Source: Saprospiraceae bacterium (lineage in GTDB: Bacteria > Bacteroidota > Bacteroidia > Chitinophagales > Saprospiraceae). From it: a DNA stretch of 47,297 bases. The DNA lies in the NCBI GenBank assembly GCA_027488935.1, contig JAIYAP010000076.1:1-47297 (forward strand). The letters run 5' to 3'. Each line of letters opens with the position of its first letter. Position 1 is the first letter of the stretch. Shown here one piece after another: positions 1 through 47,297 of the stretch. Position numbers and translations under genes: made by a program. A model generated the notes under the pieces. That model was not told the DNA's origin, did not search any database, and worked only from the letters and a program-made list of their open reading frames with translations.

Positions 1-98
1 CCTCACTCCTCACTCCTCACTCCTCACTCATCACTCCTCACTCCTCACTCCTCACTCCTCACTCATCACTCCTCACTCCTCACTCCTCACTCATCACT
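1..98. repeat. 7-bp tandem repeat array (CCTCACT)
   Basis: Fourteen head-to-tail heptamers. Eleven are CCTCACT and three are CATCACT. The variant falls at units 5, 10 and 14, so there is a higher-order period of about 35 bp. The array runs off the left edge of the window, so its true length is unknown. It ends four A residues before the ATG at 103. None of the three forward frames contains a stop codon, because seven is not a multiple of three and the unit has no stop. Confidence 0.97.
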
Positions 99-102
99 AA
101 AA

Positions 103-1911
103 ATGACAAACCTTTCCCTCGGCCAGCGCATTCTAGTCGGCTCATTTAGAAGCATCAACAAGGTAGTAGCCTGGCATCGGTTGCCCAAGTGGCTCGGTGT
201 GGTAAACCTCATTGCCTTTCGCAGTGAGTTGCGGGCAAAAAACCTGCACGATACCTATCCAGATCCGAATGCGCTAGGGGATCTGAAAACCTGCCCTTTT
301 CACGACCCGCGCTATTTGACGGCACGCCATTCGGATGGGAAATTTAATGATGATGAAAAACCGTTGATGGGTTGCTCGGGCATGCGTTTTGGCCGAAATG
401 TGCCGCGGGAGTACACCAAAGCACCTACCCACGAGGAATTGATGACGCCCAATCCGCGGATAATTAGTGAACGTTTGCTGGCCCGGGACGAATTTAAACC
501 TGCGACGATCCTCAATTTGCTGGCCGCTGCCTGGATTCAATTTCAGGTGCACGATTGGGTGGGGCACTATGAAAGTACCGAAGAACTGGAAATTCCATTA
601 CCGGAAGGAGATACCTGGAGCGATCCAACCATGAAGTTGTTTCGGACGCAACCCGATGAACCCCTGCATGAAATAGATAAAACGCATCCGGTATATCAAA
701 ATAAAAATACCCATTGGTGGGATGGCTCTCAGATTTATGGATCGACGGAAGCCCAAACGGAAATTCTGCGCGGTAAATCGCCCGATGGCAAATTGATCAT
801 GGAAGAAGGCTCGGAGGATGTGTTTTTGCCCCGCGATGAACGTGGCATTCCGGTAACCGGTTTTAACGACAACTGGTGGTTGGGCCTCGAGTTGTTGCAT
901 ACCTTGTTTGCGCAGGAGCACAACGCGATTTGTGATGCCTTGCGCAAAGAACATCCAGAGTGGACGGGCGATCAATTGTTTGATAAAGCACGCCTGGTAA
1001 ATACGGCTTTAATGGCAAAAATTCATACCGTGGAGTGGACGCCCGGCATTTTGGCGCATCCTGTACTGGATATCGGTATGAATGCCAACTGGTGGGGATT
1101 GATGGGCGAACGGTTGTATAAAATGCTGGGACGCATCTCCAAAGCGGAAACAATCAGCGGTATTCCAAGTTCGGGCGTGGAGCACCATGGCGCACCCTAT
1201 TCTTTAACGGAAGAATTTGTATCCGTATATCGTTTGCATTCTTTGTTGCCAGATGATATTAAATTTTATGATGTTCAAACCGGGGAGTATCGCAGTACCC
1301 ATGTGATGAACGATGTTGCCTTCGAGCGCGCGCGTACGCCTTTGCGCGATGGATTGACATTTTCCGATGTTTTTTACTCCTTTGGTGTGGCCTATCCGGG
1401 GGCAATTACGATCCGCAATTTCCCGAATTTCTTGCGCGACCTGCGCACGCCCGATGGCAAACATTTGGATATGGCAGCGGTGGATATTTTGCGCGATCGC
1501 GAGCGTTCGGTGCCGCGTTACAACGAATTCCGCCGTCTTTTTCACATGAAACCCGCCGAATCGTTCGAGGAATTGACCGGTGGAAACCTGGAAATCGCCC
1601 AGGAAGTGCGGGAAGTATATGGCGGCGATATCGAAAAAGTGGATCTATTGGTGGGAACCTTGTGCGAGCCGCTGCCCAAAGGATTCGGTTTTAGCGACAC
1701 GGCATTCCGGGTGTTTATCCTGATGGCCTCCCGCCGTTTGAAAAGCGACCGCTTTATTGCAGGCAATTTCAACAAACAGGTGTACACCGAAACCGGCTTC
1801 AACTGGGTGCAAAACAATACCATGAAGGATGTTTTGCTGCGGCACTTCCCGGATTTGGAACCTTCTTTGCGCAAGGTGAAAAACGCTTTTGCGCCTTGGG
1901 ATAAGGTCTAA
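103..1911 (+). CDS. Alpha-dioxygenase-like animal-type heme peroxidase
   Basis: A 602-residue member of the animal heme peroxidase/cyclooxygenase superfamily, closest by eye to fatty-acid alpha-dioxygenases, which add O2 to the alpha carbon of fatty acids to give 2-hydroperoxy acids. Visible motifs: FQVHDW with the probable distal heme His150; WWDGSQIYGS near 206-215; HTLFAQEHNAICDAL near 267-281; and Y376-R-L-H379, matching the catalytic Tyr and proximal His (Y-x-x-H) of alpha-dioxygenases. Length fits that family. No signal peptide is seen, so it is probably cytoplasmic or membrane-associated. The ATG at 103 is chosen because the N-terminus (LPKWLGVVNL) looks like family sequence, but the frame stays open upstream through the repeat array. 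The substrate is inferred from the family only. Confidence 0.85.
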   Translation: MTNLSLGQRILVGSFRSINKVVAWHRLPKWLGVVNLIAFRSELRAKNLHDTYPDPNALGDLKTCPFHDPRYLTARHSDGKFNDDEKPLMGCSGMRFGRNVPREYTKAPTHEELMTPNPRIISERLLARDEFKPATILNLLAAAWIQFQVHDWVGHYESTEELEIPLPEGDTWSDPTMKLFRTQPDEPLHEIDKTHPVYQNKNTHWWDGSQIYGSTEAQTEILRGKSPDGKLIMEEGSEDVFLPRDERGIPVTGFNDNWWLGLELLHTLFAQEHNAICDALRKEHPEWTGDQLFDKARLVNTALMAKIHTVEWTPGILAHPVLDIGMNANWWGLMGERLYKMLGRISKAETISGIPSSGVEHHGAPYSLTEEFVSVYRLHSLLPDDIKFYDVQTGEYRSTHVMNDVAFERARTPLRDGLTFSDVFYSFGVAYPGAITIRNFPNFLRDLRTPDGKHLDMAAVDILRDRERSVPRYNEFRRLFHMKPAESFEELTGGNLEIAQEVREVYGGDIEKVDLLVGTLCEPLPKGFGFSDTAFRVFILMASRRLKSDRFIAGNFNKQVYTETGFNWVQNNTMKDVLLRHFPDLEPSLRKVKNAFAPWDKV

Positions 1912-1953
1912 CGAAGTAGTTTATACAACCTTACTAGACATTTTTATTTCGCG

Positions 1954-2004
1954 CAGATTTTACACAGAAAAAAAAGCACAGATTTTACACAGAAAAATCT
2001 GTGT
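1954..2004. terminator. Direct repeat plus hairpin between convergent genes
   Basis: The sequence CAGATTTTACACAGAAAAA occurs twice, 25 bp apart (from 1954 and from 1979). The second copy forms a stem ACACAGA/TCTGTGT (1987-1993 with 1998-2004) around an AAAA loop. It lies between two convergent genes, so a weak terminator is plausible, although no clear U-tract follows on either strand. Confidence 0.4.
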
Positions 2005-2022
2005 AGCATCTGGTGCGAAACG

Positions 2023-2775
2023 CTAGGCATCGAATTTGGAAATTTCGCGTAAAAAGTCGTCTTTCTTTCGACGCGAAATTTCCACTTTTGAGCCATCCTT
2101 CATTTCCACATAGCCGCCATCGGTTTTAAGGTAGCGGCTTATTTGGTCCATGTTGATCAAGTGCGAATGATGCACGCGAAAGAAATTTTGTTTGGGTAAA
2201 ATAGCTTCAAAATGACCCATGGTGCGTGAAATGAGCAGTTTTTCGCGATTTACCATATAAAAAGTGGTGTAATTGGAATCCGATTCCAGGCGAACAATAT
2301 CGGCCACCTGAATAAATTGGAGCCCTTCGCCGATGGGCAGCGCAATCCGTTGAGGCTCTGCTTTTTGCACTTGTTGAAAAAGGCGCTCCAGGGCGCTTAA
2401 ATCGGGGTGCGTGCTTGCATGCATACGTTCCCGCACCTTGGCAACGGCGGCCTCCAGCTCATCCAGGTCAATGGGCTTCAGCAAATAATCGACCGCCGAA
2501 ACTTTAAAAGCCTGTAAAGCATATTGGTCGTAAGCGGTGCTAAAAATGACCGAAAAGTTAAATTTTCCCAGTTTTTCCAGCAATTCAAATCCCGTCATGT
2601 GGGGCATCTGAATGTCTAAAAATAGCAGATCAGGGGTAATTGTGCGCAATTGCTCCAGCCCATGTTGCGCGTCATTGGCCGTTGCGATCACCTCCACATC
2701 CGGACAAGTCATCCGCAACATATTCGTCAGCGCTTCGGTGGCATTGGGTTCGTCGTCGATGAGCATTGCTGTCAT
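2023..2775 (-). CDS. LytTR-family response regulator
   Basis: A 250-residue two-component regulator. Residues 1-120 form a CheY-like receiver with the acidic pair D7-D8, phospho-acceptor D54 in LLFLDIQMP and the conserved Lys in YLLKPID. Residues about 145-250 form a LytTR DNA-binding domain (RVHHSHLIN, ISRRKKDDF). The start at 2775 is preferred over an upstream in-frame codon because MTAMLIDDEP is the usual receiver N-terminus and starts 7 bp after the stop of the kinase gene. It is co-transcribed with and almost certainly phosphorylated by the upstream kinase. Target genes cannot be read from the sequence. Confidence 0.93.
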   Translation of the reverse strand: MTAMLIDDEPNATEALTNMLRMTCPDVEVIATANDAQHGLEQLRTITPDLLFLDIQMPHMTGFELLEKLGKFNFSVIFSTAYDQYALQAFKVSAVDYLLKPIDLDELEAAVAKVRERMHASTHPDLSALERLFQQVQKAEPQRIALPIGEGLQFIQVADIVRLESDSNYTTFYMVNREKLLISRTMGHFEAILPKQNFFRVHHSHLINMDQISRYLKTDGGYVEMKDGSKVEISRRKKDDFLREISKFDA

Positions 2776-2782
2776 TGGAATA

Positions 2783-5700
2783 TTAGGTTTTGGATGGTGA
2801 AATAATGCCAGGGTTGTGTACAAGTGGGATCCGCACAATTACCCTGGTTCCAATTGCATCGCCATGTGCATCTTTTAGGTCTTGAAAGGCAAAACTAATA
2901 TCGTTTTTCAGTTCCGCATTGAGCAAATCCAGGCGATTTCGAATATTGCTTAGTCTGGTAGAACGGTGGTGTTTCACCCGGTTTTTTTCTATCATAGAGG
3001 CGTTATCCCGGCCCACTCCATTGTCTTCAATGACACAAATTAGAGTATCGTCGCCCGATTTTTCGAAACTTAACAGCAATTTGCCCGGACCTTCCTTGTG
3101 CATGAGTCCATGCCAAATCGCATTTTCGATATGCGGCTGAATGAGCATGCCAGGAATAGCGATGGATTCGGAGTTCAGGCTTGGATCTATTTGAATATCA
3201 ACAGAAAAGCGTTGGTTAAAGCGCAGGGCTTCCATTTCGATGTAATAGCGCAGGAGTTCTATTTCCCGGGCAAGTGGCACCAGGGGCAGTTCTGAATTTT
3301 CGAGAATCAGCCGCATCAGCCGGGCAAATTTTGTGAGATACCGGCTGGCTTCCCGAGTGTCATTTTTCAAAATAAAATTTTGTACCGAATTGAGCGCATT
3401 AAACACAAAATGCGGATTCATTTGCGCCCGCAGCGCCCGCATTTCCAGGTCGGCCAATTGTTGTTGCACCTTTGCTTTTTCGGCCTCCCGCGCCGCTGCA
3501 CGCCCGATTTGTCGTTGATAAAGCCACCAGGTAAGGACCGCCAAAACCCCTAATAAACTCAATTGAAAGGTCCAGGTAAGCCACCAGGGCGGATAAATTC
3601 GCACAGCGAGGGTAGCAGTTGCGTCGCTCCAGATACCATCGCTGTTGGCAGTACGGGCCTGAAAAACATAGTTTCCCGGTGCAAGGTTGAGGAAATTGGC
3701 AAAATGATCTACTCCGGTTTCTTTCCAGTTGGCCGCTTTGCCTTCACGTTCCATGCTGTATTGAAAGCGCTCCTTGGTATTGCTGCTAAAATGAAGGCCT
3801 GTAAATTCAATCCGTAGGTCATTTTGATTGTAAGGAAGGTATATTTTGCCGTTTTCGGGCAGTTGTATGGCATTTTCGGATACTTTGATGGCCGTAATAA
3901 ATGTGGGGCCTGCTTCCGGTGCTTTCCCGATTTTATCTGGCTCAAACAAGCACAATCCGCGGTCGGTAGAAACAAAAAGAATATTTTGCGCAGTATCAAT
4001 CAGTTCTACATTTAAAATAACATTGGATAACAATCCGTCTGTTTGGTAAAAGGTGCGCAATTTTTTGTTTTGGCCATCATAGCGGCTTAATCCGAAAGAC
4101 GTCGCCAGCCATATATAGCCGTCGCGATCTATGCACATACCGGATGGATTATTAGTAACCAGCCCGTTTTCTTTGCCGAAGGGCTGTACCACGCGGGTGG
4201 CCATGTTCATGATAAACCAGCGCTGTTGGGCATAAATCCACAAATTTCCATGCAAATCAGCCAGCAATCTACTTGCTTTTGAGCACTGAATACCCGGAGG
4301 ACAAATGGGTTCTACTTTTTCAAAAACGCCGGTTGCACGGCGGTAACAGACCAAATACTTTTCTTCTGCGCCAAAACCAAACCAAATATCGTTAGTCGGG
4401 CTTTCCGTACAGCAGGTAGCCGATTTTATGGGATAAGGCGCATTGGGTCCGATACTGGGGAAATGTAGCAGTTTTCGAAGTCGGGTATCAAAGCAGGCTA
4501 CCCCATTGTTGAGCACGCGCGCCCAAATATATCCGTAATGATCGCGGTAAATAAATCGCTCATCCATAATGTTCAGTTCGGGCATACGTTGGTGCAAGGG
4601 GCCATTCCGATTGTGTACAGGATCATACCAATATAGCCCATCCAGCGTGTTGATCCACATTGTATCGCCCCCAAATGGGGCAAATTCGGATACATACGCA
4701 TAGCCATTAAATGGATTTGTAACCACAGGACCTTGCACCCCGCGATTTGATTTGGGCATGCTGTACAAACCGCCATTGGGGCTGCTCACCACCCATTTGT
4801 CTTTAAAGGGCATGCAGGAAAACGAAAACCATTCCTCGGAGACCTTCATCTTTGCCATCGTTTCTTTGTGCGCAGCATTTAATGCGGTCATTTCCGTGGT
4901 GGGCAAGGCATTCAAATGTACAAGGTAAATGCCTTCGAAACGCGGACAAAGCCAAAGGTTGCCATCGCGATCCAGAAAGTTTAAAATGGATTTACCGTCT
5001 GGTGAGGAAGATTTCCAGGGTGGCAAATCGGTTGTTTGGCCATTTTGAAGGTTTAAAAGGAGGGTAGAACCAAAAAAACGCTGCAACAACAGTAAACTAT
5101 CCGGCAGTAAAAAAGGAAGGTAAAACTGCTCCGTTTTTTGGCTGCTGTTCCAAATGTGTGTGCCTTCATATTTTTTTGTCAGGGTAAGCGTTTGCCAATT
5201 AAACGCAAAAACACTCCACGGACTTTGGGTGCCCATCGTAGTGAACCAGCAGGTATTGGGCCAATCATTGTAAATGCAGGTTGGCGTGTACGATGAATCC
5301 AAACAGGCATAGGCAGGTTCCAAAATATGCAGCGGAACCGTTTTATTCGATTGAAAATCAATGATTTGCCATGGAGTATATTTCGGGTGCTCAGACCGGA
5401 TAAACTTTACCGCCACCCTGCTGTCTGGCAACTCTAAAAAGTCGCGTGCAAAAAAAAGCGGTGATTTTTCTGTGAAGTCTGGTTGGTAATATGCGTGTAG
5501 CAGTTGCAATTGTTGATCCAACACATACACTCCATTGGCATTGGCTACCCAAATCTCGCCATGGTGTGTTTTAAATAGTTTCCATATGGATTCAGTGGAT
5601 CGTGGATGTTCAGGAGGTACCGGTAATGCTATTTTAGAATAAATCTGTGTGCGCGTTTGTAATACACAGAGACCCTCCGAAGTGCCAATTAATAGCTGGT

Positions 5701-6016
5701 TTTGGGGCAGGGCAACAATTTGGGTTACGTGATCGCTCAATAACCCATTTCCATCCGCCCGCTGGAAAAAATTGGTAAAGCGCTTTCCATCAAAACGACA
5801 CAAGCCTTCCTCCGTTCCAAGCCAAATAAACCCATCATCGTCTTGCGCGATTGCGCTGACCGAATTATTGGAAAGCCCCTGCTCCATCGTAAAATGCTGG
5901 TAACGGGAAAACGTTTGTTGTATTTCAGATACGGATGTTTGAGCAAAACAAGGCAACACCGCCAGCCAAAGCAGTCCAAAAAAAATCAATCCTTGTTTTT
6001 TAAAATCCTGATGCAT
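2783..6016 (-). CDS. Propeller-type sensor histidine kinase (LytS-like)
   Basis: About 1077 residues. A signal peptide (MHQDFKKQGLIFFGLLWLAV, ending near CFAQ) is followed by a long periplasmic region of two-component-regulator propeller repeats (for example GFIWLGTEEGLCRFDG and GYIWLATSFGLSRYDG), a Y_Y_Y-type Ig domain (about 720-790), one membrane helix (WLTWTFQLSLLGVLAVLTWW), a coiled linker and a His_kinase domain with phospho-acceptor His869 in QMNPHFVFNALNS. The N box (HIENAIWHGLM) and G box (VIEDNGVGRD) are present. The ATG at 6016 is preferred over an upstream in-frame start at 6040 because it gives a standard signal peptide. The architecture resembles the hybrid sensors of Bacteroidota, but the regulator is a separate LytTR protein encoded 7 bp downstream. 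The ligand is unknown, and no polysaccharide-utilisation genes lie next to it. Confidence 0.93.
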   Translation of the reverse strand: MHQDFKKQGLIFFGLLWLAVLPCFAQTSVSEIQQTFSRYQHFTMEQGLSNNSVSAIAQDDDGFIWLGTEEGLCRFDGKRFTNFFQRADGNGLLSDHVTQIVALPQNQLLIGTSEGLCVLQTRTQIYSKIALPVPPEHPRSTESIWKLFKTHHGEIWVANANGVYVLDQQLQLLHAYYQPDFTEKSPLFFARDFLELPDSRVAVKFIRSEHPKYTPWQIIDFQSNKTVPLHILEPAYACLDSSYTPTCIYNDWPNTCWFTTMGTQSPWSVFAFNWQTLTLTKKYEGTHIWNSSQKTEQFYLPFLLPDSLLLLQRFFGSTLLLNLQNGQTTDLPPWKSSSPDGKSILNFLDRDGNLWLCPRFEGIYLVHLNALPTTEMTALNAAHKETMAKMKVSEEWFSFSCMPFKDKWVVSSPNGGLYSMPKSNRGVQGPVVTNPFNGYAYVSEFAPFGGDTMWINTLDGLYWYDPVHNRNGPLHQRMPELNIMDERFIYRDHYGYIWARVLNNGVACFDTRLRKLLHFPSIGPNAPYPIKSATCCTESPTNDIWFGFGAEEKYLVCYRRATGVFEKVEPICPPGIQCSKASRLLADLHGNLWIYAQQRWFIMNMATRVVQPFGKENGLVTNNPSGMCIDRDGYIWLATSFGLSRYDGQNKKLRTFYQTDGLLSNVILNVELIDTAQNILFVSTDRGLCLFEPDKIGKAPEAGPTFITAIKVSENAIQLPENGKIYLPYNQNDLRIEFTGLHFSSNTKERFQYSMEREGKAANWKETGVDHFANFLNLAPGNYVFQARTANSDGIWSDATATLAVRIYPPWWLTWTFQLSLLGVLAVLTWWLYQRQIGRAAAREAEKAKVQQQLADLEMRALRAQMNPHFVFNALNSVQNFILKNDTREASRYLTKFARLMRLILENSELPLVPLAREIELLRYYIEMEALRFNQRFSVDIQIDPSLNSESIAIPGMLIQPHIENAIWHGLMHKEGPGKLLLSFEKSGDDTLICVIEDNGVGRDNASMIEKNRVKHHRSTRLSNIRNRLDLLNAELKNDISFAFQDLKDAHGDAIGTRVIVRIPLVHNPGIISPSKT

Positions 6017-6115
6017 AACCTGATGTGCCTGAAAGTTCAAAGGTAGCAGATTACGCAGAAAGGCTTTCTACCACTTACGCAATCACAGGTTCCACTTGCA
6101 CATTGCAGATCAGGA

Positions 6116-7126
6116 TTAGCCCTTCAAAAATGCTACTAATCCGGGGAAATAATGCGTTTGATCGTCCCACATGCTCATGTGACTGCCATCCGGGCACAAT
6201 AAAAACTGTCCGTTTGGAAACTGTTTGGCCATCCACGCCATGTAGGCAGGATCCATGCTATCATGGGTTGCGCCAATCACCAAGGTGCGGGTTTTGATGT
6301 TTTTCAATTCCGCACTCACGTCCCATTTTTCCAGTTTACCGGAAATGCCAAATTCGCTGGGGCCTTGCATAGTGACATAAATTTCCTGGTTTACCCGGGA
6401 AAAATTGCGATTCACCGCATCTGGCCATTGTGCTGATGGGCGGCGTAAAATATGTTTTTCGTAAAAATTAGGCGTCAGCAATCCCATGTATTGTGGATTG
6501 GCAAAGTCCTTTTTCGCTTCCAGATCTTGAATGGTTTTGAGCACCACAGGGTCCATTTGTTTGCCCAACACCGAATCGGCATATTGGCCATATTTTGGAC
6601 AACTGGCCATCATATTACTTATAATCAGGCCTTTTATATTGTCCTGGTATTTCAGGGCATATTGCATGGCTAAAATTCCGCCCCAGGAATGTCCCAGCAG
6701 GTAAAAATTGTCTTTATTTAGTCCCAAGGCCACCCGCACTTGTTCTACTTCTTCCACAAAACGGGATAAATCCCACAGTGAAGTGTCTTTAGGCTGGTCG
6801 GAAAACGCAGAGCCCAATTGGTCATAATAGATAAATTCAATGCCTTCCTGGGGTAAAAAGCTCTCAAACGATTCAAAATACTCATGCGTACACGCGGGCC
6901 CGCCGTGCAGGAGCAACACCTTGGTGGTCGGGTTATTGCCAAAACGTTTGGTCCAAACCTTGAAGCTGCCTTTGGGTGTTTGAATCGGTATCAGGCGCAC
7001 ACCGCCCGTAAGCACACCAGTATCAGGGCTTGAAAAGTAGGATTTCAAGGCATTTGTAGCAGGTTGGGCAGGTTGACAGGCATTGGCTAAGAAGATAATT
7101 AGCAGCAGGAAGGATAGGATGCGCAT
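6116..7126 (-). CDS. S33 proline iminopeptidase-like lipoprotein
   Basis: A 336-residue alpha/beta hydrolase. The start at 7126 gives MRILSFLLLIIFLANAC, a lipoprotein signal with lipobox LANAC and acylated Cys17, so the enzyme should be anchored in the envelope. HGGPA (74-78) is the oxyanion loop. GHSWGG holds the nucleophile Ser147, and an Asp in HDSMDP and a His in GSHMSMW complete the triad. HGGPA and GHSWGG are typical of proline iminopeptidases, which remove N-terminal Pro from peptides. Other S33 hydrolases share these motifs, so the substrate is not certain. It follows the kinase gene in the same orientation but is upstream of it in transcription order. Confidence 0.85.
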   Translation of the reverse strand: MRILSFLLLIIFLANACQPAQPATNALKSYFSSPDTGVLTGGVRLIPIQTPKGSFKVWTKRFGNNPTTKVLLLHGGPACTHEYFESFESFLPQEGIEFIYYDQLGSAFSDQPKDTSLWDLSRFVEEVEQVRVALGLNKDNFYLLGHSWGGILAMQYALKYQDNIKGLIISNMMASCPKYGQYADSVLGKQMDPVVLKTIQDLEAKKDFANPQYMGLLTPNFYEKHILRRPSAQWPDAVNRNFSRVNQEIYVTMQGPSEFGISGKLEKWDVSAELKNIKTRTLVIGATHDSMDPAYMAWMAKQFPNGQFLLCPDGSHMSMWDDQTHYFPGLVAFLKG

Positions 7127-7206
7127 AAAATGTTGGATTTTAACGTGTAAAGTAAGTAACAACATCAAACAATCAAAAAAAATCGGGGGTTTATCAAAAT
7201 AAACTA

Positions 7207-7214
7207 TATTTTTG
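7207..7214 (+). promoter_or_regulatory. Candidate -7 promoter element for the AbiE pair
   Basis: TATTTTTG matches the Bacteroidota -7 consensus TAnnTTTG and lies 36 bp before the ATG at 7250. No convincing -33 TTG is seen at the expected distance, so this is a weak call. Confidence 0.3.
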
Positions 7215-7221
7215 TTTCTGT

Positions 7222-7234
7222 AAATCCTTAAATT
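7222..7234. repeat. Left copy of 13-bp direct repeat flanking the AbiE module
   Basis: AAATCCTTAAATT, identical to 8661-8673. The pair brackets the two toxin-antitoxin genes and could be a remnant of insertion, or chance in AT-rich DNA. Confidence 0.6.
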
Positions 7235-7249
7235 TAAAGAAAAAAGGAA

Positions 7250-7867
7250 ATGAATATTGTTGAGTTTATGAACACATTCCGAGGGGTGCCCGTTTTTTCA
7301 ATCCGGGAGATTGCTAAATTATTTCCCGACTTTGACCAGGATAACCTGGTATATTGGCAAAAAAAGGGTTATTTGGTGCGTATTCGAAATGGCTGGTATA
7401 GTTTGAAAGGGTCCATTCAGGATCTGCCAGATGCGTATTTTGTAGCAAACAAGATTTATTCCCCATCTTATATTGCACTTGAATCCGCTTTGTCATTTTA
7501 CGGTTGGATTCCAGAAGGCGTTTTTACCACAACGTCGATCTCTACGCAAAAAACAAACGTATTTGATACACCTGTTGGTCGATTCCGGTATACCAACATC
7601 AAACCCTCCCTGTTTTTTGGATACAAATTGCTTCAAGTAAACGGGAGCGGTGTAAAAGTTGCTGATCCTGAAAAAGCCTTGCTTGATTTTATTTACTTTC
7701 ATCCCAAGATTGCTGATCTCGTTGAATTTGAAGGTTTTAGATTTAATTTAGCCCAAATGCAAATGGATTTGGATTTTGATAAACTACACCAATATGAAAC
7801 AATTTTCAATTCAAAAGTTGTTTCAGAACGTCTAAATAAAATAATCAACTTTTTTGAATATGCTTAA
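7250..7867 (+). CDS. AbiEi-type antitoxin / transcriptional regulator
   Basis: A 205-residue protein with an N-terminal winged-helix region (FSIREIAKLFPDFDQDNLVYWQKKGYLVRIRNGWY, about 16-50) followed by the AbiEi-like body (SYIALESALSFYGWIPE near 77-93 and VADPEKALLDFIYF near 137-150). AbiEi antitoxins of type IV systems neutralise the partner nucleotidyltransferase without binding it and repress their own promoter through the wHTH. The stop overlaps the ATG of the toxin gene by 8 bp, which suggests translational coupling. The start is preceded by AAAAAAGGAA, a fair purine-rich ribosome site. Base composition is AT-rich (about 20% GC in the line at 7801-7860), unlike neighbouring genes, which points to horizontal transfer. 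Confidence 0.85.
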   Translation: MNIVEFMNTFRGVPVFSIREIAKLFPDFDQDNLVYWQKKGYLVRIRNGWYSLKGSIQDLPDAYFVANKIYSPSYIALESALSFYGWIPEGVFTTTSISTQKTNVFDTPVGRFRYTNIKPSLFFGYKLLQVNGSGVKVADPEKALLDFIYFHPKIADLVEFEGFRFNLAQMQMDLDFDKLHQYETIFNSKVVSERLNKIINFFEYA

Positions 7868-8642
7868 ACTAAATGAAATACTACAAGCATATCCCGAGCC
7901 GCTTCGAATCCATCGAAGCTTCATTTTGCGTGAATATTTGCAGTATAAAATTTTGGAAATTTTATTCGACGGCCCTTTTGCCTCTAAATTTTGTTTTTTA
8001 GGTGGTACTTGTTTACGGTTAGTGCATAACAATACGCGATTTTCTGAAGATTTAGACTTTGATAACTTTCAAATTTCAATACCCTTATTTTCTGAAGTAT
8101 CAGAAAACATTAAGAACAGATTGGAGAAAGAAGGTTACCAGGTTGAAATGAAGCAAATAATCAAAGGGGCGTATCATTGCTATATTCGTTTTCCAGGCCT
8201 TTTGTTTGATCAGGGATTAAGTGGATACCGGGAAGAAAAAATATTAATACAGCTGGATACAGAGCCACAATACTTTGATTTTAAACCAGATACATTTATT
8301 TTAAATAAATTTGATGTTACTACGCGCATATTTACGACCCCGCTGGATTTATTGCTGGCACAGAAGTTTACTGCATTGTGTTTGCGGAAAAAAAGCAAAG
8401 GACGCGACTTTTTTGATATCGTGTTTTTGCTTTCTAAATCCGTTAAACCCAATTATGCCTATCTAAAAATGAAACTGGATGTTTCTAATGCTTCGCAACT
8501 CCTGGAAAAAGTCAAGAATTTATGTGCAAATATCGACCTTGAGGAAATGGTGATGGATGTCCGTTCTTTTCTATTTAATCCAACGGATGAAAAAAAGATA
8601 AGACTGTTCTTATCCATCCTTGAGCAGTCAGATTTAGGTTAA
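7860..8642 (+). CDS. AbiEii-type nucleotidyltransferase toxin
   Basis: A 260-residue member of the nucleotidyltransferase AbiEii/AbiGii toxin family (DNA polymerase beta-like fold). Motif I is GGTCLR (48-53), motif II is SEDLDFD (62-68) with metal-binding acidic residues, and the later KFTALCLRKKSKGRDFFD carries the conserved Lys/Arg/Asp set. AbiEii proteins transfer nucleotides to cellular targets (tRNA in characterised relatives), stop growth and can abort phage infection. The ATG at 7860 is chosen over a TTG at 7854 because it overlaps the antitoxin stop in the usual coupled arrangement. All core motifs are intact, so the toxin is probably functional. Confidence 0.88.
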   Translation: MLKLNEILQAYPEPLRIHRSFILREYLQYKILEILFDGPFASKFCFLGGTCLRLVHNNTRFSEDLDFDNFQISIPLFSEVSENIKNRLEKEGYQVEMKQIIKGAYHCYIRFPGLLFDQGLSGYREEKILIQLDTEPQYFDFKPDTFILNKFDVTTRIFTTPLDLLLAQKFTALCLRKKSKGRDFFDIVFLLSKSVKPNYAYLKMKLDVSNASQLLEKVKNLCANIDLEEMVMDVRSFLFNPTDEKKIRLFLSILEQSDLG

Positions 8643-8660
8643 AAGATAAATTGTTTCCAA

Positions 8661-8673
8661 AAATCCTTAAATT
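8661..8673. repeat. Right copy of 13-bp direct repeat flanking the AbiE module
   Basis: AAATCCTTAAATT, identical to 7222-7234. It lies 18 bp after the toxin stop and before the convergent NTF2-like gene. Confidence 0.6.
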
Positions 8674-8696
8674 GCGGGAAAAATAGAATCAAAAAA

Positions 8697-9146
8697 TCAA
8701 GGTTTGTACTTCTGCACCGAAGAATTCACGATTTTCCACGCACCCTCCACCTTTTCCATCCCACGAAATTCATGGAAAAAGGAGACCGTTCCATCTGGCA
8801 ACGCACTTTTTTGATCCAACGTAGCCCAGGCAACCGTTCCGTGCGCTTTAATGACCACATTGGAATAGGTATTCACTGCAAAATCCGGTTTCGATTGCAA
8901 AAGCTGCGGATTCGTGGGTGAAAGTTGTTCGCTGCCCAATAGCACGGTGATTGCAGGTTCCGAGTAAACCATGCGGGCATCCGGGGTTACGTGCCAATAT
9001 GCTAAAAAAGCGGTGCGATCCGCATTGAAATGGTAGGCTTTGCTTTCTGCTTCAATTACTTGACGAATGGCTGCTTCTTCGGTTTGAGCCATTGCGTTTT
9101 GGCATAGAAAGAGGAACAAAAAAATGGATAATTGCAAGTATTTCAT
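8697..9146 (-). CDS. Secreted NTF2/SnoaL-like protein
   Basis: A 149-residue protein with a signal peptide (MKYLQLSIFLFLFLCQNAMA, cut before QTEEA). The rest looks like an NTF2-like (DUF4440/SnoaL) cone fold: AAIRQVIEAESKAYHFNADRT at the start, WATLDQ in the middle and FHEFRGMEKVEGAWKIVNSS at the end, the last being the usual beta hairpin of such domains. Family members bind small ligands or act as hydrolases or isomerases, and no specific activity can be assigned. It begins 16 bp after the aminotransferase-like gene stop, so the two may share a transcript. Confidence 0.75.
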   Translation of the reverse strand: MKYLQLSIFLFLFLCQNAMAQTEEAAIRQVIEAESKAYHFNADRTAFLAYWHVTPDARMVYSEPAITVLLGSEQLSPTNPQLLQSKPDFAVNTYSNVVIKAHGTVAWATLDQKSALPDGTVSFFHEFRGMEKVEGAWKIVNSSVQKYKP

Positions 9147-9161
9147 GGCTATAGCGTAAGT

Positions 9162-10496
9162 TTAATCAATGATACGAAGTCCGGCCCGCAAGGTTTCCAA
9201 AACAAAATCAATTTCGGATTTTGTGACTACCAAAGCAGGCTTCAAATTTAAAATATTACCCTGAATGAGTTTAAATGAAATGCCGCGATTCATACAAAAA
9301 TTCATGAGCGCCTGGGCCTGGTCGAACGCCCGGACTTTGGTTTTGCGGTCCAGGACTAAATCCAGCGAAAGGTTCATGCCTAGGCCGCTTACGTTGCCCA
9401 CACGTTCAAATTCTGCTTGCAGTGCTTCCAGGCCAGCCCTAAAATGTGCGCCCATGCTCGCTGCATAGGTCACCAATTGGTTGTTTTCCACATAGTCAAT
9501 CATAGCTTTTGCAACCGCCGCACAAAACGGACTTTTTTCGTGGGTATAATGCCCGATGGATTTATGCTCCAGGATATTGAGGTCTTCGCGGCCAATGATA
9601 CCCGCAAAAGGGACAATCCCACCGCCAAAACCTTTGCCCACCACGATAATATCGGGTGTGACAAAATGTTCGGCGGCAAACATTTTACCCGTACGTCCAA
9701 ATGCCGTGTAAATTTCATCAAAAATCAACAAAATACCGTGTTCGGTACAGAGTTGTTTTACCTGCTCCCAATAATATCGGGTTGGTACGGTGGAATTGTA
9801 AAAAATAGGTTCCGTAATCAAGGCCGCGATTTCTGAATTAAATTCCAGTTGCACTTTAAGCTGCCGAATGTATTCATCATCAATCTGTTGCTGATCGGTC
9901 CAGCCCCACGGATTGCGGTAATAATCGGGCAATTCGAGGTGTATTGCGCCGGGCATCATGGGCCCAAGTCCTGCGCGAAAGTGTGGGTCGGCGCCAATGG
10001 ACACCGCTTGAAAGCCTGCGCCATGAAACGTGCCATAATAGGAGAGCGTTTTCCATTTGCCGGTGTAATGTTTCGCAAGCATGGTTGCCATTTCAATGGC
10101 TTCCGAGCCGCCCGGGCAAAATAGCACCCGATTGAGCGTATCGGGCGCGAGGCTGGCCAGTTTTTCCGCCAGTTCGACCGCGGGCAAATTGGTAAAACGC
10201 CTAGGAGCAAACGTGAGGGCTGCATCAATTTGGTCTTTGATGGCCTGAATCAAATCGGGGTTGTTGTAACCCACCGTATGCACCCCGTTGCCATGTAAAT
10301 CCAGGTATTGGTTGCCCGCGCCATCGTACAAATAAGCGCCTTCTGCCTTGACCACCGTATTAAAAACCGGAGAGGAAAGGGTTTGGTGGTAAAATACCTG
10401 CGCATCGCGGGCTAATAAATCGCGGGTGAAGTCGGATTCCTGAAGTTCGTTAAACAGAAAACGGTTGTTTTCGCCTTGGTTGACCGCTTGTTGCAT
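9162..10496 (-). CDS. Class-III PLP enzyme, PbfA-like (hydroxy-AEP ammonia-lyase?)
   Basis: A 444-residue fold-type I PLP enzyme of the class-III aminotransferase family. The PLP-binding Lys288 sits in VVGKGFGGG. FCPGGSEAIEMA, FHGAGFQA and LIFDEIYTAFGRTG are cofactor-site motifs. Several stretches (DLHGNGVHTVGY, FAPRRFTN, IGHYTHEKSP, GISFKLIQGN) resemble what I recall of (R)-1-hydroxy-2-aminoethylphosphonate ammonia-lyases (PbfA), which turn that compound into phosphonoacetaldehyde and ammonia. This is from memory, without alignment. The same compound is the substrate of PhnZ, encoded about 26 kb away in this window, which makes the assignment more attractive. The alternative is a generic omega-amino acid aminotransferase. 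Confidence 0.6.
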   Translation of the reverse strand: MQQAVNQGENNRFLFNELQESDFTRDLLARDAQVFYHQTLSSPVFNTVVKAEGAYLYDGAGNQYLDLHGNGVHTVGYNNPDLIQAIKDQIDAALTFAPRRFTNLPAVELAEKLASLAPDTLNRVLFCPGGSEAIEMATMLAKHYTGKWKTLSYYGTFHGAGFQAVSIGADPHFRAGLGPMMPGAIHLELPDYYRNPWGWTDQQQIDDEYIRQLKVQLEFNSEIAALITEPIFYNSTVPTRYYWEQVKQLCTEHGILLIFDEIYTAFGRTGKMFAAEHFVTPDIIVVGKGFGGGIVPFAGIIGREDLNILEHKSIGHYTHEKSPFCAAVAKAMIDYVENNQLVTYAASMGAHFRAGLEALQAEFERVGNVSGLGMNLSLDLVLDRKTKVRAFDQAQALMNFCMNRGISFKLIQGNILNLKPALVVTKSEIDFVLETLRAGLRIID

Positions 10497-10586
10497 GGAT
10501 GGGTGAAATTTTCCCGCTAAGGTACCTTGGTGAAGAAGTTATCACAAATATCCGTGCCGCTTTCATTGAATTCAATTTGGGTTAAC

Positions 10587-11060
10587 TTATTTTTTCCGAA
10601 TAAAATAATTGTCACACCCGTCTACATACCCGTCTGCAAACTCCACACGATCATCACAAAAAAGTACAATACCCCTTAATTGTCCCACACTGGGTACGGT
10701 TTCCAAGGTGAAACCACCAAAATTAGTTGGTATAAAATGCCAGCTGGCAGTATCTGTATTGATTCCGTCTTGTCGCGTAATCAGGGTATGATCCGCTTTA
10801 AATTCGACAGAAAAACCTTTATAAGTATCGAAACTTTCTATCTTGGTTTTGAAATAACAACCAATAAATTGCCAGTTCCAGGTACCAATCAGTGCTTGAT
10901 CCATTTTGGTACTGTCCCAACTTATGAGGTTGTGGCACTCGTATAAACCGCTGAAATCGTCCACATTTGTAGGGTCTGGCGATTTTTTACAAGAAAACAG
11001 GCTCCATTGCAATGAAATCATCAAAAGGACAACCCAAATACTCCATTTTTTATACGTCAT
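10587..11060 (-). CDS. Lipocalin-like lipoprotein of unknown function
   Basis: A 157-residue protein with an N-terminal membrane segment ending in the lipobox LFSC (acylated Cys24), so an envelope lipoprotein. The body has the layout of small lipocalin-like lipoproteins of Bacteroidota: LIGTWNWQFIGCY, then FSVEFKADHTLIT, then a Trp-containing strand (TASWHF). No catalytic residues stand out. Four Cys in the mature part could form disulfides. It lies alone between the aminotransferase-like gene and the sigma-factor operon. Confidence 0.6.
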   Translation of the reverse strand: MTYKKWSIWVVLLMISLQWSLFSCKKSPDPTNVDDFSGLYECHNLISWDSTKMDQALIGTWNWQFIGCYFKTKIESFDTYKGFSVEFKADHTLITRQDGINTDTASWHFIPTNFGGFTLETVPSVGQLRGIVLFCDDRVEFADGYVDGCDNYFIRKK

Positions 11061-11136
11061 GATTTTAGTTTTAGTCGTTAACTAATATCTTTAATACGCA
11101 AATATAGGGTAAAGGTTGGGCCAGCTGCTCCAAAAC

Positions 11137-11595
11137 TTATCGGCGTTGTCTGCCCCCAGGAGGAGGTCCCATTTGTTTTACGGCTTCCCCAATGATCGAA
11201 TCAAATTTCTGTTGTTGATCTGGACGACAAATTGCGCGGAGGGCTCGGAAATGCTCAAACGTATAGAGTTCCATTGCTTTTTGACGTATCGAGATGGAGT
11301 CGGCTATTTCGAACATTCGAACAGAGTCGACCACGGGTGTGGCCAATAAGTCAAACAACCGTTTGTGGCGTGCATTCAATTCCTGCTGATATGCCCGTGT
11401 TTTTTGCTGATGTTCCTCCCGTATTTTAGTATAGGCAATTTGTTGTTGTTCATCCAGTTGCAGGGTCTCTACCAGGTATTTTCCAGGTCCACCTTTTGGC
11501 CTTGGCGGACCGGCAAACCAGAAAAAGGCAAGGGTGCTAAGATTTATAAGTAGCAGAGCGCCAATCAGGAATTTTAAAAATCGAGTGTTTTCCAT
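11137..11595 (-). CDS. Spy/CnrX-like periplasmic sensor protein
   Basis: A 152-residue protein with one N-terminal membrane anchor (FLKFLIGALLLINLSTLAFFWFAG) and a helical periplasmic domain rich in Gln, Glu and Arg. LQLDEQQQIAYTKIREEHQQKTR is the typical LTxxQ-like first helix of the Spy/CpxP/CnrX family. The tail is MGPPPGGRQRR. It is third in a sigma factor/anti-sigma/sensor operon, the order seen in metal- or stress-sensing ECF systems such as cnrYXH, where the Spy-like protein modulates the anti-sigma factor. No clear metal-binding His/Met cluster is visible, so the signal is unknown. Confidence 0.72.
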   Translation of the reverse strand: MENTRFLKFLIGALLLINLSTLAFFWFAGPPRPKGGPGKYLVETLQLDEQQQIAYTKIREEHQQKTRAYQQELNARHKRLFDLLATPVVDSVRMFEIADSISIRQKAMELYTFEHFRALRAICRPDQQQKFDSIIGEAVKQMGPPPGGRQRR

Positions 11596-11626
11596 GGCAT
11601 TTGAATTCGGTTAGGAAGGAAAGGGC

Positions 11627-11935
11627 TTAGATCTCAACAGGTTTTAAAAAACCAAAATATTCGGTTGCGAACACCCCTGCCGGATTTGGCCGACCGGCAA
11701 ATTGTTGTTTCATTTTGATGCAAGTCATTACATTAACAAACAGCAACAAGGCAATGCTCGCAGCGACCATCCAGCGCTGTTGGGGCGTCATACGGATGCG
11801 CAAGGCGTTTTGGCGGGGCGCATTTTGGCGGTCGAGGATACGCGTGTACAAATCGGCCGGTGGTGTGGCCCGCTCTATTCCATCCAGGGAATTGAGCGCG
11901 GCATCGATCCAATTTTCTTTAGTGTGTGTGTGCAT
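11627..11935 (-). CDS. Probable membrane anti-sigma factor
   Basis: A 102-residue protein with a cytoplasmic N-terminus (MHTHTKENWIDAALNSLDGIERATPP), one membrane helix (WMVAASIALLLFVNVMTCI) and a short periplasmic tail. The start at 11935 is preferred, although an in-frame codon lies 18 bp upstream. It directly follows the ECF sigma gene (35 bp) and precedes the Spy-like gene, which is why it is called an anti-sigma factor. It has no zinc-binding HxxxCxxC motif, so it would be a non-ZAS type. The assignment rests on position, size and topology. Confidence 0.6.
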   Translation of the reverse strand: MHTHTKENWIDAALNSLDGIERATPPADLYTRILDRQNAPRQNALRIRMTPQQRWMVAASIALLLFVNVMTCIKMKQQFAGRPNPAGVFATEYFGFLKPVEI

Positions 11936-11970
11936 GTTGATTAGATGATTCAATTAAATTGAAAAAGCGG

Positions 11971-12549
11971 CTAGGGTTTGAGATTTTCATAATAGTCGCC
12001 CAATAATTTGCGCAATTGTTGTTTTGCGCGAAACATCAGGGATTCTACGGATGAAAGCGACACCTGCATAATTTCTGCAATTTCCTGGTAGCTTTGGTCT
12101 TCCAATTTGTGCAGAATAAACGCAGTTTTTTGTTTTTCAGGCAATTGTTCAATGGCTTTAAACAAATATTGGGCGTGTTCTTTTTGTTCCATGATTACAC
12201 CCGGATGTTGAAAATGCGGCGGATCAATGGCTAATTGATTATTCCCGGGTTCGTTCAAACTTTGCACATAAGCAAAGCGTTTTTTGCGTTTGCGGCTGCG
12301 CAGAAGTTCGAGTGATTTGGTCACGGCAATGCGGTACATCCAGGTTGACAGTTTCGATTCTGCTTTAAACTGGTGAATCGATTGAAAAACCTGCACAAAA
12401 ACCTCCTGCGTTATGTCTTCAGCATCTCCGGGATGTTGCAAAACACCCAACACCGTATTGTACACAAAGGGTCCGAACCGGTCTACCAGCTTGCGGTAGG
12501 CAGTTGCATCATTATCCTTCAGAAGTACCAGGAGCTCCGCGTCAGTCAA
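11971..12549 (-). CDS. ECF RNA polymerase sigma factor
   Basis: A 192-residue sigma-70 family protein. Region 2 (about 15-90) includes DAEDITQEVFVQVFQ, which binds core RNA polymerase, and STWMYRIAVTKSLELLRSRKRKKR. Region 4 (about 130-185) includes EQLPEKQKTAFILHKLEDQSYQEIAEIMQVSLSSVESLMFRAKQQLR, the helix-turn-helix for the -35-like element. The frame starts with TTG at 12547-12549, and the codon just before it is an in-frame TAA, so no earlier start is possible. The N-terminus MTDAELLVLL matches the family exactly, so the TTG is probably real. It heads an operon with an anti-sigma-like and a Spy-like gene. Confidence 0.92.
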   Translation of the reverse strand: MTDAELLVLLKDNDATAYRKLVDRFGPFVYNTVLGVLQHPGDAEDITQEVFVQVFQSIHQFKAESKLSTWMYRIAVTKSLELLRSRKRKKRFAYVQSLNEPGNNQLAIDPPHFQHPGVIMEQKEHAQYLFKAIEQLPEKQKTAFILHKLEDQSYQEIAEIMQVSLSSVESLMFRAKQQLRKLLGDYYENLKP

Positions 12550-12659
12550 TTACAGGATTCGTTTTAGTAATAAGATGCTCATGGATGACAAAACTTGTGG
12601 TCGGTGTATTTAAATATTTTTAGCAAGGAGGGGAAGACGCTTAAGTATAATGTTTCTCT

Positions 12660-12705
12660 AAAAAAAAGCAGCACAACCTGCCCTGTTTTAGGCAAATTGT
12701 GCTGC
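12660..12705 (-). terminator. Intrinsic terminator of the OmpA-like gene
   Basis: A strong hairpin: GCAGCACAA (12668-12676) pairs with TTGTGCTGC (12697-12705). An inner TGCC/GGCA stem is separated by a CC/AA mismatch, with an 8-nt loop. Eight A residues at 12660-12667 give a U-tract on the minus strand. It sits 14 bp beyond the stop of the OmpA-like lipoprotein gene. Confidence 0.93.
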
Positions 12706-12719
12706 AAAGCTTGGTTATA

Positions 12720-13649
12720 TTAGTTACCAGGAACCAGATTTGGGTTCAACAGGTCATAAAACTGATTGATTTTTGGCAAAATAATGATGCGCGTACGGCG
12801 GTTTGCTGCGCGACCTGCCTCGGTATCATTGGCCATGAGGGTATTGTATTGGCCACGGCCCGCTGCGATCAGGCGGTTTGGATCAATTTTGTGGGTAACC
12901 TGCAGTGCACGTACCACAGAGGTAGCGCGTTTCACACTCAGATCCCAGTTGTCATCCATACAGGCATTTTTGATCGGCAAATTATCGGTGTATCCTTCCA
13001 CCATCACTTCAAATTCTGGACGAGAAGCGATGATTTTTGCAATTTTAGCCAGTACATCGTTTGCTTTTGGCGTCAGGTTGGCGCTGCCACTTTGGTACAA
13101 CATTTTATCAGATAAGTTGATAAATACCACTGTTTTATCCACTTTTACATCTACATCCTGGTCGTCCAGGCCATCTTTCAGGACACTTTTCAGGTTGACC
13201 GCCAGTGCGAGGTTGATCGAATCGGCTTTGGTTTTAGCCAATTGCAGCAGTTGGATATATTTGTCTTTATTTTGCAACTGCGACAGGGTTTCGCGGATAT
13301 TATCGTTGGCAGATTTAGATAAAACGGTCAAATCGCCCACTTGGGTGAGTTGTTTGTCGCGTTGCGATTTCAAGTCGGCAATTTGCGCTTTCAAGTCGTT
13401 AATTTGTTCGTCTTTCAGTTTCAGGGCACCCTGGTTGCCATTGATATCGCCTTTCAAGCGTTCTTTTTCTTTTTCGCAGGCACTGAGTTGGTTCATCAGG
13501 TTATTGAGTTTGGTGCCACAAGCGCCAAGGTCTTTGTTGGCGGTTTCCAGTTGTGTCAGCAACGCGGTGTATTTCTTTTTGGTGACACAGGAGGAAAGGC
13601 TGATTCCCAGCGCGAGGAAAAGCAGGAATAAATGGTTAAATCGCATCAT
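12720..13649 (-). CDS. OmpA-family lipoprotein with coiled coil
   Basis: A 309-residue envelope protein. Residues 1-21 are a lipoprotein signal with lipobox LSSC. Residues about 25-155 form a long coiled coil with heptad-like Leu/Lys/Asp patterns (LKLKDEQINDLKAQIADLKSQ). Residues about 185-295 form an OmpA/MotB peptidoglycan-binding domain: SGSANLTPKANDVL, VEGYTDN, DLSVKRATSVVRAL, ANRRTRIIIL. It probably links the outer membrane to peptidoglycan. The downstream terminator and a 70-bp upstream gap suggest a single-gene unit. Confidence 0.9.
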   Translation of the reverse strand: MMRFNHLFLLFLALGISLSSCVTKKKYTALLTQLETANKDLGACGTKLNNLMNQLSACEKEKERLKGDINGNQGALKLKDEQINDLKAQIADLKSQRDKQLTQVGDLTVLSKSANDNIRETLSQLQNKDKYIQLLQLAKTKADSINLALAVNLKSVLKDGLDDQDVDVKVDKTVVFINLSDKMLYQSGSANLTPKANDVLAKIAKIIASRPEFEVMVEGYTDNLPIKNACMDDNWDLSVKRATSVVRALQVTHKIDPNRLIAAGRGQYNTLMANDTEAGRAANRRTRIIILPKINQFYDLLNPNLVPGN

Positions 13650-13733
13650 GAATTTTTTAAAAAGAGTGGGTGATCAAATATGTTTTGTTGAGGCAGGGAA
13701 CGTTTAAGGCGGGGATTTATTTTCTCATCAAGT

Positions 13734-15206
13734 CTAATGCACCCGTGCTTTCCACTTACTATTCACGGATTCTGCTGCTACCAGGCCTTTTTTATTTGCC
13801 AAATAAGCGCGCAAAGCCAAGAGGGCTGCCACTTCTGCTTCTGCTTGATGGCTTTCGATCATTTTTTCGGGTGAATAATAATATTTGATGAAGTTTGTAT
13901 CAAATTTTCCGGAAACGAAAGCCTCATGGTCCATCACAAAACGGCCAAAGGGTAGGGTAGTCGCCACACCTTCCACTTCATACTGGGCAATGGCTTCTTT
14001 CATACGTTGAATGGCTTCAGCGCGTGTTTTGCCGTGTACAGCCAGTTTTGCCAGCAAGGGATCATAAAAAATGGGCACTTCCATACCTTCTTCATATCCG
14101 CTATCGACCCGCACATCAAAGCCTTCAGGAAGTCGATAACGGCTTAAAGTGCCCACAGAAGGCAGGAAATTGTTCATGGGGTCTTCGGCACATACCCGCA
14201 ATTCGATGGCATGCCCGTTTATTTGCAGGTCTTCCTGGGTAAATGGCAGCGCTTCGCCCCGGGCAATGCGGATTTGCATTTCCACCAAATCCAGGCCGGT
14301 AATCATTTCGGTAACTGGATGTTCTACTTGCAGGCGGGTATTCATTTCCAGGAAGTAAAAGTTCATCTGGTCGTCCATCAAAAACTCCACGGTGCCTGCG
14401 CCGACATAATTACAGGCTTTACACACTTTAACGGCCGCTTCCCCCATCGCTTTACGCAGTTCGGGGGTGAGGATGGCGCTGGGCGCTTCCTCTACTACTT
14501 TTTGGTGCCGGCGTTGTATAGAGCATTCACGTTCAAATAGATATACAATATTGCCGTGTGTATCGCCCAGCATTTGCATTTCCACATGGCGCGGCGAGGT
14601 CACATATTTTTCGATAAAAACCGCGCCATCACCAAACGCCGAAATGGCTTCAGAAATGGCCCGTTCCATTTGTTCTTGCAAGTCGGCTTCCGTTTCCACC
14701 ACGCGCATGCCTTTACCGCCGCCGCCTGCCGAAGCTTTGATGAGCACCGGATAACCCACCCGTTGGCCGATTTCTTTGGCCATTTCAATATCCGTGATGG
14801 CTTGTTCGATGCCGGGCACCATGGGCACCCCGAATTTTTTGGCGGCGTCTTTGGCGGCCAGTTTACTGCCCATCATTTCGATGCTGGCGGGGCTTGGGCC
14901 AATGAACGTGATACCCGCGTCGGCTACTTTTTGGGCAAAGGTGGCATTTTCGCTCAAAAATCCATATCCCGGGTGGATGCCTTCTGTGCCGGTTTGCCGG
15001 GCTACTTCCAGAATTTTATCAGCCAGCAAATAACTTTGGGCAGAGGGAGCCGGACCGATACAAACGGCTTCATCGGCAAAGCGTACATGCAAGGCATTGC
15101 GGTCGGCTTCAGAGAATACGGCGACGGTTTTGATACCCATGCGACGGGCGGTGCGCATTACCCTAAGTGCAATTTCTCCGCGGTTGGCAACAAGGATTTT
15201 TTTCAT
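13734..15206 (-). CDS. accC: Biotin carboxylase subunit of acyl-CoA carboxylase
   Basis: A 490-residue biotin carboxylase, which uses ATP and bicarbonate to carboxylate biotin on a carrier protein. Domains: N-terminal preATP-grasp (MKKILVANRGEIALRVMRTA, GIHPGYGFLSEN), ATP-grasp with glycine loop KASAGGGGKGMRV, catalytic ERECSIQRRHQK and EMNTRLQVEHPVTE, and a C-terminal carboxylase domain (LRVCAEDP, YDPLLAKL). It is about 40 residues longer than E. coli AccC, with an Ala/Glu-rich C-terminal tail. No biotin attachment site (AMKM) is present and no carboxyltransferase gene is adjacent, so whether the acceptor is acetyl-CoA or propionyl-CoA cannot be told. A large palindrome lies just upstream of the start. 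Confidence 0.92.
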   Translation of the reverse strand: MKKILVANRGEIALRVMRTARRMGIKTVAVFSEADRNALHVRFADEAVCIGPAPSAQSYLLADKILEVARQTGTEGIHPGYGFLSENATFAQKVADAGITFIGPSPASIEMMGSKLAAKDAAKKFGVPMVPGIEQAITDIEMAKEIGQRVGYPVLIKASAGGGGKGMRVVETEADLQEQMERAISEAISAFGDGAVFIEKYVTSPRHVEMQMLGDTHGNIVYLFERECSIQRRHQKVVEEAPSAILTPELRKAMGEAAVKVCKACNYVGAGTVEFLMDDQMNFYFLEMNTRLQVEHPVTEMITGLDLVEMQIRIARGEALPFTQEDLQINGHAIELRVCAEDPMNNFLPSVGTLSRYRLPEGFDVRVDSGYEEGMEVPIFYDPLLAKLAVHGKTRAEAIQRMKEAIAQYEVEGVATTLPFGRFVMDHEAFVSGKFDTNFIKYYYSPEKMIESHQAEAEVAALLALRAYLANKKGLVAAESVNSKWKARVH

Positions 15207-15227
15207 GGTAACAATGAAATTGAAAAT

Positions 15228-15280
15228 TTTAACGTACGTTAAATGTTAAAGTTTTAACGACTCACAATCAAAGTTTTAAC
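15228..15280 (-). promoter_or_regulatory. Palindrome and direct repeats upstream of accC
   Basis: A perfect 16-bp palindrome, TTTAACGTACGTTAAA (15228-15243), begins 21 bp upstream of the accC ATG. Behind it, AAAGTTTTAAC occurs twice (15248-15258 and 15270-15280), exactly 22 bp apart, about two helical turns. The repeated TTTTAAC core also overlaps the palindrome. The layout looks like a multi-site operator for a dimeric regulator of accC, but the protein is unknown. Confidence 0.55.
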
Positions 15281-15326
15281 TAAAAAAGAGGACATAGCAA
15301 GGGTAGCAAACATGCGTAAAAGCGGC

Positions 15327-16157
15327 TTAAAAAGCATTCATGGCATCCACCATTTCCTGAAACAAGGCTTTCGTTTTATGGTGTTCGTACACCTTTCCCT
15401 CGAATTCCCGTACCCATCGGATGCCCCGTATGGCATTGGTGAGCAACAGCTCATCAGCCGCTAATAGTGTGGCGAATGTAGCAGCTTTCTCTTGTACTGG
15501 CAAAGCCTTCTCGGCTCTTAACAGCAATAATATTTTTCGCATGGTTCCCGTTACACAGCCATCCGACAGCGGCGGCGTACATAACACGGATCCTTCAAAC
15601 CAAAATACGTTGCTGCTACAGGCTTCACAAACACGTTCGTACGCATTTAATATAATACCATCATCCCACCCCATCGAATGCGCTTCTTTTGCCGCCGCTA
15701 CATACCGTGCAGCATTTAGGGTCTTGTAACCCGACCATGCATCCACAGGCAGGCGAACAGACTTGATTAATCCGGTCTTCAACCCTTCATTAGACCATTC
15801 GAATTGGGCTGATTCCAGCGGCAGTGCCGTAATCATGAATTGCGCCTGGTCATTTTCCGGAAAATAGTATCCGCCTGGTGCACGCCAGACGGTCAATCGT
15901 ACGCGGGCATTGGGCGACCTTGTCACGCGCAGGATCTCTTTTTTCCAAAACGGAATGGTCCATTCGGATGGGATTTCATAATCCATCGCTTTTAATCCGC
16001 CCAATAAGCGCTCCCAATGGGCTTCCAACAGTGGAATGCGGCAATTAAATACCCTGATCGACTCAAAAAAAGTATCCCCAAAGTACAATCCCCGCTGAAC
16101 CGCCCAAAGTTCTGCAGGCCATTGATCCAGCAATAATCCATTGAAATTCAAGGCCAT
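15327..16157 (-). CDS. Class-IV aminotransferase (PabC/IlvE-like)
   Basis: A 276-residue fold-type IV PLP enzyme. RGLYFGDTFFESIRVFN near the N-terminus, the PLP-binding Lys in SGYKTLNAARYV, ILNAYERVCEACSSNVFW and DGCVTGTMRK are the family signatures. The family includes aminodeoxychorismate lyase (folate synthesis), branched-chain and D-amino acid aminotransferases. Length and the GDxxFE start fit an aminodeoxychorismate lyase-like protein, but no partner pab gene is near, so the reaction is open. It is divergent from the protease gene with only 41 bp between the two start codons. Confidence 0.83.
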   Translation of the reverse strand: MALNFNGLLLDQWPAELWAVQRGLYFGDTFFESIRVFNCRIPLLEAHWERLLGGLKAMDYEIPSEWTIPFWKKEILRVTRSPNARVRLTVWRAPGGYYFPENDQAQFMITALPLESAQFEWSNEGLKTGLIKSVRLPVDAWSGYKTLNAARYVAAAKEAHSMGWDDGIILNAYERVCEACSSNVFWFEGSVLCTPPLSDGCVTGTMRKILLLLRAEKALPVQEKAATFATLLAADELLLTNAIRGIRWVREFEGKVYEHHKTKALFQEMVDAMNAF

Positions 16158-16198
16158 TTTAAACCGATTTCTTCACAATTAATCTTTATTTACACATT

Positions 16199-18877
16199 AT
16201 GAGCACTTTTTTAATCAAATTCCGATCCTTCGTGCTTTTGCTGGTGTTGTCTGTTTGCTTGCCAGCTTTCTCGTTTACCCAAAATACGGGAAACATTGCA
16301 AACTGGCTGGAAAGTTACCGACTGTCGGGCAATTTTCCAGCATTTCAATTAATGCGTGCGGCACAAGATCGTTCGGACTTGCCCTTGGTGGCCGATCACC
16401 TTACCCAATTTAGCCTGGATGCTGCGCAATTAGCCAAAATTCAAAAGGCTGCCCCCTCCACGATTGCTTTCCAAATTCCTCAAGTAAATGCCATCCCGGT
16501 GGTGCTGGAAATGGCGCAAGTGGACATTCTTTCACCCGATTTTAAAATTGGAACGCTGGGTACCAATGCACAATCGGCGGTTCCAGTAGAAAACGGCCTG
16601 CATTATCGCGGCATCGTTCAGGGAAATCCCTTGTCTATTGCAACCCTGAGCGTTTTTAGCGATGGGATTGTTGCCATGTACACCGATGAAAGCGGTACCT
16701 ACCAGGTGGCAAAAATGGAAGATGGCTCGGAGCAATACGTTTTGTACCGGAGCGAGGACTTGCATGAACAGGCCCCCCACACTTGTTTTAATGATGAAAC
16801 CGTGGAAAATGTGTCGGGCGACATTCAGGTGGACGACCGCGGGGTAGGTTGCAAAACGGTGCAGGTTTATTTCGAATGCGATTTCAAACTATTCCAAGAC
16901 CGGGGAAACAGTGTGGCGAATGTAAATGCCTATGTGACCTCCCTGTTCAACCAGGTAGCGGCTTTATATGCCAATGAAAACGTTGGTATTGTCATTTCCG
17001 AAATATATGTTTGGACTTCAACCGATCCTTATGCATCAATGGGGAGCACCAGTTCGGTCCTGAATGCTTTTCGGAGCAATAAAGGCACCAATTTTAACGG
17101 CAATCTGGCCCATTTTTTAAGTACCCGCAACTTGGGTGGAGGCATTGCGTATGTGGATGTGATTTGTCTCAAACAATACGCATTCGGGGTGAGTGCCATT
17201 ACCAATACGTTTCAAAATGTGCCTACCTACTCCTGGTCGGTTGAAGTGGTAACGCATGAATTGGGGCACAACCTGGGCTCCTGGCACACGCATTCTTGTC
17301 AATGGCCCAATGGCGCGCTCGATAATTGTGTTTCTCCAGAAGGTAGTTGTTCGCCTGGGCCTGCTCCTTCCAATGGCGGAACCATCATGAGTTACTGTCA
17401 CTTAACCAGTTATGGTATTAATTTTAACAATGGTTTTGGTTCGGTTCCGGGAAACCACATTCGAAGTAAAGTGTTGGCGGCCAGTTGTTTAAGTCAGTCG
17501 GGTACAGCGCCTGGGTCCTTGAGTACCATCAATATTACCGGCAACACCGCTACCTTATCGTGGGGGGCCATTGCTGGTGCCACCAGTTATACGGTACAGT
17601 ATAAAACCAGCAGTACCAGCACCTGGACAACCGCTGGCAGCACGGCAACCACGACCATGAATTTGAGTGGTTTGCTGGCGAATACGGGTTATAATTGGCA
17701 GGTAAAAACCGATTGTTCCGCGTTTAGTGCCAGTGCGAGTTTTACGACCACCAACAGTGGCGGCGGCGGCACAACCTGCACCTTGCCGACCGGTTTGCTA
17801 ACCAGCAACCTGACTTCGAGCAGTGCCATCTTTAGTTGGGCAACTGTATCGGGGGCTTCCAATTACACCGTGCAGTATAAAACGAGCATCAGCGGAACCT
17901 GGCTTACTGCGGGCAATACTGCGGGTACAAGCTATAATTTGAGTGGATTGAATGCCGCAACTACCTACAACTGGCGGGTAAAAGCCAATTGTTCGGATTA
18001 TTCGGGGCAACTCAATTTTACCACCCTGAGCAACAGCGGGGGCGGCGGTGCTTGTAATTCGCCTGTTGGTTTGTCGAGCAACAACCTGACCAATACCAGC
18101 GCCGGTTTGTCGTGGAGTGCCGTACAAGGCGCGTCTAATTATAGCATTCAGTACAAATTGAGCAGCAGCGGTACCTGGTTGAGTGCAGGAACCGTGGTGG
18201 CAACCAACCTGACCATCACCGGTTTGGCGGCTTCCAGTACGTACAATTGGCGCGTAAAGGCCAATTGCTCTGTGTATTCGGCTACGGCCAGTTTTACCAC
18301 CCTGGCTGCAGGAAATGGTAATTGCAATGCACCAATCAACCTGACCAACGTGTCAGTTGCAGCAACTTCGGCGGTATTATCGTGGTCGCCGGTCAGTGGC
18401 GCCAGCACGTACACGTTGCAATTAAAATATGCCAATTCCAATGTTTATTACACCTTGGGCACGGTTTCCAGTACCCAGGTATCGCTGAATGGTTTGCAGC
18501 CTTCCACGAATTATGCGTGGCGGATAAAAGCCAATTGTTCGGATTATTCGGCCGCCTTGCCGCTTAACACCCCTGCCGGATTCCAGCAAGGACCAGCAAG
18601 TGCTTCCTTATCTGATGGTACTGTTACGCTGACGGCTTTGGAAAAGGTTTCGTTACAGATGTTCCCGAATCCGGTAAGTCGCATGTTGAATCTGCAATGG
18701 GATGGTGTACTGACCGACGAAACCCGTGTGTGGATCAATGACGCCAGTGGCCGCCGTTGGTTGGACCAAGTGTATTCCAATGTGTTGGATGTGGCTTCTT
18801 TGCCAGCGGGCATGTACGTGGTGGTGCTGGTAGATGGGAAGGAAAAATTAGCAGTGGAACAGTTTATTAAATTATAA
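16199..18877 (+). CDS. Secreted zinc metalloprotease, four FN3 domains, T9SS tail
   Basis: An 892-residue exported protein. Signal peptide at 1-28 (LLVLSVCLPAFSF), a propeptide-like region, then a reprolysin-like metzincin domain with the zinc motif H353-ELGH-NLGSW-H363 and a downstream Met-turn-like IMSYC. Four fibronectin type III repeats follow at about 438-519, 528-609, 620-702 and 710-787, joined by Ser/Gly-rich linkers, each with TYNWRVKANC-like strands. The last 80 residues are a type A T9SS sorting domain (MFPNPVSRMLNLQWDG to the C-terminal EQFIKL). It should be moved to the cell surface or medium by the type IX system. FN3 repeats 2 and 3 are closely similar in DNA too, so they look like recent duplications. 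Confidence 0.9.
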   Translation: MSTFLIKFRSFVLLLVLSVCLPAFSFTQNTGNIANWLESYRLSGNFPAFQLMRAAQDRSDLPLVADHLTQFSLDAAQLAKIQKAAPSTIAFQIPQVNAIPVVLEMAQVDILSPDFKIGTLGTNAQSAVPVENGLHYRGIVQGNPLSIATLSVFSDGIVAMYTDESGTYQVAKMEDGSEQYVLYRSEDLHEQAPHTCFNDETVENVSGDIQVDDRGVGCKTVQVYFECDFKLFQDRGNSVANVNAYVTSLFNQVAALYANENVGIVISEIYVWTSTDPYASMGSTSSVLNAFRSNKGTNFNGNLAHFLSTRNLGGGIAYVDVICLKQYAFGVSAITNTFQNVPTYSWSVEVVTHELGHNLGSWHTHSCQWPNGALDNCVSPEGSCSPGPAPSNGGTIMSYCHLTSYGINFNNGFGSVPGNHIRSKVLAASCLSQSGTAPGSLSTINITGNTATLSWGAIAGATSYTVQYKTSSTSTWTTAGSTATTTMNLSGLLANTGYNWQVKTDCSAFSASASFTTTNSGGGGTTCTLPTGLLTSNLTSSSAIFSWATVSGASNYTVQYKTSISGTWLTAGNTAGTSYNLSGLNAATTYNWRVKANCSDYSGQLNFTTLSNSGGGGACNSPVGLSSNNLTNTSAGLSWSAVQGASNYSIQYKLSSSGTWLSAGTVVATNLTITGLAASSTYNWRVKANCSVYSATASFTTLAAGNGNCNAPINLTNVSVAATSAVLSWSPVSGASTYTLQLKYANSNVYYTLGTVSSTQVSLNGLQPSTNYAWRIKANCSDYSAALPLNTPAGFQQGPASASLSDGTVTLTALEKVSLQMFPNPVSRMLNLQWDGVLTDETRVWINDASGRRWLDQVYSNVLDVASLPAGMYVVVLVDGKEKLAVEQFIKL

Positions 18878-18893
18878 ATCGCGTGGAATTCGG

Positions 18894-18931
18894 AAGCACC
18901 CGACGGAAACAGATCCGGCGGGTGCTTTTTT
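18894..18931 (+). terminator. Intrinsic terminator of the metalloprotease gene
   Basis: AAGCACCCG (18894-18902) pairs with CGGGTGCTT (18919-18927). An inner CGGA/TCCG stem is separated by one A/G mismatch, with a 6-nt loop. The run TTTTTT at 18926-18931 forms the U-tract. It begins 17 bp after the stop. Confidence 0.93.
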
Positions 18932-18965
18932 AACAACTTGATAATCAACACATAAGATCAAAAAA

Positions 18966-20087
18966 CTAACTCGCCTGCACCACAAACCAATCCACCGGCC
19001 GCCGCAACGTAACCGGGTCGGGATATTTATCCACATAACCCAAGCGCAAAATAAATTGCACTGGATCGGAAATACCCACCGATTGTTGGAGGGGCGCATG
19101 GGTTGCAGGTTCTTCCAGAATTTGCGTCATCGGGTGTAAAGCGATGTTTTTTTCACGCACTTTCAGGAAAAGCCGTTGCATCCGGCGACCGGTTTCGAGC
19201 AAACTTGCTACCGTGTTGTCTTTGCTCGTAATCAGGAGCCAGCCTGCCGATTCGGCTACTTGCTTTTGGGCAATTTCGATGTTTTTATCTCGAAAATTAT
19301 TGGCCATCACATTGGATGGACCGTAAAAATTGCGGCAAACCCACCCACTCATGCCGTTAATTTCCATGCCTGCCGTTGTAAGTCCGTCTAAATGTTGTTC
19401 TGCGTCTTTGCTGGAAAAACGAATCCATTCCGATAGTTCTTGTTGCGCGGCATCGCGGTAGGCCTGCAAACGGTTCGCTTCGATCGTTTGGCTGTTCAGC
19501 AATTGATAGTCTTTGCTGGTATTTGGGAAATAATAAAAAGTATCGGGCGCTTCATCGGTTAAAAAATGCAGGTCTGCTGTTTTCAAGGGCGTTGTTTGCA
19601 CATTAGAACGCATCGTACGGCGCGACCTGATTTTATCCAAATCAAAAGCAGGGGTATTGACGGTTCTATTCAGTTTTACCCTAAGAATGGAATCGTCCTG
19701 ATTGCGGGTTGCCAGCGTTTCGAATACACACTGATAGCCATATTGGTTTGCCGCGTATTCGAGGTTTTGTGCAAACGCACCGATGGAAAGGATCGTTTCG
19801 CGTTGGGTCGGGTCTACGCCGGGCAGCCATTTGGTTTTATCGTTTCCGATGATATAATGGTAGGGTTCGATATAGGAAACCTTCCAGGGCTGGGTATTGT
19901 GCCCACTTGGGGCCAGCGAAGCCAAAAAAAGGATCGCTTTTTCATCTTGTTGGAACGCAATGGAACCTTTTGAAACCGTTTTGAAGTCCGTACGAGAAAA
20001 ATTACGCCGATCGCTGGTCAGGTAGTAAGTAACTCCGGCAATAACGATGGTTCCTGCGATCGTGCCGATAAATCCGGTTCTGTTCAT
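18966..20087 (-). CDS. Acg-family FMN-binding nitroreductase-like protein
   Basis: A 373-residue protein with an N-terminal membrane segment or signal (TGFIGTIAGTIVIAGVTYYL). The body resembles the Acg family of nitroreductase-fold proteins: SLAPSGHNTQPWKV near the start, RRTMRSNVQTTPL in the middle and LRLGYVDKYPDPVTLRRPV at the end. Family members bind FMN and may sequester it rather than reduce substrates, and a specific role is not known. The ATG at 20087 is preferred over a GTG at 20105. It lies 2 bp after the stop of the upstream barrel gene, so the two are translationally coupled. Confidence 0.78.
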   Translation of the reverse strand: MNRTGFIGTIAGTIVIAGVTYYLTSDRRNFSRTDFKTVSKGSIAFQQDEKAILFLASLAPSGHNTQPWKVSYIEPYHYIIGNDKTKWLPGVDPTQRETILSIGAFAQNLEYAANQYGYQCVFETLATRNQDDSILRVKLNRTVNTPAFDLDKIRSRRTMRSNVQTTPLKTADLHFLTDEAPDTFYYFPNTSKDYQLLNSQTIEANRLQAYRDAAQQELSEWIRFSSKDAEQHLDGLTTAGMEINGMSGWVCRNFYGPSNVMANNFRDKNIEIAQKQVAESAGWLLITSKDNTVASLLETGRRMQRLFLKVREKNIALHPMTQILEEPATHAPLQQSVGISDPVQFILRLGYVDKYPDPVTLRRPVDWFVVQAS

Positions 20088-20089
20088 GG

Positions 20090-20692
20090 TTAGTATTTTT
20101 TCCACAAACGCACGCCCAAGCGAATGACTGGTGCCAAATCCATATTAGGAATTTGGTACGCTACTTCGCTAAAATTGACGGTTTTATCTTTCCGAACATA
20201 CAAATGCACCCCAGGCTGGATGTAAAAATACCGGCCAATAAAAAACTGGTAACTCAAGCCGCCGCCATAATCATTGCTGCGGGTGTTTTTTTGAATGCCG
20301 GTGCTTTTTTGCTCAATTCCGAAAGTGTGGAGTTCCAGAAAAGTGTACAGTTCGAGGTTTTTCCACAAGTTATACCCAAAGAAAAAGCCAGGTGAAGTGC
20401 GGTAATAGCGCTTGAAATTAGCGGAATTATTGGTCAATCCAGCCGGTTCCGCATTGTAGGTGCCGCCATTGATGACACTCACGCGCAATCGAAATTTGTT
20501 AATACGGTAGCAAACAGCAAAATGGTATCCACCTGTTAAAAACATGGGAACCAGGCTTTCAATTTCGAATGCTTTTTTTACTTCATAATTACGGGGAATG
20601 GGGCGTAAAAAGGTTCCTTCGGTTGCGGTTTGTTGGGCAAATAACGCGCATGCGCAAAGTGAAAATACAACTAGTAAAGCAAAGTGTTTCAT
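20090..20692 (-). CDS. Small outer-membrane beta-barrel protein
   Basis: A 200-residue protein. The start at 20692 gives the signal peptide MKHFALLVVFSLCACALFA followed by QQTATEG. The mature part has alternating hydrophobic strands rich in Tyr and Phe (GYHFAVCYRINKFRLRVSV, GFFFGYNLWKNLELYTFLEL, YFYIQPGVHLYVRK) and ends in VIRLGVRLWKKY, a barrel-like C-terminal strand ending in an aromatic residue. It is probably an 8-stranded outer-membrane barrel. Function unknown. Coupled to the Acg-like gene. Confidence 0.7.
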   Translation of the reverse strand: MKHFALLVVFSLCACALFAQQTATEGTFLRPIPRNYEVKKAFEIESLVPMFLTGGYHFAVCYRINKFRLRVSVINGGTYNAEPAGLTNNSANFKRYYRTSPGFFFGYNLWKNLELYTFLELHTFGIEQKSTGIQKNTRSNDYGGGLSYQFFIGRYFYIQPGVHLYVRKDKTVNFSEVAYQIPNMDLAPVIRLGVRLWKKY

Positions 20693-20811
20693 TTTTGTGT
20701 TTGAATGGTGCAGGAGAACCCATGCAGCCCTGCAAAAGTGGGCCGGATGGCGATCTGCAACATTACACTTTACCATTCCTTTGTTACATAATTCTTAGTT
20801 TATCCGCCGTC

Positions 20812-20872
20812 GCAAAAGGTTTTGTGCGAACAGATCTAAAATAATCGGAATGATTCGCACAAAACCTTTTGC
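20812..20872. other. Perfect 19-bp inverted repeat
   Basis: Arms 20812-20830 and 20854-20872 (GCAAAAGGTTTTGTGCGAA and its exact complement) enclose a 23-bp AT-rich spacer. It lies 15 bp beyond the stop of the minus-strand repeat-protein gene and may end that transcript. A run of T follows neither arm, so it is not a textbook terminator. A small mobile-repeat remnant or a protein binding site is also possible. Confidence 0.9.
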
Positions 20873-20887
20873 TATGGCGCACAAGCC

Positions 20888-22546
20888 TTAATCCAAATAC
20901 ACATAAGGTCGTTGCCCCTCCTCTATCCAGCGGGGTACAATAATCCAGAACCAGTGATCTGCCAAAGTTTCCATGACCACCTGGAAAATCCAGTTTTGTT
21001 CGATGGTTTCGCCGCCGGGTGCAATATTTTCGCCTTCCACATTGGCGCGCATATTCAACACGGCATCCGTCACCAAATAAGGACGGATTAATGCCTGAAT
21101 AGCAAGGACATACGCCGCTTTGGTGTCAAACTGTTCGGGTGAAACGGTCGCTTTGTTCCGACCTGCTACGGCGTTGAACACCGAATTTTGGGACAAATCA
21201 TCCGTAAAAATGGTGCTGAATACTTGACGCAGCAAGGCAGGCAAATCGCGGCCATCAGGTCCGAATTGCGCTTGTTGGGCCTCATATTCTGCAATGTCCA
21301 CATTCAATTGCAGGCCTTCTACACCATATTCTATATTCACAATGTGTTGTAAACGCTGCTCAAGCGGGGAAGCAGTGCTATATAGGCTGTCATTCCAGGC
21401 TTGGTCGCCCTGGTTTCCATCGCGGGTGGTGGTCAGAATCAATTGAATATCTGTTTTTTGGGGCATGTCTAATCCAAATACCCATTCTCCATCCGTCCAG
21501 AAAGAAAATTGTTCGGGTATCGGAAAAGTGCTCGTTCCCGCCGTGGTTTGGGCGCGGTAATCGAGCGGAATCAGGTGCAGGGTGCCCGAATTGGCATAAT
21601 CGCGCATCTTTTTAGGGATGTCAAAACCCTCGTCTTCCACCCAAATTTCATTGCGGAGTGCATCGCCAAAACTGGAACTGCTTTCGCGGTTGAAAATTCC
21701 GGAATCTACAATCGCAAAAAGTGCGTTTCCAAAATTCTGGTTGGGCAGGATTTCCAATTGGCGCTGCACTTCCTCCAGGGGAATATCCAGTTGCATTTGA
21801 TCAAACTGGCCAATTTCCCGTACTGCGGCGCTGATGACTTGCTCCAACCCCGCTTTTTTAGAAAACTGCCCTTTGTTGAATTGTAAATTTTGGGTGCGAT
21901 GGGCAAACGAAAAGAATTCAAGTGGCTCAAAATCAGGTACTTGCAAAACAAAATTCCAGAAGTTTTCCGTATCCAACACGTGTGGCAAATCGTAAGGTAA
22001 ATCGGTAGCAACCGTTGAACCAGGCGGTATCAAATGTAGGGTGCCTTTGTCGAGGTAAGTACGTAAAATGGCTTCGGTCGTTTGACCTTTCTGGCGTACA
22101 ATGCAGGCTTCTAAGCTCAATGGGCCTTGGCTGCCTTTTAATAAGCCTTCCACAGCGCCACGTAAGACTGCTTCCCAGTTGCGCCCAGGTGTACCCGCGG
22201 CGTAAGCGGCTACCGTTTCATCCGTGATGGTCCAACGTATATTGGCCAAACCGTATTCTTGGCGCAAGACCTTTTGCAAAATGGCCTGGGTATCATTACC
22301 GTCAGCGCCCTCCAATTGTTCGGAAAGCCAGGTGCGTGCCGTTTGGTCAATTTGAAAATGGGCGACAATGTACAGCAGCGTACGTTTTTCAATTTCGGTG
22401 ATGCCGCGACCATTTGCGGCCTTTTTGTACAAATCCTGCATTTCCACTAAAGAAATGCGGCCTGCTGCCCCCTCGGCGTACACCTGAGCGGCTTCCAACA
22501 GACTGCGGTCGTAACGAGCGCCGCCAATTAATTTGTAGTAACGCAT
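20888..22546 (-). CDS. Unknown protein with three internal ~150-residue repeats
   Basis: A 552-residue protein that I do not recognise. No signal peptide or membrane helix is seen. Residues 1-80 are helical, with GRISLVEMQDLYKKA and GITEIEKRTLLYIV. The rest shows three diverged repeats starting near 98 (YGLANIRWTI), 245 (IGQFDQMQLDI) and 407 (YGVEGLQLNV). Each continues through a helical LxxLxxxV segment, and the first two end in an identical GTLHLIP (168-174 and 321-327), followed by a W-rich strand (FWNFVLQVPD, EWVFGLDMPQ). The repeats probably form a binding or structural scaffold. It is divergent from the next two small genes. Confidence 0.75.
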   Translation of the reverse strand: MRYYKLIGGARYDRSLLEAAQVYAEGAAGRISLVEMQDLYKKAANGRGITEIEKRTLLYIVAHFQIDQTARTWLSEQLEGADGNDTQAILQKVLRQEYGLANIRWTITDETVAAYAAGTPGRNWEAVLRGAVEGLLKGSQGPLSLEACIVRQKGQTTEAILRTYLDKGTLHLIPPGSTVATDLPYDLPHVLDTENFWNFVLQVPDFEPLEFFSFAHRTQNLQFNKGQFSKKAGLEQVISAAVREIGQFDQMQLDIPLEEVQRQLEILPNQNFGNALFAIVDSGIFNRESSSSFGDALRNEIWVEDEGFDIPKKMRDYANSGTLHLIPLDYRAQTTAGTSTFPIPEQFSFWTDGEWVFGLDMPQKTDIQLILTTTRDGNQGDQAWNDSLYSTASPLEQRLQHIVNIEYGVEGLQLNVDIAEYEAQQAQFGPDGRDLPALLRQVFSTIFTDDLSQNSVFNAVAGRNKATVSPEQFDTKAAYVLAIQALIRPYLVTDAVLNMRANVEGENIAPGGETIEQNWIFQVVMETLADHWFWIIVPRWIEEGQRPYVYLD

Positions 22547-22745
22547 AGAATTAAATCAGTTTGTGGTGATTAAGCATATCACAAAAGTGCAATAAGTAAG
22601 GTGTTTATTAGATGACTTTCGAAAACTGAGCTATTTCTTAAACTTGGGGATAAAGATTAATATTCAAATAACAATTGCTTATCATTTTTGTCCTTTCAAA
22701 AATTTGAAACACTTTTTGATCCAACTATTTTTTACCCGAACCAAT

Positions 22746-23111
22746 ATGGGAAAGATAAAACGCTATACTGCTACCCTCCGGCTACCCAAAGGTGGCAAAC
22801 AAGCCTGGACGGATATCATGCAGGCCAACGTAAAAGTTTCGGAGGAAGCGTATGAATATCAACCACTTGTGATGGCTACTGCCAAATTTAAAACAGGCAT
22901 TATGGTAGTGAGCGGGGTGTTAAAATCCAACACACCAACTGAGTATAATATAAAATTTTGTTATACTTATGATGCTGATGGTAAATTAGTTGATTCGCCT
23001 TATCAGCCCATTGATGTTTCAGACCATGAGGATTTTTTGCACAACGGATACATTTTTAACTTGAATGACGATGAATCGGTGGAGTATGTGTTGAACATAG
23101 TAGAGCGTTAA
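22746..23111 (+). CDS. Small conserved-looking protein of unknown function
   Basis: A 121-residue protein starting MGKIKRYTATLRLPKGG. The ATG at 22746 is preferred because the open frame upstream of it (from 22644) has no coding look. Predicted mostly beta: the strands TATLRL, LVMATAKFKTGIMVVSGVL, YNIKFCYTYDADGK and SVEYVLNIVER. The acidic turn DADGKLVD resembles a metal-binding loop but is not enough for an assignment. It is followed after 56 bp by the NuiA-like gene in the same direction. Confidence 0.62.
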   Translation: MGKIKRYTATLRLPKGGKQAWTDIMQANVKVSEEAYEYQPLVMATAKFKTGIMVVSGVLKSNTPTEYNIKFCYTYDADGKLVDSPYQPIDVSDHEDFLHNGYIFNLNDDESVEYVLNIVER

Positions 23112-23167
23112 ATTGGTTAAACGCGGCAATTTCCATTCCTAATAAATTGATTTATAAAAACTAAAAC

Positions 23168-23974
23168 ATGACAAACACCACCATTCAATCAATTGATGCC
23201 GCCCTGCAAGAGGCTGCCAAACACCTGATGCGCGCCGCTGGACAAGATGAAAAATTGTCTACCCGCGAAATCCGCCAAAAATTAAACAGCCTTTCCGGCG
23301 AAATGCGCGACCTCACAGAAGCGCTTTACCTTTTTGTTGTAGAAATTGATAAACAAGGCGCCAACCACATTACCGAAAAAGATATTGAACACGCTATTGT
23401 AAAAGTAAAAGCAGAAATTTTCCCAAAATATGTTGTTTCTGAGCATGTTATGAGCGAAAAAGACCAGGACAATTTGAAGGAACTGGCCCCAAAAACTGGG
23501 ATAAACCTGGCCCACCAGTTGTACCAAACCGCCCGTTCGGGTCAGGTAATTCCGGCTGCCCAGGTATTTGTTCAGATCCAGGGGCTGACCCAGGATTTGT
23601 TTTTTGATTACCTCGGTTCGGAGGCCAGCATGCCGATTGAAGCGGTGCATATTCCTTCCAACTTGACGGTGCTTTCTGAAACAACTTTTGCGGCGGCGCT
23701 GGGCTTGGAGCAAAACAAACCGGAAGAAGTGATCGCACGGTACCGGGAAGCGCAAACGTTTTTCCCAATTTTTGTACGCCAGCATATGGATTTCGGACTG
23801 GATATACAGGCGCAGGCGATTGTTGATTTAATGGTAAAAAACCTGCGCCAGCACATTTTGGTGGTGCAAGGGGAAGATAACAGCAGCATTGGAGCAGAAC
23901 ATCCGGTGTATGTAGTGGGACTTGCCGACGATGGCAGTTTGGTCGGCTTCAAATCCATTGTAATCTGGACCTAG
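23168..23974 (+). CDS. Protein with NuiA-like (nuclease inhibitor) C-terminal domain
   Basis: A 268-residue protein. The N-terminal half is helical (AALQEAAKHLMRAAGQDEKL, EALYLFVVEIDKQGANHITEKDIEHAI). The last about 75 residues resemble the nuclease A inhibitor NuiA of Anabaena as I remember it: an FF motif, a helix AIVDLMVKNLRQHI, then VYVVGLADDGSLVGFKSIVIWT, matching VYVIGxTxxGxLAGxSTKVVET. NuiA binds and blocks a non-specific nuclease. No such nuclease is encoded in this window, so its partner is unknown. The domain call is from memory without alignment. Confidence 0.5.
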   Translation: MTNTTIQSIDAALQEAAKHLMRAAGQDEKLSTREIRQKLNSLSGEMRDLTEALYLFVVEIDKQGANHITEKDIEHAIVKVKAEIFPKYVVSEHVMSEKDQDNLKELAPKTGINLAHQLYQTARSGQVIPAAQVFVQIQGLTQDLFFDYLGSEASMPIEAVHIPSNLTVLSETTFAAALGLEQNKPEEVIARYREAQTFFPIFVRQHMDFGLDIQAQAIVDLMVKNLRQHILVVQGEDNSSIGAEHPVYVVGLADDGSLVGFKSIVIWT

Positions 23975-23999
23975 GTTGCATGTGGGTATATTTCATTCA

Positions 24000-24032
24000 G
24001 CGTTCGGTATTCGTTCTTCGAATATCGAACGC
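24000..24032. terminator. Hairpin after the NuiA-like gene
   Basis: GCGTTCGGTATTCG (24000-24013) pairs with CGAATATCGAACGC (24019-24032) with a single G-T wobble and a TTCTT loop. It starts 26 bp after the stop. No T-run follows directly, so termination is plausible but not certain. It may also be an intergenic repeat element. Confidence 0.55.
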
Positions 24033-24216
24033 CGAATATTAAGGCGGGTAACTGTTTGTATATCAAGGGCTTTTTATCCTCAAAAACCGCCTGTGGTGCA
24101 GGATATAGATTTATTAATTTTTATTTAACAAACTTAATCAGGGAATTGTAGTTTAATGTTTCGTACCTTAAAGCTTGCGGGTTATTGTACCCATTGTTTT
24201 TATGCATTTTTAAAAA

Positions 24217-24870
24217 ATGGAGTCTCGAGTAACCATTTCTGTATTAATGTCAGTTTACAATACAGATTTTACCTTTGTCAAAAGGGCGATTGATTCGGTA
24301 TTTGCGCAAGATTTTCAGGATTTTGAAATTATCCTGATTGATGATGGTAGTACGCACGAATTATCCACGCAGTTGCTCCAATACGCAAAACTGCATTCTG
24401 ACAAAATTTCCTATCTCTGGCATAAAAATCGGGGGCAGGCCAATTCTATCAACCGGGGTATTTTGATTAGTACAGGGCATTATATTGCCATTTTGGATGC
24501 AGATGATGCGTACAAACCAAACCATTTACGTGCCTGCTTAGCGGAAATGCAGCATGCGGATTTGATTGCCTCTACCACCCACACCATCGTTGATCATGAG
24601 GACGATTATTATGTACCCAATAAACACGACCTGAGTCAGTTGGTACATGTGGATGATTGTGTGCTTTTTGCCACGCTTTTTGGCAAGCGGGAGGTCTTTA
24701 CGCAGGTAAAATTCCGGCAGATGTACGCGGCAGATTCCTATTTTTATGAGTATGCGGCCCAGTATTTTTCCGTTCGAAAAGTAGATTTGCGCACCTATAT
24801 ATATTATCGCAACAGTCCAACCAGTATTTGCACCCGTTTGAAAACGGCTTTTGATCCTGCACTTTCTTAA
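24217..24870 (+). CDS. Family 2 glycosyltransferase
   Basis: A 217-residue GT-A fold transferase. ISVLMSVYNTDFTFVKRAIDSVFAQ opens the nucleotide-binding domain. ILIDDGSTHE carries the first acidic motif, RGQANSINRGI is the conserved family segment and ILDADDAYKPNHL includes the DxD metal-binding motif (about residue 92). It lacks membrane helices. It is shorter than many GT2 enzymes (about 250-350 residues), with an abbreviated acceptor domain. The acceptor is unknown. The next gene, 11 bp downstream, also looks like a GT-A transferase, so the two probably act on the same glycan. Confidence 0.88.
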   Translation: MESRVTISVLMSVYNTDFTFVKRAIDSVFAQDFQDFEIILIDDGSTHELSTQLLQYAKLHSDKISYLWHKNRGQANSINRGILISTGHYIAILDADDAYKPNHLRACLAEMQHADLIASTTHTIVDHEDDYYVPNKHDLSQLVHVDDCVLFATLFGKREVFTQVKFRQMYAADSYFYEYAAQYFSVRKVDLRTYIYYRNSPTSICTRLKTAFDPALS

Positions 24871-24881
24871 ATCCAGCAGCG

Positions 24882-25637
24882 ATGGACCAATTCCAAGCAG
24901 GGCCAAACTTGATTATGGCCTGTCATTTCACGGGTATTTATGACGTAAACCGCAGCACAACCTTGCCAGACGATGATTTTTCGTTGGTTCAAGATTGGGT
25001 TGATTCTTTAGAGGCCCTTGGTTTGCAAGGCGTGTTATTTCACAATAATTTTTCTGCCGAAACGTGCGCGCGCCACCAATCGAGGCACGTCCAACTGCTT
25101 GAGGTCGCCTACCATCCACCGCTCAATCCCAATGTATTTCGGTATTTGGTGTACCGTGATTTTTTGGCGCAACAAGCAGATTTTGTACAAAACGTATTTG
25201 TGACCGATGTGGGTGACGTGGTCGTTTGTCAAAATCCATTTGTTGCGCCCTTATTTTTGGAAAAAGCCGAGACCTTGTTTTGTGGTGATGAACCTAAACT
25301 GCTGGGTGACGCCTGGATGCTAGACCATGGCACGCATTTACGTTCGAAAATAGCCGATTATAGGGCATTTGAAGCAGATTTTAAGGAAGCGACTTTATTA
25401 AATTGTGGTGTTTTTGGGGGCAATATTGCCATGATGCAGTCGTTTTTGGCAGATCTTTGCACCTTGCACACGACTTATAATGTGGATAATAAAACGGCGT
25501 ACACCGGCGACATGGGTGCATTTAATTACTTGGTTCGATCAAGGTATCATGCATCCATGTGGCATGGAGCGCCTGTGAACACCGTTTTTAAAAACTATGA
25601 GACTGCGCGTCGAGATTGTTGGTTCCGACACAAATAG
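24882..25637 (+). CDS. Probable GT-A glycosyltransferase-like protein
   Basis: A 251-residue protein. VFVTDVGDVVVCQNPF resembles the DxD segment of nucleotide-diphospho-sugar transferases (DVxDVxFxxxPF), and LLNCGVFGGNIAMMQSFLADL matches their NxGVxGG helix start. FCGDEPKLLGDAWML and AYTGDMGAFNYLVRSRY are further conserved-looking segments. The second Asp of DxD is present, so activity is possible. It forms a two-gene unit with the GT2 gene upstream and ends 4 bp before the convergent stop of the TonB-receptor gene. Confidence 0.65.
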   Translation: MDQFQAGPNLIMACHFTGIYDVNRSTTLPDDDFSLVQDWVDSLEALGLQGVLFHNNFSAETCARHQSRHVQLLEVAYHPPLNPNVFRYLVYRDFLAQQADFVQNVFVTDVGDVVVCQNPFVAPLFLEKAETLFCGDEPKLLGDAWMLDHGTHLRSKIADYRAFEADFKEATLLNCGVFGGNIAMMQSFLADLCTLHTTYNVDNKTAYTGDMGAFNYLVRSRYHASMWHGAPVNTVFKNYETARRDCWFRHK

Positions 25638-25641
25638 GGGA

Positions 25642-28074
25642 TTATCCCTTGATGCGCCTTGCTTCCTCTGCAGCAGCGGTTTGGCGTTGGCGGGCCGATT
25701 TTAGAATGTTGTTGCCAAACGTATTCGTCCAACTCAACATGATCACCCTTTCGGCAAATTGGAACGATTCATTGACCCGCAAATTGCTTTCAGGTTGGTT
25801 GGTCACCCCAAACCAATTGGAAGACAAGAACAAATCGGTGGCATTGAGGCGCAGTTTACCCCATTTTTCGCCAAAATCCTTTTGAATGCCAATGTTTGCA
25901 GCACCGGTTGCCCGCCACCGCGCTACCCCCCAGTATCCGGGAGAATTGTAGTTTCCAGAAACCTCCAGCATAAAGTTATTGGGAAGTTTGAAGGAATTTA
26001 CCAGGTTGAAGCCATAATTGGCATTGGATAGTTGAATGTTGCGGCCGTCTATTTTTAGGTTGGTTTCTGAATGGTTGAGAAAGAAATTGTTTTGGATATC
26101 CCAAAATTTGGTCGGATGCAGTGGAAAGGAGAGGTTGGCGCTCCACACTTTGGCATTGGTTAAGTTTTGTGGTCGACTAATTTGGCGGTTGGATTTGGCA
26201 TCCACATAAGGTACGAAAGCAGTAGGGGCGTCCTGAAAACTATAGGCAACCGAAAAATGGAGCGATTTTATCCCGTAATCCAGGCTGACAGCATCGGTAA
26301 ACGAGGGTTGTAACGCCGGATTTCCCCCTTGTAAAGTGGTAGGATCCGAAAAAATGAGCCAGGGTGCCAGCCATTTTATTTGTGGACGGCTAATGCGGCG
26401 GCTATAGGAAAAGTTGAGTGTTTTCGTTTCGGTCAGTTTCCGACCAATAAACAAACTCGGGAACCAGGAGCCATAATTGCGGTCTACCACATTGGGCATT
26501 TCCACCGAACCGAGGTTGGTATTGGTATGTTCGTAGCGCAGACCACCTTTTACATCTGTTTTGCTGTCTAGTATGGCGGTAAAACTGACATAAGCGCCCG
26601 CAACATCTTCATTCAAAATGAATACCGAGGTTTGTTCTGGCATGACAATCCAGTCGCCCGAAAGCGGCAAACTATCTACCCGAACATCATTTTCGAAATA
26701 TAGCACCGTCCATTTTGCACCCGTTTCCAGGTTGAATTTTTCACTAAAACGGTAATTGTAATCGGCTTTTCCGACCGCTGCACGGATGGGTGTTTTTTTG
26801 TTGATGCGCAATTGATACTGCGGAACAGCATATCCGGCGCCGTCTATGTTATTGACAAAATATTGGCTTGGATTGTCTATATTATACTGAATCACATCTG
26901 CATCCAGGTTCAAGGCGGCCCGTTCGGAAAAGTTGTGGGTCAGGTTCGCATTGCCAGAAAACGATTGGTTGTGGTTGGTTTCGGAATTGGGCATGAGCAG
27001 GTGCGCTTGTTCCACGCCATTTTTCTGATAAATAATATCGTTGGAGGCGCGCATGTACCAGTTGCTGTCGAAAAATGTACCCAACACCCCTACAATAGTT
27101 TTTTTGGATATTTGATAATCGGCACCGATGCTGGCGTTGTGCACGCCCGTTGGGGTAAACGGTCGTCGGCTGATGGTGGAGGTTTCCAGGAAATCGGTGC
27201 CGACCTGTACGCCGCGGTAGTTGGTAAATTTTTGTGGATTGATGTTGTAATCGTAGTTGTAATTTCCGAATACGTTTACCTTGTTTTTTCGGAAATTGAA
27301 ATAACCGCCTGCGCCGTATTTTTCGGCAAATCCGTACCCGATGTTGGCCGAATAGCCGCCATTGAACCCGTCATCGGCCGATTTTTTAAGCACAATATTG
27401 ATGATTCCGGCATTTCCTTCCGCCTCAAAATTGGCAGGCGGGGTATGGATGAGTTCGATGCGGTCGACATTGTTGGCATTCATGCCTTGCAACATTTGCA
27501 CCACGGCCTCGCCGGGCAGCCGCGAAACCTTGCCATTAATCATAATAACGACCCCTTCTTTACCGACTAAGGAAATGGTTTTGGACAATCGGTTCACCTG
27601 CACACCGGGCGCGCGCTGCAAAACATCGATCACATTGCCCCCGGCATCATTGATGCTGTTGGCGACGTTTACGACATTGCGATCAATTTTTACTTCGAAT
27701 GGGGGGCGTTTACCCACCACCGTGCCTTCTTGCAATAAGACTGCATTTTGTTCAAGGGTAAATACGCCGAGTGCTTTAACATTTGCGCCAGCATCTACCC
27801 GGAAAATGCTGCTATTTAAGGGGGCAAAACCATACATCTGCGTTTCGATGCGGTAGGCACCGGGTTCTATGGCCTCAATTATAAAACGACCGTCTAAGTC
27901 TGCAATCACCCCTTTTACGAGTGTGCTGTCACTTGCCTGCAACAGTAAGACAGTCGCTTTGGGAAACGGTTGTTTTTGGGGATCTAAGATTTGGCCTGTA
28001 AGTTGGGTTTGGGAAAAAATTGCCTGGTAACAGCAGAGCATGGCCAGGATGACAAGGGTCAAGGAGCGTTTCAT
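25642..28074 (-). CDS. TonB-dependent outer-membrane receptor
   Basis: An 810-residue protein. Signal peptide MKRSLTLVILAMLCCYQAIF, then a carboxypeptidase-regulatory-like domain (LTGQILDPQKQPFPKATVLLL, about 25-110), a plug domain (NSINDAGGNVIDVLQRAPGV, ending in IINIVLKKS) and an outer-membrane barrel of the OMP_b-brl_3 type with repeated aromatic strands. The start at 28074 is chosen to give the signal peptide. It imports or recognises an unknown ligand using TonB energy. No SusD partner follows, so it is not a classical SusCD pair. It is divergent from the phosphonate-type dehydrogenase gene 426 bp away, which makes a shared substrate possible but unproven. Confidence 0.9.
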   Translation of the reverse strand: MKRSLTLVILAMLCCYQAIFSQTQLTGQILDPQKQPFPKATVLLLQASDSTLVKGVIADLDGRFIIEAIEPGAYRIETQMYGFAPLNSSIFRVDAGANVKALGVFTLEQNAVLLQEGTVVGKRPPFEVKIDRNVVNVANSINDAGGNVIDVLQRAPGVQVNRLSKTISLVGKEGVVIMINGKVSRLPGEAVVQMLQGMNANNVDRIELIHTPPANFEAEGNAGIINIVLKKSADDGFNGGYSANIGYGFAEKYGAGGYFNFRKNKVNVFGNYNYDYNINPQKFTNYRGVQVGTDFLETSTISRRPFTPTGVHNASIGADYQISKKTIVGVLGTFFDSNWYMRASNDIIYQKNGVEQAHLLMPNSETNHNQSFSGNANLTHNFSERAALNLDADVIQYNIDNPSQYFVNNIDGAGYAVPQYQLRINKKTPIRAAVGKADYNYRFSEKFNLETGAKWTVLYFENDVRVDSLPLSGDWIVMPEQTSVFILNEDVAGAYVSFTAILDSKTDVKGGLRYEHTNTNLGSVEMPNVVDRNYGSWFPSLFIGRKLTETKTLNFSYSRRISRPQIKWLAPWLIFSDPTTLQGGNPALQPSFTDAVSLDYGIKSLHFSVAYSFQDAPTAFVPYVDAKSNRQISRPQNLTNAKVWSANLSFPLHPTKFWDIQNNFFLNHSETNLKIDGRNIQLSNANYGFNLVNSFKLPNNFMLEVSGNYNSPGYWGVARWRATGAANIGIQKDFGEKWGKLRLNATDLFLSSNWFGVTNQPESNLRVNESFQFAERVIMLSWTNTFGNNILKSARQRQTAAAEEARRIKG

Positions 28075-28500
28075 TGGTTTAAAAGATTTATTGGTTTTAA
28101 AATGGGTACTTTCTGGGTTAACACTCAAAGGTATAAATACATTATAAAGAAGTGTTTAATTCTACATTATTATGCAGTTAACTTTGGCAATCATACTAAG
28201 TGAAGCGGGTAAGGCTGTACCTTTTGGCATACAAAGCGCTGATCGTTGATCTATGGGTTGCGCTACAGCCATTTGGTAAAGTCGGCTTTTCTGCTTTGTT
28301 TTGTCGCAACCACCTAACAGTTCATTTTCAGGTCAGTTTTCGGGTTAATTAGGTGATTAAGGGGCGCTTTTTTCGCAAAAACCGCTTTATAAAGGAATAA
28401 ACGGCCCACAACCGGGTGCCACCGGGCTACTTTGAAGTGAATTTCATATTTATTTAATGTGCTTTTAGCCCCGCGCAAAAGCCAACAAACTTGGTCAAAC
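28075..28500. other. Divergent intergenic region without a gene
   Basis: A 426-bp region between the TonB-receptor and the dehydrogenase genes. I see no credible open reading frame. It contains the receptor's likely promoter (28126-28133) and a short hairpin (28364-28385) with GCG/CGC and TTTTT/AAAAA arms around TCGC. Such a long divergent gap suggests regulatory sites for both genes. Confidence 0.7.
28126..28133 (-). promoter_or_regulatory. Bacteroidota -7 promoter element of the TonB receptor
   Basis: Read on the minus strand this is TACCTTTG, a perfect TAnnTTTG -7 element, 52 bp upstream of the receptor ATG. A good -33 TTG at the expected spacing is not obvious. Confidence 0.5.
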
Positions 28501-29586
28501 ATGCAAACCAGTTCCACTGCGGTCTTTTACGACCATGCGCATCCTTTCGAATTGAAAGACCTTCCGGTGCCGGAATTAAAATCGGGCGAAATTCTGGTGC
28601 GCAACGAATATACAACGCTTTGCAGGAGCGATATTTACACCTACACGGGTCGGCGCATCGAAAAAAATCCAACTATTTTAGGCCACGAAATCGTGGGAAG
28701 AATCGCGGCTTTTGGTCCCGAAGCAGTTGAAGACGACTTAAGTGGTGCAGCAATGCATGTGGGAGACCGCGTAAGTTGGGCCATTTTTTCCAGCAACCCG
28801 GATGCGGAAATCTCCAAAAGGGGTATTCCACAAAAAGCTGATGATCTGTTTAAATACGGGCACGAAAAACTGACCGAAACCAGCACCTTGCATGGTGGTT
28901 TGAGCCAGTACATTATTCTGAAACCGAATACGCCGATCATGAAAATTGATGAAAAGGTGCCATTAAAGGTTGCTGCCATCATCAATTGTGCGGTTGCAAC
29001 CATTGCAGGGGGCATGCGGGTGGCGGGTGATGTGCGGGGTAAAAATGTATTGGTTTCGGGTGCGGGTATGTTGGGCATGATCGCTTGTGCCATGAGCAAG
29101 GCCCAGGGCGCAGCTACCGTGGTTGCTTTGGATATTCATGCGGAACGCCTGGAGACAGCCCTTCAGTTTGGGGCTAACCTTGGATTGCCAGCGGATGGTG
29201 ATTTGCCGGCATTAATGGAAAGCCATTTTAGTAAGTTGAAGCCCATTGATGTAGTGATCGAGGTGAGCGGCGAAGCCACCGCGATGGAAAACACCCTTGA
29301 ATTGATGGGTATTGGCGGAACTGCAGTTTGGTTGGGGGCGACCTTCCCGCAGCGAAAAATTGGCGTGGATGCGGAGAAAATTGTACGTAATTTATACAGC
29401 ATCAAGGGTTTGCATAATTATAACGGAGATGATTTTATCACAGCAGTCCGGTTTATCGAGCAACATTACCAGGATTTTCCATTCGCTGATATGATCCATG
29501 ACCATTTTTGCTTGGATCAGGTAAATGAGGCTTTTGAATATGCCCTTAGCGCCAATCCTTTCCGGGTTGGGGTGCGGATTGGGTAG
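28501..29586 (+). CDS. Phosphonate-associated zinc alcohol dehydrogenase (HpnZ type)
   Basis: A 361-residue medium-chain dehydrogenase. The start at 28501 is chosen because MQTSSTAVFYDHAHPFELKD is a normal family start. Catalytic-zinc ligands are present: Cys41 (LCRSDIY), His62-Glu63 (LGHEIVG) and Cys163 (INCAVATIAGG). VSGAGMLGM near 183 is the NAD(P) Rossmann loop. KYGHE, SIKGLHNYNGDDF and FRVGVRIG resemble the subfamily named for its place in phosphonate-degradation operons (TIGR03366). The four-Cys structural zinc loop is absent: residues 94-116 contain no cysteine. Phosphonate genes downstream (phnZ about 5.8 kb away) support a role there. The substrate is unknown, perhaps a phosphono-alcohol or -aldehyde. 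Confidence 0.85.
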   Translation: MQTSSTAVFYDHAHPFELKDLPVPELKSGEILVRNEYTTLCRSDIYTYTGRRIEKNPTILGHEIVGRIAAFGPEAVEDDLSGAAMHVGDRVSWAIFSSNPDAEISKRGIPQKADDLFKYGHEKLTETSTLHGGLSQYIILKPNTPIMKIDEKVPLKVAAIINCAVATIAGGMRVAGDVRGKNVLVSGAGMLGMIACAMSKAQGAATVVALDIHAERLETALQFGANLGLPADGDLPALMESHFSKLKPIDVVIEVSGEATAMENTLELMGIGGTAVWLGATFPQRKIGVDAEKIVRNLYSIKGLHNYNGDDFITAVRFIEQHYQDFPFADMIHDHFCLDQVNEAFEYALSANPFRVGVRIG

Positions 29587-29595
29587 CCCTTGGGA

Positions 29596-29739
29596 GGTGA
29601 CACCTTGGGAAGGTGACACCTCGGGGAGGTGACACCTCGGGGAGGTGACACCTTGGGAAGGTGACACCTCGGGAAGGTGACACCTCGGGGAGATGACACC
29701 TCGGGAAGGTGACACCTTGGGAAGGTGACACCTCGCCAA
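29596..29739. repeat. 16-bp tandem repeat array with GGTGACACC cores
   Basis: Nine contiguous 16-bp units of the type GGTGACACCTYGGGRA (Y and R vary; unit 7 has GATGACACC; the last is degenerate at its end). Each core, GGTG-A-CACC, is an inverted repeat. The array fills the gap between the dehydrogenase stop and the DUF5690 start. No spacers separate the units. The minus strand has no stop codon in any frame across the array, which creates long spurious reading frames there. Confidence 0.97.
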
Positions 29740-29769
29740 ACAAAAACGGTAGCAACACAACAAACAATA

Positions 29770-31089
29770 ATGAAATTCTTCGACACCAATAAAAAACTAC
29801 ATTTCCGCTCAGAGCTTGTATTCTCCTTGTTTTGCATGTTTGCGGCTTTTATCACCTATTGCAGCATGTATGCATTCCGAAAGCCATTTACGGCCGGAAC
29901 TTATGCGCATTTATCGCTTTGGGGCATCGATTACAAGATCGTATTGATTACTACACAGGTATTTGGATACATGCTGTCCAAATTTATCGGCATCAGGGTA
30001 ATTTCGGAAATGAGTCCGCACAAGCGGATTATGAATATCCTGGGCCTGATAGGTATTGCGTGGGCTGCCTTGTTTCTTTTTGGGATCACGCCTTATCCAT
30101 ATAATTGTATCTGGTTGTTTGTCAATGGATTGCCTTTGGGAATGATTTGGGGATTGGTGTTTGCTTTTTTAGAAGGCAGGCGCAATACCGAGTTATTGGG
30201 TGCGGCCATGAGCATTAGTTTTATTGTAGCTTCAGGTTTGGTAAAAGCAGTGGGTAAATATTTGATTACCGATTGGGGTGTTGCCGAGTTTTGGATGCCG
30301 TTTGGGGTGGGTTTGATCTTTATCTTGCCCTTGTTGCTGGGGGTGTGGATGCTGGGTAAAATGCCCCCACCCTCGCCGGAGGACATCGCTTTGCGTACAG
30401 AGCGGGTACCAATGAACAAAGAACTTCGGAAAGCATTTTTCAAAACATTCGCGCCGGGCATTATACTGCTGATTATCGTGTATATTTCGCTTACGATTTT
30501 CAGGGAGTTGCGCGATAATTTTGCCGTAGAAATTTGGTCTTTGCTTGGTTATCCAAATACGCCTCAGGTGCTGTTGACGGCAGAAATTCCGATTGCAGTG
30601 GGTGTTTTTGCCATTATTGGGGCCATGATTTTCATTAAAGATAATCGAAAGGCTTTTTATGCCAACATCGGCATTGTACTGTTGGGTGGTTTGCTCCTGA
30701 TTTCCGCAACCGCTTTATTTCAGGCAAAAATGCTGCATCCTGCGGCGTGGATGATCCTGGCTGGATTTGCCATGTACCTCTCTTATGTGAGTTTTCACAC
30801 GATGTTGTTTGAGCGCTGGATCGCTTTGTTTCAATACAAAAGCAATATTGGCTTTTTAATGTACGTCACGGATGCGTTTGGGTATTTGGGCAGTGTAGGG
30901 GTGCTATTTTATAAAAATTTTGGCACCAAAGAACAGAATTGGCTAACTTACATTACGTATGTTTCCTATATCGTTGGGGCAATTACGGTCATTTCGACGG
31001 CCATTGCGTTCTTTTATTTCCGGAATAAGGAAATCAGGCTGGGATTGCGGAAGCCGCTTAAATCGGCTCAAACAGGGCTTCCATTGTGA
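29770..31089 (+). CDS. DUF5690-family membrane transporter (MFS-like)
   Basis: A 439-residue integral membrane protein with about twelve hydrophobic helices (for example LVFSLFCMFAAFITYCSMYAF, IILLIIVYISLTIF, WMILAGFAMYLSYVSF). It resembles the uncharacterised DUF5690 family of Bacteroidota, which has a major-facilitator-like layout with a central cytoplasmic loop (MPPPSPEDIALRTERVPMNKELR, about 210-235). The ATG at 29770 is chosen since the upstream open frame is repeat array. It follows the HpnZ-type dehydrogenase in the same direction, and I recall such genes near phosphonate genes in other Bacteroidota, so phosphonate uptake is an inference only. Its 3' end overlaps the convergent gene by 22 bp. 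Confidence 0.8.
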   Translation: MKFFDTNKKLHFRSELVFSLFCMFAAFITYCSMYAFRKPFTAGTYAHLSLWGIDYKIVLITTQVFGYMLSKFIGIRVISEMSPHKRIMNILGLIGIAWAALFLFGITPYPYNCIWLFVNGLPLGMIWGLVFAFLEGRRNTELLGAAMSISFIVASGLVKAVGKYLITDWGVAEFWMPFGVGLIFILPLLLGVWMLGKMPPPSPEDIALRTERVPMNKELRKAFFKTFAPGIILLIIVYISLTIFRELRDNFAVEIWSLLGYPNTPQVLLTAEIPIAVGVFAIIGAMIFIKDNRKAFYANIGIVLLGGLLLISATALFQAKMLHPAAWMILAGFAMYLSYVSFHTMLFERWIALFQYKSNIGFLMYVTDAFGYLGSVGVLFYKNFGTKEQNWLTYITYVSYIVGAITVISTAIAFFYFRNKEIRLGLRKPLKSAQTGLPL

Positions 31090-31505
31090 TTTGATTTTGA
31101 ATTAGGCTTAGATTTCGCCCGCACCCGGTTGTTCTTGGGCAAATGCTCCAATTCTACCAAGCCCAGTACTTCGAGCAAGGGCGGAACATACATGCCAAAG
31201 CGGCCGCGAAATCCTTTTTTTAAGCCATACCAGCCACCGACCGGGTTTTCTGGAGAACGACCCCAGGCTTCTACGGTGCCAACCTTGGGTTCTTTGCCCT
31301 CATCGGCCGCACCCAATTCCATCCAGTCGCCGTGTGTTACCAGCATTTGATGCAGGTCTACCACACAACGCCAGTCGTAATGTAAGGTGGTGGAACCTAC
31401 TTTACATACCAATATGTTTTTATCGGTATCGTGGTACATCGTATATTCGGCTGTACCGGGCGCTGTTTTTAGTGCCCATGGGTTTTCTTTTGTTCCTTGA
31501 TCCAT
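31068..31505 (-). CDS. Conserved hypothetical protein (possible DUF6855)
   Basis: A 145-residue soluble protein. I recognise the pattern from unnamed Bacteroidota proteins (MDQGTKENPWALKTAPGTAEY, HGDWMELGAADEGKEPK, EAWGRSPENPVGGWYG, KGFRGRFGMYVPPLLEVLGL), but not a function. The C-terminal tail (KNNRVRAKSKPNSKSNHNG) is basic and low in complexity and lies partly over the end of the transporter gene. No catalytic motif is clear. Confidence 0.75.
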   Translation of the reverse strand: MDQGTKENPWALKTAPGTAEYTMYHDTDKNILVCKVGSTTLHYDWRCVVDLHQMLVTHGDWMELGAADEGKEPKVGTVEAWGRSPENPVGGWYGLKKGFRGRFGMYVPPLLEVLGLVELEHLPKNNRVRAKSKPNSKSNHNGSPV

Positions 31506-31657
31506 TTTTTAATTTTTAGAAGTTTTTAAAGGCTGGTAAGATATTAAGCGCAATTTGAAATTGTCCTATCTGGCTTCTTGATATCTAAGTTAAATTTTAT
31601 GCACTCATTCGCAAATCGTACCTTGGCAGGTCATTCATTTAGTTTAAAAACCGACTT

Positions 31658-32677
31658 ATGTCCAACGCTCAAAAATACGCCCTCACAGCAGGCGATCTGC
31701 GCAATATGAAACGCCAGTATTTTGAACCCACGGCACCTCAACCTGGCGAAGTGCGGGTGGCCGTAACAGCGATTGGACTCAATTTTGCCGATATTTTTGC
31801 CATTTGGGGCTTGTACGGCGCTACGCCGAAAGGCGAATTTACCCCCGGACTGGAATATGCCGGGCGCATTGACGAAGTAGGGGAGGGCGTTACAAGTGTG
31901 CGCGTAGGCGACCGCGTGATGGGTATTACCCGCTTCGGGGCCTATACGACCCACCTGAATATTGACGCACGTTATGTATTGCCCGTGCCCGAAGCATGGG
32001 ATGACGCCACCGCTGCAGCCTATTTGGTGCAAACTTTAACGGCCTATTATGGCATGGCGACCCTCGGAAATTTACAAAAAGGCATGACCGTACTGATCCA
32101 CAGTGCCGTCGGAGGTGTTGGCCTGCAAGCACTCAAAGTAGCCAAAGCGTACGGTTGCTATACGATTGGAACGATCGGAAGCGCCAGTAAACAAGCATTC
32201 GGTTTGGAACAAGGTTACGACCAAATCATTGTACGTGGCCCCAATTTTGAACAGGATTTGCGTAACGCACTCGATGGCCGACCCCTCGAACTGGTGATGG
32301 ACAGTGTGGGCGGCGATTATTTCAAAATACCCTTGCGCCTGCTGGAACCGATGGGCCGCATCGTCGTTTTCGGCTCGGCGCGGTATGCCAGTCCGGGCAA
32401 CAAACCCAATTATTTGCACCTGTTTTACCAATTTATGACGCGCCCCAAACTGGATCCGCAGAAAATGGTAGAAAAAAATACGGGTGTCCTGGGCTTTAAC
32501 CTGATCTGGCTGTACGAACGCATTGAATTGATGCGCACGCTTTTACAAGAACTGGATACGCTGCAACTGACGCCGCCGCATGTTGGACATCTGTTTTCAT
32601 TTGACAAATTGCCAGAAGCAATCCTGTTGTTTCAAACCGGAAAAACGATGGGAAAAGTGGTGGTTGAAATAAAGTAA
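31658..32677 (+). CDS. Zinc-independent quinone oxidoreductase-like MDR protein
   Basis: A 339-residue medium-chain dehydrogenase/reductase of the quinone oxidoreductase (zeta-crystallin/VAT1-like) type. VRVAVTAIGLNFADIFAIWGLYG and PGLEYAGRIDEVG form the catalytic domain and lack the catalytic zinc Cys and His. VLIHSAVGGVGLQALKVAKAYG is the NADPH loop (about 145-165). DSVGGDYF and GRIVVFGSARY follow. It probably reduces quinones or enones with NADPH. It is in the same direction as the phosphoesterase gene 85 bp downstream, but that gene has its own conserved upstream element. Confidence 0.85.
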   Translation: MSNAQKYALTAGDLRNMKRQYFEPTAPQPGEVRVAVTAIGLNFADIFAIWGLYGATPKGEFTPGLEYAGRIDEVGEGVTSVRVGDRVMGITRFGAYTTHLNIDARYVLPVPEAWDDATAAAYLVQTLTAYYGMATLGNLQKGMTVLIHSAVGGVGLQALKVAKAYGCYTIGTIGSASKQAFGLEQGYDQIIVRGPNFEQDLRNALDGRPLELVMDSVGGDYFKIPLRLLEPMGRIVVFGSARYASPGNKPNYLHLFYQFMTRPKLDPQKMVEKNTGVLGFNLIWLYERIELMRTLLQELDTLQLTPPHVGHLFSFDKLPEAILLFQTGKTMGKVVVEIK

Positions 32678-32683
32678 AATCAC

Positions 32684-32745
32684 AACCTTTACTTAAACTT
32701 AAAACTGGTTCCGCCTGTCAGGTTCCAGTTTTCGCAGACCTTAGC
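32684..32745 (+). promoter_or_regulatory. Shared upstream element of phosphoesterase 1
   Basis: A 21-bp sequence (32684-32704, beginning AACCTTTACTT and holding the tandem ACTTAAACTTAA) is repeated exactly at 35252-35272 before phnZ. In both places ACCTTAGC follows after the same 33-bp spacer (32738-32745 here). ACCTTAGC resembles the Bacteroidota -7 form TACCTTTGC. Identity with fixed spacing in otherwise unlike DNA suggests a regulator site plus core promoter. Confidence 0.7.
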
Positions 32746-32762
32746 CAAAATCACAATTTGAT

Positions 32763-35198
32763 ATGCTAAAGTACTGCATTTGCTTCATCGGGGCCATTCT
32801 GCTTGCCCCCTTTTTCCTCCACGCACAATTGCCTGGAAAATCGAATAACCAAACCGTTATGCTGCCCAATGGCTGGTCGCTCAGCCCTGCTGGACGGTCT
32901 GTGTCCTTGGGCGACTTACCCATGAACATGGCCATTAGTACCAATCAGAAAATGATTGCGGTCACCAACAATGGTCAAGGAGTTCATTCTTTGCAATTGA
33001 TTGATGCCAAAAAGGGAACATTGTTGCACAACCTCGAACTTCCGAGCGCATACCTTGGGCTTGCTTTTGCTGCCGATGATAAAACCTTGTATGTATCGGG
33101 CGGCAACAAAAATGATATTTTGCGGTATAAAGTTGAAAAAAATCAACTCCAATTGGTGGATACCATCAACTTGGGAGCACCTTGGCCCAACCGGATTTCA
33201 CCAACTGGACTTTGTTTGGATGATGCCCGTAATTTGATGTACGTGGTGACCAAAGAAAACAATAGCCTGTATGTGGTGGATACCAAAACCAAAGCAATCC
33301 TCAAGCAGGATTCTTTAGGTAAAGAACTGTTTACCTGCGTGCTTTCTCCTAATAAAAAAGACTTATACATCACCCATTGGGGCGGAAATGAACTGATTGT
33401 GTGGAATACCGAAACCCGTGCCGTACGCGCACGTATCCAGGTTGGCGATAGTCCAAACGACCTGATCCTTACCAAAAATGGCGATTTTGCCTATGTCGCC
33501 TGTTCGGATGATAACGCGGTGAGCATCGTTGATTTGAAAGCCGGGAAAACCATGGAAACCCTCGTTGCTACCTTGTATCCAGAAGCGCCAACAGGTTCAA
33601 CGTCCAACAGTGTAGCCCTGTCGCCTGATGAAAAAACGCTCTATGTCGCTAATGCAGATAACAACTGTCTTGCGGTATTTGATGTTTCCAACCGGAAAAG
33701 CAGCCAGGCCATCGGCTTCATTCCAACCGGCTGGTACCCAACCAGTGTGCGGGTTTTAGGCAAAAACATCTTTGTCGCCAATGGTAAGGGATTTTCGTCG
33801 TTTGCAAACCCAGATGGTCCAAATCCAGTGAACAAAGTGCACAATGTAGCTTACCAAAAAGGTGATAAAGAAACGCTGATGAAAATTCAGTACATCGGCA
33901 ATTTGATGAAAGGTACCCTAAGCATTATTGAAACGCCAAATGCAAAGGAACTGGCCGAATATTCGCGTCAAGTGTACCAAAATACGCCCTATACGAAAGC
34001 GCGGGAGCAAATGGCCGATGGCGAAGCAGGCAACCCCATTCCGCGTAAAATAGGAGAACCATCCCCCATTAAATACGTGTTTTATGTAATTAAAGAAAAC
34101 CGTACCTACGATCAGGTGCACGGAGATATGCCTGAAGGCAATGGTGATTCGAGTTTGTGTATTTTTCCTGAAAAAATTACGCCCAACCAGCACGCAATTG
34201 CGCGGGAATATGTGTTGCTCGACAATTTTTATGTAAACGCGGAAGTCAGCGCCGATGGACATAACTGGAGCATGGCCGCTTACGCCAACGATTATACAGA
34301 AAAAAACTGGGTAACCAGTTATGGCCGCCGAGGAGGCAAATATGTATATGAAGGTCAAAATCCGACGGCATGGCCGAAAAACGGATTTATTTGGGATCAT
34401 TGCAAACGTGCAGGTATTACGTACCGTACGTATGGCGAATTTGCCGACGTTAAAGCCAATATTCCTGCCTTGGAAGGCCATTTTTGCCCTTATTACACCG
34501 GCTGGAACACAGGTGTAAAGGATACCATCCGTTTCGGACAATGGAAACAAGAGTTTGATTCGCTGGTGGCAAAAAATGCATTGCCGCATTTCAACACCGT
34601 TCGGATGGGCAATGACCATACGGAAGGCATGCGCACAGGGCGTTTGACACCCTATGCAATGGTAGCCGACAATGACATGGCGCTGGGTATGTTTATCGAA
34701 CACCTTTCAAACAGTCCGGTTTGGAAAGAGTCGGCCGTGTTCGTGTTGGAAGATGATGCACAAAACGGCTCCGACCATGTGGATGCACACCGTTCTATTG
34801 CTTATGTGGTAAGTCCTTACACCCGCCGCAAGTACGTGGACCATACCATGTACACCACCAGCGCGATGTTGCGCACCATGGAATTGATCCTGGGTATGCC
34901 ACCGATGAGTCAATATGATGCTGCAGCAACGCCCATGTGGCGCAGTTTTACGGCAAAACCTGATTTTACACCGTATAAGTTGCGTCCGAGCACCATCAAT
35001 TTGGACGATCGCAATGCCGCCGTGAATGACCTGAGCCGGCGTTCCGAAATGTTCGATATGAGCCACGAAGACAGTGTACCCGATTTGGAATTCAATGAAG
35101 TGCTTTGGAAAGGGATCAAAGGCGAACACAGTGAAATGCCCGCACCACGCAGGGCGGCATTTTTGAAATATGTACAGGAATTGGGCGACGAAGATTAG
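32763..35198 (+). CDS. Secreted YncE propeller/phosphoesterase fusion, copy 1
   Basis: An 811-residue exported protein. Signal peptide MLKYCICFIGAILLAPFFLHA. Residues about 30-370 form a YncE-like beta-propeller (repeats such as DKTLYVSGG, NSLYVVDT, GDFAYVACSDDNAVSIVDL and KTLYVANADNNCLAVFD). Residues about 435-745 form an alkaline-phosphatase-superfamily phosphoesterase of the PF04185 type: metal-binding E445-N446 in ENRTYDQ, ADGHNWS with the likely nucleophile region, NDHTEG and DDAQNGSDHVDAHRS. Domain length and motifs are complete. It should act outside the inner membrane on phospho- or phosphono-esters; the exact substrate is unknown. It lies just upstream of phnZ and is paralogous to the gene downstream of it. 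Confidence 0.88.
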   Translation: MLKYCICFIGAILLAPFFLHAQLPGKSNNQTVMLPNGWSLSPAGRSVSLGDLPMNMAISTNQKMIAVTNNGQGVHSLQLIDAKKGTLLHNLELPSAYLGLAFAADDKTLYVSGGNKNDILRYKVEKNQLQLVDTINLGAPWPNRISPTGLCLDDARNLMYVVTKENNSLYVVDTKTKAILKQDSLGKELFTCVLSPNKKDLYITHWGGNELIVWNTETRAVRARIQVGDSPNDLILTKNGDFAYVACSDDNAVSIVDLKAGKTMETLVATLYPEAPTGSTSNSVALSPDEKTLYVANADNNCLAVFDVSNRKSSQAIGFIPTGWYPTSVRVLGKNIFVANGKGFSSFANPDGPNPVNKVHNVAYQKGDKETLMKIQYIGNLMKGTLSIIETPNAKELAEYSRQVYQNTPYTKAREQMADGEAGNPIPRKIGEPSPIKYVFYVIKENRTYDQVHGDMPEGNGDSSLCIFPEKITPNQHAIAREYVLLDNFYVNAEVSADGHNWSMAAYANDYTEKNWVTSYGRRGGKYVYEGQNPTAWPKNGFIWDHCKRAGITYRTYGEFADVKANIPALEGHFCPYYTGWNTGVKDTIRFGQWKQEFDSLVAKNALPHFNTVRMGNDHTEGMRTGRLTPYAMVADNDMALGMFIEHLSNSPVWKESAVFVLEDDAQNGSDHVDAHRSIAYVVSPYTRRKYVDHTMYTTSAMLRTMELILGMPPMSQYDAAATPMWRSFTAKPDFTPYKLRPSTINLDDRNAAVNDLSRRSEMFDMSHEDSVPDLEFNEVLWKGIKGEHSEMPAPRRAAFLKYVQELGDED

Positions 35199-35208
35199 AC
35201 GTTTGCTT

Positions 35209-35250
35209 GGCGGTGGGCGTTCGATAATACGGACGCCCATCGCCCTCTTT
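35209..35250 (+). terminator. Terminator-like hairpin between phosphoesterase 1 and phnZ
   Basis: GGCGGTGGGCGTTC (35209-35222) pairs with GGACGCCCATCGCC (35231-35244) with two G-U wobbles and an 8-nt loop, followed by the weak T-tract CTCTTT. It begins 10 bp after the stop, so phnZ probably needs its own promoter. Confidence 0.75.
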
Positions 35251-35251
35251 A

Positions 35252-35313
35252 AACCTTTACTTAAACTTAAAATAAGTTACCCAATTTATTTGTCTATTTT
35301 CTTGCACCTTAGC
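35252..35313 (+). promoter_or_regulatory. Shared upstream element of phnZ
   Basis: The 21-bp copy (35252-35272) is identical to that before phosphoesterase 1, and ACCTTAGC recurs at 35306-35313 after the same 33-bp spacer. The element lies 79 bp before the phnZ ATG and just after the terminator hairpin. Confidence 0.7.
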
Positions 35314-35351
35314 GCAGATACCCAATATCGGGTGGGTTTACAATCCTATTT

Positions 35352-35900
35352 ATGCAGCCAATTGTTTCTGAAATTATTACCCTTTTTAATGAAAAAGGTG
35401 GGTCGATGTATGGCGGAGAGGCCGTTACACAACTTGAACATGCTTTGCAGGGGGCCACGTTAGCCCGCGCACAAGGCGCACCATCCAGCCTGGTTGTTGC
35501 AGCTTTGCTCCATGATATTGGTCATTTATTGCATGATTTACCGCAGAATGCACCCGATGATGGCGTCGATGATGTGCACGAAAATTTGGCTGCCCAGTTT
35601 TTGGCTGCCCATTTTATTCCAGATGTAGTAGAGCCCGTACGCCTGCATGTGGAAGCCAAACGTTACCTGTGCGCTACCGAAAACGGTTATTTGCAACTGC
35701 TTTCGGCGCCCTCTATCCAAAGTTTGGCCTTGCAAGGCGGTCCAATGCACAAAGATGAAGTTGCTGCCTTTGAACAACTACCTTTTTACAAGCAGGCTGT
35801 TCAATTGCGTATTTGGGACGATCAGGCAAAGGATCCATCCATACAAACAGCACCGATTGAATCTTTTGCCGATGATATAGCGACTGCTTTATTGTCGTAA
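35352..35900 (+). CDS. phnZ: PhnZ, 2-amino-1-hydroxyethylphosphonate dioxygenase
   Basis: A 182-residue HD-domain mixed-valent di-iron oxygenase that cleaves the C-P bond of (R)-1-hydroxy-2-aminoethylphosphonate to glycine and phosphate. All iron ligands of characterised PhnZ have counterparts here: His30, His54-Asp55 (LHDIGHL), His76, His99 and Asp156 (RIWDDQAKDP). The lid and substrate residues are also in place: Tyr20 and Glu23 (MYGGEAVTQLEHAL), Lys103 (EAKRYLC) and QGGPM at 128-132. The related TmpB enzymes act on trimethylammonium analogues, so specificity needs care. The partner hydroxylase PhnY is not nearby. The gene sits between two paralogous phosphoesterase genes. Confidence 0.93.
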   Translation: MQPIVSEIITLFNEKGGSMYGGEAVTQLEHALQGATLARAQGAPSSLVVAALLHDIGHLLHDLPQNAPDDGVDDVHENLAAQFLAAHFIPDVVEPVRLHVEAKRYLCATENGYLQLLSAPSIQSLALQGGPMHKDEVAAFEQLPFYKQAVQLRIWDDQAKDPSIQTAPIESFADDIATALLS

Positions 35901-35938
35901 AATGTGCTTTAATACTAAAACCAATTCAATTTTTTGAT

Positions 35939-38377
35939 ATGAAAAAGTACTTCCTTTGGATGCTGCTCCTGTCGCCGCTATGTTTAATGGCGCAAAAACC
36001 GGGCAAAGCAACCGACCCTTCTGTCCTATTGCCCAATGGCTGGTCGCTCAGCCCCGCAGGTCGCTCGCTGGAATTGGGTGATTTGCCGATGAATATTGCG
36101 ATTTCTCCCAACCAAAAATGGATGGCCGTAACCAACAATGGCCAAGGCATGCATTCCTTGCAATTGATTGATGCACAAAAGGGTACGCTGGTGCACAACA
36201 CCTTGATGCCTGCTGGTTGGCTGGGTTTGAGCTTTGCCGCAGATAACAAAACACTGTACGTATCAGGCGGCAACCAAAATGCCATTTTACGCTACACAGT
36301 TGACAACAATCAACTCAAAATCAAGGATACCATCAGCATGGGACAGCCTTGGCCGGTTAAAATTTCTCCAACAGGACTTTGCCTCGACAACCAGCGCAAT
36401 TTACTGTATGTAGTGACCAAAGAAAACAACAGCCTTTATGTCATTGATACCCGGACCAAAGCCGTGGTGCAACGCGATTCCCTGGGCAAAGAACTGTACA
36501 CCTGTGTGCTTTCGCCGAACCGCAAAGAATTGTACATCACACACTGGGGTGGTAATGAATTAATTGTATGGAATACGGATACCCGCAAAGTGGCAAAACG
36601 CGTTGCAGTAGGCGATAGCCCCAATGATGTGGTGGTCAGTAAAAATGGTCAATTTGCGTATGTCGCCTGCTCCGATGACAATGCCGTGAGTGTGGTAGAC
36701 TTGAAAAGTCGCAAAACGGTAGAAACCCTGGTTGCTACCTTATATCCCAATGCGCCAACCGGCTCCACAACCAACAGTGTTGCCTTGTCGGCCGATGAAA
36801 AAACCTTGTACGTCGCCAATGCCGATAACAATTGTCTCGCGGTGTACGATATCAGCAAACCCAAAAGCAGCCGTTCTTTGGGCTTTATTCCAACGGGCTG
36901 GTACCCAACTTGTGTGCGCACGGTTGGTAAGCAAATTTTTGTTGCTAACGGCAAAGGATTTTCTTCATTCCCAAATCCTGCAGGCCCAAATCCACTCAGC
37001 GAAGCGCAAAATGTAGCATATCAAAAAGGGGATATTGAAACCTTGATGAAGGTAGAATACATTGGTAACCTGATGAAAGGCACTTTGAGCATCATCGAAA
37101 CACCTACGGTTGCCAAATTAGCGGAATATACGAAACAGGTGTTCAAAAACACGCCTTATACGAAAGCGCGCGAAAAAATGGCCGATGGCGAAGCGGGTAA
37201 TCCAATTCCACAAAAAGTGGGTGCACCTTCTCCGATTAAGTATGTGTTTTATATTGTAAAGGAAAACCGCACCTACGACCAGGTGTTGGGTGACATGCCA
37301 GAAGGCAACGGCGACAGCAGTTTGTGTTTGTTTCCTGAAAAATATACCCCCAATCAGCACAAGATTTCGCGTGAATTTGTGTTGCTCGACAATTTTTATG
37401 TGAGTGCAGAAGTAAGTGCGGATGGACACAACTGGTCTACCGCAGCCTATGCCAACGATTACACGGAGAAAACCTGGGTAACCAGTTACGGCGGCCGTGG
37501 GGGCGAATATGTGTACGAAGGTCAGAACCCAACGGCTTGGCCAAAAGGCGGCTTTATTTGGGACCATTGCAAACGTGCAGGCATTACGTACCGTACGTAT
37601 GGCGAGTTTGCCGATGATTATAAAGCGAATATTCCTTCCTTAGAGGGCCATTTTTGCCCTTATTTCACTTCTTGGGATACCGATGTAAAAGATACCACCC
37701 GGGTAACACAGTGGAAGCGCGAGTTCGATTCCCTGGTTGCAACCGGTTCTTTGCCGCGCTTGAGTACCTTGCGGTTGATCAACGACCACACAGAAGGGTT
37801 GCGCAAAGGTGCCTTGTCGCCTTTGTCGATGGTGGCCGACAATGACCTGGCCGTTGGCTTGTTTATCGAGCACTTATCGAAAAGTCCGGTTTGGAAAGAA
37901 TCGGCGGTGTTTATCCTGGAAGATGATGCCCAAGATGGTGCCGATCATGTAGATGCACATCGGTCAATTGCATTTGTGGTAAGCCCATACACCCGCCGCA
38001 ACTATGTAGACCATACATTATACAGCACCAGTTCTATGTTGCGTACCATGGAGTTGATTCTTGGATTGGCGCCCATGAGCCAGCATGATGCAGCGGCCAC
38101 CCCCATGTGGCGCTCATTTACGGCAAAAGCCGACTTCAGTCCGTACAAAGCGGTGCCCGCACGGATCAGCCTCGACGATCGCAATGCAGCAGTAAACGAC
38201 CTCAGCCGTCGTTCGGAAGCCTTTAACTTGGCCCAGGAAGACCGCGTTCCGGAGCGCGAGTTCAACGAAGTATTGTGGAAAGCCATCAAAGGCGAACACA
38301 GTGAAATGCCTGCACCCCGCCGTGCCGCATTTTTACAATACCAGCCTGAAGAAGAAGAAGAGGGCGACGAGAAATAA
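35939..38377 (+). CDS. Secreted YncE propeller/phosphoesterase fusion, copy 2
   Basis: An 812-residue paralogue of the protein encoded at 32763-35198, roughly three-quarters identical by eye over its whole length. Signal peptide MKKYFLWMLLLSPLCLMA, YncE-like propeller, then a PF04185-type phosphoesterase with ENRTYDQ, ADGHNWS, NDHTEG and DDAQDGADHVDAHRS all kept, so both copies look active. Differences include a one-residue insertion (ADDYKANIP against ADVKANIP), HGDM changed to LGDM, and an acidic C-terminus (EEEEEGDEK). The start lies 38 bp after the phnZ stop, with TTTGATATG at the start codon as in copy 1. It is probably co-transcribed with phnZ. The duplication suggests different substrates or dose. 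Confidence 0.88.
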   Translation: MKKYFLWMLLLSPLCLMAQKPGKATDPSVLLPNGWSLSPAGRSLELGDLPMNIAISPNQKWMAVTNNGQGMHSLQLIDAQKGTLVHNTLMPAGWLGLSFAADNKTLYVSGGNQNAILRYTVDNNQLKIKDTISMGQPWPVKISPTGLCLDNQRNLLYVVTKENNSLYVIDTRTKAVVQRDSLGKELYTCVLSPNRKELYITHWGGNELIVWNTDTRKVAKRVAVGDSPNDVVVSKNGQFAYVACSDDNAVSVVDLKSRKTVETLVATLYPNAPTGSTTNSVALSADEKTLYVANADNNCLAVYDISKPKSSRSLGFIPTGWYPTCVRTVGKQIFVANGKGFSSFPNPAGPNPLSEAQNVAYQKGDIETLMKVEYIGNLMKGTLSIIETPTVAKLAEYTKQVFKNTPYTKAREKMADGEAGNPIPQKVGAPSPIKYVFYIVKENRTYDQVLGDMPEGNGDSSLCLFPEKYTPNQHKISREFVLLDNFYVSAEVSADGHNWSTAAYANDYTEKTWVTSYGGRGGEYVYEGQNPTAWPKGGFIWDHCKRAGITYRTYGEFADDYKANIPSLEGHFCPYFTSWDTDVKDTTRVTQWKREFDSLVATGSLPRLSTLRLINDHTEGLRKGALSPLSMVADNDLAVGLFIEHLSKSPVWKESAVFILEDDAQDGADHVDAHRSIAFVVSPYTRRNYVDHTLYSTSSMLRTMELILGLAPMSQHDAAATPMWRSFTAKADFSPYKAVPARISLDDRNAAVNDLSRRSEAFNLAQEDRVPEREFNEVLWKAIKGEHSEMPAPRRAAFLQYQPEEEEEGDEK

Positions 38378-38383
38378 AAAAGG

Positions 38384-38436
38384 AGGTGACACCTCCCACT
38401 TTAACACATTCTGTGTTGGAGGTGTCACCTTTTTTT
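38384..38436. terminator. Bidirectional intrinsic terminator with GGTGACACC core
   Basis: AGGTGACACCTCC (38384-38396) pairs perfectly with GGAGGTGTCACCT (38418-38430). An inner AACAC/GTGTT stem lies in the loop. T-run at 38430-38436 on the plus strand and A-run at 38376-38381 for the minus strand. It serves the phosphoesterase gene and the convergent lipoprotein gene. Its core is the same GGTGACACC as in the 16-bp array at 29596-29739. Confidence 0.95.
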
Positions 38437-38437
38437 A

Positions 38438-38923
38438 TTAGTCCTCCAGGTTTTTTCCTGCCAATTTGGTGATGCCGCCCGAAATACGCGCGGCCATTTT
38501 AACCGCAAATTCGTACTCCTTGTATTTGCGCTTGAATTTTGGACCCAGTTTAATTAAGTCTTTTAGGTAGGGTTTTTGTACGATACGAACGCCAAATGCT
38601 ACTTTGTCCTTCAAATTGAGTTGATCTTTCCATACTTCACTGCCTTTCAGGATTTTCTCGATGGATGCCAGGTTTTGATCGTGGTATTTTTGCACAAATT
38701 TGATGCCCTTGCGCGGGTCAGCAAATTTGAGGTCTTGGTTTAAAAATAACACGTAATCACTGATTAGGCCATCCAGTTTTTGTTCGGCGGACAGGTTGCT
38801 TGCCGCCAGGCTTTCCAGGTTACTACGGTGTTTTGATAACCACCCGTTTTGTTGTAAGGAGGCACAGGATTGGAGGCTAAACAAGGCACTGGCTAGAAGC
38901 AGAAGGAAAAAATGTTTGCGCAT
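38438..38923 (-). CDS. Lipoprotein of unknown function
   Basis: A 161-residue protein with a lipoprotein signal (MRKHFFLLLLASALFSLQSC, acylated Cys20). The mature part is basic and alpha-helical (LNLKDKVAFGVRIVQKPYLKDLIKLGPKFKRKYKEYEF), with no catalytic motif I recognise. It is convergent with the phosphoesterase gene across the terminator and divergent from the next gene. Confidence 0.7.
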   Translation of the reverse strand: MRKHFFLLLLASALFSLQSCASLQQNGWLSKHRSNLESLAASNLSAEQKLDGLISDYVLFLNQDLKFADPRKGIKFVQKYHDQNLASIEKILKGSEVWKDQLNLKDKVAFGVRIVQKPYLKDLIKLGPKFKRKYKEYEFAVKMAARISGGITKLAGKNLED

Positions 38924-38962
38924 GCGCTAAAATTTTGGTAAATGATTTATGGATGTATTTGG

Positions 38963-38993
38963 TTTTGGGTAGTATATTTTTTTGCTATGTTTG
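38963..38993 (+). promoter_or_regulatory. Bacteroidota-type promoter before the 39106 gene
   Basis: TTTTG (38963-38967) and TATGTTTG (38986-38993) are separated by 18 bp, matching the -33 TTTG and -7 TAnnTTTG pattern of Bacteroidota housekeeping promoters. It is 112 bp upstream of the ATG. Confidence 0.5.
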
Positions 38994-39105
38994 GAGCCAT
39001 CATGGAACTTTTACAAGCGCTCAAAACGTTTTTAAAATCCGAATATTGCTCCTTTTTTAGGAAGGTGTAGCATTTTTGCAGCCCGATTTACGAAACCTAA
39101 ACACC

Positions 39106-40032
39106 ATGTTGACACGACCAACCCGCGCTAGATTTTGCGGTATTGCCCTCCTGTTTTTTGCTTTTTTTATGCCTGGTTTCGGGCAAAGCAATTTGCGTTT
39201 TAATCCACCAGCCACGCCCGGGTTTTCCATGCAGTATCGCATCACCAAAAACACGGTATCTAAAATGGTTTTTTCCGGGGACCTTGAGCAGGAGAAAAGC
39301 CTGGAAATAACAGAATATCGCCTACAATTGGATACCATTTACCAAAATAAGACCTATGCCTGGTCAATGCGCATTTTGCGTATGAAACAACAGGAAGGCA
39401 AAAATGTACGCGATTCGGATGCACCAAAGACTGAATTTGAAGCGATATTTTCGAAACGCTTGTTGAAAAAAGACATCCGATTGTATGCTGATTCGCTCGG
39501 TCGGGTGTATAAAACCGAGGGTGTTTCCACTTTAATGGATTCTTTTCAGCAAGACCTCTCTTCTTTACCCAACGCATCGGATCTTATGCAAAGTGCCAGT
39601 GCTTTTTTGAGTGATTCCAGCATCATTGAATTATCAAAAGAAATATGGGGCTATTTCCCTGCTTTTCCGGTAAAAAAGGGCGCGCGCTGGCAGGAGGAGA
39701 CTAAAGTGGGACCTAATAATTGTTTGCAAAAGACAACACAGTACGAATTGGTATCTCTCAAGGCAAAAAAGGCCAAGATCGCAACGCAGGTTAAAATTGA
39801 AAATGTACCGGGCAAACTTTGGGAACAGGACATGGTTGGTTATCATTTTAGGTATGATCTGGTAACGCATGCTACCGGCACGCTTTGGCTTTCACAGCCA
39901 GATGGTATGTTGCAAAAGTCGGAAATGACGCTCGAGCAATCTGGCAAAATGTATATGACAGGCGGTCCAACAGGTTCAAACCAAGCAATCGACTTGAATA
40001 ATTATAGCACCATTTTGATTGAACGATTTTAA
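39106..40032 (+). CDS. Secreted protein, DUF6263-like
   Basis: A 308-residue exported protein. The ATG at 39106 gives MLTRPTRARFCGIALLFFAF with a signal peptide ending near FGQS, and is preferred over a TTG at 39076. The body matches the general pattern of DUF6263-like Bacteroidota proteins: YRITKNTVSKMVFSG early, EIWGYFPAFPVKKGARWQEE in the middle and ATGTLWLSQPDGMLQKSEMTLEQSG near the end. It is probably a beta-rich periplasmic or surface protein. Function unknown. The family name is from memory. Confidence 0.68.
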   Translation: MLTRPTRARFCGIALLFFAFFMPGFGQSNLRFNPPATPGFSMQYRITKNTVSKMVFSGDLEQEKSLEITEYRLQLDTIYQNKTYAWSMRILRMKQQEGKNVRDSDAPKTEFEAIFSKRLLKKDIRLYADSLGRVYKTEGVSTLMDSFQQDLSSLPNASDLMQSASAFLSDSSIIELSKEIWGYFPAFPVKKGARWQEETKVGPNNCLQKTTQYELVSLKAKKAKIATQVKIENVPGKLWEQDMVGYHFRYDLVTHATGTLWLSQPDGMLQKSEMTLEQSGKMYMTGGPTGSNQAIDLNNYSTILIERF

Positions 40033-40178
40033 ACAATGCGTTTGCTTTTGGCCTAAAAACGTCGTGCATCTTGCATTGGTCCAGGGAATTCTGCATTTTA
40101 ATACCATTATATACCTTTTTTATTTACATTCGTCCTTGTTTTAATCCACCCCCAACTTTAATCAAATTCCCTCGATCG

Positions 40179-43100
40179 ATGATTTCCTGCTTTTGTATGT
40201 GGCTTTTGTGGGCCATGGGCAGTAATTTACAACTTGTTGCAGCTGCGCCGCCCTCTCCCCAATTATGGTATCCCGTGTTGCAGGATACCCTCCCACCGCC
40301 TCCCTCGGCACCTTGTTTGAGCGGGGTGATCAATCAATATACGCCAGTACTTGGTTTTGGCTGTGACAGCAGCACGCTTTCGGTGGGTTCCAGTTCGGGC
40401 TTTGGCGTGGGTGACGAAGTGGTTTTGGTGCAAATGCAAGTTCCGCAAGTGGAACTTTCCAATACCAGCGCGTTTGGTACCCTTTTAAATACGGTTTCTA
40501 TTGGAAATTATGGCTTCAATCGGGTATTAAGCATCAATGGCAATCAGGTTCAGTTGCAATTTGAACTCCAGCAATCTTATGATTTAAGTGGTAAAATACA
40601 GTTGGTGCGGGTGCCAGAGTACGATTCGGTGACCGTGTGCAACTTAACTTGTTTGCCTTGGAACGGGGTCACGGGCGGTATTTTAGCCCTGGATGTTAAA
40701 AGTTGGCTAAGCCTGAGTGGCAATATGGATGTTTCTGCTGCCGGGTTTCGGGGTGGGGTCGTGGAACCCAACCTGGTGCCATGGGTATTTGGGGAAATGC
40801 AATATACCTATCCGCCCCTGAGTACACTTGCCGGACAAAAAGGGGAAGGAATTGTTCAAATACCCTTGGATTTCAGTTATGGTCGCGGTCGCGCGGGCAA
40901 TGGAGGTGGTGGTGGAAATGCCCACAACGGCGGCGGCGGCGGCGGTGGAAATGCAGGCAATGGCGGCGATGGTGGTCTGGAAATCAGCAATTTACCCAAT
41001 TTGCCAGCCCCCAATACAAATGGAATTGGCGGACAAGGTTATTTCGGCTTCCAAGCCAATAAAATACTGATGGGCGGCGGGGGAGGTGCCGGACATGCCA
41101 ATGATGCACTGGGTTCGGCGGGTGGTACGGGCGGCGGTATTATTTTGGTAAAAGCGGGGGCTATTCAGTCCAATGGTTTTCAAATATTGGCAAATGGAGA
41201 AGATATACCAGGGGAGGTTGAACACAACGACGGCCAAGGTGGCGGCGGCTCCGGCGGAACAATTGTCCTGGATTTTAACCAATTAATCGGTCCGCTTTCT
41301 TGCGCAATGCGGGGCGGCTCCGGCGGTTCCAATCCCTACACACCCGATTTTCAAATTCATGGTCCGGGCGGCGGCGGTGGCGGTGGAAAGTTGTTGTGCA
41401 CCCAAAACACCACCGGCATTATAGCCGATCTTTCGGGTGGACAAAACGGTTTAACGAGTCAGGGACTGACCAATGGCGCGTTTTCGGGTGGAAACGGGAG
41501 TGTTTTAAGCAATGTGAAAGTATCGACCAGCGAAACACCGGCTTATCCGCTTTCACCCAATTACAGTTTGGCTTTGCAACAACCTACTTGTCCGGGAAGC
41601 ACCAATGGACGTATTGAAGTGCTGCAATCAACCGCAAAAGCCTGGCGATTAAACCAGGAGGCCTGGCAAAATCAACAGGTTTTTGATAGTTTAGGCCCTG
41701 GTTTTTACCACATTACGTTGTTGTTTTCGGGGGGCTGCACCTTGGATACCACCCTCCAGTTTCTGGAACCCATCCCGATTCAGGATAGTCTACTTGCCTT
41801 TTCAGACGAAACCTGTTTGGCGGGTGGCAGTATTCGTATTTCCGGAATACAAGGCGTTGCGCCATTTGAATACCAGATCAACAACAATGCCTGGCAAACC
41901 AGCGGCAATTTCCCGGATTTATTACCTGGCGCATATGTGTTGCATGTTCGGGATGCGCGCAATTGCAGCACCACTACCTTTGTGTCCATTGCTCCGCACC
42001 CAGTGCCACCTGTGCCTATGTTGCAGGCGCGTGCGGGTTGCCTGGGGTTGGGTGTGATTGAGGTTGGACAAACACAAGCGCAAAATATTAGTTTAAACGG
42101 TGGGGTAGGGCAGGCGGAACCAATATTTCCCGATTTATTGCCTGGAAACTACCAAATTCGCCTGCTTTTCCCGGATGGTTGCACGTTCGATACGACCCTA
42201 TTTTTAGCAGCAATTCCACCCTTGAAAGACAGTGTGTTGAGTTTGTTGCCGGCAAATTGTATCATGGGCGGCCAACTGGTGGTGGAAGCCACAGATGGAG
42301 TTCCGCCGTACACGTTTCAATTAGACAACGGAACGGTGCAGTCCAATGGAGTTTTTAACAATTTATCGCCCGGTACTGTGCTGGTGCAAATTCAGGATTC
42401 GCTGGGCTGTACGCTTAGTTTGACCCGCGAAATTGCTGCCCCTGTACCGTTGGAAGGGGGCATCGTTGATTCAAGTGGTATTACCTGCCTGCAAAAAGGC
42501 CAAATTACTGTGATTGGGAATTTGGGCACGCCCCCTTATGCCTATCAAATAGATGGTGGGGCTTGGCAAGTCTCCACCAGTTTTACCGAAATCAATGCGG
42601 GCACCCACCTTTTGTATTTCCGCGATGCAGGTGGTTGTACGGATAGTTTGACGGTTTATTTTCCGGCAGTCGTACCAGTGCGGGATACCTTGTTGGTGTT
42701 GGAGCAGCCGGATTGCATCACCAATGGACGTGTAATCCTGGATGCTTATGCAGGCACCGCCCCGTTTGTTTTTCAAATGGAGGGTGGAGCCTGGCAGTTT
42801 AATGGAGATTTTACGGATTTACCACCGGGTGCGTATGTTTTTAAGGTGCAAGATGCTTTAGGTTGTGTGGATAGTTTGCAGTGTACCCTGTTTCCGCCGC
42901 TGGTACCTTTGCCGATGCAGGTTGCGATTTTTCCAGCCTGCCAACAAATGGCGCGCATAGAAGTGCAGCAAAGTCAGGCGCTCGGTTATCGGTTAAATCA
43001 GGGCGCGGTGCAATTGGATTCGGTTTTTAGTGGATTAATACCAGGCACCTATTTTCTTGAAATCCTGTTGCCGCAAAATTGCAGGTTGGATACGACCATC

Positions 43101-44030
43101 ATCGTGCCGGCAGCGCCCAGCTTGGGGGATACCATTTTAGCAGTTCGCGCGATTACTTGCGATACCTTAGGTGCTTGTACCGTACAGCCTGTAGGCGGGA
43201 CAAGTCCATTTTTATATCAATTAAACCCAGGTTTTTTGCAAAATACGGGTTATTTTCAAAATTTGGCGGCCGGTAGTTATACGTTGCAGGTACAGGATGC
43301 CTTGGGTTGTATTGCCACCGATACGTTTTCTATTTTACCTTATATCCCTTTAAACGGGCAAATAGACCAATTAATAGGAGACCAATGTAACCGTGCAGAT
43401 GGGGCAATTGAACTTTCAGTCTATGGTGGAACGCCGCCTTATGAGTACCGATTGAACGGCGCGACGGCGCAATCAGCCCCTGTTTTTGAAGGGTTATCTG
43501 CCGGGCTATATACCCTGGAAGTGATCGATGTGGCCGATTGCAGGCTGTTTTTGACGGTTGAGGTCCCTACTTTAGGCGACACGGCTTATACGCAGGAAGT
43601 GGTTCAACTGTTTGAAGGGGATAGTTATGTTTTGCCCGATGGTCGGCGTATTTTCAAACCGGGCACCTTTGTATTTCAAAATCAGACTATTTTAGGGTGC
43701 GACAGTACGCATGTCATTATTTTGCAGGTATTTCCCCGAAATGTTTATGTTCCGAATGCTTTTTACCCGAATTCCGGTGGAACGAATGCGTTTTTTACCA
43801 TTTTTTCAGATGCATCTGTGGAAGCCATCAGTCGATTGTCCATTTATGATCGTTGGGGCGAGTTACTTTTTGATGCGCGGGAAATGGTGCCCAATCAGGA
43901 AAGTATGGGTTGGGATGGAACGTATAGGGGAAAAAGCATGGAGACGGGGGTATATGTTTGGTTTGCCACCCTGCGATTTGTGGATGGGGTAGTGTGGACA
44001 TTAAAGGGCGACTTAACCCTGTTTCGGTAA
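40179..44030 (+). CDS. SprB-repeat adhesin-like protein with T9SS type B tail
   Basis: A 1283-residue surface protein. The start at 40179 gives a signal peptide (MISCFCMWLLWAMGSNLQLV); a TTG extension is rejected. Residues about 40-480 are beta-rich, with a Gly/Asn-rich stretch encoded near 40890-41420 (GGGGGNAHNGGGGGGG). Residues about 480-1165 hold nine SprB-like repeats: six full ones of the form GxxPYxYQxxxGxxQxxxxFxxLxxGxYxxxVxDxxGC and three shorter ones (IEVxQSxA...LNQ...CTLDTT), in the order short, full, short, full, full, full, short, full, full. The last about 90 residues are a gliding-motility (CHU_C) type B sorting domain (VYVPNAFYPNSGG, IYDRWGELLF, WDGTYRGK). It is probably exported by T9SS and attached for adhesion or gliding. 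Confidence 0.9.
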   Translation: MISCFCMWLLWAMGSNLQLVAAAPPSPQLWYPVLQDTLPPPPSAPCLSGVINQYTPVLGFGCDSSTLSVGSSSGFGVGDEVVLVQMQVPQVELSNTSAFGTLLNTVSIGNYGFNRVLSINGNQVQLQFELQQSYDLSGKIQLVRVPEYDSVTVCNLTCLPWNGVTGGILALDVKSWLSLSGNMDVSAAGFRGGVVEPNLVPWVFGEMQYTYPPLSTLAGQKGEGIVQIPLDFSYGRGRAGNGGGGGNAHNGGGGGGGNAGNGGDGGLEISNLPNLPAPNTNGIGGQGYFGFQANKILMGGGGGAGHANDALGSAGGTGGGIILVKAGAIQSNGFQILANGEDIPGEVEHNDGQGGGGSGGTIVLDFNQLIGPLSCAMRGGSGGSNPYTPDFQIHGPGGGGGGGKLLCTQNTTGIIADLSGGQNGLTSQGLTNGAFSGGNGSVLSNVKVSTSETPAYPLSPNYSLALQQPTCPGSTNGRIEVLQSTAKAWRLNQEAWQNQQVFDSLGPGFYHITLLFSGGCTLDTTLQFLEPIPIQDSLLAFSDETCLAGGSIRISGIQGVAPFEYQINNNAWQTSGNFPDLLPGAYVLHVRDARNCSTTTFVSIAPHPVPPVPMLQARAGCLGLGVIEVGQTQAQNISLNGGVGQAEPIFPDLLPGNYQIRLLFPDGCTFDTTLFLAAIPPLKDSVLSLLPANCIMGGQLVVEATDGVPPYTFQLDNGTVQSNGVFNNLSPGTVLVQIQDSLGCTLSLTREIAAPVPLEGGIVDSSGITCLQKGQITVIGNLGTPPYAYQIDGGAWQVSTSFTEINAGTHLLYFRDAGGCTDSLTVYFPAVVPVRDTLLVLEQPDCITNGRVILDAYAGTAPFVFQMEGGAWQFNGDFTDLPPGAYVFKVQDALGCVDSLQCTLFPPLVPLPMQVAIFPACQQMARIEVQQSQALGYRLNQGAVQLDSVFSGLIPGTYFLEILLPQNCRLDTTIIVPAAPSLGDTILAVRAITCDTLGACTVQPVGGTSPFLYQLNPGFLQNTGYFQNLAAGSYTLQVQDALGCIATDTFSILPYIPLNGQIDQLIGDQCNRADGAIELSVYGGTPPYEYRLNGATAQSAPVFEGLSAGLYTLEVIDVADCRLFLTVEVPTLGDTAYTQEVVQLFEGDSYVLPDGRRIFKPGTFVFQNQTILGCDSTHVIILQVFPRNVYVPNAFYPNSGGTNAFFTIFSDASVEAISRLSIYDRWGELLFDAREMVPNQESMGWDGTYRGKSMETGVYVWFATLRFVDGVVWTLKGDLTLFR

Positions 44031-44332
44031 GAAAAGTTTAATACAGAAAAAAGTCCGGCCTGATTTTTTCCTATGTTTAAGAGAAGGCACGGTTTTTGGA
44101 GAAGGCAGTTTACCAATTTTTTTTTAAAAAGGTGCCTGAAATGTGATTTTTTTTCCAGTAGTGCGTACATTCGTTCCTAAGTGTACATGAAAGCGCCATT
44201 GGATTTCTAATAATTGCAGAGCCTACATTCGCGGATTCCTGCATATTGATTTAAATGCGAACGATGTATAACGACCAACCGATTTTAAAAAAGGTGATTA
44301 ATCCTGGAAGATTCCCTGTAAAACACGAATTC
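44031..44332. other. Intergenic region before the response-regulator pair
   Basis: A 302-bp region without a credible gene. It has a weak A-run/T-run hairpin near 44046-44069 that may end the adhesin transcript. TACATTCG occurs twice (44166-44173 and 44224-44231), a near match to the -7 element TAnnTTTG, and also at 40125-40132 before the adhesin gene. Confidence 0.5.
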
Positions 44333-44743
44333 ATGAAGAAAATTGATACCATTTGTATTATCGATGATGATGAAATATATCAATTGTTTACTAAAAAGGC
44401 CATTCAAAAGCTGGATATAAGCAAGCGTACCTTATCATTTTACAATGGTGAAGACGCGATCAATTATATTAAAAATTTGATTCAGACCGAAGAGCAACTC
44501 CCTGATATTATCTTGTTGGATATAAACATGCCATTTATGGATGGATGGCAGTTTATGGATGAGTTTATGAAGGTTAAAGAGCAGATTAAACAGAAAACCA
44601 CCATTTACATTGTCAGCTCTTCGATCGCGCCCTCTGATAAAAGCCGAGCGGTAGGTTATGAAGAAATTGCGGGCTACATCAGCAAACCTGTTGAGACCGA
44701 CACCTTGCTCAAAATTGTTCAGCTTAAGTTAGAGGAGCATTGA
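44333..44743 (+). CDS. Single-domain response regulator 1
   Basis: A 136-residue CheY-like receiver with no output domain. Acidic pocket D11-D12-D13, phospho-acceptor D63 in LLDINMPFMDGWQF, switch residues in IYIVSSSIAPSDK and the conserved Lys in ISKP. MKKIDTICIIDDDE at 44333 is the natural start, and upstream in-frame codons look non-coding. It is closely related to the next protein (first 22 residues nearly identical) and lies upstream of a PAS kinase. It probably receives phosphate from that kinase and signals by protein contact. Confidence 0.93.
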   Translation: MKKIDTICIIDDDEIYQLFTKKAIQKLDISKRTLSFYNGEDAINYIKNLIQTEEQLPDIILLDINMPFMDGWQFMDEFMKVKEQIKQKTTIYIVSSSIAPSDKSRAVGYEEIAGYISKPVETDTLLKIVQLKLEEH

Positions 44744-44776
44744 GCGCCTATAAAAATTTAATTTTTTACAGGCGCT
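44743..44776. other. Hairpin overlapping the stop of response regulator 1
   Basis: AGCGCCT-A-TAAAAA (44743-44756) pairs with TTTTTA-C-AGGCGCT (44763-44776) with one A/C mismatch and a TTTAAT loop. It starts at the last base of the stop codon. It may attenuate or process the transcript between the two regulator genes. There is no separate U-tract after it. Confidence 0.6.
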
Positions 44777-44868
44777 GAGCAAACCTAATAATCCAAAAGC
44801 AACCAACATTCAAAATTTAAAACCCACGATTGGCGCGTATAGCGCCTGTTGGTTTAAAATCATGCTTC

Positions 44869-45276
44869 ATGGAAAAAATTGATACGATTTGCATCATTGA
44901 TGACGACGAAATTTATCAGTTGTTTACTAAAAAGTCAATTTTACGCATCAATGATCGTTATGAAATCCTTTCCTACATCAATGGACGGGATGCTATGCAA
45001 GGCTTGCAACAGCGCCTGGATGCCAAATCCGAAATGCCAGATTTGATCTTGCTGGATATTAATATGCCTGTGATGGATGGCTGGCAATTCATGGAATCTT
45101 TTTTGGCGGTACTGCCGCAAATAGATAAGAAAATTACGATTTACATTGTAAGTTCTTCTATCGCGCCGAGCGATAAAGAAAAGGCACACAGTTATGCTTC
45201 AATTGCTGGTTTTATCAGCAAGCCCCTGGATGTAGAAACGCTTCAAAAACTGCTGCAAGTAAATACCGTTCAATAA
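44869..45276 (+). CDS. Single-domain response regulator 2
   Basis: A 135-residue CheY-like receiver and sister of the preceding gene: MEKIDTICIIDDDEIYQLFT, D63 in LLDINMPVMDGWQF, IYIVSSSIAPSDK and ISKP are shared. It differs mainly in helices 2 and 5, which could separate partners. The ATG at 44869 is chosen by alignment with the sister protein. It ends 21 bp before the kinase gene, so the kinase and this regulator are almost certainly co-transcribed. Confidence 0.93.
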   Translation: MEKIDTICIIDDDEIYQLFTKKSILRINDRYEILSYINGRDAMQGLQQRLDAKSEMPDLILLDINMPVMDGWQFMESFLAVLPQIDKKITIYIVSSSIAPSDKEKAHSYASIAGFISKPLDVETLQKLLQVNTVQ

Positions 45277-45297
45277 GCGTTTTTAATCTGCCCTCGC

Positions 45298-47157
45298 ATG
45301 GAAAGTGGTTATTCAAATACCGTTCGCTTAAACGCATCGGATTACCGGTATCAGTATCTTTTCGAAAATGCTACAGATGCGATCTTGATTTTTGAACCTA
45401 ATTCGGAAATCATCCTGGATGCCAATCAAATGGCCTGTACCATGTATGGTTATGAACGCTCCGCACTGGTAGGATTCTGCTTGAAACACATGACCAAAAA
45501 TGTGGAACAAGGCGAAGTCGTAATTCAAAAACTGCTGCAACAACTTACCGTAAAAAACTACGAAACCCAGCACTACCGCAAAGATGGTTCCGTCATTGAC
45601 CTGCTGATCAACTCCTCGCTTATAGAATTTGATGGGCGAGCGGCGATACTTTCCATCCACCGCGATGTAAGTGCACGGAAAAAGGCTGAAGAAGCACTGT
45701 ATAAATCGGAGGCTAGCCTTCGAACCATCTTTGAAAATACAGATATCGGGTATATTCTTATGTCGGATACCCTGCATATTCGTTCGTTCAACCGGCCCGC
45801 AAGCCTGTTTATCCATCGAAAACATAATCAAATACTAAAAAAGAATGATTTGTTGTTTGATTATTTCCCCACCGAACGGATCGCCGGGTTGAAACTCATG
45901 GTTCAATCGGTGCTGGATGGGAAAACCATGGAATATGAACGTAATCTGTTTTTCAATAATAAAGAAGAATTTTGGTATGCTGTAAAATTTACACCGGTTA
46001 TAGGTCAACAGAACAAAGTAACGGGTGTGGTCATGATGATCGAAAATATCACGGATCGAAAATTGAATGAAATTGCCTTACAACGGTCTCTAAAAGAAAT
46101 TTCCGATTATAAATTTGCCCTGGATGAGTCTTCCATCGTTTCCATCACCAATCCTAAAGGGATTATTACTTATGTAAATGCCAATTTTTGTAAAATAGCC
46201 AAATTTACGGAGGAGGAATTGCTGGGCGCCAATCATAATATTGTCAATTCCGGGTATCATTCCAAGTCTTTTTTTCGCGATTTATGGAATACCATCGCCA
46301 GTGGGAAAATTTGGAAAGGCGAAATCCGAAACAAAGCCAAAGACGGTAGCTTTTATTGGGTAGATAACACCATTGTACCTTTTTTGGATACCCAAGGCCG
46401 TCCATATCAGTATATTTCTATTCGAATTGAAATCACAGAACGCAAATTGGCCGAAATTGAGTTGCAAAAGTCGTTCAACCTGGCAACCGACCAAAACAAG
46501 CGCCTCCTCAATTTTTCCTATATCGTTTCGCATAACCTGCGCTCACATGCCAGCAATATCAAAACGATTTTGAGTTTTTTACAAGAGGCAAGCGATCCGG
46601 AAGAGCAGCAAATGATGCTCAACCACTTGCAAACAGTTGCAACCCGGCTCGATGAAACCTTGCACAACCTCAATGAAGTTGTCTCTATTCAACAAAATGA
46701 CAATTTACAAATTGAGACGCTGGAATTAAACGAATATATTCAGAAAACGCTGTTGTTGTTACAAGAACAAATGCTCGCTAAGAAGGCGCAGATCAAGTGC
46801 GATATCCCGGCCGGGGTAGCAGTGCAATACAACCCTGCCTATCTGGAAAGTATCCTTTTTAACTTTGTTTCCAATGCGCTTAAATACAGCCACCCGGATC
46901 GAATTCCAGAAATTACGATTCGTTTTGTTGATGCACAAGTGCAAAAAGTGCTTCAAATTTCGGATAATGGATTGGGCATAGACCTGGAAAAAAATGGCGA
47001 CAAACTATTCGGAATGTACAAAACCTTTCACGGAAATGCCGATGCCAAAGGATTGGGGTTGTTTATTACTAAAAATCAAATAGAAGCCATGGGGGGAAGT
47101 GTGGAGGTAGAAAGTAAAATAAATGTAGGTACTACTTTTACAATTTATATAAAGTAG
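45298..47157 (+). CDS. Triple-PAS sensor histidine kinase
   Basis: A 619-residue cytoplasmic kinase without membrane helices. Three PAS domains: about 14-130 (YLFENATDAILIFEPNSEIILDANQ), 137-258 (IFENTDIGYILMSDTLHIRSFN) and 262-385 (FALDESSIVSITNPKGIITYVNANF, with a PAC-like tail). The dimerisation helix has phospho-acceptor His412 in FSYIVSHNLRSHASN. The ATPase domain has N box NFVSNALKYSH, G1 ISDNGLGID and G2 AKGLGLFITKNQIEAMGG. It probably senses a soluble signal or redox/ligand through PAS and phosphorylates the two upstream single-domain regulators. Confidence 0.94.
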   Translation: MESGYSNTVRLNASDYRYQYLFENATDAILIFEPNSEIILDANQMACTMYGYERSALVGFCLKHMTKNVEQGEVVIQKLLQQLTVKNYETQHYRKDGSVIDLLINSSLIEFDGRAAILSIHRDVSARKKAEEALYKSEASLRTIFENTDIGYILMSDTLHIRSFNRPASLFIHRKHNQILKKNDLLFDYFPTERIAGLKLMVQSVLDGKTMEYERNLFFNNKEEFWYAVKFTPVIGQQNKVTGVVMMIENITDRKLNEIALQRSLKEISDYKFALDESSIVSITNPKGIITYVNANFCKIAKFTEEELLGANHNIVNSGYHSKSFFRDLWNTIASGKIWKGEIRNKAKDGSFYWVDNTIVPFLDTQGRPYQYISIRIEITERKLAEIELQKSFNLATDQNKRLLNFSYIVSHNLRSHASNIKTILSFLQEASDPEEQQMMLNHLQTVATRLDETLHNLNEVVSIQQNDNLQIETLELNEYIQKTLLLLQEQMLAKKAQIKCDIPAGVAVQYNPAYLESILFNFVSNALKYSHPDRIPEITIRFVDAQVQKVLQISDNGLGIDLEKNGDKLFGMYKTFHGNADAKGLGLFITKNQIEAMGGSVEVESKINVGTTFTIYIK

Positions 47158-47234
47158 ACCTTTGGACTTTGGTTTTTTATTCTGGCGATTTCACATAAGA
47201 ATGTAGTTAGTGGCACAAGAATTGTTATTCTAGT

Positions 47235-47297
47235 ATGGCTTCACAAGATTTGTCCATGAAAAAAGGCGCTAAATATATTTTGGAAAAGAATGTACCC
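47235..47297 (+). CDS. Start of a further gene cut by the window end
   Basis: An open frame from ATG at 47235 (MASQDLSMKKGAKYILEKNVP) runs off the window. A second in-frame ATG lies at 47256. Only 21 codons are visible, so no family can be named. AGAAT and ATTCT form a short inverted repeat just upstream (47219-47232). Confidence 0.35.
   Translation, partial: MASQDLSMKKGAKYILEKNVP

Follow-up and report, generated by a model that had tools for sequence, protein, structure and literature searches.

The window analysed here, the whole stretch of 47,297 nucleotides of contig JAIYAP010000076.1 from a Saprospiraceae bacterium (GCA_027488935.1), carries on its plus strand, between positions 28504 and 38377, genes for an HpnZ-like dehydrogenase, a DUF5690 protein, a PhnZ-type oxygenase and two YncE/PF04185 fusions, hereafter PE1 and PE2, all as uninterrupted frames (Table 1). 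The original prediction had named these genes and placed an intact phnZ between the two fusions, which frames and family scores confirm; its statement that all lie on the plus strand is true of the genes it named but not of the region, because a minus-strand DUF6855 gene sits between DUF5690 and PE1. This gene and the quinone-oxidoreductase-like protein (MDR family) next to it had been overlooked. The latter stays under the TIGR02824 cut-off (167.6 bits), and in the relative G004 a 72% identical homologue shares one contig with DUF5690 and the HpnZ-like gene. Upstream of the locus lies a minus-strand PF14905 outer-membrane barrel gene, and phmmer found no SusC, SusD, HpnW, PhnX-like or Bta homologues in the window.

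Table 1. Genes and putative regulatory sites of the locus, with positions in the window.
Feature	Position	Strand	Scores and remarks
Weak Pho-box-like site before HpnZ-like gene	28440..28461	+	PWM 9.7; reached in 5/100 shuffles
HpnZ-like zinc dehydrogenase (MDR family)	28504..29586	+	TIGR03366 301.4 bits
DUF5690 protein, predicted MFS-fold transporter	29770..31089	+	PF18943 541 bits, cut-off 25
DUF6855 gene	31068-31505	minus	Between DUF5690 and PE1
MDR quinone-oxidoreductase-like protein	31658..32677	+	PF00107/PF08240; between DUF5690 and PE1
Weak Pho-box-like site before PE1	32685..32706	+	PWM 9.5; reached in 2/100 shuffles
PE1, exported YncE-type beta-propeller + PF04185 phosphoesterase	32763..35198	+	PF04185 44.1 bits (cut-off 23); Lactonase propeller
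Weak Pho-box-like site before phnZ	35247..35268	+	PWM 9.9; reached in 2/100 shuffles
PhnZ-type HD-domain oxygenase	35352..35900	+	TIGR03276 220.8 bits, cut-off 214.6
PE2, exported YncE-type beta-propeller + PF04185 phosphoesterase	35939..38377	+	PF04185 60.4 bits (cut-off 23); propeller match; directly 3' of phnZ

PE1 and PE2, which are 77% identical, pass the gathering cut-off of PF04185 and are thus phosphoesterases by family, a family that includes phospholipases C. The motifs KENRTYD, SADGH and EDDAQ.G.DHVD.HR are common to both and to a homologue at L065, a locus on a contig titled Chthonomonas, and residues 643-717 of PE2 match the acid phosphatase 2d1g. The AlphaFold model of PE2, built from three sequences, is poor (pLDDT 51.7), with confidence mainly in the propeller. 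Both proteins begin with what looks by eye like a signal peptide, as do 55 of 64 phosphoesterase rows judged in the same way (the rows overlap). No lipobox was seen in PE1 or PE2, so that a periplasmic location is likelier than the surface; of the exported surface phosphoesterases originally proposed, the export is therefore favoured by these starts and the surface position is not. Three further PF04185-type homologues occur elsewhere in the genome (contigs C51, C18 and C55), and the two that were mapped have no C-P gene nearby.

The closest PDB structure to the PhnZ-type protein is TmpB (6npa, 135 bits), followed by PhnZ itself (4mlm, 96 bits), and its HD metal and substrate motifs line up with those of both; the aligned residues presumably include the metal and substrate ligands. 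An HD oxygenase of this type, scoring above its curated cut-off, is what the locus has in common with the PhnY-PhnZ oxidative pathway for AEP; it differs in that its PhnZ has no recognised PhnY partner and resembles TmpB most. A search covering PhyH-type proteins found no PhyH gene near PhnZ in 22 genomes, some of whose PhnZ contigs are short, and four of the 22 have no PhyH protein at all. The two PhyH proteins of the genome itself (contigs C7 and C85) were considered and rejected, neither being called PhnY by NCBIfam (best matches 23 and 28 bits); a relative of the C7 protein in G030 (74% identity) reaches 28.2 bits with a methylphosphonate hydroxylase model, whose cut-off is 500. The PhnY partner looked for is thus not borne out.

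The HpnZ-like gene misses the curated TIGR03366 cut-off of 328.1 bits, and none of 25 genomes has an HpnZ above it; the gene adjoins DUF5690 also in G004, G023, L050 and L081. PbfF, a pfam02826 NAD-dependent racemase in the accessible text of PMC12366243, was discarded as its identity, the dehydrogenases here being MDR proteins. The AlphaFold2 model of the DUF5690 protein is helical (mean pLDDT 87.4) and in Foldseek matches MFS structures including sialin and G6PT/SLC37A4; its MFS_1 match is sub-threshold, and the DUF5690 profile finds no match among PDB sequences at E up to 1. The predicted fold makes it a candidate inner-membrane aminophosphonate importer. Like the 2-aminoethylphosphonate permease AepP, as far as the available text of PMC8316502 describes it, DUF5690 would be an MFS-type permease encoded with phosphonate catabolism, the difference being that it forms a separate Pfam family.

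The original prediction had counted the lack of a conserved neighbourhood as evidence against itself; in relatives, the fusion, DUF5690 and C-P enzymes both co-occur and cluster. Among 100 relatives, including the genome itself, DUF5690 is present in 24 of the 25 PhnZ genomes (9.8 expected) and the fusion in 18 (7.0 expected; within the genus 17 of 19, 11.3 expected), the relatives not being independent and the p-values hence exaggerating the significance. The fusion occurs without PhnZ or DUF5690 in G026 (a fragment), G042 and G079, and DUF5690 without the fusion in seven genomes of the genus. Fusions at least 65% identical, counted in 18 genomes to the exclusion of fragments in G023 and G026, stand beside PhnZ or a PhnX-like hydrolase in nine, the present genome included, and beside other phosphorus genes in four; in the remaining five (G005, G022, G031, G037 and G040) neither lies within 6 kb, and G040 has upstream of the fusion a PhnZ fragment that was shorter than the length limit applied and hence uncounted. 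No C-P enzyme was found within 6 kb of the eight fusions of 50-65% identity, one of them on a contig of only 4.9 kb. The phnZ-PE order recurs in G004, where the HpnZ-DUF5690-QOR and PhnZ-PE2 halves are on two different contigs, so that the full order is known from the window alone.

Across the phylum, a draw of 20 of the 24 DUF5690 places (two in this genome, G259 and G300 were left out) revealed a phosphoesterase of some family at 13 of the 15 loci with C-P enzymes, at none of the five without them and in one of 20 control stretches; fusion and DUF5690 shared a genome eight times, close together in only three (this genome, G247 and G112). A single run SusC-SusD-PE_B-PDE-PhnZ-PhnXlike-DUF5690-HpnW is found at L223, from the same taxonomic order, and at L226, from another family of the phylum, PE_B adjoins DUF5690 and a PhnW above its cut-off, PE_B being confirmed as PF04185 at both. 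The L065 locus has the order MFS-HpnW-PE-PhnZ-PhnXlike, close-packed on one strand. In one count over 80 loci, 26 were left out, with no phnZ frame passing the overlap filter. The pairing of an exported esterase with a C-P enzyme recurs in relatives, which makes genuine nutrient scavenging the probable explanation and chance an improbable one.

The original prediction knew of no described system that pairs such fusions with PhnZ, which is partly wrong: PMC8115612 describes, in Flavobacterium, PusCD loci that lie together with genes for phosphodiesterases and for the degradation of phosphonates, and its main text contains none of the terms 'pf04185', 'YncE', 'betaine' and 'MFS'. As far as the accessible portion of that study goes, the likeness lies in an exported phosphodi/monoesterase within the locus, to which PE1 and PE2 would correspond by family and signal-peptide-like start, whereas the window has no SusCD homologue and carries the YncE/PF04185 fusions, DUF5690 and PhnZ. 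A SusCD pair is present elsewhere in the genome, at the C57 locus, which also carries HpnW, DUF5690 and Bta genes. A second comparison is with clusters of HpnW-type PbfD, which oxidises N-methyl-AEP and in some cases also AEP to phosphonoacetaldehyde, and PhnX-like enzymes, as given in the available part of PMC10590968. Relatives have HpnW (TIGR03364) and PhnX-like (TIGR03351) genes with DUF5690, and the genome itself has HpnW with a PhnX-like gene on C50 and with DUF5690 on C57, whereas the window has PhnZ and the HpnZ-like dehydrogenase in their place.

The locus is best read as a variation on the 'phosphate utilisation systems' of Bacteroidetes, as these appear in the accessible portion of PMC8115612, and with a probability of roughly 55% we take it to be an island for phosphonate scavenging like those that serve Bacteroidota when phosphorus is limiting, with esterases, DUF5690 and PhnZ in series. 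Phosphonate-containing esters, e.g., phosphonolipid or phosphonoglycan head groups, would enter the periplasm, where PE1 and PE2 would cut the ester to give free aminophosphonate; DUF5690, as an MFS-fold permease, would move this across the inner membrane, and PhnZ would act on an alpha-hydroxylated aminophosphonate, breaking its C-P bond oxidatively and yielding phosphate. Because no PhnY was recognised, we propose that the substrate may be pre-hydroxylated, as (R)-1-hydroxy-2-aminoethylphosphonate, or made by an unrecognised hydroxylase. The HpnZ-like dehydrogenase may supply PhnZ with substrate by acting on a related phosphonate, e.g., the other stereoisomer. As a whole, the earlier scavenging interpretation is partly supported: it keeps its conserved neighbourhood and, on the signal-peptide-like starts, its export, a PhnY partner is not supported, and a surface location is the less likely one.

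The locus may be regulated through the three weak Pho-box-like sites, of which those before phnZ and PE1 have about 20 bases in common. TTAA-N7-TTAA precedes 30 of 95 module genes vs 16 of 246 other genes, the Pho-box-like motif having been derived from and tested on one and the same set of sequences; the strict pattern is absent from the locus, its sole copy in the window being at 24114, outside it. The cyanobacterial Pho box is given as CTTAACCT with a 3-base linker in the available text of PMC1906773. A 16-base tandem repeat between the HpnZ-like gene and DUF5690 was rejected as a regulatory element, since it occurs genome-wide (96 matches, 35 forward and 61 reverse, vs 1 for the reversed pattern).

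Pho-box-like repeats ahead of module genes also suit the main rival, in which PE1 and PE2 serve as phosphatases of general phosphorus starvation or as enzymes of the phospholipase C type. They would adjoin the phosphonate genes because low phosphate controls them all, and would supply the cell with phosphate, not phosphonates. This rival is possible, with the odds against it. It would fit the DUF3419/methyltransferase pairs, read as the betaine-lipid genes BtaA/BtaB, among the neighbours in relatives, those beside the fusion in G024 agreeing also with general phosphate saving, and the retention in G031 of a 74% fusion homologue with no PhnZ, no DUF5690 and no HpnW over the cut-off. A putative link to the fusions is offered by the lipoprotein Fjoh_3414, a 'putative phosphatase' marked Orphan whose InterPro entries are of the propeller type; the Pi-depletion table of PMC8115612 gives it 10.32 in its first apparent column of changes. 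The rival accounts poorly for the phosphoesterases found at DUF5690 loci with C-P enzymes and at none without, and for the packed HpnW-PE-PhnZ-PhnXlike order of L065. It is improbable that the esterases strip the cell's own phospholipids for betaine-lipid replacement under phosphate limitation, with the phosphonate genes as bystanders of the regulon: BtaA-BtaB-PE2 are adjacent in G024 (L193), Bta genes lie at most 4 kb from PE_B in G009 and G025, and PF04185 has its phospholipases C, but the signal-peptide-like starts put the esterases outside the cytoplasm, the Bta homologue of this genome is at C57 and not in the window, and nothing is labelled Bta in L065. Chance assembly of unrelated neighbours, to which the occurrence of the full order here only would be congenial, is very unlikely, because the linkage repeats in distant lineages, with co-occurrence above expectation, fusion adjacency in half of the 18 genomes and the contrast seen in the phylum draw.

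The phosphonate-scavenging reading can be widened, tentatively and at somewhat short of even odds, to DUF5690-centred loci in general, which would be dedicated phosphonate-ester utilisation systems, a phosphorus analogue of polysaccharide utilisation loci, in which several unrelated families of exported diesterases were independently recruited to release the aminophosphonates of phosphonolipids or phosphonoglycans; DUF5690 would be a new family of aminophosphonate permeases, and PhnZ without PhnY would act on naturally hydroxylated head groups. Phosphonates make up a notable share of organic phosphorus, and some of them are bound in lipids and glycans. Their release from such esters by bacteria before C-P cleavage seems little described, with no relevant title or abstract on phosphonolipids and phospholipases among the publications listed, and the name DUF5690 was not found in the literature searched. 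The locus suggests a function for DUF5690, and in this family and in PE1/PE2 it names concrete candidate proteins.

Every gene named in the original prediction was found as an uninterrupted frame in the window, which is contig C43 of a genome of 6.28 Mb in 88 contigs. Further homologues of HpnW, PhnX-like, PhnW, SusC, SusD, betaine-lipid (Bta) and PhyH proteins were not detected in the 47-kb window by phmmer with our own reference set. The beta-barrel gene has a 94% relative in the same position in G023. The 16-base unit, arrayed in the gap between the HpnZ-like and DUF5690 genes, matches the genome 96 times (35 in forward and 61 in reverse orientation), several of these matches being close to contig ends; the reversed control pattern matches once.

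Features of the putative phosphonate locus and its borders, in gene order
Feature	Position	Strand	Remark
Outer-membrane beta-barrel	25642-28128	minus	PF14905, 278 bits; divergent from HpnZ-like gene
HpnZ-like	28504-29586	+	TIGRFAM score under cut-off
16-base unit	29592-29735		tandem array, 8.8 copies
DUF5690	29770-31089	+	
DUF6855	31068-31505	minus	223 bits; convergent with DUF5690, overlapping its end
MDR quinone oxidoreductase	31658-32677	+	
PE1	32763-35198	+	
PhnZ	35352-35900	+	TIGRFAM score exceeds cut-off
PE2	35939-38377	+	
16-base unit	38384-38430		

The association of DUF5690 with phosphonate genes was followed across the phylum in 20 of 24 DUF5690 places, together with 20 control stretches; 19 of these share a contig with a DUF5690 place, and the twentieth, L252, comes from a different contig of a genome in the sample. 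The phmmer reference set was drawn from such loci, and families outside it would be missed in loci and controls alike; it revealed C-P enzymes (HpnW, PhnX-like, PhnZ or PhnW) in 15 of the 20 loci, and a phosphoesterase match, with a lowest score of 77 bits, in 13 of these 15 and in none of the five loci lacking C-P enzymes. The controls gave one phosphoesterase (1/20, 57 bits) and no C-P enzyme save one 23-bit match. The C-P label rests on PhnW alone in L228 and on a PhnX-like protein alone in L232, the latter slightly below its NCBIfam cut-off (214.9 vs 218.9); the three PhnW labels checked all exceed theirs. Representative phosphoesterases span PF04185 fusions, PF01663 with or without PA14, PF00884, PF00149 and PhoD. 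Judged by eye, 55 of 64 phosphoesterase rows, in which some genes appear twice and some are truncated at contig ends, have signal-peptide-like starts, and most PE_B (a second, longer fusion type of ~930 residues, ~40% identical over the shared part) and some PA14-type proteins have a lipobox.

Co-occurrence, to which the original prediction had directed attention, was counted in 100 genomes, own genome included, where PhnZ occurs in 25, DUF5690 in 39 and the YncE/PF04185 fusion (counted at E up to 1e-40) in 28. All pairwise overlaps lie above expectation: PhnZ with DUF5690 in 24 genomes (9.8 expected), PhnZ with the fusion in 18 (7.0) and DUF5690 with the fusion in 23 (10.9). Within the genus (42 genomes) the corresponding values are 18 vs 13.1, 17 vs 11.3 and 22 vs 17.3 (p 0.0003 to 0.002), and in a phylum draw of 247 genomes, 24 with the fusion and 23 with DUF5690, both occur in 8 vs 2.2 expected (p 0.0005; 0.0017 without own genome), all these p-values being too small because the genomes share ancestry. 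Against the association, G026, G031 and G040 of the genus carry the fusion without DUF5690, and G003, G007, G008, G018, G027, G034 and G035 carry DUF5690 without the fusion. The fusion lies near DUF5690 in only three of the eight phylum-draw genomes with both (own, G247 and G112), and the nearby copy in the latter two is a homologue of 36-38% identity rather than that of 58-59%.

Neighbours within 6 kb were compared in 18 genomes with a fusion at least 65% identical, two fragments being left out. PhnZ or a PhnX-like hydrolase accompanies the fusion in 9 of the 18 (G000, G004, G009, G011, G016, G020, G021, G025, G033), BtaA/BtaB in G024 and a PF01663-type gene in G006, G015 and G030; none of these neighbours was found within that distance in G005, G022, G031, G037 and G040, the last having upstream a PhnZ fragment shorter than the script's length limit and hence uncounted. 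Fusions of 50-65% identity had no C-P enzyme within 6 kb (0/8). HpnW and DUF5690 both occur at most 6 kb from PE_B in G009, G015, G025, G033 and G041, as does HpnW in G016; neither is present at that distance in G006, G011, G012, G021, G022, G024, G030 and, twice, the own genome, several of the contigs being short. Pairs of DUF3419 and methyltransferase genes, which we take to be the betaine-lipid genes BtaA/BtaB, recur beside DUF5690, HpnW, PhnZ or the fusion (L039, L042, L044, L047-L049, L174, L180, L183, L193). Two other phosphonate loci are present in the own genome: C50 (L173) has HpnW and PhnX-like, and C57 (L174) has SusCD-HpnW-DUF5690 together with BtaA-BtaB and a gene of the alkaline-phosphatase superfamily (PF01676, 24.4 bits).

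The structure model of DUF5690 (pLDDT 87.4, built from ten sequences) has an MFS fold, which Foldseek matches to sialin and G6PT/SLC37A4 (TM-score by target length up to 0.75; 16-18% identity) and also to the E. coli galactonate symporter. The substrate of G6PT is an organophosphate, and the modelled likeness would suit a phosphonate permease, with scores that do not favour G6PT among the matches.

Direct repeats of period 11 are more frequent upstream of module genes than of other genes (0.46 vs 0.26), periods 8-10 and 12-15 being close to the control level. TTAA-N7-TTAA, similar to the cyanobacterial Pho box (PMC1906773), precedes 30/95 module genes vs 16/246 others, mostly SusC (9/18), TBDT (5/8), PE_B (6/12) and DUF5690 (4/12), and is sparse before PE-A, the fusion type of the window (2/13), PhnZ (0/3), HpnW (0/6) and HpnZ (0/2). 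The only strict copy in the window, at 24114, is outside the locus, and the best PWM match of the entire window is at 8202; the best three of 27 intergenic regions by PWM, each weak, precede phnZ, the HpnZ-like gene and PE1.

In a PDB comparison the window PhnZ scored higher with TmpB (135 bits) than with PhnZ (96 bits). In none of 22 PhnZ-bearing Bacteroidota genomes, some of whose contigs are short, was a PhyH gene detected close to PhnZ; the nearest is a fragment ~41 kb off in G057, and in 4 of the 22 none was found anywhere in the genome. Given the lack of a close PhyH gene in these sequences, the window PhnZ probably works independently of a local PhnY.

Only one of the 54 scorable among 80 phnZ loci contains a PF04185 fusion: L065, a contig titled uncultured Chthonomonas (Armatimonadota), with MFS, HpnW, PE, PhnZ and PhnX-like in this order on a single strand and with overlapping stop-to-stop frames. 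Its PE shares 33% identity with PE2 and keeps the catalytic-looking motifs; HpnW and PhnZ exceed their cut-offs, and PhnX-like is under. Across the 54 loci HpnZ (>200 bits; L050, L072, L081, L088, L110) and HpnW (>150 bits; the six loci L047, L049, L051, L052, L065, L116) do not occur together. L052 and L081, MAG contigs whose titles, Comamonas and Akkermansia muciniphila, are possibly unreliable, bear DUF5690-PhnZ loci resembling those of Bacteroidota.

The combination of YncE/PF04185 fusion, PhnZ and DUF5690 was not encountered in the open-access literature searched. The general concept is already known from the PusCD loci reported in Flavobacterium beside phosphodiesterases and phosphonate-degrading enzymes (PMC8115612), and the combination is a variant of it.
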